Positions 1 to 41,888 of a stretch of 41,888 bases of DNA are shown in pieces. The stretch lies in the NCBI GenBank assembly GCA_035627955.1, contig DASPKU010000017.1, forward strand, positions 1 to 41,888, read 5' to 3'. The translations under genes were made by a program, and so were the position numbers. Source of the stretch: Phycisphaerales bacterium (lineage in GTDB: Bacteria > Planctomycetota > Phycisphaerae > Phycisphaerales > UBA1924). Position 1 is the first letter of the stretch, and each line of letters starts with the position of its first letter. The notes below the pieces were generated by a model, which made no database searches, had not been told where the DNA came from, and saw only the letters and a list, made by a program, of their open reading frames with translations.

Positions 1-702
1 CAGCCCGACTCGGGCGAGCAGGCCCTGGAAATCGCCGAGGTGCTGGTGCGCTCCGGGGCGATCGACGTGATCGTCATCGACTCGGTGGCGGCGCTGGTGC
101 CGCGGGCCGAGCTCGAGGGCGAGATGGGTGATTCTCATGTAGGTTTACAGGCACGATTGATGTCACAGGCGCTGCGCAAATTAACAGCGATCGTGGCGAA
201 ATCAAAAACATGCATGGTTTTCATCAATCAAATTCGTGAAAAAATCGGGGTCATGTTCGGTAACCCCGAGACCACCACCGGCGGGCGGGCCCTCAAGTTC
301 TACTCCTCGGTCCGCATCGACGTGCGCCGCACGGGGGCGATCAAGGAGGGCGACGTCACCATCGGCAGCCGCACCCGCGCACGCGTGGTCAAGAACAAGA
401 TTGCCCCGCCCTTCCGCGACGCCGAGTTCGACATCATGTACACCGAGGGCATCTCCGCCTCCGGCGACCTGCTGGACCTGGCGGTGGACGCCAAGGTGGT
501 GCAGAAGTCCGGCGCGTGGTTCAGCTACGGCGACATCCGCATCGGCCAGGGGCGCGAGGCCAGCAAGCAGTTCCTCAAGGACAACCCCGACCTGTTCAAG
601 GAAATCCGGATGAACGTGCTGGCGGTCAAGATGGCCCAGCCCCTGACCCCCGGCACCCCCGCCGAGGGCGAGGGCGACGACGAGACCGCGCCGGAGGAGT
701 AG
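1..702 (+). CDS. recA: RecA recombinase, C-terminal part (5' end outside window)
   Basis: The reading frame is open from base 1, so the gene starts before the window. The visible part covers the Walker B strand ([12 protein letters not shown]), the L1 loop ([12 protein letters not shown]), the [20 protein letters not shown] stretch with the L2 DNA-binding loop, and the C-terminal domain with an acidic tail ([12 protein letters not shown]). RecA forms ATP-dependent filaments on single-stranded DNA for strand exchange and SOS induction. Bases about 127-262 use AT-rich codons (GTA, TTA, ACA, TCA, AAA, CAA, ATT) that are rare in the rest of the gene, yet the protein is fully conserved there. A strong terminator follows at 753-776. 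Identification is secure; only the missing N-terminus is unknown. Confidence 0.97.
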
Positions 703-752
703 ACGCGCACTTTCTACGCACCTCTGATCGATCGGCAACGATACTTGTGTAA

Positions 753-776
753 GGGCCCCAACAGGGGCCCCTTTTT
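753..776 (+). terminator. Intrinsic terminator of recA
   Basis: A perfect 7-bp stem GGGCCCC/GGGGCCC (753-759 with 764-770) closes an AACA loop and is followed by CTTTTT. It lies 50 bases after the recA stop codon. Confidence 0.9.
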
Positions 777-875
777 ACGTGCGCGCGAGACCTCCCGTGC
801 AACGCGGGCGAGGACTTTGCGAATACGTTGCGGCACTTCCCCTCGGAACGATGATCACTCCTGGAGAGCACCCTG

Positions 876-2300
876 ATGTCGAGCGTCAAGCTGTGGGTTG
901 GGTGGGTGGCTGTCGTTTGGGTGCTGCTGGTGGCCGGGTGCGGCTCCTCGGTGATCCGACTTGAGCAGGCCGGCCCCGGCGCGCGTGCACAGGTCCCGTC
1001 GGGGCTCTACGAGCTCACGATCGACACCAACGATGCGGGGCCCGTGACAGTGGTGATGGCCATCGGCGCCGGCAAAGACGGGCCGACCAGCTTTGGAGGC
1101 AACTCGCGCCCCGACGCGGCGGGCGAGCTCATCGGCGGCTTCAAGGGCTTCGTTGCCGAGTCGATGGGCGGCTTCGACGACGGCGTGCTGGTGCGATGGG
1201 AGGGCTCGGTCCAGCAGGACCAATCGATCACTGGAGTTCTGCGGACCCCGATGGGGAACTTCCGCACGGAGGGCTCCTCGGCCATGCAGCCGATGGTCCT
1301 GAAGCGGCGCGGTCAGACGCTGGGCACTGCCAGCCTCCGGCCGATCGCGCCCGAGGAGATCGGGCGACCTCCACTGCCCGAGTTCAAGGCCGTCGCAAAC
1401 GACATTGCCGGGGTTCTCAAGGACCGCCTCTTTGATCCGGAGCTGCTCAGCACGCCGGAATGCCGCGACTTCCTCGCCCGGATCGAGCGGCTTCCAACAC
1501 AAGCGCGGGACCAGGGCGAGTTCCTGTTCGGCTTCTATGTGAGTGCGCGATCGCTCCCGTTCTCGCACGTGGGGCTGGTCCGGTTGGCGGGCGAGGAGAG
1601 CGCCTTGGCCCAGACTGGTGTGGGGCCCGAGCAAGCGCCGACGCTCACGATGGACGGCCGCGTGGCGACCCTCCGGATTCCATCGTTCGCGGTCCCCTCG
1701 GAAGTAATCGAGCGCGCGATGCGGGAAGTCGTGGAACGCTCCCCGGAGGCGCTGATCATCGACCTGCGTGACAACCAGGGTGGAACGTTCTCGAGCGCGG
1801 TGGTCGCGTCGTATCTCCTGGAAACCCCCAAGGAGATGGGGGCGCTGGTCTCCAGCAAGGGGCGCGAGCTGGCCCGCTCGGGGAGATGGTCGGAGCTCCC
1901 CACCTGCAGCCCTTCGGACCCGCCCGAGGAGGTCCTTGGCACCGCGTTCAGCAAGGGCGGGGTGCGGGGGATCACAAGGCCGGCTCAGACCGTTTACAAG
2001 AACCCGGTTGTCGTGCTCACCAGCCGCAGGACGGCCTCCGCTGCCGAGCCGCTGGTCCATGTGCTGAAAACGTCAAGGCGAGCCACCCTCATCGGCGAGC
2101 GCACCGCCGGGGCGATGCTGTCCTCCTCGCAGGTGCCGCTCTCGCACGGGTGGACCATGATGATCCCCACGCTCGACTACTTCACGCCAGAGGGCGGCCG
2201 GTTGGAAGGCAAGGGTGTCGCACCCGATGTCTATGCGTCCCCCGAGAACGCCCCGGCCGTCGCGCGAGAGCACCTGCCAGGAGCGATGACGCGGCGGTAG
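876..2300 (+). CDS. S41-family peptidase lipoprotein
   Basis: This 474-residue protein starts at an ATG preceded by GGAGA (863-867). Residues 1-22 form a lipoprotein signal ending in VAGC, so the mature protein probably carries a lipidated Cys22. The C-terminal half is an S41 (tail-specific/tricorn-like) protease fold: an ALIIDLRDNQGG strand, then VVVLTSRRTASAAEP with the expected nucleophile Ser388, then ATLIGERTAGAM. The Lys of the CtpA-type Ser/Lys dyad is Arg here (GERTAG), which fits the S41B (tricorn/IRBP-like) branch better than classical CtpA. No PDZ domain is obvious; residues 30-200 are a variable domain. It converges with the minus-strand gene ending at 2363. The substrate is unknown. 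Confidence 0.82.
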   Translation: MSSVKLWVGWVAVVWVLLVAGCGSSVIRLEQAGPGARAQVPSGLYELTIDTNDAGPVTVVMAIGAGKDGPTSFGGNSRPDAAGELIGGFKGFVAESMGGFDDGVLVRWEGSVQQDQSITGVLRTPMGNFRTEGSSAMQPMVLKRRGQTLGTASLRPIAPEEIGRPPLPEFKAVANDIAGVLKDRLFDPELLSTPECRDFLARIERLPTQARDQGEFLFGFYVSARSLPFSHVGLVRLAGEESALAQTGVGPEQAPTLTMDGRVATLRIPSFAVPSEVIERAMREVVERSPEALIIDLRDNQGGTFSSAVVASYLLETPKEMGALVSSKGRELARSGRWSELPTCSPSDPPEEVLGTAFSKGGVRGITRPAQTVYKNPVVVLTSRRTASAAEPLVHVLKTSRRATLIGERTAGAMLSSSQVPLSHGWTMMIPTLDYFTPEGGRLEGKGVAPDVYASPENAPAVAREHLPGAMTRR

Positions 2301-2362
2301 CGTTCGAGGTCTTCATGCAAGCCGCGATGAAGATCGGACATGCGGCGTCGCTCGCACCCCGC

Positions 2363-3499
2363 TCACCGCGCCAGCTTGGCCTTCCACTCCGATTCTCGCC
2401 GGTTGACCTCTTCCCACAGCCGCTTCCACTCGTCCTCGGACAGGGTGGTCTGCACGACCTTCGCGTACGTCGCCATCGTCTGCCAGCGCTCCAGGCGCAC
2501 CTTGTCCCAATCGGTTGTGTCAATAGCCTCGTCCTCCGGCTGCGCAGGCTTCGATCGCCGCTCCATCGCCGCGATGCGGCGGCTGAACTCATCCCACTTG
2601 GGCGCGTGCTCGGCCGCGTTCTTGTGCAGCCGCTCGCGCTTCTCAGGAGCGATGCCGGGAAGGTCGGGCGCGGTGCGGATCATGACGTCCTGGCTCTCGA
2701 ACCCGTACGCCTCACGGAGGCAGACGCGCTCGTAGGCCTTAGAGAAAGCCGTCGCGTGTTCCGGCGTGAGCACGCCAGAAATGCGGCGGACGTACTGGTA
2801 GTTGAACATGCTGATCGCTTTGGAGGCGTCGCCCAACGGCTTGCCCGCCTCGCGGATCCGCTCCATCTGCGCCTCATCGCTCGCGGGACCAATCTTCTTA
2901 ATAGCCAGGTCCACCTCTGCCGCGGTGACCTCGTATTCGCGCAGCTTGCTATCGAGCTCGCGCTCGTACCGGTCCAGCAACGGCGCGGCCGCGGCGCGCT
3001 CGGCCTCGGTGAGCTCGACCATCTGAATGACGCCGAGCAGGTTGGTCCGGTCGAAGGGCTTGAAGCGGAGCAGGCGGTCGCCCATCAGCCGGTCGCGCCG
3101 CAGGAAACGCTCGTACGCGGGCCAGCGCTCCTCCTGCGCCGGCGTGAGCGTCGCCCGCGCATCGGCGAAGAAGCGCTCGCGGAGCTTGGCGGTGTCGGGC
3201 TCGAGCTCCTGGAGCCGCTCAATGAACTCGCTGCGCCGCTCGGGCGTGCGATCCTCTTCCGGCAGCGAGCGCCACCACTCGCTGACCTTGCGCTGCCGCT
3301 CCTCCGCCTGGCTGAGCTGGGCCATGGCGCCGGCGCGGAGCTGGTCGACCGCCTTCTCTTGCTCCTTCGTGCTCTCCATGATGCGGTGCAGGCCCGCGAT
3401 CTCCGAAGGAGCAATGAGCGGCTCGGGCTCGGCCATTCCAAGCTGTGCCAAAGCGGGAACGGATAGGAGCAGCCCCACGACAAACCCCAGGAGTTTCAT
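2363..3499 (-). CDS. Secreted helical protein with LTxxQ/Spy-like repeats, function unknown
   Basis: A 378-residue protein with a signal peptide (residues 1-18, ending PALA). The rest is strongly charged and helical. It contains several spaced motifs of the form L-T/S-x-x-E/Q: LTPAQEERW, LTEAERAAA, LTPEHATAF and LSEDEWKRL. These resemble the LTxxQ motif of Spy/CpxP periplasmic chaperones, though the protein is two to three times longer than Spy. The likely location is the periplasm. The function is inferred only from motif spacing; no enzyme signature is visible. It is divergent from the TPR gene at 3593. Confidence 0.7.
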   Translation of the reverse strand: MKLLGFVVGLLLSVPALAQLGMAEPEPLIAPSEIAGLHRIMESTKEQEKAVDQLRAGAMAQLSQAEERQRKVSEWWRSLPEEDRTPERRSEFIERLQELEPDTAKLRERFFADARATLTPAQEERWPAYERFLRRDRLMGDRLLRFKPFDRTNLLGVIQMVELTEAERAAAAPLLDRYERELDSKLREYEVTAAEVDLAIKKIGPASDEAQMERIREAGKPLGDASKAISMFNYQYVRRISGVLTPEHATAFSKAYERVCLREAYGFESQDVMIRTAPDLPGIAPEKRERLHKNAAEHAPKWDEFSRRIAAMERRSKPAQPEDEAIDTTDWDKVRLERWQTMATYAKVVQTTLSEDEWKRLWEEVNRRESEWKAKLAR

Positions 3500-3592
3500 C
3501 GGCCCACTGTACCGGCCGGTGCGGCCCCCTCACAACGGAAATGAGCGAAGTACCCCTGCCGGAGGCGGCCTCGCGGGCGCGAACAGTTCACC

Positions 3593-3985
3593 ATGCTCGA
3601 GGACCTCGACCGCCGCTTCCTGCAGTCTCAGAAGGTGTACTACCGCGCCCGTGAGCAGTTCGAGCTCGGGGAGTTCACGCGGGCCCTCGTGCTGCTCCGC
3701 GAGTCGTGGGAACTCCACGAGCACGCGCCCACGGCGTTCTGGATGGGCGAGTGCCACCGGTACCTCAAGGACACGCTCAGCGCGGGGCTGTGGCTGGAGA
3801 AGGCGCACCGGATGAAGCCATCGCAGGCGACCTACGCCGTGGGGTTCGGGCGATTCCTGATGGATGTGGGGCGGTACGGCGAGGCCGAGGCGATGGCGTC
3901 GCGCGCGATCGCGAGCGCGCCGGAGTTTGCGCCGGGGCACAAGCTGTTCGAGTTGGTGCGGAAGCGGCGAACACCGCGCAACTGA
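3593..3985 (+). CDS. Small TPR-repeat protein
   Basis: A 130-residue protein made of about three tetratricopeptide-like helical hairpins. Recognisable repeat segments are AREQFELGEFTRALVLLRES, PTAFWMGECHRYLKDTLSAG and GRFLMDVGRYGEAEAMASRA. It has no signal peptide, so a cytoplasmic protein-protein adaptor is likely. There is no clear Shine-Dalgarno sequence before the ATG. It converges with the minus-strand pair ending at 3992, with only 6 bases between the stop codons. Confidence 0.75.
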   Translation: MLEDLDRRFLQSQKVYYRAREQFELGEFTRALVLLRESWELHEHAPTAFWMGECHRYLKDTLSAGLWLEKAHRMKPSQATYAVGFGRFLMDVGRYGEAEAMASRAIASAPEFAPGHKLFELVRKRRTPRN

Positions 3986-3991
3986 AGTGGC

Positions 3992-4303
3992 TCAGTTGGG
4001 CAGGAACACAACCCGCGCTTTCTCGTGAAGTGCCCGATCGCTCAATTGGAGAAGCGCCACCGCGATCCCAGCGAGCTCACGGTCCGGCGCTGCTGCCATT
4101 GTGGAAGTGTCGAGTCTCAGCGCCTCGAGCTCGGAGTCTGCGTACTCGACCTCGTCTCCATAGATGTCAGATGCGCGGATGAGCGCGTTCGCCTTGTGTG
4201 ACTCCGCCCATTTGACCAGCTTGCCATGCGTGCGGGCATCGAGCTCGACCCGCTCGGGGATGGAACCATCCGACATCAGCAGTGCAAAGTCGCAGAACGC
4301 CAT
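3992..4303 (-). CDS. Small protein of unknown function
   Basis: A 103-residue acidic protein without signal peptide or membrane segment. It lies 2 bases downstream of the beta-lactamase-fold gene and is probably co-transcribed with it. The sequence has no family signature I recognise. The N-terminal third (residues 1-50) looks alpha/beta; an isolated His-Gly-Lys and several Asp/Glu give no catalytic pattern. It could be a family-specific accessory of the upstream hydrolase or an unrelated passenger. Confidence 0.6.
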   Translation of the reverse strand: MAFCDFALLMSDGSIPERVELDARTHGKLVKWAESHKANALIRASDIYGDEVEYADSELEALRLDTSTMAAAPDRELAGIAVALLQLSDRALHEKARVVFLPN

Positions 4304-4305
4304 TG

Positions 4306-5892
4306 CTAGTTCCCGCTCAGCTCGCGCACCAGCCGTTCCGCCGTGTCGTCATCGACATGGACCATCGCGCACCAGCCGCCCTCGTGGTTCGGGTCGGTGA
4401 GGGCGAGCACGACCCGCGGGTCGGTGATGCTCTCGCCGTTCTCGCCGCGTCCCGAGTAGCCGGGCATCACCATCCACGCGGCGTTCTCGATTGTCAGTGT
4501 CCCCGCCTTCACGTCGTCGGCGTACTGGTACAGGTACAGCCCGCCCTTCACCCCGCCGTCCTTCGCGGCCTTGTGCTGGCCCGAGTCGAGCGTGGCGCGG
4601 ATTGTGCGGGCGAGCTTCTTCGTCGCGCCCGCATCCATCGTGAAGGTCGCGAGGGTGCGTTCGGGCTCGGCGCGTCCAAAACGAAGCGTCGCGCCGCCAC
4701 CCGCGTCGCGCTCCACCTTCAGCACCGCGCCGGACTCCACTTCGACAGCCTTGTACTTGCTGAGCGTCTCGCCCTCGAAGCTCATCACTGCCGTCATGTT
4801 CGCCGGCTCGGGCGGCATCACCACCTTCGCGAGCAGGTCGGCCATCTCGGTCGGCCCCATGCCGCTCTCGCCCATCATGACCGCGATGAACACCTGCTCC
4901 TGTGGGTAGTGCACGAGGTCGCAGCGGTAGCCGCGCGTCGCGCCGCCGTGCCGGTGTACGGTGCGCCCCTCCTCGTCCGTGCTCACCATCCACCCGAGCG
5001 CGTAGCGGTCGAGCACGGGCGTGGTCCACTTGGTGTGCGACGATTCCCCGAGGATTGTCCGCGAGCGCAGCGCCCGCTCGAAGGCGACGAGGTCGTTGAC
5101 GCTGGTGACCAGCCCGCCCGCGCCCTTGAGGCCCCAGGCCCACGGCTCCACCGTCTTGTCGAGCATCAGTCCGCGCCGGTCGCCCATACGGCCGCTGGTG
5201 ATGCGCACCGTCTGCTTCGACGCGTCCAGCCCCGCGCCGTCGAGGAACCCCGAGGACTTCATGCCCGCAGGCTCCAACACCAGAGCGCGCACCGCCTGCT
5301 CGTACGTCTTCCCCGCGGCCTTTTCCAGCACGGCGCCGAGCACCACATACCCGCCGTTGCAGTACTCAAACTGCTCGCCAGGGGCTCCCGCGCTGCGGGA
5401 CTTCACGAACCGCCGCACCGCCTCGTCCCGGTCATTGAACCCAAGGTGCTGGATTGCTCGAGCGCGGTCGCTCTTGCCCGAGGTGTGCGCCATCAGGTGC
5501 TTGAGCGTGATGGTCTCGGCGCCCTCGCCCGCGTCCGGGAAGAACTTCGACAGCGGGTCCTCGGTCGAGAGCCTGCCATCCTGCTCCAGCCGCAGGATGG
5601 CGGCGGCGGTGAACATCTTCGTGACCGAGCCCATGTCGAAGAGGTGGTCGGGGCCGATGGGGTCGAGCTGCTCGTTCGCGAGGCCGAAGCCCTCGGCCAG
5701 CAGCACCTCGCCGCGGCGGACTACCAGGACCGCCCCCCAGAAGCGGCCGAGCTCAGCCCGCAGCACAGCCTCCTTGAGCTCGCGTCCCACGCTTCGCGCG
5801 GCCCCGGTATCCGCGCCCCGAGGTGCCGGTTGGGCAAGGGCAGCGGGGGCCAGGAGCAACAGGCCGATGCACGCCAGGAGGGCTCGCTTCAT
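4306..5892 (-). CDS. Exported serine hydrolase of the class C beta-lactamase fold
   Basis: The ATG at 5892 gives 528 residues with a clean signal peptide (MKRALL...PAALAQ, residues 1-21). A longer open frame upstream was rejected because the signal peptide marks the start. The catalytic motifs are Ser89-Val-Thr-Lys92 (SxxK), Tyr177-Cys-Asn179 (YxN) and, further on, a RHGGATRGY element in place of the KTG/HxG motif. Known members are carboxypeptidases, esterases and class C beta-lactamases; the sequence alone does not say which. About 170 C-terminal residues beyond the catalytic domain form an extra, beta-rich-looking domain. A small unknown gene follows 2 bases downstream. Confidence 0.85.
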   Translation of the reverse strand: MKRALLACIGLLLLAPAALAQPAPRGADTGAARSVGRELKEAVLRAELGRFWGAVLVVRRGEVLLAEGFGLANEQLDPIGPDHLFDMGSVTKMFTAAAILRLEQDGRLSTEDPLSKFFPDAGEGAETITLKHLMAHTSGKSDRARAIQHLGFNDRDEAVRRFVKSRSAGAPGEQFEYCNGGYVVLGAVLEKAAGKTYEQAVRALVLEPAGMKSSGFLDGAGLDASKQTVRITSGRMGDRRGLMLDKTVEPWAWGLKGAGGLVTSVNDLVAFERALRSRTILGESSHTKWTTPVLDRYALGWMVSTDEEGRTVHRHGGATRGYRCDLVHYPQEQVFIAVMMGESGMGPTEMADLLAKVVMPPEPANMTAVMSFEGETLSKYKAVEVESGAVLKVERDAGGGATLRFGRAEPERTLATFTMDAGATKKLARTIRATLDSGQHKAAKDGGVKGGLYLYQYADDVKAGTLTIENAAWMVMPGYSGRGENGESITDPRVVLALTDPNHEGGWCAMVHVDDDTAERLVRELSGN

Positions 5893-6010
5893 GGCCGACA
5901 GCCTACTCGGGGAGGGGGCGAGGCCCCTATCCGGACGGGTCCCGACCGGGTTGTGGGGATTTCGGGCCGTACAAGCGGGCGGCTGGGTCAAACAACCCCG
6001 TGGCATGGCC

Positions 6011-6039
6011 TGAACCAGACGTGGCCGCGCGCCGATAAT
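6011..6039 (+). promoter_or_regulatory. Possible sigma70-type promoter for the gene at 6090
   Basis: TGAACC (6011-6016) and GATAAT (6034-6039) are separated by 17 bases, about 50 bases upstream of the start codon. The -35 match is only partial. Confidence 0.3.
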
Positions 6040-6089
6040 CAGGACCCCAACCCCGGCGAACAGCCGCGGCGAACGAGGACGAACGACCC

Positions 6090-7025
6090 ATGAAGCACCG
6101 TACCGCGATTGTGAGCACCGCCCTCCTGCTGAGCGCAACCAGCGCGATGGCGCAGATGGTGACCCCGCCGCCGGCGGAAGCGCCGGCGCCGGAAAAGGGG
6201 ATCCCCGTCACGCCGGGGCCGCAACAGCCGATCCCCACGGTGCCGCCGGGCCAGATCACGATCAACCCCACGCGCCCCGCGCAGAAGGCACAGCCCGCGC
6301 CGCTCCCCAACGTGCCATACAAGAGCATCGTGCAGAAGGGCACCGACGGCAAGGTGGTGCGTCTGAGCGAGCCGGCGGAGTACGCGGCCCTCAAGAACAA
6401 CCCGCTGGTGATGGACAAGGAGCGCGAGCGGCTGGGCGATTACTTCGCGCAGCGCAAGGCCGCGTTCGAGAACATTGTCGCCGACAACGTCGACCTCGTC
6501 GAGAAGGTGGAGGGTGGCATCTTCGAGACCATCCCGCTGTCGACCACCGAGGAGAAGCGGGCCAACCTCAAGAAGCTGCTGGACGTGTCGCAGCCGCTGA
6601 AGGCGCCCGCGGCCCCCAAGCCCCTGGCCGAGGACCTCAAGGAGAAGCAGGTCCTCACCGACGAGCAGGCCCGCTTCAACCAGAAGATCAGCAAGGAGTA
6701 CACCGACGCGATCATCATGGAGCAGAAGCTGGACGCCACCCGCGGCCTGGCGATGCTCTACAAGGCCAGCCTCGATGAGCCCATGTACTACCACCGCCAG
6801 ATGAAGATCGAGGCGGCGGGCAAGCTCGACGCCCTGATGCCGGCGCTCAAGCTCGAGGGCGACGCCGCCACGCGGGCCCAGGCCGCGGCCTCCAAGGCCA
6901 AGGGCGCGAAGACCGACGCCGACAAGGAGGCCGCGATGAACGAGCTGTACCAGGCGCTCAGCGTGGACCAGCGGAAGGCGCTGCTGAAGGCGGTGATCGA
7001 GTCGCGTCAGCCGAAGAAGGGCTGA
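6090..7025 (+). CDS. Secreted helical protein, function unknown
   Basis: A 311-residue protein with a signal peptide (residues 1-21, SATSAMA/Q). A proline-rich linker follows (about residues 23-75, many PPP/PAP/TPG turns). From about residue 85 onward the protein is a charged, mostly helical, possibly coiled-coil domain. No enzyme motif is visible. The domain order (signal, Pro-rich spacer, helical domain) suggests a periplasmic or cell-envelope structural role, but this is inference. A strong terminator follows directly. Confidence 0.72.
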   Translation: MKHRTAIVSTALLLSATSAMAQMVTPPPAEAPAPEKGIPVTPGPQQPIPTVPPGQITINPTRPAQKAQPAPLPNVPYKSIVQKGTDGKVVRLSEPAEYAALKNNPLVMDKERERLGDYFAQRKAAFENIVADNVDLVEKVEGGIFETIPLSTTEEKRANLKKLLDVSQPLKAPAAPKPLAEDLKEKQVLTDEQARFNQKISKEYTDAIIMEQKLDATRGLAMLYKASLDEPMYYHRQMKIEAAGKLDALMPALKLEGDAATRAQAAASKAKGAKTDADKEAAMNELYQALSVDQRKALLKAVIESRQPKKG

Positions 7026-7052
7026 GGCTCGACCTGAGTTGATCCATCGAGA

Positions 7053-7082
7053 ACGCCGTCCCGAATGGGGCGGCGTTTTTCT
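7053..7082 (+). terminator. Intrinsic terminator
   Basis: A 10-bp stem ACGCCGTCCC/GGGGCGGCGT (one G-T wobble) with a GAAT loop is followed by TTTTCTTT. It sits 27 bases after the stop codon of the gene at 6090. Confidence 0.9.
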
Positions 7083-7097
7083 TTGGGTGGTGTCTTT

Positions 7098-7208
7098 GGG
7101 TACCCCTCCGCTCCGCGGCGGTCTTAAGGCGGTGTAGAGCGCGTGCAACGTGGCAACTCGCGCATTCTGGTGCAACACGAAGAGCCGCCGCGGAGCGGCG
7201 GGGTACCC
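7098..7208 (+). repeat. 24-bp inverted repeat pair with a 63-bp spacer (MITE/REP-like)
   Basis: The arms are 7098-7121 and 7185-7208. They are reverse complements with a single mismatch, and both outer ends carry the palindrome GGGTACCC. The spacer contains no gene. It lies between a terminator and the stop codon of the minus-strand crotonase gene. The sequence differs from the hairpin repeats around the transposase gene at 22034. Confidence 0.75.
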
Positions 7209-7220
7209 AGGACGCAGCGA

Positions 7221-7985
7221 TCAGCTCTTGGCCGCGAACTTGGCCCGCAGCATCTCGCGCGTCTCGGGCATCATGACGACCTTGGCGGAGAGGTCGGCCC
7301 CGCGCCGGACCACCTCCGCGTCGAACGAGCCGTCGAGCTCGTTGAGCAGCTGCTTGGTGGCGCGGAGCGCCTGCGGTGCGGCGCTGGACAGACGGGCGAC
7401 GAGGGCGTCGGTCTCCGCGTCGAGCTCCGCGGGCGTGGGCGCAAGGACATCCACCATGCGCAGTTCGTGGGCACGCTGACCAGACATCGTGCCGCCCATC
7501 AGCAGGATCGTGCGGGCGCGCCCCGCGCCCACCTTCCGCACCAGCCACGGAGCGACGACCGCAGGGCAGACGCCCAGGTCCACCTCGGGGTAGCCCATCT
7601 TGCTGTCCGCGTGGGTGATCGCGAAGTCGCACACGCAGGAGAGCCCGCAGCCGCCCCCGATGGCCGCGCCGTTGACCTTCGCGATGGTGGCCATGGGCAG
7701 AGCCCGCAGCTTGAGCGTGAGCTCGGCGAGCGAGTGGAGCAACTTCGCCGGCGCACCCGGCACGTCCAGGACCATCTTGAGGTCCATGCCGGCGCAGAAG
7801 GACTTGCCCGCGCCGGTGAGCACGAGCACTGAGGGGCGACTGCCCTCGGGCATGGCCGCGAGCTCGTCGAGGCGGGCGTGCAGGGCCTCGAGCAGCTCGA
7901 CCGAGAGGGCGTTGCGGGCGTCCGGGCGGTTGAGGGTGAGCGTGGCCGTGGTGCCGGTGGTGGTGAGCAGGGCGAGGTCGGGCAT
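7221..7985 (-). CDS. Enoyl-CoA hydratase/isomerase (crotonase) family, methylglutaconyl-CoA hydratase-like
   Basis: A 254-residue crotonase-fold protein; the ATG lies 2 bases downstream of the preceding gene's stop. The oxyanion-hole segments are KSFCAGMDLKM and NGAAIGGGCGLS. The second catalytic Glu of hydratases is present (GYPEVDLG), while the position of the first is Gly (GGGCGLS rather than GGCELA). The fold binds acyl-CoA thioesters. With HMG-CoA lyase two genes upstream, the natural guess is 3-methylglutaconyl-CoA hydration in leucine breakdown. It is the last gene of the minus-strand operon 9765-7221. Confidence 0.87.
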   Translation of the reverse strand: MPDLALLTTTGTTATLTLNRPDARNALSVELLEALHARLDELAAMPEGSRPSVLVLTGAGKSFCAGMDLKMVLDVPGAPAKLLHSLAELTLKLRALPMATIAKVNGAAIGGGCGLSCVCDFAITHADSKMGYPEVDLGVCPAVVAPWLVRKVGAGRARTILLMGGTMSGQRAHELRMVDVLAPTPAELDAETDALVARLSSAAPQALRATKQLLNELDGSFDAEVVRRGADLSAKVVMMPETREMLRAKFAAKS

Positions 7986-7987
7986 GG

Positions 7988-8731
7988 TTACTTCTTCTCC
8001 GTTGCCTTCCACAGTTCGGCGAGGCGCTGCCGCTGCTCCTCGGTACCCACCAGCGCGGTTGAAACACGGAGCGAACGCTCCAGCACCGCATCGTCGCTGG
8101 TGCGGTCGAGCTCGTTCAGCCACCTCTTGGTGTAGCCCAGCGCGTGGCGGGGCTTGGCCGCGAGCTCCTGGGCGAGGGCGATCGCCCGCGGCTCGCAGTT
8201 GCTCAGCAGCGGCACGCACTCGTGGGCGAGGCCGATGCGGTGGGCCTGAAGGCCGTCGATGAGGCGCGGCTCCAGCAGGCGGGTGCGGGCGGGGCCGTCG
8301 CCGATGCTGGCCCGGACCACCGGCGCGTTCACCGCGGGCGAGATGCCCAGCCGCAGCACGGGGTAGCCGAGCTTCGCGTCGGCGTTGGTGATGACGAGGT
8401 CGCCGGCCGCGGCGAGGGCGCAGCCGCCGGCGATGGCGCCGCCGTGGGCAGAGACGACCACTGGGCACGGGGCCGTGCGCACGGCCTTCACCGCGCGGGA
8501 CAGCCCGGTGAGCAGCTGCTCGAGCACGGTGTTGTCGTCGCGGCAGAGGGTGAGGTCGAACCCGGCGCAGAAGACCTCGCCCACGCCCGAGAGCACGATG
8601 GCCTTGGCGCTGTTGGCACGCTCGATCGCACCGACGAGGCTGGCGAGCATCTTCGGGGTCTGGGCGTTGCGCTTCTCGGGGCGGTCGAGGCGGATGACGG
8701 CGACCTCGCCCAGGGGCTGCACGTCGATCAT
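7988..8731 (-). CDS. Crotonase-family protein lacking both catalytic glutamates
   Basis: A 247-residue paralogue of the next gene in the operon. The oxyanion-hole segments are EVFCAGFDLTL and HGGAIAGGCALA. Both Glu positions used by enoyl-CoA hydratases are replaced: GGCALA has Ala, and GYPVLRLG has Val where PE is usual. It may therefore be an isomerase, a different crotonase reaction, or a non-catalytic partner of the downstream paralogue. The start ATG overlaps the HMG-CoA lyase stop by four bases (ATGA), indicating translational coupling. Confidence 0.85.
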   Translation of the reverse strand: MIDVQPLGEVAVIRLDRPEKRNAQTPKMLASLVGAIERANSAKAIVLSGVGEVFCAGFDLTLCRDDNTVLEQLLTGLSRAVKAVRTAPCPVVVSAHGGAIAGGCALAAAGDLVITNADAKLGYPVLRLGISPAVNAPVVRASIGDGPARTRLLEPRLIDGLQAHRIGLAHECVPLLSNCEPRAIALAQELAAKPRHALGYTKRWLNELDRTSDDAVLERSLRVSTALVGTEEQRQRLAELWKATEKK

Positions 8732-9765
8732 GGCTTTGTCCCTGCGCCGCCGGTGCGCGACTTCCCCACGATCTCGCGGGCGAACGCCGCGGCTTCGGCG
8801 AGCCTGGCGAGATCAACGCCAGTCTCGTACCCCGCGTCCTGAATGGTGCGCACGAGCGTCTCGGTGGCGATATTGCCCGGGGCGCGCTGCCCGGGCTTGC
8901 TGGCGTACGGGCAACCGCCCAGACCGGCGACGGAGCCATCGAAGGAGCGGACGCCGAGGTCGAGCGCGGTGCGCACGCACTCGGTGGCGCGCCCGTGGGT
9001 GTCGTGGAGGTGGAGGGTGAGGGTGGCAGGAATCCGCCAGCCGGACAACTCGGCCCAGTACCCCCCGAGCCTGTCACCGAGGTCATTGGGGTCGAGCTCG
9101 TGGTGCACGGCCTGGATCTTCCTCGGCGTCGCTATACCGATGGTGTCCGACACAGCAATGTCGACGCCCGCAAACCCACCCTCCTCTCCAGGCGTGAATC
9201 GGGAGTGCGTCACGCTGGAGATGCAGCCCGCAACAACCCCCCGGACCGCGCGAGGATCGACCTCTCCTTCGAAAGGGCAGCCGTACGCGCACGAGATATA
9301 GAACCGAACGCGCAACCGGTGCTTCCACGCCCAGTCCAGCACAGGCTGGAAGCGGTCGAGGCTCTCGCTGATCGTCGCGTTGATGTTCTTCTTCGTGAAC
9401 GTCTCGCTCGCGGCGGTGAAGAGGGCAACCGTATCGATCAACCTCCGCCCGGTTTCTTCCATCGCCCGATCGTTGATCTCCAGCACACCCTCCATGCCGA
9501 CCTGGTTGGGAACGAGCACGGAGCAGGACGGGCGGCTCTCACGCGGCCATCGGCCGATCAGTTCCCCCAGCACCTCGCGGGCATCGGCCAGCTGCGGCAC
9601 CCACTTCGCGCTCACGAAGCTGGTGACCTCCACCTCGTCCACGCCGGTGCCGCACAGCAGCTCCACCAGCCGGACCTTGTCGGGCGTGGGGATCACGCCC
9701 GGCTCGTTCTGGAGGCCGTCGCGGGGGGAGACGTCGGTGATGCGCACGCGCTCGGGCACGGGCAA
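8728..9765 (-). CDS. Hydroxymethylglutaryl-CoA lyase
   Basis: A 345-residue DRE-TIM metallolyase that splits HMG-CoA into acetoacetate and acetyl-CoA, the last step of leucine catabolism. The N-terminal motif DVSPRDGLQNE, the metal-binding HLHDTHGRA and the lyase signature GSVAGLGGCPYA with its catalytic-loop Cys are all present. There is no in-frame ATG. A TTG at 9765 (residues then PVPERVRITD) or a GTG two codons later is the probable start. It is the first gene of a coupled operon with two crotonase-family genes, matching the logic of liu/auh-type clusters. No carboxylase or acyl-CoA dehydrogenase is in the window. Confidence 0.9.
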   Translation of the reverse strand: MPVPERVRITDVSPRDGLQNEPGVIPTPDKVRLVELLCGTGVDEVEVTSFVSAKWVPQLADAREVLGELIGRWPRESRPSCSVLVPNQVGMEGVLEINDRAMEETGRRLIDTVALFTAASETFTKKNINATISESLDRFQPVLDWAWKHRLRVRFYISCAYGCPFEGEVDPRAVRGVVAGCISSVTHSRFTPGEEGGFAGVDIAVSDTIGIATPRKIQAVHHELDPNDLGDRLGGYWAELSGWRIPATLTLHLHDTHGRATECVRTALDLGVRSFDGSVAGLGGCPYASKPGQRAPGNIATETLVRTIQDAGYETGVDLARLAEAAAFAREIVGKSRTGGAGTKP

Positions 9766-9814
9766 TGCTACACCGGCTTCATGGGCGTATCACCGCGTGA
9801 ACGCACGGTCTGGC

Positions 9815-10705
9815 ATGGGCGGCGCGGTGCGGATCGGCATCTCGGGCTGGCGATACGCGGGGTGGCGGGGGAACTTCTACCCGGAGGGGCTCGCCCAGCG
9901 GCGTGAGCTCGAGTACGCGGCCTCCAGGTTCCCAACGGTCGAGATCAACGGCACGTTCTACTCGCTGCAGCGGCCCGAGAGCTTCGCCCAGTGGTACGAC
10001 CACACGCCCGATGGCTTCCAGTTCAGCGTGAAGGGCGGGCGGTACATCACGCACTACCTGAAGCTCAAGAATGCCGAGACGGCGCTGGCCAACTTCTTCG
10101 CCAGCGGCATGCTGCTTCTGCGGGAGAAGCTGGGGCCGATCCTGTGGCAGTTCCCCGCGCAGATGCCGCTGGACATGGAGAAGTTTGAAGCGTTCCTGTC
10201 GGTGCTGCCGCGCACGACGGGCGAGGTGGCCCGCTGGGCCAGGCGTCACGACGAGCGGCTGGAGGGCCGGGCGTGGGTGAAGCCCGGGCCCCTGCGCGAG
10301 GTGCGGCACGCCGTGGAAGTGCGGCACGACAGCTTTTTCGTGCCGGCGTTCATCAAGCTCCTGCGGCGCGAGCAGGTGGCGCTGGTGGTGTCCGACGGGG
10401 CGGAGAACTGGAGCACCTTCGAGGACGTGACCGCGCCCTTCGTGTACGTGCGGCTGCACGGGTCGGAGCAGCTCTACGTCAGCGGCTACTCGGACAGCGA
10501 GCTCGACGGGTGGGGCCGAAAGGTGACGGCGTGGGCCGAGGGGCGGGACCCGCGCGGGGCCCGGCGCGTGATGCCGGCGTGTGCAGCGGGCAAGGCGCGC
10601 GACGTGTACGTGTACTTCGACAATGACGCGAAAGTGCGGGCGCCCGTGGATGCGCAGGGGCTCATCCGACGGGTGGAGCGGCCGCGCCTGCGGCGCGCGG
10701 GATGA
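9815..10705 (+). CDS. DUF72 (YecE-like) TIM-barrel protein
   Basis: The ATG at 9815 gives 296 residues beginning MGGAVRIGISGWRYAGWRG. This matches the DUF72 start pattern (GTSGWxYxxW...FYP), followed by EINGTFYSLQRPESFAQWY and FQFSVKGGRYITH. The C-terminal part has YVRLHG and DVYVYFDND, also typical. The family has a TIM-barrel fold; its biochemical role is not established. The frame is open upstream but without homology, so the later start is preferred. It is divergent from the HMG-CoA lyase operon, with 49 bases between. Confidence 0.88.
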   Translation: MGGAVRIGISGWRYAGWRGNFYPEGLAQRRELEYAASRFPTVEINGTFYSLQRPESFAQWYDHTPDGFQFSVKGGRYITHYLKLKNAETALANFFASGMLLLREKLGPILWQFPAQMPLDMEKFEAFLSVLPRTTGEVARWARRHDERLEGRAWVKPGPLREVRHAVEVRHDSFFVPAFIKLLRREQVALVVSDGAENWSTFEDVTAPFVYVRLHGSEQLYVSGYSDSELDGWGRKVTAWAEGRDPRGARRVMPACAAGKARDVYVYFDNDAKVRAPVDAQGLIRRVERPRLRRAG

Positions 10706-10731
10706 GCGCGCACGGGAGAAGCAGGAGAACG

Positions 10732-10760
10732 AAAAAGGCCCGCGTCCGTAGACGCGGGCC
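10732..10760 (-). terminator. Intrinsic terminator of the metalloprotease gene
   Basis: A perfect 10-bp stem GGCCCGCGTC/GACGCGGGCC with a CGTA loop lies just beyond the stop codon at 10791. On the minus strand it is followed by TTTTTC. Confidence 0.9.
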
Positions 10761-10790
10761 CTTGCGATTCACTTCAGGAGGTAGGGCGGC

Positions 10791-13280
10791 TCAGCAGGTC
10801 CCGCCGCCCAGGACGCGGAAGAACGCCTCGATGTCCTGGTCGGTGCCGATGTCGCCGTCGCCGTTGAAGTCGGCGCCGCCCTGCCAGCACGTCGGGCAGC
10901 AGCTGCCGCCCAGGCACGCGAAGAACGCTTCGATGTCTTGATCGGTGCCGAAGTCGCCGTCGCCGTTGAAGTCCTGGTTGCCGCACCCGCCGGTCTGGGT
11001 GCACATGCGGACCACGACTTCGACATCGTCCACCGCCGCTTCCACCAGCGAGCCCGAGCCGGTGTCGCCGGCGCTGAAGCGCAGCTTCATCTGGTTGGTG
11101 AGGGCGATGGCGGGGAAGTTGCTCAGGTCGATGGTCCCCTGCAGCCAGCCGCCGTTGTTGTTCGAAGCTGGACCGATGGTCTGGACAGTGGTCCAGTTGC
11201 CGCCGTTGTCGCTGGACACACTCACGAGGAACGTGTCCGCGGCGGGGGCGGAACCCTGGGTATTGCTGTACCAGCGCCAGTAGTTGATGACCATCTCCAG
11301 CGCGCCCGCGGCGTTGATGGTCGGGCTGATGAGGTGCGTCGTGCCGCCGTCGACGTCGGCCGCGCCGATCTGCCCGCCGACGGCACCCTGGCCCGTCACC
11401 CAGCAGAGTGTGCCGTTGGCGGTGTGGTCATCTTCTGGCTGCGCCGTGGTGCCGACCGGGTCGACCCTCACCCACGCGCCGCTGGTGAGCGCGGCGTCGT
11501 TCTGCACCGTCCACCCCGTGTTGGACTCGAAGTTGTCGCTGAACAGCACGCTCGGGGCCTGAGCCACCAGCGCTGAGTACACGGCGGTGGGGGCGTTAGC
11601 GGGCGAGCGCACCACCGCCCCGCCGCTGCCAGTCGCCTGGAGGTAGAACTGGGGGTTGTTGCCGCAGCTGAACGCCGGCAGCGTGGCGGTGTAGCTGTTG
11701 CCGCCGTTGAAGGTGAGCGGCACGCTGGTGTACGCGCCGCTGGTGCTGGAGCGGTAGAACAGCGCGGTTGAAGCGACGTTCTGATTCCCCGCCGTGACCT
11801 GCACCGGGAAGCTGACCGGAGCGCCCGGCTCGACCACAGAAGGGGCCCCGTTGGGCAGCACGATGTCGACCGTGGTGTCCGCGACCTGCAGCGACAGGCT
11901 GTACAGCTGCACCTCGTTGACGCCCGACGTGCTGAACACGCGCACGTAGTAGTCGCCCGCGGCGGGCAGGACCACGCTCTGCAGAGCCTCCGCCACACCG
12001 GCCTGCGACGCCACGCCCGTGGCCAGCACGGTCGTGCCGTTGGCCGAGAGCACCTGGAGGTCCAGATCGCCCGAGGCGAGGCTGTCGGTCACGTCGGTGT
12101 TGCAGCATGAGCCGCTCTGACCGGCGCAGTTCTGCACGTCGTCGGCGTACGTGGTGCCGATGGGGCTGGCCGTGACGTTCAGCAGACGCCGGCCGGTCAC
12201 GCTGATCTTGTACCAGTCCGCGTCGTTGTTGATGTTCAGGCTGGCGAGGGAGGACAGCGGGATGGCCGGCGCGGGCACCGCGCCGATCGTCGTTGTCGTG
12301 CCCGCGACGAGCGTGCCCAGCTGCGTCGCTGTCGCGGCGCTGTTGTTTGGCTCGAACTTGTCGCCGTAGTGCTGCTGGGCGTTGCGGATGTCGTCGTGGC
12401 GCGGCCCGTCGTAGGCCACACTGATGAACGGCTCCATGAGCTTGGTCTGGGCGATGGGGCACACGTGGGCCTGACCCATCCCGTGCCCGTGCTCGTGGGC
12501 GAGAACGTTGCGCAGGCGCAGCGAGTTGCTGGAGGTGGTGTTGAAGAAGGAATCGCCCGTGTCGACGACCATGTCGCCGTTCTGCGGAAAGAAGTTGTAC
12601 GCCAGGACACCGGAGGCGCCGTCGATGAAGTGCCCGCCCATCCGCAGGTCGCCGCGGACGCCCACCTGCCCCGCCGAGGTTCCCAGGCCGACGCCGTCGT
12701 CGTTGGGCTCGTGCACGTACGTCACGCCGCACAGCTGGCCCCACCGCGCGAAGATCGCGTGGTAGTGCGCCTGCCAGGTGGCGTCGTTCGCGCCGTAAAT
12801 CCCGCGCATGAACGCGAAGAGGTCGCTGGGCGCGGCGGGCTCGCCGTTGAACCCCTGGATGGGCGTGCCGTCGGGCACAAAGCTGTAGGTGAGGGTGATC
12901 GGTGAACCGACCGCGGTCGCCCCGGTCATTGCGGTGGCGCCCCAGCGGGCGGACTGGTTGAACCGCGGCTCCAGGCCGAACATCACCTGGTTGAACACCA
13001 TCATCGTGTTGTGGTCGGTGGCGTCGTCGAAGCAGGTGGAGAGCCCGGCCAGCAACTCGGGGCGCGCGGCGATGTTGATCAGCATCCGCTGGTGCACGGG
13101 GGCGAGCTTCGCCCACGACTCGGCCTGAACGAAGCGGCCGATAAGGGCCGGCATTGCCAGCCCGCGATCAGCGTTCTCGGACGATCCGCACGAGCCGCAG
13201 GGGCCGCACAACGCCGCGGCCAGACCCGCGACACCCACCAGACCCGGGATCGCCAGGTCACGAATCCACCGATGCACCAT
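10791..13280 (-). CDS. Secreted matrixin-like metalloprotease with PPC domain and double EF-hand C-terminus
   Basis: The ATG at 13280 follows GGAGG by 5 bases and gives 829 residues; an upstream in-frame extension was rejected. An N-terminal hydrophobic segment (about residues 8-24) precedes a CGPCGSCGSS stretch. The protease domain has the metzincin motif His262-Glu-x-x-His266-x-x-Gly-x-x-His272 (HEHGHGMGQAH), followed by a Met-containing turn (LMEPFIS). A PPC domain follows (DWYKISVTGRRLLNVTASP ... GDYYVRVFSTSG). Then come an Ig-like part and a lectin/jelly-roll-like part beginning FSDNFESNTGW. The last 60 residues are two DFNGDGDxGTDQDIEAFF loops separated by CLGGSCCPTC, ending GGGTC. It is probably a cell-surface or released protease. 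Confidence 0.85.
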   Translation of the reverse strand: MVHRWIRDLAIPGLVGVAGLAAALCGPCGSCGSSENADRGLAMPALIGRFVQAESWAKLAPVHQRMLINIAARPELLAGLSTCFDDATDHNTMMVFNQVMFGLEPRFNQSARWGATAMTGATAVGSPITLTYSFVPDGTPIQGFNGEPAAPSDLFAFMRGIYGANDATWQAHYHAIFARWGQLCGVTYVHEPNDDGVGLGTSAGQVGVRGDLRMGGHFIDGASGVLAYNFFPQNGDMVVDTGDSFFNTTSSNSLRLRNVLAHEHGHGMGQAHVCPIAQTKLMEPFISVAYDGPRHDDIRNAQQHYGDKFEPNNSAATATQLGTLVAGTTTTIGAVPAPAIPLSSLASLNINNDADWYKISVTGRRLLNVTASPIGTTYADDVQNCAGQSGSCCNTDVTDSLASGDLDLQVLSANGTTVLATGVASQAGVAEALQSVVLPAAGDYYVRVFSTSGVNEVQLYSLSLQVADTTVDIVLPNGAPSVVEPGAPVSFPVQVTAGNQNVASTALFYRSSTSGAYTSVPLTFNGGNSYTATLPAFSCGNNPQFYLQATGSGGAVVRSPANAPTAVYSALVAQAPSVLFSDNFESNTGWTVQNDAALTSGAWVRVDPVGTTAQPEDDHTANGTLCWVTGQGAVGGQIGAADVDGGTTHLISPTINAAGALEMVINYWRWYSNTQGSAPAADTFLVSVSSDNGGNWTTVQTIGPASNNNGGWLQGTIDLSNFPAIALTNQMKLRFSAGDTGSGSLVEAAVDDVEVVVRMCTQTGGCGNQDFNGDGDFGTDQDIEAFFACLGGSCCPTCWQGGADFNGDGDIGTDQDIEAFFRVLGGGTC

Positions 13281-13432
13281 GAAAGCCTCCGTTCCAGGCC
13301 CCGACGAAACGACGGAATGAGATGAAGCCCACGGGCGCAGAAACCCCTGCCCGCGGCGACGGAAGACTAACACATCGGCCAAGGGATGGAAGGGGATTTT
13401 ACCGCCCGGTTCTTGGGCTCCACCCGGACATT

Positions 13433-13477
13433 CCCCGGCCACTGCGCGCGGGGTCGGGTAACGGAGCGTGGCCGGGG
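13433..13477. other. Intergenic stem-loop
   Basis: A 10-bp perfect inverted repeat, CCCCGGCCAC (13433-13442) with GTGGCCGGGG (13468-13477), has a 25-base loop. It lies in the 231-base gap between two minus-strand genes. No T-run follows, so it may be a processing or attenuation structure rather than a terminator. Confidence 0.5.
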
Positions 13478-13511
13478 AGCGCGGCCAACCCCTTCTTGAC
13501 CGTCGGTGTTC

Positions 13512-15509
13512 TTAGCAGGCCCCGCCGCCGATCACCCGGAAGAACGACTCAATGTCCTGGTCCGTCGCGGTGTCGCCGTCGGCGTTGAAGTCGGCGCTGC
13601 CGCACGTTGGGCAGCAGTTGCCACCGATGCAGGCGAAAAACGCCTCGATGTCCTGATCGGTCGCGGTGTCGCCGTCGTTGTTGAAGTCGGCCGAGCAGGT
13701 TGCGGTGATGGGCATCACCCTCGGCTGCTGCGCCGAGAGGTCGATGCCGTTGATGGCCGCGTCGCCGAACACGATCGGCACGTACCCCATGGCCGCGAAG
13801 TAGCGGGCCCGCTCGACAATCTCCAGCGGCTCGGGCCAGCGGCCCAGCTCGTCGTGCAGGTGGTGCTTCTGGATGGAACCCCACAGCTCGTGCCCGGGGA
13901 CCAGCAGCTGCGCGAGGTAGTGCGGCGTGACGATCCGGTACGTCGACGCCCAGTTCGGGCGCGTGGCGTAGGTGAACCCCGGCGCGAGCGTCGCGAGGAT
14001 GTCGCACGGCATCGGCTCGATCAGGAACCGCACGCCCGGGTACCACTGCTGCAGCTGCCGCAGCCAGTGGTAGCTCTGCCACACCGGCAGGTGCGCGAAC
14101 GCGTCGAGCCCGACGACGCGCGTGTTGGCGATCTGCACCGCCCCATCCACCTCCTGACGCGCGAGCGCGACGTGCGTGGGGTTCGCAGGGTCGATCACCA
14201 GGGGCGGGTTCGCGGCGGTGGGCGGCCAGCTTGTCATCACCTGCGTGGAGTTGCCCCACCATAGGCCCAGCTCACGCCCGCTGCTGTTGGTGATGTCCGC
14301 GAGCACCGCCGGTCCCGCGCCCGCCGATTGCTGTGCACTCCACCGAGAAGTGAACTGGAAGGGGAAGTTGTAATCGCTGGGAGTCGTCGGGAAGAGGCCC
14401 GTGGGGGTCCACATCATGAAGCGCGCCCAGCCGCGCGCGTGCTGGAACAGCAGCTCCTGGTGCCAGCGGTCCCACCCCTCGGGGTATGGCCGCCCGCCCC
14501 CGCCGGAGAACTCAACGAACCCGTAGGGGTTGCTCGCGGAGATCAGGTCAGCCTGAGTGGTCGTGCAGCCGAGCACCGGGCGCGGGTCGGCGGTGTAGCG
14601 CACGCCGCCGTACCGCGCCGTGAAGTACTCGCGGTAGGGCTGGAAGAGCCTGAGCCACTGCTGCGGCGCGTTGGCCGTGTCGTAGGCGTTCTCGGGGATG
14701 GTCTGCGTGCCCCCCGGGCTCCAGGCCCCGCCCGTGGGCGTGCTCGTGCGCATCGCGCGGACGCTAACCACGTAGGTGCGCGATTCGCCCGCGGGCACCA
14801 GCCCCTCGGTCAGCGCCGGGTCAGCGTTGGTGAAGTCGCGGGCCGCGAGGATCATCTGGACTTCCCACGTGCGCGGCTCGCCCTCCGCGGGCGGGAACAC
14901 GTGGATGCCCAGCGCAACTCGGTGGGCGTACTGGTTCGGACCCGCTGCGCCGCCGGGCGCAGCTGGGTCGACGAGCGGGTACTGCAGCGACACCCCCAGC
15001 GCGTACTCGCCCGCGTGCAGGAACGCGACGGGGGCAAAGAGCGACCCGGGGTACTTCGCCTCCTGGTCCATGTTCCAGCCGCTGTCGAGCGGGTTCGTCG
15101 TGATGTCCTGCGCCTGCCCGGTCAGGAAGAAGTCGCGCGTGCGCACCCGCCCGCGCTGATCCACCGGCAGGCCGAAGGTGATGCCGGGAACGTAGAGCGG
15201 GCCGGGACGGCGGGCGGTTGTGCCCTGCGTGTTGTCGAACGTGAACGCGAGATCGATGCCGTCGGCGTGCGCGGCATCTCCGCCCGAGGGCAGCCACGCG
15301 ACTGTCGGCTCGATGGTGCCCGCGTCGCCGTTGGCGGGCGTGTACACGCGGTGACGGATGATGGGGTCGCCCGAAATCACCGTGCGTCCCGTGTCGTTGT
15401 CGACGACGCTGATCTTGCCGGAGGTGTAGCTCACAGTAAAGTCCGCCGAGGCATGCGCGGCGGCGAGCAGGAGGGCGAGCGCTGCGGCGCCCGCGGTGCG
15501 AAGGACCAT
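13512..15509 (-). CDS. Large secreted protein of unknown function with double EF-hand C-terminus
   Basis: The ATG at 15509 (AGGGAG upstream) gives 665 residues with a signal peptide ending AHASA. The first part is beta-rich (about residues 23-250). The middle and C-terminal region looks like an alpha/beta barrel of the kind found in glycoside hydrolases: RARGWARFMMWTPTG-like strands, a VVGLDAFAHLPVWQSYHWL segment, and LIEPMPCDI with a candidate acidic residue at a strand end. I cannot assign a family, and the carbohydrate-active role is a guess. The last 58 residues repeat DFNxDGDTATDQDIEAFF twice, separated by CIGGNCCPTCGS, and end GGGAC, as in the next gene downstream. Confidence 0.72.
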   Translation of the reverse strand: MVLRTAGAAALALLLAAAHASADFTVSYTSGKISVVDNDTGRTVISGDPIIRHRVYTPANGDAGTIEPTVAWLPSGGDAAHADGIDLAFTFDNTQGTTARRPGPLYVPGITFGLPVDQRGRVRTRDFFLTGQAQDITTNPLDSGWNMDQEAKYPGSLFAPVAFLHAGEYALGVSLQYPLVDPAAPGGAAGPNQYAHRVALGIHVFPPAEGEPRTWEVQMILAARDFTNADPALTEGLVPAGESRTYVVSVRAMRTSTPTGGAWSPGGTQTIPENAYDTANAPQQWLRLFQPYREYFTARYGGVRYTADPRPVLGCTTTQADLISASNPYGFVEFSGGGGRPYPEGWDRWHQELLFQHARGWARFMMWTPTGLFPTTPSDYNFPFQFTSRWSAQQSAGAGPAVLADITNSSGRELGLWWGNSTQVMTSWPPTAANPPLVIDPANPTHVALARQEVDGAVQIANTRVVGLDAFAHLPVWQSYHWLRQLQQWYPGVRFLIEPMPCDILATLAPGFTYATRPNWASTYRIVTPHYLAQLLVPGHELWGSIQKHHLHDELGRWPEPLEIVERARYFAAMGYVPIVFGDAAINGIDLSAQQPRVMPITATCSADFNNDGDTATDQDIEAFFACIGGNCCPTCGSADFNADGDTATDQDIESFFRVIGGGAC

Positions 15510-15563
15510 GCTGTTCTCCCTCTGGTCACGGATGTGGCCGCGCGTCCCTGCGCGGGCTGTGCG

Positions 15564-15592
15564 TATATACACGGAGTTACGCGTCGATCCAA
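15564..15592 (-). promoter_or_regulatory. Probable sigma70-type promoter for the gene at 15509
   Basis: On the minus strand TTGGAT (15592-15587) and TATATA (15569-15564) are separated by exactly 17 bases, in an AT-richer island of the divergent gap. Predicted transcription start is near 15557, giving a leader of about 48 bases. Confidence 0.5.
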
Positions 15593-15709
15593 GCCGGGAG
15601 TTGCTTTGGGCCCCCGTGCTCTCGCGCGGTACGCTGACGGTGCAGAATGGGTCGTGTGACCCTGACCGCCAGTGCCCGTGCGTCGCCGCGCCTGCAAGGG
15701 AGCAAGCCG

Positions 15710-16240
15710 ATGGAGTTCTCACTGCCGCACACGATCGCGGTGCTGGAGCGCACGCCGCGGGTGCTCGACACCATGCTCCGCGGCCTGCCGCCGGAGCTGA
15801 CGCACGCCAACTACGGCCCCGGCACGTGGAGCGCGTACAACGTCGTCGGCCACCTGATCGTGGGCGAAAAGGACGACTGGATCCCGCGGGCGCGACGGAT
15901 CCTGGAGCACGGCGTCTCGCGCGCGTTCGACCCATTCCCGCATGATGCCACCGTGCACGCGGCGAGTGGCCGCTCACTTGAATCGCTGCTCGACGAGTTC
16001 ACCCGGCTGCGCGCCGAGAGCCTGTCGGCGCTGCGGGCCATGAACCTCGGGGAGCGCGAGCTGGCCTTGCGCGGCCGGCACCCCGCCTTTGGTGACGTGA
16101 CCCTCGCCCAGCTGCTCGCCACCTGGAGCGTGCACGATGTCCACCACGTGCGGCAGGCGTGTATGGCCATCGCGTACCAGTCGCGCGAGCTGGTGGGGCC
16201 GTGGCGGGCGTACCTCAACACCCTGCCACAGGAAGCCTGA
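15710..16240 (+). CDS. DinB-like four-helix metalloprotein
   Basis: A 176-residue protein whose ATG follows AAGGGA. The four-helix DinB/YfiT fold is indicated by the metal-binding pattern: His in NVVGHLIVGEKDDW after the second helix, and HDVHHVRQ near the C-terminus. Members are often thiol-dependent transferases or stress-induced proteins; the substrate is unknown. The last residues and the stop (QEA-stop) lie inside a hairpin repeat that also ends lpxC, so the native C-terminus may have been replaced. Confidence 0.82.
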   Translation: MEFSLPHTIAVLERTPRVLDTMLRGLPPELTHANYGPGTWSAYNVVGHLIVGEKDDWIPRARRILEHGVSRAFDPFPHDATVHAASGRSLESLLDEFTRLRAESLSALRAMNLGERELALRGRHPAFGDVTLAQLLATWSVHDVHHVRQACMAIAYQSRELVGPWRAYLNTLPQEA

Positions 16241-16274
16241 GCGTCAGCGAGGGCATCGCCGCGCTTCGCGCGAT
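16228..16274 (+). repeat. REP-like hairpin repeat, copy A (overlaps stop codon)
   Basis: The sequence starts ACAGGAAGCCTGAGCGTC and is identical over 43 bases to copy C beside lpxC. Its hairpin ATCGCCGCG-CTT-CGCGCGAT is one base short of perfect. The in-frame TGA inside GCCTGA is the stop codon of the DinB-like gene. Confidence 0.85.
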
Positions 16275-16277
16275 CCG

Positions 16278-16300
16278 TGCGGCCCGCGACCTGGGCCGCA
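16278..16300. terminator. Hairpin between convergent genes
   Basis: A perfect 8-bp stem TGCGGCCC/GGGCCGCA with a 7-base loop lies between the DinB-like stop and the comEC stop. There is no T-run, so it is only a possible bidirectional terminator, or a degenerate part of the adjacent repeat. Confidence 0.45.
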
Positions 16301-16306
16301 TGCTCC

Positions 16307-18880
16307 CTAACGGTGGCGGTTCCTATGCGGGCCGGAGTGGAGCGCGCCGCCCTCACGAAACTCCACCCAGCTCGCCCCATCCGTGGCCGTGGTGTACCAC
16401 GTGCGGTTCACGCGCACGCCGTCCCAGCGGGGGTCGTCGGCCCGCAGGGCGCCCGTCGATTGCAGCACCACCTCGGGGTTGAGGTGCCACGCGAAGTCGA
16501 TCGCGGCCGGCCGGGCCGAGCCGTGGTGGGGGAGCTCCAGCACGCGCGGCATCAGCCCAGGGTGAGTGCTGCGGAGCGCGGCGATCGCCTCATCCTGCAC
16601 ATCGCCGGTGAGCAGCGCGGCATGCGGGTCCGCCGGTGTCGAGACGAGCGCAACCAGCGAGTGGTTGTTATCCAGCGGCCAGTCGGCCGCAGGCGGCGGG
16701 GACAGAAAGGTCAGTGTGGTCTGGCCGATGCTCGTTGTGTCGCCCTGCTGCAACGCACGGAGTGGCACGCCGCGGGCCTTGAGTTCGCGCGTTAGTTCAG
16801 CAACCGCTCCCGCCGGCTGCTCCGCCGCCTGCGCGATGAACCGCGCCGGCACCAGCACCTCGCGCACGCCCAGAGGGTGCAGCACCTCCGCCAGCCCGGC
16901 AAAGTGGTCCAGGTCCGGGTGCGTGACGATGACCCTCGGCGTCCTCCACGCGCCCAAGGCCCGCACCGCGCCCACCAGCGGCGGGGTCGTCCCGTTCCCC
17001 GGCATCGGCCCGCAGTCCCACAGCACCGCATCATCACCGCTGCGCAGCAGGTAGCACGAGCCATTACCGACATCGAGGATGTCGATGCGCAGGGCGACAT
17101 CGCGCCGGAGGCCTCCCGGGTTGGCCCACTGGAGCGCCAACCACGCGCCGACGAGCGCGCCCGCGCCCCACGCCCGCCACTCGCGCCAGCGCCAGTACTT
17201 CAGCCACGCCACGATGACCAGCGTCGCGCCCGCGCACCACAGGCCCGACACCACCGGCACGCAGAGCGCGCTGAACGGCACGGCGTCGAAGAGGTTCACA
17301 CCCGCCACGGACCACTGGCACAGGTGCGCCAGCACGTGCCCCGCCCAGTCCGCCGCGGGCAGGATGAACACGCCCGCGAGCAGCGCCAAGTACCCCGCCC
17401 ACAGCACCAGCACGATGAGCGGCGTGATCAGGATGGTCGCGCCGATCGCTAGCGGGCTGATGAGCCCGAACCGGTGCATGATGAGCGGCAGCGACACGGC
17501 CCAGCACATCACGGCGGCGGAGAAGCTCTGCGTCAGCTTGTCACGCGTCCACGTGAAGAACGGGATCTCCTTCCGCACGATGCCCTGGATCGGCACGCCG
17601 AACATGCGGGCGTGCACGGTGGGGCCCAGCCAGAAGAGACAAGCCGTGAGGCCGAAGCTGAGCTGGAAGCCGGGGTTCCATAGGTCCAGCGGGCGCCACA
17701 GCAGCAGGCCCACGGCGATCCACGTCAGCAGCGTGAGGCGGTCGTAGCGGCGCCCGCTGGCTTCCGCCGCCATCACGCCCAGCACCATGGCCGCGGATCG
17801 CAGGATCGGCGAGCTCGCGGGCACGATCAGCACGTACAGCAGCACGATGACCGCCACGAGTGCGGGCTCGAGCCACCCACGATCGCCGCTCAGCCGCAGC
17901 ACGAAGAGCGCGAGCAGGGCCATGACAGACAGGTGGAAGCCGGAAATGGACAGCACGTGCGCGAGCCCCTGGCGGGCGAACGCGTCGCGCACCTCGCGCT
18001 GCGAGGGGTCGTAGTCGCCCAGCACAAGCCCGAGCAGCAGGGCCCGCGAGCGCTCACCCTCCTCGCCCTCGAGGTTGCCGGCGGCGCGAGTGAGGAGGTG
18101 TCTGGCGCGGTCCTCGAGCGCCGCGCGGGCGGCGAGCCAGCGGGCACTGACGCTGCCGAGAGCGCTGCCGTCACGTTCGATGGGCTGCAGCAGGGTCGCG
18201 CTGCTCAGCGTCAGCGAGCCCGCGAAGCCCACCTGCGCGGCGTACTCGCGCAGGTCGTCCTGCCCAGGGTTGCTCGGCGGACCGATGGGCTCGAACCAGC
18301 CGGTGAGGCGGATGCGGTCGCCGGCGCGCGGGAGAGCGATCGCACCGGCGCCGGGCGGCGGAGTGCGCGCCCACAGCTTGCCGTGCACCGGCAGGCCGCC
18401 CTTCTCCGTGACGATGGTGTCGACATCCACGTCAAGCCGCACCCGCGGCTGCGATTGGAACGGCAGCGTGCCGCGCTGCGGCTTCACCTCCCGCGGCGTG
18501 CGGAGGACGGTGCCCTCGAGCGTAACCAGCGTCCGCGTATCCGCCAGGAGCACGCCCAGGTCACGGACCGTGTGCTCGAAGATACGGGCGTGCATCCAGC
18601 CCGCGCTGCCGCAGATGATGGCGAGCGCCAGGGCAGCGCGGCAGGCCCAGGCTTTGGTCGCAATGGCCGCGGCGCACGCGCCCAGCGCCAGCGCGAACCA
18701 CGCCGACGACATCCACGGCAACGCCCGCCCCAGCGCCAGCCCGACCGCCACCAGCACGAACGCGGTCAGCACCCGCCGGCGCGTCCGCGCGAGCTGCTGG
18801 GCCAGCCCGTCCCCCGCGGTCGACGCTCCAGGCACGGCGACCGGCGCGGAATGGGGCGTGGATGGAGAAACACCCTGCAC
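16307..18880 (-). CDS. comEC: ComEC/Rec2 DNA-uptake channel
   Basis: An 857-residue membrane protein with the three ComEC parts. First come N-terminal helices and an OB-like DUF4131 region (residues about 1-230). Next is the Competence domain with many membrane segments (about 270-560; GLAHVLSISGFHLSVMALL is characteristic). Last is a C-terminal metallo-beta-lactamase domain, DVGNGSCYLL then VIVTHPDLDHFAGL (HxDxDH) and ELPHHGS. ComEC carries single-stranded DNA across the inner membrane during transformation. The start codon is GTG at 18880. The prepilin-like gene upstream may be relevant, but no other competence genes are visible. Confidence 0.93.
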   Translation of the reverse strand: MQGVSPSTPHSAPVAVPGASTAGDGLAQQLARTRRRVLTAFVLVAVGLALGRALPWMSSAWFALALGACAAAIATKAWACRAALALAIICGSAGWMHARIFEHTVRDLGVLLADTRTLVTLEGTVLRTPREVKPQRGTLPFQSQPRVRLDVDVDTIVTEKGGLPVHGKLWARTPPPGAGAIALPRAGDRIRLTGWFEPIGPPSNPGQDDLREYAAQVGFAGSLTLSSATLLQPIERDGSALGSVSARWLAARAALEDRARHLLTRAAGNLEGEEGERSRALLLGLVLGDYDPSQREVRDAFARQGLAHVLSISGFHLSVMALLALFVLRLSGDRGWLEPALVAVIVLLYVLIVPASSPILRSAAMVLGVMAAEASGRRYDRLTLLTWIAVGLLLWRPLDLWNPGFQLSFGLTACLFWLGPTVHARMFGVPIQGIVRKEIPFFTWTRDKLTQSFSAAVMCWAVSLPLIMHRFGLISPLAIGATILITPLIVLVLWAGYLALLAGVFILPAADWAGHVLAHLCQWSVAGVNLFDAVPFSALCVPVVSGLWCAGATLVIVAWLKYWRWREWRAWGAGALVGAWLALQWANPGGLRRDVALRIDILDVGNGSCYLLRSGDDAVLWDCGPMPGNGTTPPLVGAVRALGAWRTPRVIVTHPDLDHFAGLAEVLHPLGVREVLVPARFIAQAAEQPAGAVAELTRELKARGVPLRALQQGDTTSIGQTTLTFLSPPPAADWPLDNNHSLVALVSTPADPHAALLTGDVQDEAIAALRSTHPGLMPRVLELPHHGSARPAAIDFAWHLNPEVVLQSTGALRADDPRWDGVRVNRTWYTTATDGASWVEFREGGALHSGPHRNRHR

Positions 18881-18976
18881 GCCACCAAGCTATCGGCGGG
18901 GGCAGGGTGTTGTCACTTCGAGTAGGTTGGAACCGGCGAGAACACGACCTTCAGAGCACGGTCGTGGTACCCCCGA

Positions 18977-20035
18977 TCAGCTGCCCGCGACGATCAGGTC
19001 GTCGAAGTCCTTGATGATGTCGGTGGAGGTCGGGCGGTCCTGGTCGTCGCGCAGTTCGGTGTTGGGGTAGGTTTTGAAGTTCATGCCGTAGAACAAGTTG
19101 TTGCCCGGCACGGCGGTGGCGCCAGCCGCGCCCCGCTCCTCGTTGCCGAGGAAGACGCCGTTGCGGCCCGCAGCATGGAGGACGAACGACCCGCGAGGGG
19201 CCGAGGGGTAGATCTGAGCGCAGGGCTGGGTGACGTCCTTCGGGCTGCCGGGGGCACCGAGGATGGCCGCGAGCGACGTCGCCCGGTTCGCGTTCGCGAA
19301 ACCGATGAGGCTCTGGTCCTGTTGGTTGACGCCCTTCTTGCCCAGACGCGTGGAGTTCAGGAAAGCCGCGTTGGAGTTCCAGTAGAAGCGTGAGCCAGCG
19401 GTGTTCGTGGGTGCGACCCGGGCCATGTCGTTGTGATCGACGATCGGGCCCACGGTCGACGAATCCGACATCCAGAGAATGATGGGCATGCCCTCGGCGT
19501 CAACAAGGTCCTTCATCCGCATGTTCTCGGCCGGAGCGGAGTCCGAGGCGATCTTCTGGCTGACCTCGCTGCCGTTATGGATCGTGAAGTGCTGCGCGGG
19601 CGGCGTGAAGTACTTGCCCTTTCCTACCAGGTCGGGGTGGTAGTCGATGTTCTGAGCAGCCGTGTTGTGCGGCCCGACCTTGAAGCTGCCGGCGGGCAGC
19701 GGCGTCGTACCCGCAGGCACCTCGCCACCCGCGAGGTCAAGCATCACGTTTTCCATGGACGTCAGGCCCATGCCGGCTGGGTTGGCGCCGTTGGCCGCGA
19801 GGCCGAGGTCCCTCTCGGCGAACCTGCCCGGCAGCCGCTTGTTATCCAACTGGAACGCCGAGATCGCCTGCGACACGTTCTGCAGCAGGTTCCGCGTCGC
19901 CATCTCGCGCGACTTCGCCCGCACGCCGCTCAGCGCCGGCAGCACGATGGCCACGATCAGCGCGATGATCAGGATGACCACCAGCAGCTCGATCAGGCTG
20001 AAGGCCCGCGTCCGCACATTCGTGTCACGCTTCAT
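18977..20035 (-). CDS. Prepilin-type (type II secretion/pilin-like) protein
   Basis: The ATG at 20035 (GGAGA upstream) gives 352 residues. The N-terminus MKRDTNVRTRAFSLIELLVV is a type IV prepilin leader with cleavage before the Phe, followed by a hydrophobic helix (LLVVILIIALIVAIVLPAL). The -1 residue is Ala rather than Gly, which is common in planctomycete H-X9-DG/pseudopilin families. The remainder is a globular domain with no recognised motif. It may be a pseudopilin or a surface pilin and needs a prepilin peptidase encoded elsewhere. Positioned before comEC on the same strand, 96 bases apart. Confidence 0.85.
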   Translation of the reverse strand: MKRDTNVRTRAFSLIELLVVILIIALIVAIVLPALSGVRAKSREMATRNLLQNVSQAISAFQLDNKRLPGRFAERDLGLAANGANPAGMGLTSMENVMLDLAGGEVPAGTTPLPAGSFKVGPHNTAAQNIDYHPDLVGKGKYFTPPAQHFTIHNGSEVSQKIASDSAPAENMRMKDLVDAEGMPIILWMSDSSTVGPIVDHNDMARVAPTNTAGSRFYWNSNAAFLNSTRLGKKGVNQQDQSLIGFANANRATSLAAILGAPGSPKDVTQPCAQIYPSAPRGSFVLHAAGRNGVFLGNEERGAAGATAVPGNNLFYGMNFKTYPNTELRDDQDRPTSTDIIKDFDDLIVAGS

Positions 20036-20287
20036 ACAAGTCTCCGTGGCGGGGAACCCCGGCACATCCATGGTCTGTTCGCGGCCCCGGTGGTCCGGGG
20101 TTGCTCGAATCGGTCATCCTCAGCCATTCCAGCTTACCGCGAACAATATGGATGCCGAAGCACTTTCCGGAAGATTCCCGTCCGCATCCCGAACCTGACC
20201 ACCGCCACACGCCCGAATCACCCGGCCTGGCGGCCCCCCGGGAAGGCCCGGTTTGATCCCCGGGCGTTCACTGCCCATACTCCCCTT
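20036..20287. other. Divergent intergenic region
   Basis: This 252-base gap separates the minus-strand prepilin gene from the plus-strand Sua5/phosphatase fusion. No convincing promoter, RNA or small gene was recognised. A short AT-richer stretch around 20140-20180 is the best place for divergent promoters. Confidence 0.4.
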
Positions 20288-21460
20288 GTGAGTTCACTGG
20301 CCACACCATCGGGCTACAGCGGGCAGGGGTCGGCAGTTGCGGCCGCGGCGGAAGCGATCCGCTCCGGCGGCCTCGCCATCATCCCCACCGAGACCGTCTA
20401 CGGCTTGGCATGCGACGCCCGCAACGCGGACGCCGTGGCGCGACTGCACGCGCTCGTGGTGCCGCCCATCGACCGCCCGCCGCTGCCGCCCGCGAGCAGC
20501 TGGCACGCCCCAAGCACCCAGCGCGTGCTGGAGGTGCTCAACATCACGCACCCCCTGCACCTGCGCCTCATCGAGAAGCTCACCCCCGGCCCGGTTCGCC
20601 TGCAGGTGCAGAAGACGCCCGAGGAGATCACCGCGATCCTCGCGCAGCTGGGTGTCAAGCCCGGCGTGATCGACCGCAACAACGAGGTCTGGGTCCGCAT
20701 CCCCGACCACCCCTTGGGCGTCGCGGTCATCGAGCGGGCGGGCGGCGTGATCATCGCCGACCGCATCAGCGCCTTTGGCCTGGGCGACGGCAAGGAGATC
20801 CCGGAGGACATCCAGGGCACGATCGAGCGCATGGGCATCGCGGCCGTGGTCGATGATGGCCCCACGCGCCTGGGCAAGCCCTCGACGGGCATCCACCTCG
20901 GGCGCGACGGCACGTACGAGGTCATCCCCGGCGGGCTCTTCGACGAGCGCTACATCCGCAAGAAGGTGGAGCGGCTGGTGCTGTTCGTGTGCACCGGCAA
21001 TACCTGCCGCAGCCCCATGGCCGAGGCGATCGCCCGGGACGTGCTCGCGAACCTCAAGAGCCCGATCCCCACGCGCGTGACCTCCGCGGGGGTGTCGGCC
21101 CTGCCCGGCGAGCCAATGACCGCCGAGGCACGTGAGGCACTGGCCGAGATGAACGTCGATCACGGCCACCACCGCGCCCGCGAGCTCGCCCGTGACCTCC
21201 TGAACGAGGCCGAAGTCATCTTCGCGATGACGCGCTCGCACATGCAGGCGGTGCTGGCGGTGGCGCCGCAAGCCGCGGCCAAGGTGCTCGTGCTTGACCC
21301 CACCGGCCAGGACGTCAAGGACCCCATCGGCGGCACGCAGGATGAATATCGTTCCACCGCCCGCAAGCTAAGGACGCTCGTCGAGCGCCGCCTGCGGGAG
21401 CTCGACGCCGCCATCCAGGCCCCCACGACCCCCACGTCTACTGAAAGGACTTCGCCATGA
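20288..21460 (+). CDS. Fusion: Sua5/YrdC-like domain + YwlE-type protein-arginine phosphatase
   Basis: A GTG at 20288 gives 390 residues. Residues about 15-230 are Sua5/YrdC-like (threonylcarbamoyl-AMP synthase family): PTETVYGLACDA is intact, but the KxRP...PL motif is replaced by a Pro-rich stretch, and the SANxSG motif is ADRISAFG. The GKPST element remains. From residue 231 there is a low-molecular-weight phosphatase, with the P-loop Cys235-TGNT-C-Arg241-SP and the later KDPIGG acid loop. Thr239 in this loop is the residue that gives Bacillus YwlE its phosphoarginine preference, so an arginine phosphatase is predicted. It is coupled by ATGA to rpiB, recalling the ywlC-ywlE-ywlF order. The Sua5 half may be inactive for t6A. 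Confidence 0.85.
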   Translation: MSSLATPSGYSGQGSAVAAAAEAIRSGGLAIIPTETVYGLACDARNADAVARLHALVVPPIDRPPLPPASSWHAPSTQRVLEVLNITHPLHLRLIEKLTPGPVRLQVQKTPEEITAILAQLGVKPGVIDRNNEVWVRIPDHPLGVAVIERAGGVIIADRISAFGLGDGKEIPEDIQGTIERMGIAAVVDDGPTRLGKPSTGIHLGRDGTYEVIPGGLFDERYIRKKVERLVLFVCTGNTCRSPMAEAIARDVLANLKSPIPTRVTSAGVSALPGEPMTAEAREALAEMNVDHGHHRARELARDLLNEAEVIFAMTRSHMQAVLAVAPQAAAKVLVLDPTGQDVKDPIGGTQDEYRSTARKLRTLVERRLRELDAAIQAPTTPTSTERTSP

Positions 21461-21921
21461 AGATCGCGCTGAGCGCCGACCACCGTGGGATCGCGGGGAT
21501 CAAGAGCCTCGCCGACCAGCTCAAGCGCCAGGGCCACGAGCCCGAACTGCTGGGCGACTGCAGCGGCGCTCCCGCCGATTACCCCGAGCGGGCGTACATG
21601 GTCGGGCAGGCGGTGGCGAAGGGCCAGGCCGACCTGGGCATCCTCATCTGCGGCACCGGCATCGGCATGTCGATCGCGGCCAACAAGGTCAAGGGCGTGC
21701 GGGCCGCGGTGGTGCACGACGAGCTCACCGCCCAGCTATCGCGCTCGCACAACAACGCCAACGTGCTCTGCCTCTCCGCCGACCTGCTGGGCCAGCGGCT
21801 GATCGAGAAGATCGCCGAGGTGTGGATCAACACGCAGTTCGAGGGCGGCCGCCACTCGCGCCGCATCCGCAAGATCGCGGCGATGGAGAACGGCGTGGAC
21901 CCGGCCACCGTGCAGGAGTGA
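21457..21921 (+). CDS. rpiB: Ribose 5-phosphate isomerase B
   Basis: A 154-residue RpiB/LacA/LacB-family isomerase. It interconverts ribose 5-phosphate and ribulose 5-phosphate in the pentose phosphate pathway. The N-terminal SADHRGIAGIK and the LICGTGIGMSIAANK segment with the catalytic Cys are intact, and RSHNNANVLCLSA completes the active site. The length is normal for the family. Its ATG overlaps the stop of the phosphatase fusion by four bases (ATGA), so the two are translationally coupled. A hairpin repeat follows 16 bases after the stop. Confidence 0.95.
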   Translation: MKIALSADHRGIAGIKSLADQLKRQGHEPELLGDCSGAPADYPERAYMVGQAVAKGQADLGILICGTGIGMSIAANKVKGVRAAVVHDELTAQLSRSHNNANVLCLSADLLGQRLIEKIAEVWINTQFEGGRHSRRIRKIAAMENGVDPATVQE

Positions 21922-21936
21922 GGTCGGTGCGAAACA

Positions 21937-21985
21937 AGAAGCCCGACCGTCAGGAAGGGCATGGCCGCGACTGAGCGGCCATACG
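21937..21985 (+). repeat. REP-like hairpin repeat, copy D (upstream of transposase)
   Basis: It begins AAGCCCGACCGTCAGGAAGG. It contains the perfect palindrome ATGGCCGC-GACTGA-GCGGCCAT (21961-21982), shared exactly with copy B downstream of the transposase. A compensatory GCCC/GGGC pair forms a second small stem at 21941-21960. Confidence 0.85.
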
Positions 21986-22033
21986 TTGGGCACCGGAAAT
22001 CGAAAGGCACCCCAGCGCGGTACGCTCGCCCGG

Positions 22034-22507
22034 ATGTACAACGAGCCGCTCGCCTACTTCATCACGTTCCGCACCTACGGCACGTGGCTGCACGGCGATG
22101 AGCGCGGGTCGGTGCACGAGTCGCGCAATAAGTTCGGAACTCCCTTCATCGAGCCGGACGCCGAGTGGCTGAAGTACGATGAGAAACACCTGAAGCACGA
22201 TCCCGTCGCTCTCTCGGATGCGCAACGCGCATGCGTTGACGCGGCGCTCCGCGGTGTCTGCGAGCACCACCAATGGATACTTCACGCCCTCAATGTTCGT
22301 ACCAATCACGTCCATTGCGTGGTGAAGGCGAACCGCGAGAAGGACTTCGTCATGAACTCACTGAAGGCCTGGGGAACGCGCCGACTGAACGAAGCCGGGC
22401 TGAACCAACGGGGCACAAAGGTGTGGTCGCGCCACGGAAGCACTCAGTACATCTTCACCTACGAGAAGCTCCGAGAGAAGATCGACTACGTGCTCAATCA
22501 GCAGTAG
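22034..22507 (+). CDS. REP-associated tyrosine transposase (Y1/HUH, IS200-like)
   Basis: The ATG at 22034 gives 157 residues. The HUH motif is His92-Val-His94 (RTNHVHCVV), and candidate nucleophile tyrosines lie near the C-terminus (Tyr139, Tyr143, Tyr152). The start YFITFRTYGTWLHGDERGSVH matches the IS200-like transposase superfamily, in a solitary form without terminal insertion-sequence ends. Such RAYT proteins bind and cut REP hairpins as single strands and are usually domesticated single-copy genes. Here hairpin repeats lie 48 bases upstream (copy D) and 8 bases downstream (copies B and C). The gene looks intact. Its catalytic competence is inferred. Confidence 0.88.
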   Translation: MYNEPLAYFITFRTYGTWLHGDERGSVHESRNKFGTPFIEPDAEWLKYDEKHLKHDPVALSDAQRACVDAALRGVCEHHQWILHALNVRTNHVHCVVKANREKDFVMNSLKAWGTRRLNEAGLNQRGTKVWSRHGSTQYIFTYEKLREKIDYVLNQQ

Positions 22508-22515
22508 AGGAGCCG

Positions 22516-22567
22516 ACAGGAGGCCTGAGCGTCAGCGAGGGCATGGCCGCGACTGAGCGGCCATACG
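22516..22567 (+). repeat. REP-like hairpin repeat, copy B
   Basis: It begins ACAGGAGGCCTGAGCGTC and contains ATGGCCGC-GACTGA-GCGGCCAT (22543-22564). Its TGA lies in the same frame as the transposase gene, seven codons beyond the real stop. It faces copy C in inverted orientation, forming a BIME-like pair. Confidence 0.87.
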
Positions 22568-22615
22568 CTCGGCGCTGGTGTGGACAGACACTTGCGGTCA
22601 ACGGGTGTCGCTCGT

Positions 22616-22663
22616 ATCGCCGCGAAGCGCGGCGATGCCCTCGCTGACGCTCAGGCTTCCTGT
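22616..22663 (-). repeat. REP-like hairpin repeat, copy C (overlaps lpxC stop codon)
   Basis: On the minus strand it is identical over 43 bases to copy A at 16228. Its hairpin ATCGCCGCG-CTT-CGCGGCGAT is a perfect 9-bp stem. The TGA in GCCTGA is the lpxC stop, and the preceding QEA codons are also repeat-encoded. Confidence 0.87.
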
Positions 22664-23517
22664 ACCTGTTCCAGTACCTTCCGGCAGAACTCGCGCACCA
22701 ACGCATGCCCCGAGCGCGTCGCGGTGACGTCCGCCGCCAGCGGACGCCCGAGCAACGCCAGGTCCCCGATCAGATCGAGCAGCTTGTGCTTCGCGGGCTC
22801 ATTGCGCATCCGCCATTGGTTGTCGATCGGCTGGCCGTCGTCGCCCACCACCACCATCTCGCGCGCCGAGAACTTCGTGAACAGCCCCGCGCGGGCCGCG
22901 GCCTCCGCCTCCGCGCGAAGCGAGAACGTGCGGGCCGGCGCGATGTCACGGGCGTACTCCGCCGGGTCACCGCTCCAAACCGCCGCCTGCGCCTGGATCG
23001 GTGAAGACGGCCCGTAATCGAGCGCGTAGGTGAACGACCAGCCGCCGGGCCGCGGCTCAGCTCGCACCACCCCGCCACCTCCATCCTGCACCTCCACCGG
23101 CCCACGCAGCACGATCGGGTCCTGCTCCCGCTCGAACTCAACCACCAGCGGCAGGAGCACCTCCACAAACGGCAGCGCCGATCCATCCAGGATCGGCACC
23201 TCCGGCCCCTGCACCTCCACCACCGCGTCGGTGATCCCCAGCCCCGCGAGGGCCGACATTACGTGCTCGATCGTGCCGACGGACCAGTCACCCGCGCCGA
23301 TGGACGTGTTACGGATGGGCAGCCCCGCCGGCAACCCCCGTGGCCTCCAGTCCACGCACCGCGACACATGAGCCTGAACAGGCCCGCGCCCCGGCGAGGT
23401 GAACAGAATCCCATTCGCGACCACCGAGGGCCGGATCGTGACCGCGCACTCCTCGCCGCTGAACAACCCCGGCCCTCGCAAGGTGGGTGTTTCACGGCTG
23501 ATAGTCCGGCGGTGCAT
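22651..23517 (-). CDS. lpxC: UDP-3-O-acyl-N-acetylglucosamine deacetylase
   Basis: A 288-residue LpxC, the zinc amidase that commits UDP-3-O-acyl-GlcNAc to lipid A synthesis. It has the zinc-ligand His in GTIEHVMSALAGLG, the substrate-binding DGSALPF, the ARTFSL loop, and the second zinc site KHKLLDLIGDLALLG with His and Asp (Lys replaces the usual Arg before His). The C-terminus is short: it ends in a repeat-derived QEA-stop, with no FabZ fusion of the kind known in some planctomycetes and Bacteroidetes. It is the last gene of bamA-skp-lpxD-lpxC. Confidence 0.95.
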   Translation of the reverse strand: MHRRTISRETPTLRGPGLFSGEECAVTIRPSVVANGILFTSPGRGPVQAHVSRCVDWRPRGLPAGLPIRNTSIGAGDWSVGTIEHVMSALAGLGITDAVVEVQGPEVPILDGSALPFVEVLLPLVVEFEREQDPIVLRGPVEVQDGGGGVVRAEPRPGGWSFTYALDYGPSSPIQAQAAVWSGDPAEYARDIAPARTFSLRAEAEAAARAGLFTKFSAREMVVVGDDGQPIDNQWRMRNEPAKHKLLDLIGDLALLGRPLAADVTATRSGHALVREFCRKVLEQVQEA

Positions 23518-23558
23518 GCGTTATCTCGCGAACGCGCGTACGCGTTGACGGGGAGTGG

Positions 23559-24611
23559 TCAATCGCGCGACGGCTTCTTCCCCAGCCGCCGCAGGGCCGC
23601 GTACGTGCGCCGCCACTCGCCCGCGGGGCCCGCCGGCGCGCCCATCCAGATCGACCCCGGCGGCACGTTGTTCACGACGCCCGACAACGCTGCGAGCTTG
23701 GAACCTGACCCGATCTCCAGGTTGTCCGCGACCGACACTCCGCCGCCGAGCACAACCCCGTCGCCGACAACCACCGAGCCCGCGAGACCGCACTTGCCGC
23801 AGATGATGCACGAGCGGCCGATGCGGCATCCGTGGGCGATCTGCACCAGGTTGTCGATCTTGGTGCCGCTGCCGATCACCGTCGATCCGAACTTGGCGCG
23901 GTCGATGCACGTGTTGGCGCCGATCTCCACATGGTCGCCGATATCGACGTTGCCGATGTGCGGGATTTTTACCAGCCCGCGCCCGTCGGGGCTCGGCCGG
24001 TAGCCGAAGCCATCCCCGCCGATCACCACGCCCGGATGAATGATGCAGTGAGCGCCCACCACGCACCGGTCCAGCACTGACACGTGCGGGTGGATTGTCG
24101 TGCCCGCGCCCACCTTGGCGCCATGCCCAACGTGCACCTGCGCGATCAGGGCCGCGTTCTCGCCGATCACCGCCCCCGCGCTCACGGTGCAGCCCGGCCC
24201 GATGAACGCCGAGGGCGAGACCGTTGCGCCTGGGTCCACGGCCGCGGTCGCGTGCACACCCGGCTTCACCGGCGCGGACCGCGCCGCGAACACATCCAGC
24301 ACGCGCACCATCGCCAGGTCCGCATCCGGCACCACCAGCAGTGCCCGCGCCTCCCGCATCGCGCTCCCATTCCCAAGCGTCTCACGAAGTACCCCGAGCG
24401 GCACATCCCGGCTCACCAGCGCCGCCGCCGCCTTGCCGTTCTCCCAGTCCTTCAGGTACGCGCCCGAGCGGATGAACGACAGGGTGCCCGCGCCCGCCCG
24501 CTCGAGCGCATCGATGCGCTCAAGACGGATGGTGGGGGGGCCGAGCAGCTCGGCGCCCACGAGGGCCGCGAGCTCGCCGGTGGTGATGGAGATGGCCCGC
24601 TCGTGCGCCAC
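23559..24611 (-). CDS. lpxD: UDP-3-O-acylglucosamine N-acyltransferase
   Basis: A 350-residue left-handed beta-helix acyltransferase. It adds the second hydroxyacyl chain from ACP to UDP-3-O-acyl-glucosamine in lipid A synthesis. Residues about 1-110 are the N-terminal uridine-binding domain. From about 115 hexapeptide repeats run to about 330 ([19 protein letters not shown] and many similar). Key family residues are present: GGDGFGY and the catalytic-site His in [10 protein letters not shown]. The start codon is GTG at 24611, four bases after the skp stop. Length is normal. Confidence 0.95.
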
Positions 24612-24615
24612 GTTC

Positions 24616-25341
24616 TCAGCGGTTGTTCAGCGGGGCCGGATTGGCGGGCGGGCTGGCCGGCGCAGGGTTCGCGCCGGTATTCGCCGGCGGGTTCGCCGCC
24701 CGCGGCCCCGCGAGGTATTGCTCATTCATCAGGCTGATGAGCCGGTCGGTGATGTCCATCCCGTCGCGGACGTACAGCATCCGCTTGTTGTCCATCGCCC
24801 CGAACACGTCGCGCTGCACCGCCTGGCCGACCTCCGGCAGCTTCACGCTGCGGTCATCGATCATCACCAGGTCGATGCCCTCCTTCTTCGCCATCGCCTC
24901 GATCGCCACCAGCGACTTGTTGTACAGCAGCGTGATGGTGTCGCCCTTGAGCACGTCGAGCTGCCGCTGGTAGATCTTGAAGCGGGTCTCGTACAGCGTC
25001 TCCAGCTCGTACTTCTCCGACATGGCCGCGGAGCGAGCGGTGTAGTCCTTCTGCGGGATCTTGTCGTTGAGGTCGCTGGTGAGCTTCTCGATGCGGTCTT
25101 TGATCTGCTTGAGGCTGGCGTTGTACTCATCGAGCTTGGGCTTGTTGCCCATGTTGCGGTCTTCGAGCTCCTTCAGGCCGTTGATGAGCTTGGCGATGTC
25201 GACCACCGCCACGCTCACCGGCGCCGCGGCGGGGGCGGGCGAGGAGTGGGCCGTGAGGGCCATGCCCCCCACCAGCGAAGCGCCAACCACGAGCGCCGCC
25301 ACCACGGGCGAAGCAAAGAGACCGGAGCGGAGCGTGTTCAT
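24616..25341 (-). CDS. skp: OmpH/Skp-family periplasmic chaperone
   Basis: A 241-residue protein between bamA and lpxD, the usual place of skp. An N-terminal hydrophobic segment (residues about 10-32) acts as signal or anchor. [18 protein letters not shown] begins the Skp core, and long charged helices follow (about 45-150), forming the tentacle-like coiled coils that hold unfolded outer-membrane proteins. The tail (about residues 215-241) is low-complexity Pro/Ala/Asn, not part of classical Skp. It has an ATG start. Confidence 0.86.
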
Positions 25342-25466
25342 GTCGGGTAATCCCCTGAAGCGGGTCGCTGTTGGCGCCCGTGTTGTGCGTGTTGTCGTGC
25401 CTGCAAACGACTGGCAGCACGCATGATACCCCGCCTGGCCGTGTGCCGGTCGGGCGGCGAAAACAG

Positions 25467-27956
25467 TCAGCGGAACGGGAAGTCCACGGTGAAGGTGAAC
25501 ACGCGCTTCTCGTCGGTCTCCTGCTTCAGCAGCGGAAAGCCGAAGTCAAACGCCAGCGGCACGGGGCTGAGCGCCGGCACGTAGATCCGCAGCCCCACGC
25601 CCACCGACACGCGGTAGTCGTCGAAGGCGAGCTCGGTGTCCACCGTGCCCGAATCGATGAAGCCGACGATCGAGACCACGTCCTCCCATACCGGCTGCCG
25701 CACCTCCGCGCCCGCGAAGAAGCTGAAAATGCCGCCAACGGGGTCGTCGGTGATGCTGCCGTCAGCGCGACGACCCGCCGGCGACGCCCCGCGGTACTTG
25801 AAGCCGCGGAAGTTGCTGCCGCCCAGGTAGAAGCGCTCGTAGAACGGCACGTCCTCCTGCCCCTGTGGGATGTACCGGGCGGAGGTCGACAGCCGCAGCA
25901 CCGTCGCCCGTCCCAGCACGTCCTCGCTCAGCGGGATGTACGTGTCGTACTCGGCCGTGATGCGGTTGAAGGTCCAGTCGCCCAGGTACTGGTCCACGCC
26001 CATCGCGATCCGCGTGCCGCGCGTGGGCAGGTAGGGGTCGTCGAGCGTGCGCCGCTGGAGGTTCACGCCGATGGCCGTGAGCAGCTGCGGGTCCTCCACC
26101 TCGAAGTAGTCCACCGGGGCGTTGTCCTCGAAAGACGTCAGCTGCACCTGCTCGGCCCGCAGCGGCACCGAGAACGTCCACCGCGAGCCGAACCGCCGCC
26201 CCAGCGAGAGGAACGCGCCCACGCGCTGCTCGTCATAGGACCGGAAGTCGCGCGTGCGGTAGTAGGCGCTCACGCTGCCGGTGTAGTCCGTGCCGAACAG
26301 GTAGGGATCAGTCAGCGAGGCGGAAAGCTCGCCCGTCTCGGTTCCCGGCATCGCGGCGATCGTGAACTGCTGCCCGCCGCCGCGGAACGCGTTGCCCTTC
26401 ACCAGCTCGCCGAAGGTGTCGGGGAAATCGGTGATGTCGAAGTTATTCTGCTGGAGGCTGACCAGGCCGACGACGCCGCCGTCGCTGCCCACCGAGCCGC
26501 CCATGGAGAACTTGCCCGTGTTGGTCTCTTCGATCTCCACCAGCACGTCGCGGTAGCCGGGGTTGTCCGGGTCCTCCGGCTGCGGCGTGATGCGGCTGCG
26601 CTGGCGGTCAAAGAGCTGCGTCTGCCGGAGCCGCCGCTCGCTCTCGCGGATCTCCGTGTTGTCCAGCGGCCGGTCGGGCAGGATGGTCAGCTGCCGCCGC
26701 ACCACCTCGTCCTTGGTGATGTCGTTGCCCTGCACCTCGATGAGCCCGGTCTTCCAGCGGCGGCCCTGCGTGATGATCAGCACCACATCAACGAACGGGC
26801 GGTTCACGTCGCGGTTCTCGCGCCGATCCACCTTCGCGTCGTAGTACCCCAGCTTGCCGTACGCGTCCTTGATCGCGTCCACCGAGCGCTTGAGCTTGGC
26901 CTCGCTGTACACGTCTCCCGGCTGCGACTCCATCAACCCCAGCAGCTGCTCGTTGGTGAAGATCGGGGCGCTCTCGTCGGGCAGGATGCTCTGCACGCTC
27001 CGCAGCGTGTACACCCGCCCCTCGTCCACGTCGAACTGGACGATCGCCTCCTTGCCGTTGGGGCTGGGGAACACGCGGTAGCCCACGCGGATATCAAGGT
27101 AGCCGCGGTCACGGTAGAACTGGATCAAGGACGTCACGTCCTGCGCCAGCGTGTCCTCGTCCAGCGGCACCTTGTTCAGCAGGAACGCAGCCTTGGTCTT
27201 GATCGCCCCCTGCAGCTCGCGGTCCGAGTGCGAGACGTTGCCCTCAAACTGCACGAGCGTGATCCGCGTGCGCTCGCCCTCGCGGATGCGGAACAGCACG
27301 ATGCCGCTCTCGTCCAGCTCCTTCTGGTCCACCGTGACGAGCGCGTTGGCGTAGCCCTTGGCCTGGTACCTCGCCTCGATGCCGCGGGCGATGCGCTCGA
27401 TGAACGCGGGGTCGATCGGGGCGCCCACCATCGCGTCGCCGGCCACCAGGTCCTTGTCGCCGAAGGCGCGGTTGCCCACCGTCTGCACGGCCGTGACCAC
27501 CGGGCGCGGGTCCAGCACGTACACCAGCTCCACCGACCCGTCCGACAGCAGCTGCACGCGGCTCTCCACCCGCTTGAACCGCCCCAGGCGGTCCAACCGA
27601 GCGATGTCGTCCGACACCGTGAGCGCTGAGAACGGCGCCCCCTCGCGCAGGCGCAGCTGGTTGCGGGCCAGGCTCTCGGTCTGCTGGTCCAGCGCCTGCC
27701 CGGGGGTGGTCTGGCCATCCTGCACACGCTCGGGCGTGCGGAGGGTCACCTGTCGCACGAGGCGACCCTCATAGGGCTCAAGCTCAGGCGGCACACCCTG
27801 GCGCGTAGGTGGCGTCGGCTGCGTATCGGGCTGACCTTCCGGCGGCGTTGACGGGGTTGCCGGCGGCTGCGGCTGCGCGTGCACGCGCGGTGCAAAGGCG
27901 CCGGCCGCGAAGAGTGCGGCGCTGATCAGCAGGGTTCGTGGACGCATCACCGGCAT
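25467..27956 (-). CDS. bamA: Outer membrane assembly factor BamA (Omp85)
   Basis: An 829-residue Omp85 protein that inserts beta-barrel proteins into the outer membrane. A signal peptide (to about residue 27) is followed by a Pro/Gln-rich linker. POTRA repeats follow (about 60-430), with characteristic pieces such as VQTVGNRAFGDKDLVAGD and VQGNDITKDEVVRRQLTI. The C-terminal half is the 16-stranded barrel (GSVGSDGGVVG, YDTYIPLSEDV, FYLGGSNFRGFKYRG). The last residues are FTVDFPFR: the final residue is Arg instead of the usual aromatic, with Phe just before it. Two closely spaced ATGs (27956 and 27947) are possible starts. Confidence 0.94.
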   Translation of the reverse strand: MPVMRPRTLLISAALFAAGAFAPRVHAQPQPPATPSTPPEGQPDTQPTPPTRQGVPPELEPYEGRLVRQVTLRTPERVQDGQTTPGQALDQQTESLARNQLRLREGAPFSALTVSDDIARLDRLGRFKRVESRVQLLSDGSVELVYVLDPRPVVTAVQTVGNRAFGDKDLVAGDAMVGAPIDPAFIERIARGIEARYQAKGYANALVTVDQKELDESGIVLFRIREGERTRITLVQFEGNVSHSDRELQGAIKTKAAFLLNKVPLDEDTLAQDVTSLIQFYRDRGYLDIRVGYRVFPSPNGKEAIVQFDVDEGRVYTLRSVQSILPDESAPIFTNEQLLGLMESQPGDVYSEAKLKRSVDAIKDAYGKLGYYDAKVDRRENRDVNRPFVDVVLIITQGRRWKTGLIEVQGNDITKDEVVRRQLTILPDRPLDNTEIRESERRLRQTQLFDRQRSRITPQPEDPDNPGYRDVLVEIEETNTGKFSMGGSVGSDGGVVGLVSLQQNNFDITDFPDTFGELVKGNAFRGGGQQFTIAAMPGTETGELSASLTDPYLFGTDYTGSVSAYYRTRDFRSYDEQRVGAFLSLGRRFGSRWTFSVPLRAEQVQLTSFEDNAPVDYFEVEDPQLLTAIGVNLQRRTLDDPYLPTRGTRIAMGVDQYLGDWTFNRITAEYDTYIPLSEDVLGRATVLRLSTSARYIPQGQEDVPFYERFYLGGSNFRGFKYRGASPAGRRADGSITDDPVGGIFSFFAGAEVRQPVWEDVVSIVGFIDSGTVDTELAFDDYRVSVGVGLRIYVPALSPVPLAFDFGFPLLKQETDEKRVFTFTVDFPFR

Positions 27957-28023
27957 CGTGGGTCAGGACAATACCCGCCAAAGCTGGTGGGCACAAACCG
28001 GGGGCGGCGAGTATCCTTCTGGC

Positions 28024-28605
28024 ATGTCGGCAGCTCCGAAGTACGAAGGTCAACTCCCGGACAGGCTCGGCTACGCCGGGCTGCGGATGACCGCCGACGA
28101 GTTTTTCGAAATCGGCGAAACTCAGGCCAGGTACGAGCTCATCGATGGAGTCGTATTGATGTCGCCAGCCCCGACTCCCCGCCACCAGGAACTACTGCAG
28201 CTCCTGCAGGAACAAGCGGGTCAGTGGCGACGCTCGCACGCGGGTGCGCGGGTGATCCCGGACGTGGATCTGCAGGTTGGTCCCAAGCTGGTTTACAGAC
28301 CAGACTTGGCGCTCTACGCACCCGGCGTTCTGAAATCCCTTCCGCAACGGCTGACCACACCGCCCCAGCTCGTGATCGAGATCCTGTCGCCGAGCACCAA
28401 GGCGCTCGATCTCATCACCAAACGCGGCGATTACGAGCGGTTCGGTGTTGCCGAGTACTGGGTGATTGACCCCGATACTGCCAACGTTCGCGCGTGGCGT
28501 CGGATCGGGAACGAACTGGTCGAACAAACCAGCCAAACCGACTCAATCGAATCGGTTTCACTGGAGGGGTTCACGCTCGACCTCAAGGCGCTGCGCGGCG
28601 ATTGA
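28024..28605 (+). CDS. Uma2-family (DUF820) nuclease-like protein
   Basis: The ATG at 28024 gives 193 residues of the Uma2/DUF820 family, a PD-(D/E)XK restriction-like fold widespread in planctomycetes and cyanobacteria. The expected pattern is visible: YELIDGVVLMSPAPTPRHQ, then YRPDLALYAP with the catalytic Asp, then LVIEILSPST with Glu, then KRGDYERFGVAEYWVIDP. The physiological role of the family is unclear; many copies are linked to mobile DNA. Its stop codon directly abuts the dnaN stop (TGATCA). Confidence 0.87.
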   Translation: MSAAPKYEGQLPDRLGYAGLRMTADEFFEIGETQARYELIDGVVLMSPAPTPRHQELLQLLQEQAGQWRRSHAGARVIPDVDLQVGPKLVYRPDLALYAPGVLKSLPQRLTTPPQLVIEILSPSTKALDLITKRGDYERFGVAEYWVIDPDTANVRAWRRIGNELVEQTSQTDSIESVSLEGFTLDLKALRGD

Positions 28606-29784
28606 TCACTGCAGCGTCACCGGCATCACCACATAGATGAAGTCGTTGCCGCTCTTGATCAGCCCCGGCTTGCCCGGCGCCTTGAGCTCCATGATCACCT
28701 CGGGCTCCGTCATCACCTTCAGCGCATCCACGATGAACTGCGGGTTGAACCCGATCTCGATGTCGTCGCCGTCGTAACCATTGAGGTCGACCTTTACGTT
28801 GGCCTCGCCCATCTCCGGCGCCCGGCTGGAGAGCTCGAGCTGTTTGCCCTTCCCGGTGAAGGAAAGGCGAACGCCCCGCGACTCCTCGTTGGTCAGCAGC
28901 GCCGCACGCCGCACCGCCGATGACACGCTCTCGCGGTCGAACGTCACCTTCTTATCCTGGTCCTTCGGGATCACGTCCTCGTAGGGAGGGAAGGCGCCCT
29001 CGACCAGGTTGCTCACCAGCACCGCCCGCCCCGGGCTCGCGGCCGTGCCGAAGCTGAACAGAATCTGGTTGTCCGTCACCGCGATCTGCACCGCCTCATC
29101 ATGCTCCTGGATCAGCTTCTGGAGCATGTTGAGGGCCTTGGTGGGGATGATGCAGGTGACCGGCTTGCTGTCCTTCTCGCCGCCGCTGAGGGCCGCGCGG
29201 GCGAGGGCCAGGCGGCGGCCGTCGGTGGCCACCATCTCCAGCCGCTTGCCGTCGCGCTTGAGCAGCACGCCGTTGATCGCGTACCGCGAGTTCTCGCGGG
29301 CGGTGGCGAACAGGGTGCGGGCCACCAGCTGGCTGAGCGAGCCGGCCGGGTGCGTAATCATCGCCTTGGCCTTGGGCGTGTTGGCATCGCCGGTGGACAG
29401 AATGCCAAAGTCAGGGATCGGCGGGAAGTCTGCCGGCGGGTAGCCGAACACCTTGAAGTGCGCATCCGCCCCGCGGATGTGGCACACCTCGTTCTCGACC
29501 TCCAGCGTCAGCGTGGGGTCGCCGTCCTCGGCCGAGACGATCTGGCGGAGCTTGTCCGCAGGGATCAGCGCCTCGCCGGGCTGCTGCACGTCAACTTGGG
29601 TGAGCGTGAGCTTGAGCGCGACTTCGGCGTCGGTGGCGGAGAGGGTGAGGTCGCCCGCGCCGTTGGCCTTGCTGGCCGTGAGCTTGACGCAGGTGAGCTG
29701 GACGCGGGGCGTGCGGGCGGCGACAGCGCCGGAAACGAGGTTGATGGCGTCCAACAGGGCGCCGCGATCGCAGATGACCTTCAT
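28606..29784 (-). CDS. dnaN: DNA polymerase III beta subunit (sliding clamp)
   Basis: A 392-residue beta clamp. It dimerises into a ring that tethers the replicative polymerase. It has the three-domain layout: MKVICDRGALLDAINLVSGA opens domain I, YAINGVLLKRDGKRLEMVATD marks domain II, and GYDGDDIEIGFNPQFIVDAL with the C-terminal YVVMPVTLQ marks domain III. The C-terminal P-M-x-L element of the peptide-binding pocket is intact. The usual neighbours dnaA and recF are absent here. A regulator gene lies 81 bases upstream on the same strand. Confidence 0.96.
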   Translation of the reverse strand: MKVICDRGALLDAINLVSGAVAARTPRVQLTCVKLTASKANGAGDLTLSATDAEVALKLTLTQVDVQQPGEALIPADKLRQIVSAEDGDPTLTLEVENEVCHIRGADAHFKVFGYPPADFPPIPDFGILSTGDANTPKAKAMITHPAGSLSQLVARTLFATARENSRYAINGVLLKRDGKRLEMVATDGRRLALARAALSGGEKDSKPVTCIIPTKALNMLQKLIQEHDEAVQIAVTDNQILFSFGTAASPGRAVLVSNLVEGAFPPYEDVIPKDQDKKVTFDRESVSSAVRRAALLTNEESRGVRLSFTGKGKQLELSSRAPEMGEANVKVDLNGYDGDDIEIGFNPQFIVDALKVMTEPEVIMELKAPGKPGLIKSGNDFIYVVMPVTLQ

Positions 29785-29864
29785 GTGGCTCCGTCCTTCT
29801 TCTCTACTACTGCTTGTGGGCGGAGTGTATCGAGATCGGGGGTGACAGTCTCACCACCGGCGGC

Positions 29865-30419
29865 TCACCCCAGGGCCCGCCGGCGGTTCTCAGCCCCGGC
29901 CGGGGGGCACGGGAACTCCCCCAGCAGCGCCTCCAGCGCCGCGATGACCGGCGTCGCCGCGCTCGTCGGCTGGTAGAGCGTGGTGGGGGGGTAGGAGTCC
30001 AGGACCAGGCGCGCGACCAGCCCGGCGCTCTGGAGGTCCTTGAGGGCGAGGGTGAGGGCACGGTCGGTGATAGTGGGCAGTTCTGAGCGAAGTGTGGAAA
30101 ACCGGACGCCTCCGGGCTCCTGCGCCGCCTTCAGCAGCACTGGCAGAGACCACTTCTTGAGGGCGGTGTCCCGCAGGGCGTGGACGGTCAGCAGGTCGTA
30201 GAGGGCCAGCAGCGCCGGGCCTGACTGCATGGCCCGCGTCGTGAGCAGGTACTCTGGGCGCAACGGGTGGCCGTAGCCGGGGTTATGCATCACCAGCCCC
30301 AGCCTGATGAGGGCCGCCAGCGTGTCGTTGATCGCCTTTCGGGACGCCCCTGTCCGGTGGACGAGCGTCACGAACTTGCACCCGCGCCCGCGGTGCAGTT
30401 CGGCCAGGACAGGGAGCAT
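29865..30419 (-). CDS. Tandem winged-helix (HxlR-like) transcriptional regulator
   Basis: The first ATG gives 184 residues with two winged-helix units. Unit 1 (about 1-65) has ASRKAINDTLAALIRLGLV. Unit 2 (about 85-165) has KWSLPVLLKAAQ, FSTLRSELPTITDRALTLAL and LQSAGLVARLVLD, an HxlR pattern. HxlR proteins normally have one unit and dimerise, so this is a fused tandem. The HxlR-like start WMLPVL begins one codon before this ATG, in a sequence without ATG, GTG or TTG back to an in-frame stop, so a non-standard start (for instance CTG at 30467) is possible. It is divergent from the VOC gene at 30621 and may regulate it. Confidence 0.7.
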   Translation of the reverse strand: MLPVLAELHRGRGCKFVTLVHRTGASRKAINDTLAALIRLGLVMHNPGYGHPLRPEYLLTTRAMQSGPALLALYDLLTVHALRDTALKKWSLPVLLKAAQEPGGVRFSTLRSELPTITDRALTLALKDLQSAGLVARLVLDSYPPTTLYQPTSAATPVIAALEALLGEFPCPPAGAENRRRALG

Positions 30420-30486
30420 CCAGCGCCGGTGGAAGAGGTCGGGGAGGTTGATTGGTTGCTGCGACAGCGTACACCCCGGAACAGGC

Positions 30487-30513
30487 TTGACACGCCTTGT
30501 ACGTTACTATAAA
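30487..30513 (+). promoter_or_regulatory. Probable promoter for the VOC gene at 30621
   Basis: A consensus -35 TTGACA (30487-30492) and TATAAA (30508-30513) are separated by 15 bases, slightly short. The site overlaps a minus-strand promoter at 30506-30534, so the two divergent genes may compete for or share control. Confidence 0.5.
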
Positions 30514-30534
30514 AAGTATCCATCGGGCCCGCAA
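30506..30534 (-). promoter_or_regulatory. Probable promoter for the HxlR-like regulator
   Basis: On the minus strand TTGCGG (30534-30529) and TATAGT (30511-30506) have an exact 17-base spacing. The -35 element lies inside the leader stem of the divergent gene. Confidence 0.45.
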
Positions 30535-30582
30535 GGCCTCCCTCCGACGAATCGGAGTGCCCCGCTTGGAGCCTTGCGGGCC
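30526..30582 (+). ncRNA. Structured leader hairpin upstream of the VOC gene
   Basis: A 12-bp perfect outer stem GGCCCGCAAGGC/GCCTTGCGGGCC (30526-30537 with 30571-30582) extends by three more pairs after a bulged C. It encloses a second hairpin CTCCGA-CGAA-TCGGAG (30542-30557). The element lies between the predicted transcription start and the ribosome binding site of the gene at 30621. It could be an attenuator, a protein-binding site or an mRNA stabiliser. Confidence 0.5.
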
Positions 30583-30620
30583 TTCTGCTCAACTGTCAGG
30601 CACTCAACAGGAGAATCACA

Positions 30621-31007
30621 ATGCCCTCGCCCCTGAACTTCAACGGCGGACTGACCCTCTCCATGCAGGTGAAGGACCGCAAGGCCTCCGCCAAGTGGTA
30701 CAGCGACACCCTCGGGTTCCAGCTGCTGTACGACGTCGCCGAGATCGGCTGGTGCGAGCTCGCCACCGAGATCAAGGGCGTGAACATCGGCCTCTCCGAC
30801 AACCAGAAGCCCAAGACCGGCGCCGGCCCCGTCCCCACCTTCGGCGTCAAGGACATCGACCACGCCCGCTCACAGCTCGAGAGCAAGAAGGTCCGCTTCG
30901 ACGGCCCCACGCACGAGTTCCCCGGCATGGTCAAGCTCGCCACCTTCTTCGACCCAGACGGCAACGCCCTGATGTTGTTCCAGGACCTCCAGGGCGGCGG
31001 CCACTGA
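30621..31007 (+). CDS. VOC-family (glyoxalase/bleomycin resistance-like) protein
   Basis: A 128-residue protein of the vicinal oxygen chelate fold. Two beta-alpha-beta-beta-beta units are visible: FNGGLTLSMQVKDRKASAKWY (the pattern of the first strand and helix), then FGVKDIDHARSQLESKKV and FFDPDGNALMLFQDL. Metal-ligand positions are not all clear, so the enzymatic activity (isomerase, dioxygenase or drug-binding) cannot be named. It follows AGGAG (30609-30613). It is probably under the control of the divergent HxlR-like regulator. Confidence 0.83.
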   Translation: MPSPLNFNGGLTLSMQVKDRKASAKWYSDTLGFQLLYDVAEIGWCELATEIKGVNIGLSDNQKPKTGAGPVPTFGVKDIDHARSQLESKKVRFDGPTHEFPGMVKLATFFDPDGNALMLFQDLQGGGH

Positions 31008-31081
31008 GTCTCACTCAGCCGCCTCATGCCTTGACGCCGCGTGCCTCGATGCCTCTCTCCCATCCGACCTTGGAGAACCCC

Positions 31082-31672
31082 ATGCAGAAGCTCGTCACCA
31101 TTGCCGCCGTCACCGCCGTCGCCACGGCCGCGCTCTTCGCCCAGCACTCGCACAACCACTCGCAGCCTGAGACCAAGGCCGACAAGCCCGTTCCCAAGGA
31201 GGCCGCGCCCGCGAAGGCTGGCAAGCCGACCAAGGAGCAGGCTCTGGCCGTTTTCGAGAAGATGAAGAAGTTCCAGGGCAAGTGGGAGTGCAAGAGCTCG
31301 GGCATCGGCGAGTTCACCGAGAGCTACAAGCTCATCGCCGGCGGCTCGGTGCTCATGGGCAACGAGATGGAGGACAAGCCGGACATGGCCATGGTCACCA
31401 TGTACCACATGGACGGCGACACCCTCATGCTCACGCACTACTGCATGGCCAAGAACCAGCCGCGCCTGACGCTTACGAAGGTCAGCGAGGACGGCAACAC
31501 CGCGACCTTCGAGTTCAAGGACGGCACGAACATGAAGTCGCGCGACGTCGGCCACATGGACAGCGTCGTCATTAACTTCATCGACGACGACAACTTCAAG
31601 AGCCGCTGGAGCTGGTACGAGAAGGGCCAGGAAGGCTGGATGGAGGCCGTGACGGCCAAACGCGTGAAGTAA
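31082..31672 (+). CDS. Secreted DUF1579-like protein
   Basis: A 196-residue protein with a signal peptide (residues 1-20, LFAQ). A His-rich patch (QHSHNHSQ) and a Lys/Pro/Ala linker follow. The domain from about residue 57 reads FEKMKKFQGKWECKSSG, then ESYKLIAGGSVLMGNEM, then TMYHMDGDTLMLTHYC. This resembles the DUF1579/lipocalin-like beta-barrel found in many planctomycete secreted proteins. The function is unknown. GGAGA lies 7 bases before the ATG. It is 74 bases downstream of the VOC gene and probably shares its transcript; a strong terminator follows. Confidence 0.78.
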   Translation: MQKLVTIAAVTAVATAALFAQHSHNHSQPETKADKPVPKEAAPAKAGKPTKEQALAVFEKMKKFQGKWECKSSGIGEFTESYKLIAGGSVLMGNEMEDKPDMAMVTMYHMDGDTLMLTHYCMAKNQPRLTLTKVSEDGNTATFEFKDGTNMKSRDVGHMDSVVINFIDDDNFKSRWSWYEKGQEGWMEAVTAKRVK

Positions 31673-31697
31673 TCAACGACCTCAGCAATCTGCTCCA

Positions 31698-31725
31698 CAG
31701 GCGTGCCCCACGGCACGCCTGTTTT
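31698..31725 (+). terminator. Intrinsic terminator
   Basis: A perfect 10-bp stem CAGGCGTGCC/GGCACGCCTG with a CCAC loop is followed by TTTTC, 25 bases after the stop of the DUF1579-like gene. Confidence 0.92.
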
Positions 31726-31863
31726 CGTTCGTGGACCTCGACGGCCTCGGCGACCTACCCACGATTTCGCCAAGCCCCTGCAAGATCCCCCACCCAGCGG
31801 GGAAGTCATGGTGTCCCCACCACAACCACACGCCGCACCGCGGCCCAGAAAAGGACGAGACCC

Positions 31864-33472
31864 ATGAACTCCCTGCTCTCCAGCGCGATCATTCTGTCCA
31901 CCCTCGCCGGCACCACCCTTGCCCAGACCGTCGTCAGCGGGCTGGAGCACACCGCCACCGGCGGCGCGGTGCTCGGTACACCCAACGGCCGCCGCCTCCC
32001 CGTGCACAACCTCGGCTCCTCCGGGCAGGACGGTGTCGAGCTCCGCCTGCACTCGTCCATGGGCGGCGGCACCGGTGTCGAGATCGCCCCGGTCCTCAGC
32101 GTGGCCGGCGGCGGTGTCCGCATCCGCCACAAGGGCTGGGACGGCCTTATCTACGGCAACCACCGCATGATCTCGAGCGGCAACGGCACGGGCACGTTCC
32201 ACTGGGACTTCTCCAGCCTCGGCGCCTCCTCCATCAACATCAAGGTGCTGTCCGAGGACGGGACTATCACCGAGGACTACGACGTGAGCGGCCCCATCGC
32301 GGCGAAGCCGTGGGTCCCCAACTTCACCTGCCCCAACGGCGGCACGCCCGTGCTCATCTACAAGTGGATGAGCGCGTGCAACGGCTGCCCGCCGTTCCTG
32401 TGGATGGGCTGGGCCTGCATGACGAGCACCGGCGAGACGGGCACCTACACCTACCAGGGCCGCATGATGATCACGCCCACCAGCGGCCCGGGCTCGCCGC
32501 CGATCTCGTCCAACATCGACTCCATGCTGGTCAGCGCCATCGGCGTCCCCAGCCTGACCCTCACCAGCGCCACCATCGAGACCCTCGGCGTCTCGTCGTT
32601 CGGCCTGGGCCAGGCGCACATCGGCGAAGTGTGCGACGACAACGACGGCGATGGCTCGTGCGATGAGCGTCGGCTCCCGGTGCACAACCTCGGGAGCAGC
32701 GGACAGGACGGCGTGTCGCTCGACCTCGGCCCCGGCGCCGATGGCGTGGAAGCTCGAGCTGGCGCGGGGCAACTGCTGCCGCGGGCACGTCACCCTGATG
32801 AAGCTCTACGACGACGAGGGCTCCGCGGCCCGCATCAGCCTCACGCAGCAAGACCCCACCGCCGACGGCTACTTCGCCGACACCTTCAGCGCCGACTTCA
32901 CCGCCTACGGCTCACCCGGCTACGTGATCACGTGCTTTGATCCCAGCGGCGGCGTCATCGGCGAGCCGCAGGCGATCCTCATCGGCGGCTCCCAGCCCAC
33001 GTGGCACCACTCCTGCCCGCCCGGCGCCACCGCCAAGTACATCTGGGACGCCGGTCTCCAGCAGTGGGTCTTCTTCGGCTGCAACACCATCTCGACCGAG
33101 CGCATCCTCTTCCCCAACGGCCTCATGTTCGACAACGTCGACCACTTCACCGTGCAGCCGCTCGCCCCGGCCGCGCCCACCGCGGGCGGCAAGATCCGCC
33201 ACGTCGTGATCACCAAGAATGGCACCGAGATGGAGCTCAAGCGCGTCCGCAGGCGCCCCGACATCACCGGACCCGACTGCGGCGACAGCGACTTCAACGG
33301 CGACGGCGACATCGGCACCGACGCCGACATCGAGGCCTTCTTCGCCTGCCTGGGCGGCACCTGCTGCTCCAGCTGCTACGAGGGAGGCGCGGACTTCAAC
33401 GCCGACGGCGACGTGGGCACCGACGCCGACATCGAGAGCTTCTTCCGCGTGCTCGGCGGTGGCCAGTGCTGA
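31864..33472 (+). pseudogene. Secreted protein with double EF-hand C-terminus, interrupted by a frameshift
   Basis: An ATG-started frame (MNSLLSSAIILSTLAGTTLAQ, a signal peptide) runs from 31864. The downstream homologous part continues in the next frame to the stop at 33472. The switch lies near 32735-32748, after SGQDGVSLDLGPGADG and before AWKLELARGNCC, so one base has been gained or two lost relative to a single reading frame. Left alone, the first frame would read on to 32940. The joined protein would have about 535 residues. It contains two domains that share the identical 16-residue segment RRLPVHNLGSSGQDGV, encoded by differing codons. The C-terminus is the same double calcium-loop module as in two other genes, ending GGGQC. 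Sequencing error, a recent mutation or a programmed shift are all possible. Confidence 0.75.
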
Positions 33473-33496
33473 GACGGTGAGCGTGTGTGTGGTGGA

Positions 33497-33528
33497 GAAC
33501 CCCGGCGCACGCCGGGGTTCTTTGCTTT
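33497..33528 (+). terminator. Intrinsic terminator
   Basis: A perfect 10-bp stem GAACCCCGGC/GCCGGGGTTC with a GCAC loop is followed by TTTGCTTTC, just downstream of the stop at 33472. Its tail touches the stop codon of the converging GNAT gene. Confidence 0.9.
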
Positions 33529-33996
33529 CTACGCCCTCAACACCATCACCACTTCCGCAATCTCGCACTGCCGCGCGTTCGCATACCCCCGCTCCTCGCG
33601 AAGCAACCGGAACCCGCACTTCTCCAGCACACGAATCGACGGCGTGTTGTCCTTCGCCGCCCGCGCGTGGATCGGGCGCGGCTCGCTCTTCAGGAACTCG
33701 CGCAGCGCGCCCGTGGCGTGCCCCTTGCCCCAGTGCTCGCGCCCCAGCCAGTAGGTGACCTCGCGCTCGTCGCCGCGCATGAAGCTCGCAACGTACCCGG
33801 CCACCTCGCCCGCTACCTCGATCGTGCGGATCGTGATCGTCGGCTTCGAGCGAATCCGCGCCCAGTGCTCGTTGAATGCGGTGCGGTCGGAGGGGTTTTC
33901 TCCCACGAAGGCCGCCTGATAGCACGCGTCCCTGTCCTGCTGATGCAGGAAGAAGATGTCAAGGTCGCTGTCGCGGACTTCGCGGAGGGTGAGCAC
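33529..33996 (-). CDS. GNAT-family N-acetyltransferase (RimJ/RimL-like)
   Basis: A GTG at 33996 gives 155 residues starting VLTLREVRDSDLDIFF, the typical first strand and helix of the fold. The acetyl-CoA-binding region is YWLGREHWGKGHATGALREF, with a GKGHATG pyrophosphate loop in place of Q/RxxGxG/A. Conserved AKDNTPSIRVLEKCGF follows. An ATG at 34053 in the same frame was rejected because the intervening sequence contains the terminator of the gene upstream. The target (protein N-terminus, small molecule) is unknown. Confidence 0.86.
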   Translation of the reverse strand: MLTLREVRDSDLDIFFLHQQDRDACYQAAFVGENPSDRTAFNEHWARIRSKPTITIRTIEVAGEVAGYVASFMRGDEREVTYWLGREHWGKGHATGALREFLKSEPRPIHARAAKDNTPSIRVLEKCGFRLLREERGYANARQCEIAEVVMVLRA

Positions 33997-34012
33997 GGGG
34001 CGAGTGTAGTGG

Positions 34013-34042
34013 AGAAGAAAACACCCTCGGGGCGAGGGTGTT
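34013..34042 (-). terminator. Intrinsic terminator of the lipoprotein gene
   Basis: A perfect 10-bp stem AACACCCTCG/CGAGGGTGTT with a 3-base loop lies downstream of the stop at 34111. On the minus strand it is followed by TTCTTCTCC. Confidence 0.85.
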
Positions 34043-34110
34043 GAGTCGAGCATCAGTTGTCGCGCCCCGGGACTTCGGCCGCGGCGGCCTCAGTCCCGGC
34101 GTCGTGAGCC

Positions 34111-34599
34111 TCAGGGCTTGTACTTCGCCGTGAAGTCGTTCATGGAGCTCTCGAAGCTCGCCCACGAGCTCTTGATGTTCGTCCACGCCTTGTCCCACTC
34201 TTCACCCGCCTTGCCCTTCAACTGGCTCACATCGCTGGACAGGGTGCTGTAGCTGCTCTTGAGCTTGGTCAGCGCGGCCTCCATCTCGGGCTTCTTCGCG
34301 TCGGCCGTGGCGCTCACCTTGGTGGTCCACTCGTCCAGCTTGGTCTTGGCGGAGGCCAGGCCCGACTCCACGCCCGCGACCATCTTGTCCTTGGCATCGC
34401 CAGCCATCTGGGTCAGCTTGCTGGTGTCGGTGTTGACGTTCGGCATGGCTGGCGTGTTCGTGCCGGTGGTCGGCAGCGCGGGCGTGGTGGTGGAGCCGGT
34501 GGTCTTGGGTGCGGGGTTGACCGGCGCGGGCTCCTTCTTCTCGCAGGCGGTGAGGGCCAGCAGGCCCGCGGCGGCAGTGACAGCAATCAGCTTCTTCAT
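34111..34599 (-). CDS. Small helical lipoprotein
   Basis: The ATG at 34599 follows GGAGA and gives 162 residues. Residues 1-19 are a lipoprotein signal with lipobox LTAC (Cys19). A Thr/Pro-rich linker follows (about 22-60) and then a helical, coiled-coil-like domain (about 60-162) with regularly spaced Trp (KLDEW, EEWDKAW, SSWASF). It is probably a periplasm-facing outer-membrane lipoprotein with a structural role, but no homologous family is recognised. Confidence 0.75.
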   Translation of the reverse strand: MKKLIAVTAAAGLLALTACEKKEPAPVNPAPKTTGSTTTPALPTTGTNTPAMPNVNTDTSKLTQMAGDAKDKMVAGVESGLASAKTKLDEWTTKVSATADAKKPEMEAALTKLKSSYSTLSSDVSQLKGKAGEEWDKAWTNIKSSWASFESSMNDFTAKYKP

Positions 34600-34720
34600 C
34601 GATGCAATCTCCAGTTGGTGAGCTGGATCATAGTTCCACACGGTGAACATTCCGCCACCGGGTCGGAAGCTCAAGCCGGTGCATGGGGCTTCAGCCAGCC
34701 ACCGGCGGAGCGCTCACGCC

Positions 34721-34750
34721 GCTGACGCTTACTCCTTGTCAGCAAGGAGG
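34721..34750 (+). promoter_or_regulatory. Two alternative hairpins around the ADH ribosome binding site
   Basis: Hairpin 1, CTCCTTG-TCAG-CAAGGAG (34732-34749, perfect 7 bp), buries the Shine-Dalgarno AAGGAGG. Hairpin 2, GCTGAC with GTCAGC (34721-34726 and 34738-34743, perfect 6 bp), uses the loop of hairpin 1, so only one can form; hairpin 2 would free the site. The start ATG is at 34755. Confidence 0.5.
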
Positions 34751-34754
34751 TTCC

Positions 34755-35927
34755 ATGCGCGCCATCACCTGGCACGGCAAGGGCGACATGCGCTGCGAGC
34801 AGGTCCCCGATCCCAAAATCGAAAACCCCACCGACATGCTCGTGCGGATCACGTCCACCGCCATCTGCGGCAGCGACCTGCACCTGCTGGACTTCTACGT
34901 GCCGTTCATGACCCCCGGCTACGTCGTCGGCCACGAGCCGATGGGCATCGTCGAGGAGGTCGGCAGCGAGGTCCGCAAGTTCAAGAAGGGTGACCGCGTG
35001 GTCATCCCCTTCACTATCCAGTGCGGCCAGTGCTGGTTCTGCCAGCGGCAGCTCTACAGCTGCTGCGACGTGACCAACGCCCACAACCCCATCCAGGAAA
35101 AAATGATGGGGCACGCCACCGCCGGGTTCTACGGCTACTCGCACATGGCGGGCGGCTACCAGGGCGGCCAGGCCGAGCTGCTCCGGGTGCCGTGGGCCGA
35201 CGTTGGGCCGATCAAGATCGAGAGCGACCTCGAAGACGAGCAGGTGCTGTTCCTGTCCGACGTGTTCCCCACGGGGTACATGGCCGCGGAGAACGCGGAG
35301 ATCGAGCCGGGCGACACCGTCGCGGTGTGGGGCTGCGGACCCGTCGGCCAGTTCACCATCCAGAGCGCGTGGATGCTGGGGGCCGGGCGCGTGATCGCGA
35401 TCGACTGGGTGCCCGAGCGGCTGGAAATGGCCCGCACCAAGGGCAAGGCCGAGGTCATCAACTTCAAGGAGCAGGACGTCTACGACACGCTCCAGGAGAT
35501 GACCAACGAGCGTGGCCCCGACCGCTGCATTGACGCCGTGGGCGCCGAGGCCCACGGCTGGGGCGCGCCCGACGCTGTGATGGACAAGGTGAAGTCGTCG
35601 ATGATGCTCACCACCGACCGCGCCCACGCGCTGCGGCAGGCGATCTACTGCTGCCGAAAGGCGGGCACGCTCTCCATCCCCGGCGTGTACGCGGGTTTCC
35701 CCGACAAGATCCCCATCGGAGCCCTGATGAACAAGGGGCTGACGGTGAAGACCGGCCAGACGCACGTGCCCAAGTACATCGGCATGCTGCTCAAGACCAT
35801 CGAGGACGGCAAGATCGACCCGAGCTTCATCGTGACGCACCGGCTGCCGCTGGAGAAAGGCCCCGAGGCGTACAAGACCTTCCGCGACAAGAAGGACGGG
35901 TGCATCAAGGTGGTGCTCAAGCCGTGA
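34755..35927 (+). CDS. Zinc-dependent alcohol dehydrogenase, formaldehyde dehydrogenase-like
   Basis: The ATG at 34755, five bases after AAGGAGG, gives 390 residues. It is a medium-chain dehydrogenase: catalytic zinc ligands lie in TAICGSDLH and GHEPMG, structural zinc cysteines in [15 protein letters not shown], and the NAD-binding loop is [15 protein letters not shown]. The length and the [20 protein letters not shown] insertion match the glutathione-independent formaldehyde dehydrogenase branch. The substrate is inferred. A conserved-looking membrane protein gene follows 48 bases downstream, probably in the same transcript. The leader holds two alternative hairpins that could control translation. 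Confidence 0.88.
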
Positions 35928-35975
35928 GCGGGGCTGTGAGCGAGTCAATCTCTGACACGAACGCGAGGTGACGCG

Positions 35976-36701
35976 ATGGACGGACGCATGGACAACGACC
36001 GGCGCGAGGGCGCGCCTGGTTTCGGCACCGAGATGGAAAGCGGGACCGGCAGCCGCCAAGGCGACTTCGGCCGCTCGAAGACCGACGAGCGCGCCCGCGA
36101 CGTGGGCGGGCTGAAGGGCGAGTACGTGCGAGACGCGAGAAACTCCCCGCCGCGCTACGACCTGCCCACGGAGATCGGCGAGCGCGAGGCCGTGCAGGCG
36201 GGCCTCCCCATGGACGCCCGCCCCGCGCGCCAGCCGCTGCACGACGCACCCGCCCGCTTCGGGGCCGCGGGCTTCTCCGCGGGCGAGGCCCAGTTCGTCA
36301 AGACCGAGCTGACCGACACCCCCGACCCCCGCCGCGGCGAGCCGCCCGACGCCATGGCCCAGGGCCTCGGCTGGTTCAGCATCGGCCTGGGCTTGCTCGA
36401 AGTGATGAACGCCGAGGGGCTCTCGAAGTGGCTGGGCGCCGAGGACCGGCGCGGCGTCGTCCGCGCCTACGGCTTCCGCGAGATTGCTAACGGCATCGCC
36501 ATCCTGGCCCAGAAGGACGTGCGGGCCCGCTCGCCGTGGATGTGGACACGGGTCGCGGGCGACTTCCTCGACCTCTACTCGCTCAAGAAGCTGCACCACG
36601 AGGACAACCCCAAACGCGGCAACGTGAAGATCGCGATCGCCGCGGTGCTGGGCGTGACGATGCTGGACATCATGACAGCGGGGCTGCTGGCCGAGCGCTG
36701 A
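35976..36701 (+). CDS. Membrane protein of unknown function (DUF4267-like tail)
   Basis: A 241-residue protein with an ATG after GAGGTGACGCG. The first 125 residues are hydrophilic, disordered and rich in Arg/Asp/Gly/Pro. The C-terminal part has hydrophobic helices (GLGWFSIGLGLLEVM, and IAIAAVLGVTMLDIMTAGLL) around a conserved-looking RRGVVRAYGFREIANGIAIL. This pattern occurs in proteins found beside zinc ADHs, sometimes fused to SRPBCC domains, and suggests a membrane partner of the upstream dehydrogenase. No enzymatic role is visible. Confidence 0.72.
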   Translation: MDGRMDNDRREGAPGFGTEMESGTGSRQGDFGRSKTDERARDVGGLKGEYVRDARNSPPRYDLPTEIGEREAVQAGLPMDARPARQPLHDAPARFGAAGFSAGEAQFVKTELTDTPDPRRGEPPDAMAQGLGWFSIGLGLLEVMNAEGLSKWLGAEDRRGVVRAYGFREIANGIAILAQKDVRARSPWMWTRVAGDFLDLYSLKKLHHEDNPKRGNVKIAIAAVLGVTMLDIMTAGLLAER

Positions 36702-36726
36702 GGCGCTGACCACACGTGGGTTGTTG

Positions 36727-36766
36727 AGGTGAGCGGTGCGCTGCGGCGCCGCTCACCTGTCCTTTT
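36727..36766 (+). terminator. Intrinsic terminator
   Basis: A perfect 10-bp stem AGGTGAGCGG/CCGCTCACCT with a 12-base loop is followed by GTCCTTTT. It separates the plus-strand gene ending at 36701 from the converging purB. Confidence 0.75.
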
Positions 36767-36772
36767 GGGCGG

Positions 36773-38467
36773 TCAGACGCGGGGGCCGCTCTCGCCAAGC
36801 TCGGCGATCTTGTCGGCGTACCGCTGCTTCAGCGGCTCCACCACCTCGCGCAGGAACCGCTCCGTCTGCTCCACGCTCCGCCCGATGTACTTCATCGGGT
36901 CCATGAGGCCGTCCCAGTCGAGTTCAACGCCGAGCGGCCCGCCGCGCTGCTTGGACCAGAAGTGCCGGTCGGCCTTCAGCCGCTCCAGCAGGTCGTTGTC
37001 GAGCCCCTCCTGCTTCACCCGCAGCCCCGCGGCCTGCGCGTGCTGGCGGATCAGCTCGTGGTACTCCTGCCGGTCCCCGCCCGCCTTCACGCACGCCATC
37101 AGGATGTTCTCGGTGGCCATGAACGGCAGCTCGGCCATGAGGTTCTTGCGCACCATCGCCTCGTGCACGATGAGGCCGCCGGCGACGTTGTGCATCAGGT
37201 CGAGGGCCCCGTCGAGGGCCAGGAACGCCTCGGGCAGCGACAGCCGGCGGTTGCTGCTGTCGTCGAGCGTGCGCTCCAGCCACTGCGTGGCCGCGGTGTC
37301 GTAGGCGTTGCCCACGAGGTTCATGACGAACCGCGTGAGCCCGCAGATGCGCTCGCAACGCATGGGGTTGCGCTTGTAGGGCATGGCCGAGGAGCCGATC
37401 TGCTTCTCCTCGAATGGCTCGTCGAGCTCCTTCCGGTTGGAGAGGAGGCGGATGTCGGTGGCGATCTTGTGGAGGACGGAGGCGGTGGCGGCGAGGTCGG
37501 AGAGGATCAGCGAGTCGATAACGCGCGGGTAGGTCTGTCCGACGATCGGGAACGTGCGCATGCCGGTGAAGTCGATCGATTCCCTCACGCGGTATTCCGC
37601 GACCGGCATCGTGGCGAGCTCCTCCGCTTGCCGCAGCCACTTCTGCGCCTGCTCGGAGGCGCCCTCATTGGGGTCATTGGCCCGCGACGCGACGTAGCGA
37701 AGCCGCTCGATCCGCGCGGCCTTGTCGGCTTCCCATGCTTCGTCGGCTTTCCAGGGGGCGAGTGCATAGCCCTTCTCATCGAGCTCGTACAGGAAGCCCG
37801 CCTCCAGCAGGTCGACGCGGTCATGATCGTCGCCGCACAGGCTGAGGAACGACGCCTGCGTGCCGGTGGCGCCGCGGAGGCCGCGCCGCTTGAAGAGCAG
37901 TGACTTCGCGCGGTGGTCCAGGGCCTCAAGACAGAGGTTGAGGTCGCTCGCCCAGTTCGCAATCCGCCGCCCAACCGTCACCGGCTGCGCCGGCTGGTAA
38001 TGCGTGAAGCCAAGCGTCGGAGCAGCGGCCCACCGCTGCGCAGGCGCTGTGAACGACAGCACCGCCCGCGCCGTCTTCTGCTCAATCAGCCGCAGCGCAT
38101 CCCAGAGAATGATCAGGTCAGCGTTGCTCCCGATGTCCTCGCTCGTGCACCCCAGGTGGATAATCCCCTTCGCCTTCGGGCACCGGTCCCCCCACGCGTG
38201 CACGTGCGCCATCACGTCGTGCCGCAGCTTCCGCTCGTACCCCTCCGCGGCCTGCATGTCCGCGTCCGTCACCTCCAGGTTCGCCCGCAGCTCCTCCACC
38301 TGCTCACGCGTGACCGGCAGCCCCATCTCGTGCTGCGCCTCCGCCACCGCCAGCCAGATCCGCCGCCAGGTCTGGAACTTGTGGCGGGGCGACCAGATCC
38401 GCAGCATCTCCTTCGAGGCGTTGCGGGCGGCGAGGGGGGAGGTGTAGGTGTCGTACTGGCTCGTCAT
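36773..38467 (-). CDS. purB: Adenylosuccinate lyase with an internal insertion
   Basis: A 564-residue fumarase-superfamily lyase that makes fumarate from SAICAR and adenylosuccinate in purine synthesis. It has the superfamily signature GSSAMPYKRNPMRCE, the catalytic-site segments HLGCTSEDIGSNAD and THYQPAQPVTVG, and the eukaryote-like RGATGTQASFLSL. It is longer than usual (about 430-480). Roughly 72 extra residues sit between GDDHDRVDLLEAGF and GMRTFPIVGQTYPR, where homologues have about 26. The ATG overlaps the toxin stop by four bases, so translation is coupled to a toxin-antitoxin pair. Confidence 0.94.
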   Translation of the reverse strand: MTSQYDTYTSPLAARNASKEMLRIWSPRHKFQTWRRIWLAVAEAQHEMGLPVTREQVEELRANLEVTDADMQAAEGYERKLRHDVMAHVHAWGDRCPKAKGIIHLGCTSEDIGSNADLIILWDALRLIEQKTARAVLSFTAPAQRWAAAPTLGFTHYQPAQPVTVGRRIANWASDLNLCLEALDHRAKSLLFKRRGLRGATGTQASFLSLCGDDHDRVDLLEAGFLYELDEKGYALAPWKADEAWEADKAARIERLRYVASRANDPNEGASEQAQKWLRQAEELATMPVAEYRVRESIDFTGMRTFPIVGQTYPRVIDSLILSDLAATASVLHKIATDIRLLSNRKELDEPFEEKQIGSSAMPYKRNPMRCERICGLTRFVMNLVGNAYDTAATQWLERTLDDSSNRRLSLPEAFLALDGALDLMHNVAGGLIVHEAMVRKNLMAELPFMATENILMACVKAGGDRQEYHELIRQHAQAAGLRVKQEGLDNDLLERLKADRHFWSKQRGGPLGVELDWDGLMDPMKYIGRSVEQTERFLREVVEPLKQRYADKIAELGESGPRV

Positions 38468-38955
38468 GTGTCCTTCTCCCGCCTGACGCTCTGTCGCAGT
38501 TGCTCGTACAGCTGCTCCGTTGCCCGGAACCGCGTCTGTCGCAGTCGCGAGATCGCCGTTTCGATATCGATGAGGCCACCACGTGCCGCATCCCGCAGCA
38601 CAGCCAGCGTCCCAAGCGTGGGAAGCCCCAGGCTACGAGCGACGCGCCTTCCCATCCGTTCGTCCATCAGGAGTTGGACGGAGTGCGCAGGTTTCAGCTC
38701 CAGAGCGAGCGAAATCGCGGCGGACTCACCAATATGAAGAGCGAGGTCTGGAGCGATCTCCATCGGAGCGCGAACCTGCAACCACGCGGGCGGCTGAGCG
38801 GCCCATGCCCGGACCCGATCCGCCGCACCCGTACGCTGCAGCTCGGCCAGCACCTGAGGCGGTGCGACCACATCGGTCATCAGTTTCGGCACGATCTCGA
38901 TGTGATCGATCAGGATCAGGTAGTTGAGCGGCGACGTGTCGCAGATGACGATCAT
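38464..38955 (-). CDS. PIN-domain toxin (DUF3368)
   Basis: A 163-residue PIN-fold protein of the DUF3368 type. Acidic active-site residues are in VICDTSPLNYL (Asp), GESAAISLALE (Glu) and LLMDERMGRRVA (Asp/Glu). PIN toxins are magnesium-dependent RNases restrained by a bound antitoxin. It overlaps the antitoxin gene (ATGA at 38952-38955) and also overlaps purB at its own stop (38464-38467). A toxic RNase role is inferred from family and context. Confidence 0.85.
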   Translation of the reverse strand: MIVICDTSPLNYLILIDHIEIVPKLMTDVVAPPQVLAELQRTGAADRVRAWAAQPPAWLQVRAPMEIAPDLALHIGESAAISLALELKPAHSVQLLMDERMGRRVARSLGLPTLGTLAVLRDAARGGLIDIETAISRLRQTRFRATEQLYEQLRQSVRREKDT

Positions 38956-39215
38956 CCGCCGCGACCTGCGCGGAGCGTCTCGGCCTCCGCCTCGATCTCC
39001 TCGATCGTCATCTCAAGCGGGACATTGTGCCGCTTGAGAACCTCATCGACCTGGAGTCGTTCAAGCCCGAGTGCGCGCGCGAGCTGATATTCGCTGAGAA
39101 CGCCACAACGGTACAACTCAACCATCGCCGCCTCTTTGAGTGCAGCCGATGGATCCTGCCCGTTGGTCCGCAGCATGGACTCGATATCAGGCGGCAGATC
39201 GAAAGTGACGGTCAT
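38952..39215 (-). CDS. UPF0175-family antitoxin
   Basis: An 87-residue protein, first gene of the coupled set. The pattern LPPDIESMLR...AALKEAAMVELYRCGVLSEYQLARALGL, followed by LQVDEVLKRHNVPLE, matches UPF0175, which carries a helix-turn-helix (SEYQLARALGLERLQVDEV). UPF0175 proteins are usual partners of DUF3368 toxins and probably repress their own promoter. A short inverted repeat TGCCTG-N8-CAGGCA (39242-39261) upstream is a candidate operator. Confidence 0.85.
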   Translation of the reverse strand: MTVTFDLPPDIESMLRTNGQDPSAALKEAAMVELYRCGVLSEYQLARALGLERLQVDEVLKRHNVPLEMTIEEIEAEAETLRAGRGG

Positions 39216-39275
39216 GCCGCCATTTTACGCATGTGCCGACCTGCCTGCATCAACACAGGCACAGTGTGTCCCCTG

Positions 39276-39307
39276 CAAAAACGGCCCCTCCCGCAGGGAG
39301 AGGCCGT
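39276..39307 (-). terminator. Intrinsic terminator of the DEAD-box gene
   Basis: The stem ACGGCC...GGCCGT (39281-39286 with 39302-39307), with further CTCCC/GGGAG pairing around a GCA loop, lies beyond the stop at 39339. On the minus strand it is followed by TTTTTGC. Confidence 0.87.
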
Positions 39308-39338
39308 CGCTGATCATCTCGGTTGCAGAAAGAGCGGC

Positions 39339-40784
39339 TCAGTACCCCCGCTTCGCACCCGTCCAGCTCTTCGCCCCGAACACCCGCGGGCCGCGCGTCG
39401 CCGCGTCGCCCCGCACGATGTCAGAATTCGCCGGCACCGCGTCCAGCGGCTGGTCGAAGCCGAAGCTCCGGCGCGGCTTGCCGTTCTGGTGGGCCGCCTT
39501 CATAGCAGGGGCCTTGGCCGGCTTGCCGCCCTTCTGGTGAAAGGGCTGCGTGGAGATTCGGTCGTTGTGCCGGTGGCCCTGGTTGTGGCGTGCGTCCTCG
39601 AACCTGCCCTCGCGACCCTCGCGGGGCTCGGGCTTCCACTCGACCTTCGGCAGGTCGGGGGTCTCGGACACGGGCACCTTCTTGCCCAGCAGCTTCTCGA
39701 TGTCGCGCAGCAGCCCGCGCTCCTCGTGGTCACAGAAGGAGATCGCCTTGCCGCTGGCGCCCGCGCGGGCCGTGCGGCCGATGCGGTGCACGTAGGCCTC
39801 AGGCTCCATGGGCAGGTCGTAGTTGATCACGTGGGTCACGTCGTCGATGTCCAGGCCGCGGGCCGCGACGTCGGTCGCCACCAGCACACGGGCCTTGCCG
39901 CTGCGGAAGCAGTCCAGGGCGCGCTTGCGGGCGTTCTGGGCCTTGTTGCCGTGGATGGTCTCGGCGTTGATGCCCGACTGGCCCAGTCGCTTGCCCAGCT
40001 TCTCGGCCCCGTGCTTGGTCTTGGAGAAGACCACCACGCGGGACGCCGTGCCGTCCTTGAGCAGCAGCTCCAGCAGGCTGAACTTCTGCATGCGGGGCAC
40101 GAAGAACAGGCTCTGGTCGATCTTGTCCGCCGTGCGCTGCTGCGGCGCCACCGACACCTTCGTGGGGTTGGTGAGCAGCGAGTCCGCCAGCTCCATGATC
40201 GAGCCCGGCATCGTGGCCGAGAACAGCAGCGTCTGCCGCTGCTTGGGGATCTCGCGGGCGATCTGCCGGATGGGGTTGATGAAGCCCATGTCCAGCATGC
40301 GGTCGGCCTCGTCGAGCACGAAGAACTTCACCTCGCGCAGGTCGACCAGCCGCTGCTCCATCAGGTCGATGAGGCGGCCGGGGGTCGCGACGATGATGTC
40401 AACGCCGCGCCGCAGGGCCTTCTCCTGGTGGTACTGGCTGACGCCGCCGAAGATGACGGTGTGCACCAGGCCGCTCTCGGCGCCGTAGCGGGCGATGCTC
40501 TCGCCGATCTGCGAGGCCAGCTCGCGCGTCGGCGACAGGATCAGCGCCCGCGCCTTGGCGGGGCCGGTGCGGGTCTTGTCGGCGGGCGTGGCCATCAGGC
40601 GGTGCAGGATCGGCAGCACGAACGCAGCCGTCTTGCCCGTGCCCGTCTGTGCGCAGCCCAGCACGTCCTTGCCGGTGAGGGCCACCGGGATGGACTGGGC
40701 TTGGATGGGGGTGGGGGCGGTGTAACCCTCCTGAGCAAGTGCGCGCAGAAGGACCGGTGAAAGCGAAATATCAGCAAACAACAT
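39339..40784 (-). CDS. DEAD-box RNA helicase, RhlE-like
   Basis: A 481-residue ATP-dependent RNA helicase for ribosome assembly or RNA decay. All motifs are intact in order: Q motif (GYTAPTPIQAQSIP), motif I AQTGTGKT, PTRELA, TPGRL, DEAD (VLDEADRM), SAT, then VFSKTKHG, ARGLDIDDV and HRIGRTARAG. Residues about 375-481 are a basic, Gly/Arg/His-rich tail typical of RhlE and used for RNA binding. The upstream leader contains a 7-bp inverted repeat (40834-40868), as expected for cold-regulated helicase mRNAs, but regulation is unproven. Confidence 0.93.
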   Translation of the reverse strand: MLFADISLSPVLLRALAQEGYTAPTPIQAQSIPVALTGKDVLGCAQTGTGKTAAFVLPILHRLMATPADKTRTGPAKARALILSPTRELASQIGESIARYGAESGLVHTVIFGGVSQYHQEKALRRGVDIIVATPGRLIDLMEQRLVDLREVKFFVLDEADRMLDMGFINPIRQIAREIPKQRQTLLFSATMPGSIMELADSLLTNPTKVSVAPQQRTADKIDQSLFFVPRMQKFSLLELLLKDGTASRVVVFSKTKHGAEKLGKRLGQSGINAETIHGNKAQNARKRALDCFRSGKARVLVATDVAARGLDIDDVTHVINYDLPMEPEAYVHRIGRTARAGASGKAISFCDHEERGLLRDIEKLLGKKVPVSETPDLPKVEWKPEPREGREGRFEDARHNQGHRHNDRISTQPFHQKGGKPAKAPAMKAAHQNGKPRRSFGFDQPLDAVPANSDIVRGDAATRGPRVFGAKSWTGAKRGY

Positions 40785-41059
40785 GAGACAGGTGTCCTCG
40801 GTAGGGCAGATCAGGCGCTACTGGTGAAAGTGAGCGGCGATGTGCTGGAGTGCACTGATGCTCGCCGCGCCAGCAGGTGCCCAATCGGGAAGCGAGACCG
40901 AAGTCAAGCCCTCTGAGAACTACCGGCGATCCGCTCACTATAGGCCAGCGGCGTCCGAACCGCAGCTTCGTGGGATGGAATAGAGAAAACGACTGCACAC
41001 TGGCTTATCGGCCGCCCCGCACAGCCACTTCAGCCCGACTGATCAGTACAATCCGCACG
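40785..41059. other. Divergent intergenic region with leader hairpin
   Basis: The 275-base gap lies between the helicase and the sigma factor. GCGGCGA (40834-40840) pairs with TCGCCGC (40862-40868) around a 21-base loop in the helicase leader. TACAAT at 41047-41052 could be the -10 of the sigma factor gene. Nothing else was recognised. Confidence 0.4.
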
Positions 41060-41746
41060 TTGCCCCCGCAGCACCCCGCCAACAAGCCCCTCGACGAGGA
41101 CAGCTACGACCAGAAGCTGGTGGACGCCATCCGCGCCGGCAACACCCAGGCCTGGCCCGCCCTCATCTCCCGTTACCAGGACCGCCTGTTTTCCACCTGC
41201 CTCCGCATGGTGCACAACCGCGAGCTCGCGGCCGATCTCACGCAGGACGCCTTCGTCAAGATCATCCAGCACATCGCCAGCTTCGACGGGCGGGCCAAGC
41301 TCTCCACCTGGATGATCAAGATCACCATGAACGTGTGCCTCTCCAAGCTCCGCTCGGAGAAGGTCCGCAAGGCCGCCAGCCTCGAAGCCCTCCAGGACGG
41401 TGCCCGGGGGACCCAGACAGACCCCTCCCGCGGCCTCGATTTCGAGCAGTCACGGGAACCCGGGTCGCTCTCGAGCGTCGAAGCGCATGAGGACCAGGAG
41501 CGGGTGCTGGCCGCCCTCCGCCACCTGGACCCCGATCAACGGGCCGTTCTCATCCTCTGTGATTGCCGTGGTCTGAGTTACGAGCAGATTTCCGAAGTGA
41601 TGGGCGTGGCGGTCGGCACCATCAAGAGCCGCCTGTTCCGCGCCCGCACCGCCCTGAGAGACGCCGTCGAAGCCCTCGAGAAAGCCGACAAGCCCACCCC
41701 CGTCCCCACCGTCACCCCCGCCCCCGTCAAGCCCTCCCGATCATGA
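41060..41746 (+). CDS. ECF-type RNA polymerase sigma factor
   Basis: A sigma-70 family ECF protein. Region 2 spans KLVDAIRAGNTQAWPALISR through AKLSTWMIKITMNVCLSKLR (DNA melting and -10 recognition). Region 4 has LDPDQRAVLILCDCRGLSYEQISEVMGVAVGTIKSRLFRAR (-35 recognition). The two are joined by a linker of about 50 residues. No ATG fits; the TTG at 41060 (then PPQHPANKP) gives 228 residues. A much longer frame from GTG 40877 has no homology and was not used. TACAAT just upstream would put the transcript start close to the TTG, hinting at leaderless translation. It overlaps the next gene by ATGA. Confidence 0.87.
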   Translation: MPPQHPANKPLDEDSYDQKLVDAIRAGNTQAWPALISRYQDRLFSTCLRMVHNRELAADLTQDAFVKIIQHIASFDGRAKLSTWMIKITMNVCLSKLRSEKVRKAASLEALQDGARGTQTDPSRGLDFEQSREPGSLSSVEAHEDQERVLAALRHLDPDQRAVLILCDCRGLSYEQISEVMGVAVGTIKSRLFRARTALRDAVEALEKADKPTPVPTVTPAPVKPSRS

Positions 41747-41888
41747 CCACCCGCCCGACCAACCCCGGCGACGCCACGCCCCCCCCGCTCAACGAAGAGC
41801 ACATGCTCGAGTGGATCGAGGGCAAGCTGTCCCGCATCGAGGAGAGCAACCGCTCAGCCTCCACCCGCGCCGGCGTCTCCGAGCGGGT
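41743..41888 (+). CDS. Probable anti-sigma factor, 3' end outside window
   Basis: The ATG overlaps the sigma-factor stop (ATGA). The 48 visible residues (MTTRPTNPGD...) are Pro-rich at first and then LNEEHMLEWIEGKLSRIEES, an acidic helix like the N-terminus of anti-sigma or zinc-finger regulators. The gene runs off the window. Function is inferred from coupling to an ECF sigma gene. Confidence 0.6.
   Translation, partial: MTTRPTNPGDATPPPLNEEHMLEWIEGKLSRIEESNRSASTRAGVSER

Follow-up and report, generated by a model that had tools for sequence, protein, structure and literature searches.

Among described systems, the closest to the one reported here are the class 3 TnpA-Y1 transposases, which bear the signature Y----Q and occur mainly in Planctomycetes, Acidobacteria and Proteobacteria. 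In the sections of Quentin et al. 2018 (PMC6006769) that deal with them, they are proteins of about 155 amino acids with a conserved N-terminal part and with atypical, weak flanking hairpins that occur in many copies per genome; a 5' CnGA foot and copy numbers are given for these repeats. The same sections pose an open question: how and why are REP transposases kept, when REPtrons seemingly do not transpose as a unit?

The locus considered here lies in a window of 41,888 nucleotides (the whole stretch of DNA that was analysed), one contig of a genome of 4.26 Mb in 23 contigs. It resembles class 3, as those sections of PMC6006769 present it, in combining Y----Q with HUH, in its length of 157 amino acids and in its 64 strict repeat heads genome-wide, and it goes beyond their description in having a covarying hairpin 1, a hairpin 2, REPINs, several head subtypes per genome, and relatives nested in host genes. 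With the class 2 RAYT/REP systems, as outlined in the relevant part of PMC8266576, it shares a single-copy Y1 gene among dispersed REPs and REPINs and a short foot before an imperfect palindrome; unlike them, it is without a GTAG foot, has Y----Q and not Y---NP, scores below the NCBIfam cut-off and possesses an extra, second hairpin. The TIRYTs and GTAG/CGTC REPs, compared by their description in the corresponding part of Di Nocera et al. 2013 (PMC3733652), are similar in that RAYT-like genes are framed by non-GTAG repeats, and R. baltica is named there as rich in TIR-flanked RAYTs; a word search of Nunvar et al. 2010 (PMC2817692) for planctomycete names gave no match. The Y1 fold and a hairpin beside a guide-like tetranucleotide recall the IS200/IS605 elements (IS608, ISDra2), from which the locus differs in its single-copy gene, its many repeats and the absence of any sign of a mobile gene unit. 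Judged from its sequence, the feature is most probably a class 3 TnpA-Y1 REPtron, that is, a single-copy HUH/Y1 enzyme with REPs of its own type.

Results

The window encodes a Y1 transposase of class 3 type

The first-pass annotation had placed a Y1 transposase gene at 22034-22507, and this was confirmed by a match of the open reading frame to PF01797 (29.1 bits, cut-off 23; Table 1). The genome contains three Y1 paralogues (identity 100, 45 and 40%), each of them single-copy, and a fourth match reached only E 0.448; the other two paralogues are also flanked by their own repeat variants. The AlphaFold2 model of the window protein, made with 74 sequences, has a pLDDT of 91.3. All 30 of the PDB chains found by Foldseek at E ≤ 1e-3 are titled transposase, including those of ISDra2, IS608 and, at rank 3, the E. 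coli RAYT (4er8); searching the PDB by sequence produced a single match at E 0.87 and no relative. H92, H94 and W131 are invariant in the 74 sequences and Y152 and Q157 are conserved in at least 90%, while in the N-terminal part G16 and G21 are invariant and Y8, T11, Y15, L19, H20, G25 and N32 reach at least 90%. The signature is Y----Q; the window copy reads YVLNQQ and so has a Q at +4 too, the family-conserved Q being the one at +5.

The NCBIfam models are not satisfied: REP_Tyr_transpos (NF047646) gives 31.8 bits against a cut-off of 80 and the IS200 model (NF033573) gives 25.6 bits against 55. A YARGA foot precedes 36 of 43 heads with up to three mismatches at the own-genome loci examined, and none of the 43 has a GT[AG]G foot, the seven others included. 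Foot, signature (not Y---NP) and NCBIfam score together rule out a canonical GTAG RAYT of class 2. By its signature, its length and its high-copy weak hairpins the protein fits class 3 as described in those sections of Quentin et al. 2018.

Table 1. Coordinates of the transposase gene, its neighbours and the repeats in the window
Feature	Position	Strand	Evidence
REP copy A, hairpin 2 imperfect	16230..16275	+	DNA fold z -0.61
Degenerate inverted partner of A, ACCGC-like head	16302..16325	-	sequence
RpiB-like isomerase, upstream neighbour	21457..21921	+	PF02502, 169 bits
REP copy D: foot AAGA, hairpin 1 21940-21960, hairpin 2 21961-21982	21936..21982	+	DNA fold, two hairpins, -14.7 kcal/mol, z -4.26
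Y1 HUH transposase, 157 aa, class 3 type	22034..22507	+	PF01797; H92, H94, W131, Y152, Q157
REP copy B: foot AGGA, hairpin 1 22522-22542, hairpin 2 22543-22564	22518..22564	+	DNA fold z -3.02
B-C REPIN, feet outward, strand self-folding	22518..22661	.	-61.6 kcal/mol as single-stranded DNA, z -9.30
REP copy C, B's inverted partner	22616..22661	-	DNA fold z -2.65
LpxC, downstream neighbour	22651..23517	-	PF03331, 216.8 bits

Repeats frame the gene

Three matches to the 19-nt head GCCTGAGCGTCAGCGAGGG with up to three mismatches occur in the window, against 0.02 expected. Folded as DNA, each of D, B and C forms two adjacent hairpins; A, which lies 5.7 kb from the transposase gene, does not. The hairpin ATGGCCGC-GACTGA-GCGGCCAT is present at 21961-21982 (D) and 22543-22564 (B), and C has a hairpin with 9-bp arms at 22616-22636 on the minus strand. 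Two hairpin subtypes had been proposed from these copies; the GACTGA form in B and D and the 9-bp-arm form in C stand, but A is an imperfect member, its 3' arm being one base short. D does lie upstream of the gene, although its distance to the ATG is 51 bases and not 48. The inverted pair seen downstream is well founded, since B and C are the arms of a 36-nt inverted repeat that is 94% complementary. A direct repeat of 63 nt (84% alike) relates D to B, and lpxC takes its final codons and its stop from the foot and head of C (window 22651-22663).

The GACTGA loop common to B and D had been taken to suggest direct recognition by the transposase. This was rejected: the genome has three exact copies of the D/B stem, of which D and B alone have the GACTGA loop, the third having GTCCTC. 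As D and B agree at 84% over a stretch of 63 nt, their common loop is no independent evidence of recognition.

Elsewhere in the window there is another inverted repeat at 7097-7209 (25-nt arms, 96% complementary, spacing 63 nt), together with repeated segments at 33290-33459 and 10790-13697 that read like DFNGDGDIGTDADIEAFF and may be dockerin-type calcium repeats.

The conserved part of the repeat is a weak, covarying hairpin

The repeat is about 47 nt long and consists of the foot, a conserved imperfect hairpin 1 and a strong hairpin 2. The hairpins described in the first-pass annotation correspond to the strong hairpin 2, which differs between copies in sequence and loop, whereas the conserved part is the weaker hairpin before it. 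Hairpin 1 has the form A(G/C)CC-Y-GA-SC-GTMA-GS-RA-GGG and contains a GA/GA internal loop and a GTMA loop; the stretch before its inner stem reads CCGA in D, CTGA in B and C, and GCGA in heads of the ACCGC type. GA facing GA would be compatible with tandem sheared G-A pairs.

Covariation was assessed in 82 heads from 288 loci that had been picked by foot, GA, GTNA and RA, with pairing ignored. The second inner pair of hairpin 1 is C-G in 57 heads and G-C in 22, and for the second outer pair the counts are 46 G-C and 30 C-G. Neither number of paired cells was reached in any of 300 shuffles, and two further pairs are almost invariant and so uninformative. The stems of hairpin 1 covary: kinship among the sequences weakens the counts, yet both pairs swap.

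The repeats are dispersed through the genome as outward-facing pairs

Strict heads number 64 (40 + 24) in the genome of the window, against 0 + 0 in a reversed-pattern control, and a looser pattern allowing three mismatches gave 72 + 53 against 12 + 13. From 100 of the latter 125 sites we kept 73: all 45 with at most two mismatches and 28 of the 55 with three, chosen by eye. Among these 73, every pair of inverted neighbours within 150 bp (13/13) has its feet outward; the starts of the paired copies lie 38 to 116 bp apart and the pairs are spread over six contigs. Two direct arrays are also present. Dispersed inverted pairs with outward feet are the REPIN arrangement. The heads at the 73 sites are of the types ACCC (23), ACCGC (23), NGCC (16) and GCCCC (10), with one other. 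The window gene is flanked by the NGCC type; the commonest types differ from it, so the window enzyme may not have spread most of the copies.

These counts bear on the proposal that the gene, with D as its left end and B as its right, is an IS200-like insertion sequence that moves as a whole 0.6-kb unit in the manner of IS608: the 63-nt direct repeats, the Y1 fold and the additional Q at +4, a class 1 signature, are in its favour, but with one gene copy to 64 strict heads, an IS200 score far below its cut-off, inverted pairs of the repeat elsewhere in the genome and the family-conserved Q at +5, we consider it very unlikely.

Repeat numbers go with class 3 genes

The interpretation of the locus as a class 3 REPtron was examined in related genomes. 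A strict head lies within 300 nt of the Y1 gene in 21/50 free-standing genes that score at least 195 bits (so that 29/50 have none at that distance), 10/17 genes nested in valS, 11/12 nested in alaS and 6/9 nested in methylase genes; the same is true of 2/25 genes at 150-195 bits and 0/23 below 150 bits. Near high-scoring class 3 genes the density of heads is 1.6 to 3.2 per kb, compared with 0.01 to 0.28 farther off at the same loci. In 101 relatives, the median head count is 1 for the 41 with class 3 and 0 for those without (p 0.004). Fourteen genomes of one Y1 subclade, which was taken from the tree after the head counts were known, have a median of 30.5 heads against 1 in the other 87 (p 1e-7). 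The association recurs in 253 further genomes of the class, with class 3 matches called at E ≤ 1e-25 and up to 12 candidates scored per genome: the median is 6.5 heads in the 70 with class 3 and 0 in the 183 without (p 9e-11).

The first-pass annotation had asked whether the repeats occur equally in relatives without the transposase. Their numbers go with class 3 in both sets of genomes, but there are exceptions: 10 of the 183 genomes without a class 3 match have at least 20 heads (31 to 424), and 10 of the 101 relatives, each with at least eight heads, fall outside the Y1 subclade. Conversely, fewer than three heads are present in 9 of the 36 genomes whose class 3 gene is high-scoring. A second search of 15 repeat-rich genomes with the A1 profile found no Y1 in nine at E ≤ 1e-6 and weak ones only in six. 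Genomes G187, G282, G141, G343, G310 and G075 have 77 to 424 strict heads with Y1 absent or weak. Gene loss, assembly gaps at the repeats or another enzyme could account for repeat-rich genomes that have no class 3 gene.

Such genomes are what one would predict if the repeats were host elements (terminators, or sites for gyrase or a nucleoid protein) and the transposase were there by chance or recognised something else, and the terminator-like position of copy C at the end of lpxC points the same way. The concentration of heads beside high-scoring class 3 genes, their absence beside all 23 low-scoring Y1 genes and the recurrence of the association in 253 further genomes argue against this, and we regard it as improbable. 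The RAYT/REP architecture ascribed to the locus at the outset is supported in so far as the locus is REPtron-like (64 heads against 0, outward-foot pairs, heads enriched beside class 3), although it is not that of a canonical GTAG RAYT.

Relatives of the enzyme are read in frame inside valyl-tRNA synthetase

Ten class 3 matches in relatives sit in open frames of 988 to 1529 amino acids, with the Y1 domain read in frame inside valyl-tRNA synthetase. The valS gene was retrieved from 98 of the 101 genomes and the loop was readable in 95: ten have a class 3 Y1 there, eleven a different RAYT and 74, among them the genome of the window, neither. By alignment, the insert falls between positions 363 and 376 in the Thermus ValRS sequence (1gax). 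The eleven RAYTs of the second class (L158, L154, L091, L103, L086, L079, L097, L111, L161, L132 and L085) occupy the same loop, have HVH in 11/11 and Y---NP in 10/11, and are adjoined by GGTGVPPV-like and RDARPT-like peptides. All three of the second-class frames that were tested pass the NCBIfam cut-offs of both valS and REP_Tyr_transpos; one of the eleven, G037, has a short valS frame that may be broken.

In 20 of the 21 genomes with a nested valS, the nested gene was the sole valS locus detected with a query of 455 N-terminal residues (E ≤ 1e-30); the remaining one, G090, has a second valS fragment. As G086 is assembled in one contig and G075 in two, misassembly is no general answer. A structure model of a ValS-Y1 protein was poor (mean pLDDT 58.6, 10 sequences) and backs no claim.

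The valS loop of the window's own genome (L130) is without a Y1 and holds a long tandem repeat, EAPARFVEAPARSAEAPTR, which is perhaps a scar. At L148 (G058) the Y1 domain nested in valS is itself interrupted, in frame, by a REP-like peptide, RAATVRERS.

Nested Y1 domains occur in other host proteins

We examined the best 80 of 163 confirmed loci, and 34 of these were nested: 14 in ValS, 11 in AlaS, 7 in DUF1156 methylases and 2 in type ISP/IIG enzymes; the search profile was built from nested copies, so this is not an unbiased rate. The 14 ValS hosts were identified by motif, three of them being tested by profile as well, and PF01411 is found in all 11 AlaS hosts, one locus having two Y1 domains. 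Two DUF1156 hosts were tested and their best match was PADLOC HmaB; the scores with the DUF1156 antiphage model are 143.5 and 174.6, below its cut-off of 1000. At four of the 34 loci (L202, L206, L209 and L220) the contig breaks off shortly beyond the Y1 domain, leaving the host visible on one side only.

Long frames were also read from the 87 of 298 class genomes with a Y1 match, and because the surveys share some contigs their nested counts are not additive. Further ValS hosts are found in G162, G237 and G260, and in G170 at another site; additional hosts are AlaS in G276 (by reading only), LeuS in G129, PurH in G319, G330 and G216, and an MmeI-like protein in G258. The Y1 domains of G260, G129, G258 and the PurH cases have profile scores of 92 to 105 bits and are thus more distant members. 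Hosts score above their cut-offs with the insert in place in the case of valS (901 vs 612), alaS (839 vs 457) and leuS (1027 vs 548); PurH passes NF002049 (553 to 595 vs 402) and falls below TIGR00355 (476 to 514 vs 528). In L177, L208, L195, L197, L304, L310 and L313 the Pfam Y1 model was not matched at 1e-5 and our own profile is the evidence. Peptides encoded by REPs, such as SRDREGAV and PLPHGRGS, serve as linkers.

An alanyl-tRNA synthetase frame of 1686 amino acids in G185 (L185 and L305) carries class 3 Y1 domains at two separate sites. At L253 (G059:C5) a class 3 Y1 is at the C-terminus of a cytidylyltransferase (PF02348), with a repeat-like linker between the two, and at L285 (G069:C2) a weak, short Y1-like stretch runs in frame into what may be an aminotransferase. 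A 697-aa frame at L192 gave no host family and was left out of the nested count. The long frames in G014, G002:C19, G041, G064:C54, G091 and G049 were dismissed, since they read as overlaps due to chance in G+C-rich DNA and not as fusions.

Nested copies keep their catalytic residues and do not track their hosts

A tree of Y1 domains was made with 113 of 136 sequences (score of at least 150, near full length). The 17 valS copies fall on one side of a branch with weak support (SH-aLRT 75), while nesting in alaS needs three changes and nesting in methylases six. All 38 nested copies that entered the tree retain HUH and W; Y is present in 37 (one sequence is cut off) and Q at +5 in 35. For nested pairs whose dS is finite, dN/dS lies between 0.09 and 0.26, though most dS values are close to saturation; in two pairs dS was not finite. 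Mantel correlations between nested Y1 and host distances were r 0.02 (16 valS) and r 0.11 (7 alaS), and r 0.01 for 17 valS with an improved host alignment, when 2357 of 5000 permutations were as high. Simple co-descent of guest and host is not supported by these values; for Y1 and ValS the lack of correlation points away from it and towards turnover, homing or noise.

The nested copies might be passive, insertions tolerated at permissive loops without gain for transposon or host. Several observations are compatible with this: the insert-free valS loop varies in length from 51 to 139 residues between DQWY and WCISRQ, the uncorrelated distances look as if inserts came and went, and in some pairs the Y1 domain is far more diverged than the host (51% vs 88% for L194/L200). 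Against it stand the retention of HUH, W and Y in 17/17 valS and 12/12 alaS copies, dN/dS values between 0.13 and 0.26 in those five valS pairs whose dS is finite, albeit near saturation, and the occupation of a single valS loop by two classes of RAYT. On balance we think passivity possible but somewhat doubtful.

Discussion

If the locus is a class 3 REPtron, the work of the window enzyme is likely to be the processing of single-stranded REPINs in trans. A REPIN made single-stranded during replication or repair would fold on itself, and the enzyme would bind hairpin 1 through its GA/GA internal loop and GTMA loop, reading the YARGA foot as a guide. Tyr152 would then cut beside the foot and the enzyme would rejoin the ends, so that REPINs, and not the transposase gene, would be copied or moved. 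Hairpin 2 may stabilise the folded strand or serve to mark the inner end. The sequences show that related class 3 enzymes persist in frame in essential genes with their REPs read as linkers, the window copy representing a free-standing form.

Inteins, homing endonucleases and the Rickettsia palindromic elements are examples of guest sequences that reside in frame in conserved genes. The present case is unlike all of these in that the guest is an HUH transposase with its own REPs as linkers, and Pfam scans of the nested frames detected no intein domain. Searches among the open papers of PubMed Central listed no report of class 3 residence inside essential genes.

We see about an even chance that nesting is a way of life in the Planctomycetota: class 3 Y1 enzymes, and a second RAYT class in the same valS loop, would live in frame inside ValS, AlaS, LeuS, PurH and DNA methylases, with REPs as protein linkers, the valS-loop lineage may recolonise its loop by homing, and the window REPtron would be a free-standing form. 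With guest and host both intact, the transposase could be lost only by precise excision, and nesting in genes that are indispensable to the cell may in this way help retention. The nested state may serve retention, may perform a function for the host or may be baggage that the host tolerates.

The candidate recognition features of the repeat, namely the foot, the GA/GA internal loop and the GTMA loop, are open to testing in vitro, and the nested forms are natural fusions of a tRNA synthetase with a DNA-cutting domain. A class of enzymes so often encoded within an essential protein suggests a direct and testable answer to the question of how REP transposases are retained, one that resembles the retention of inteins.
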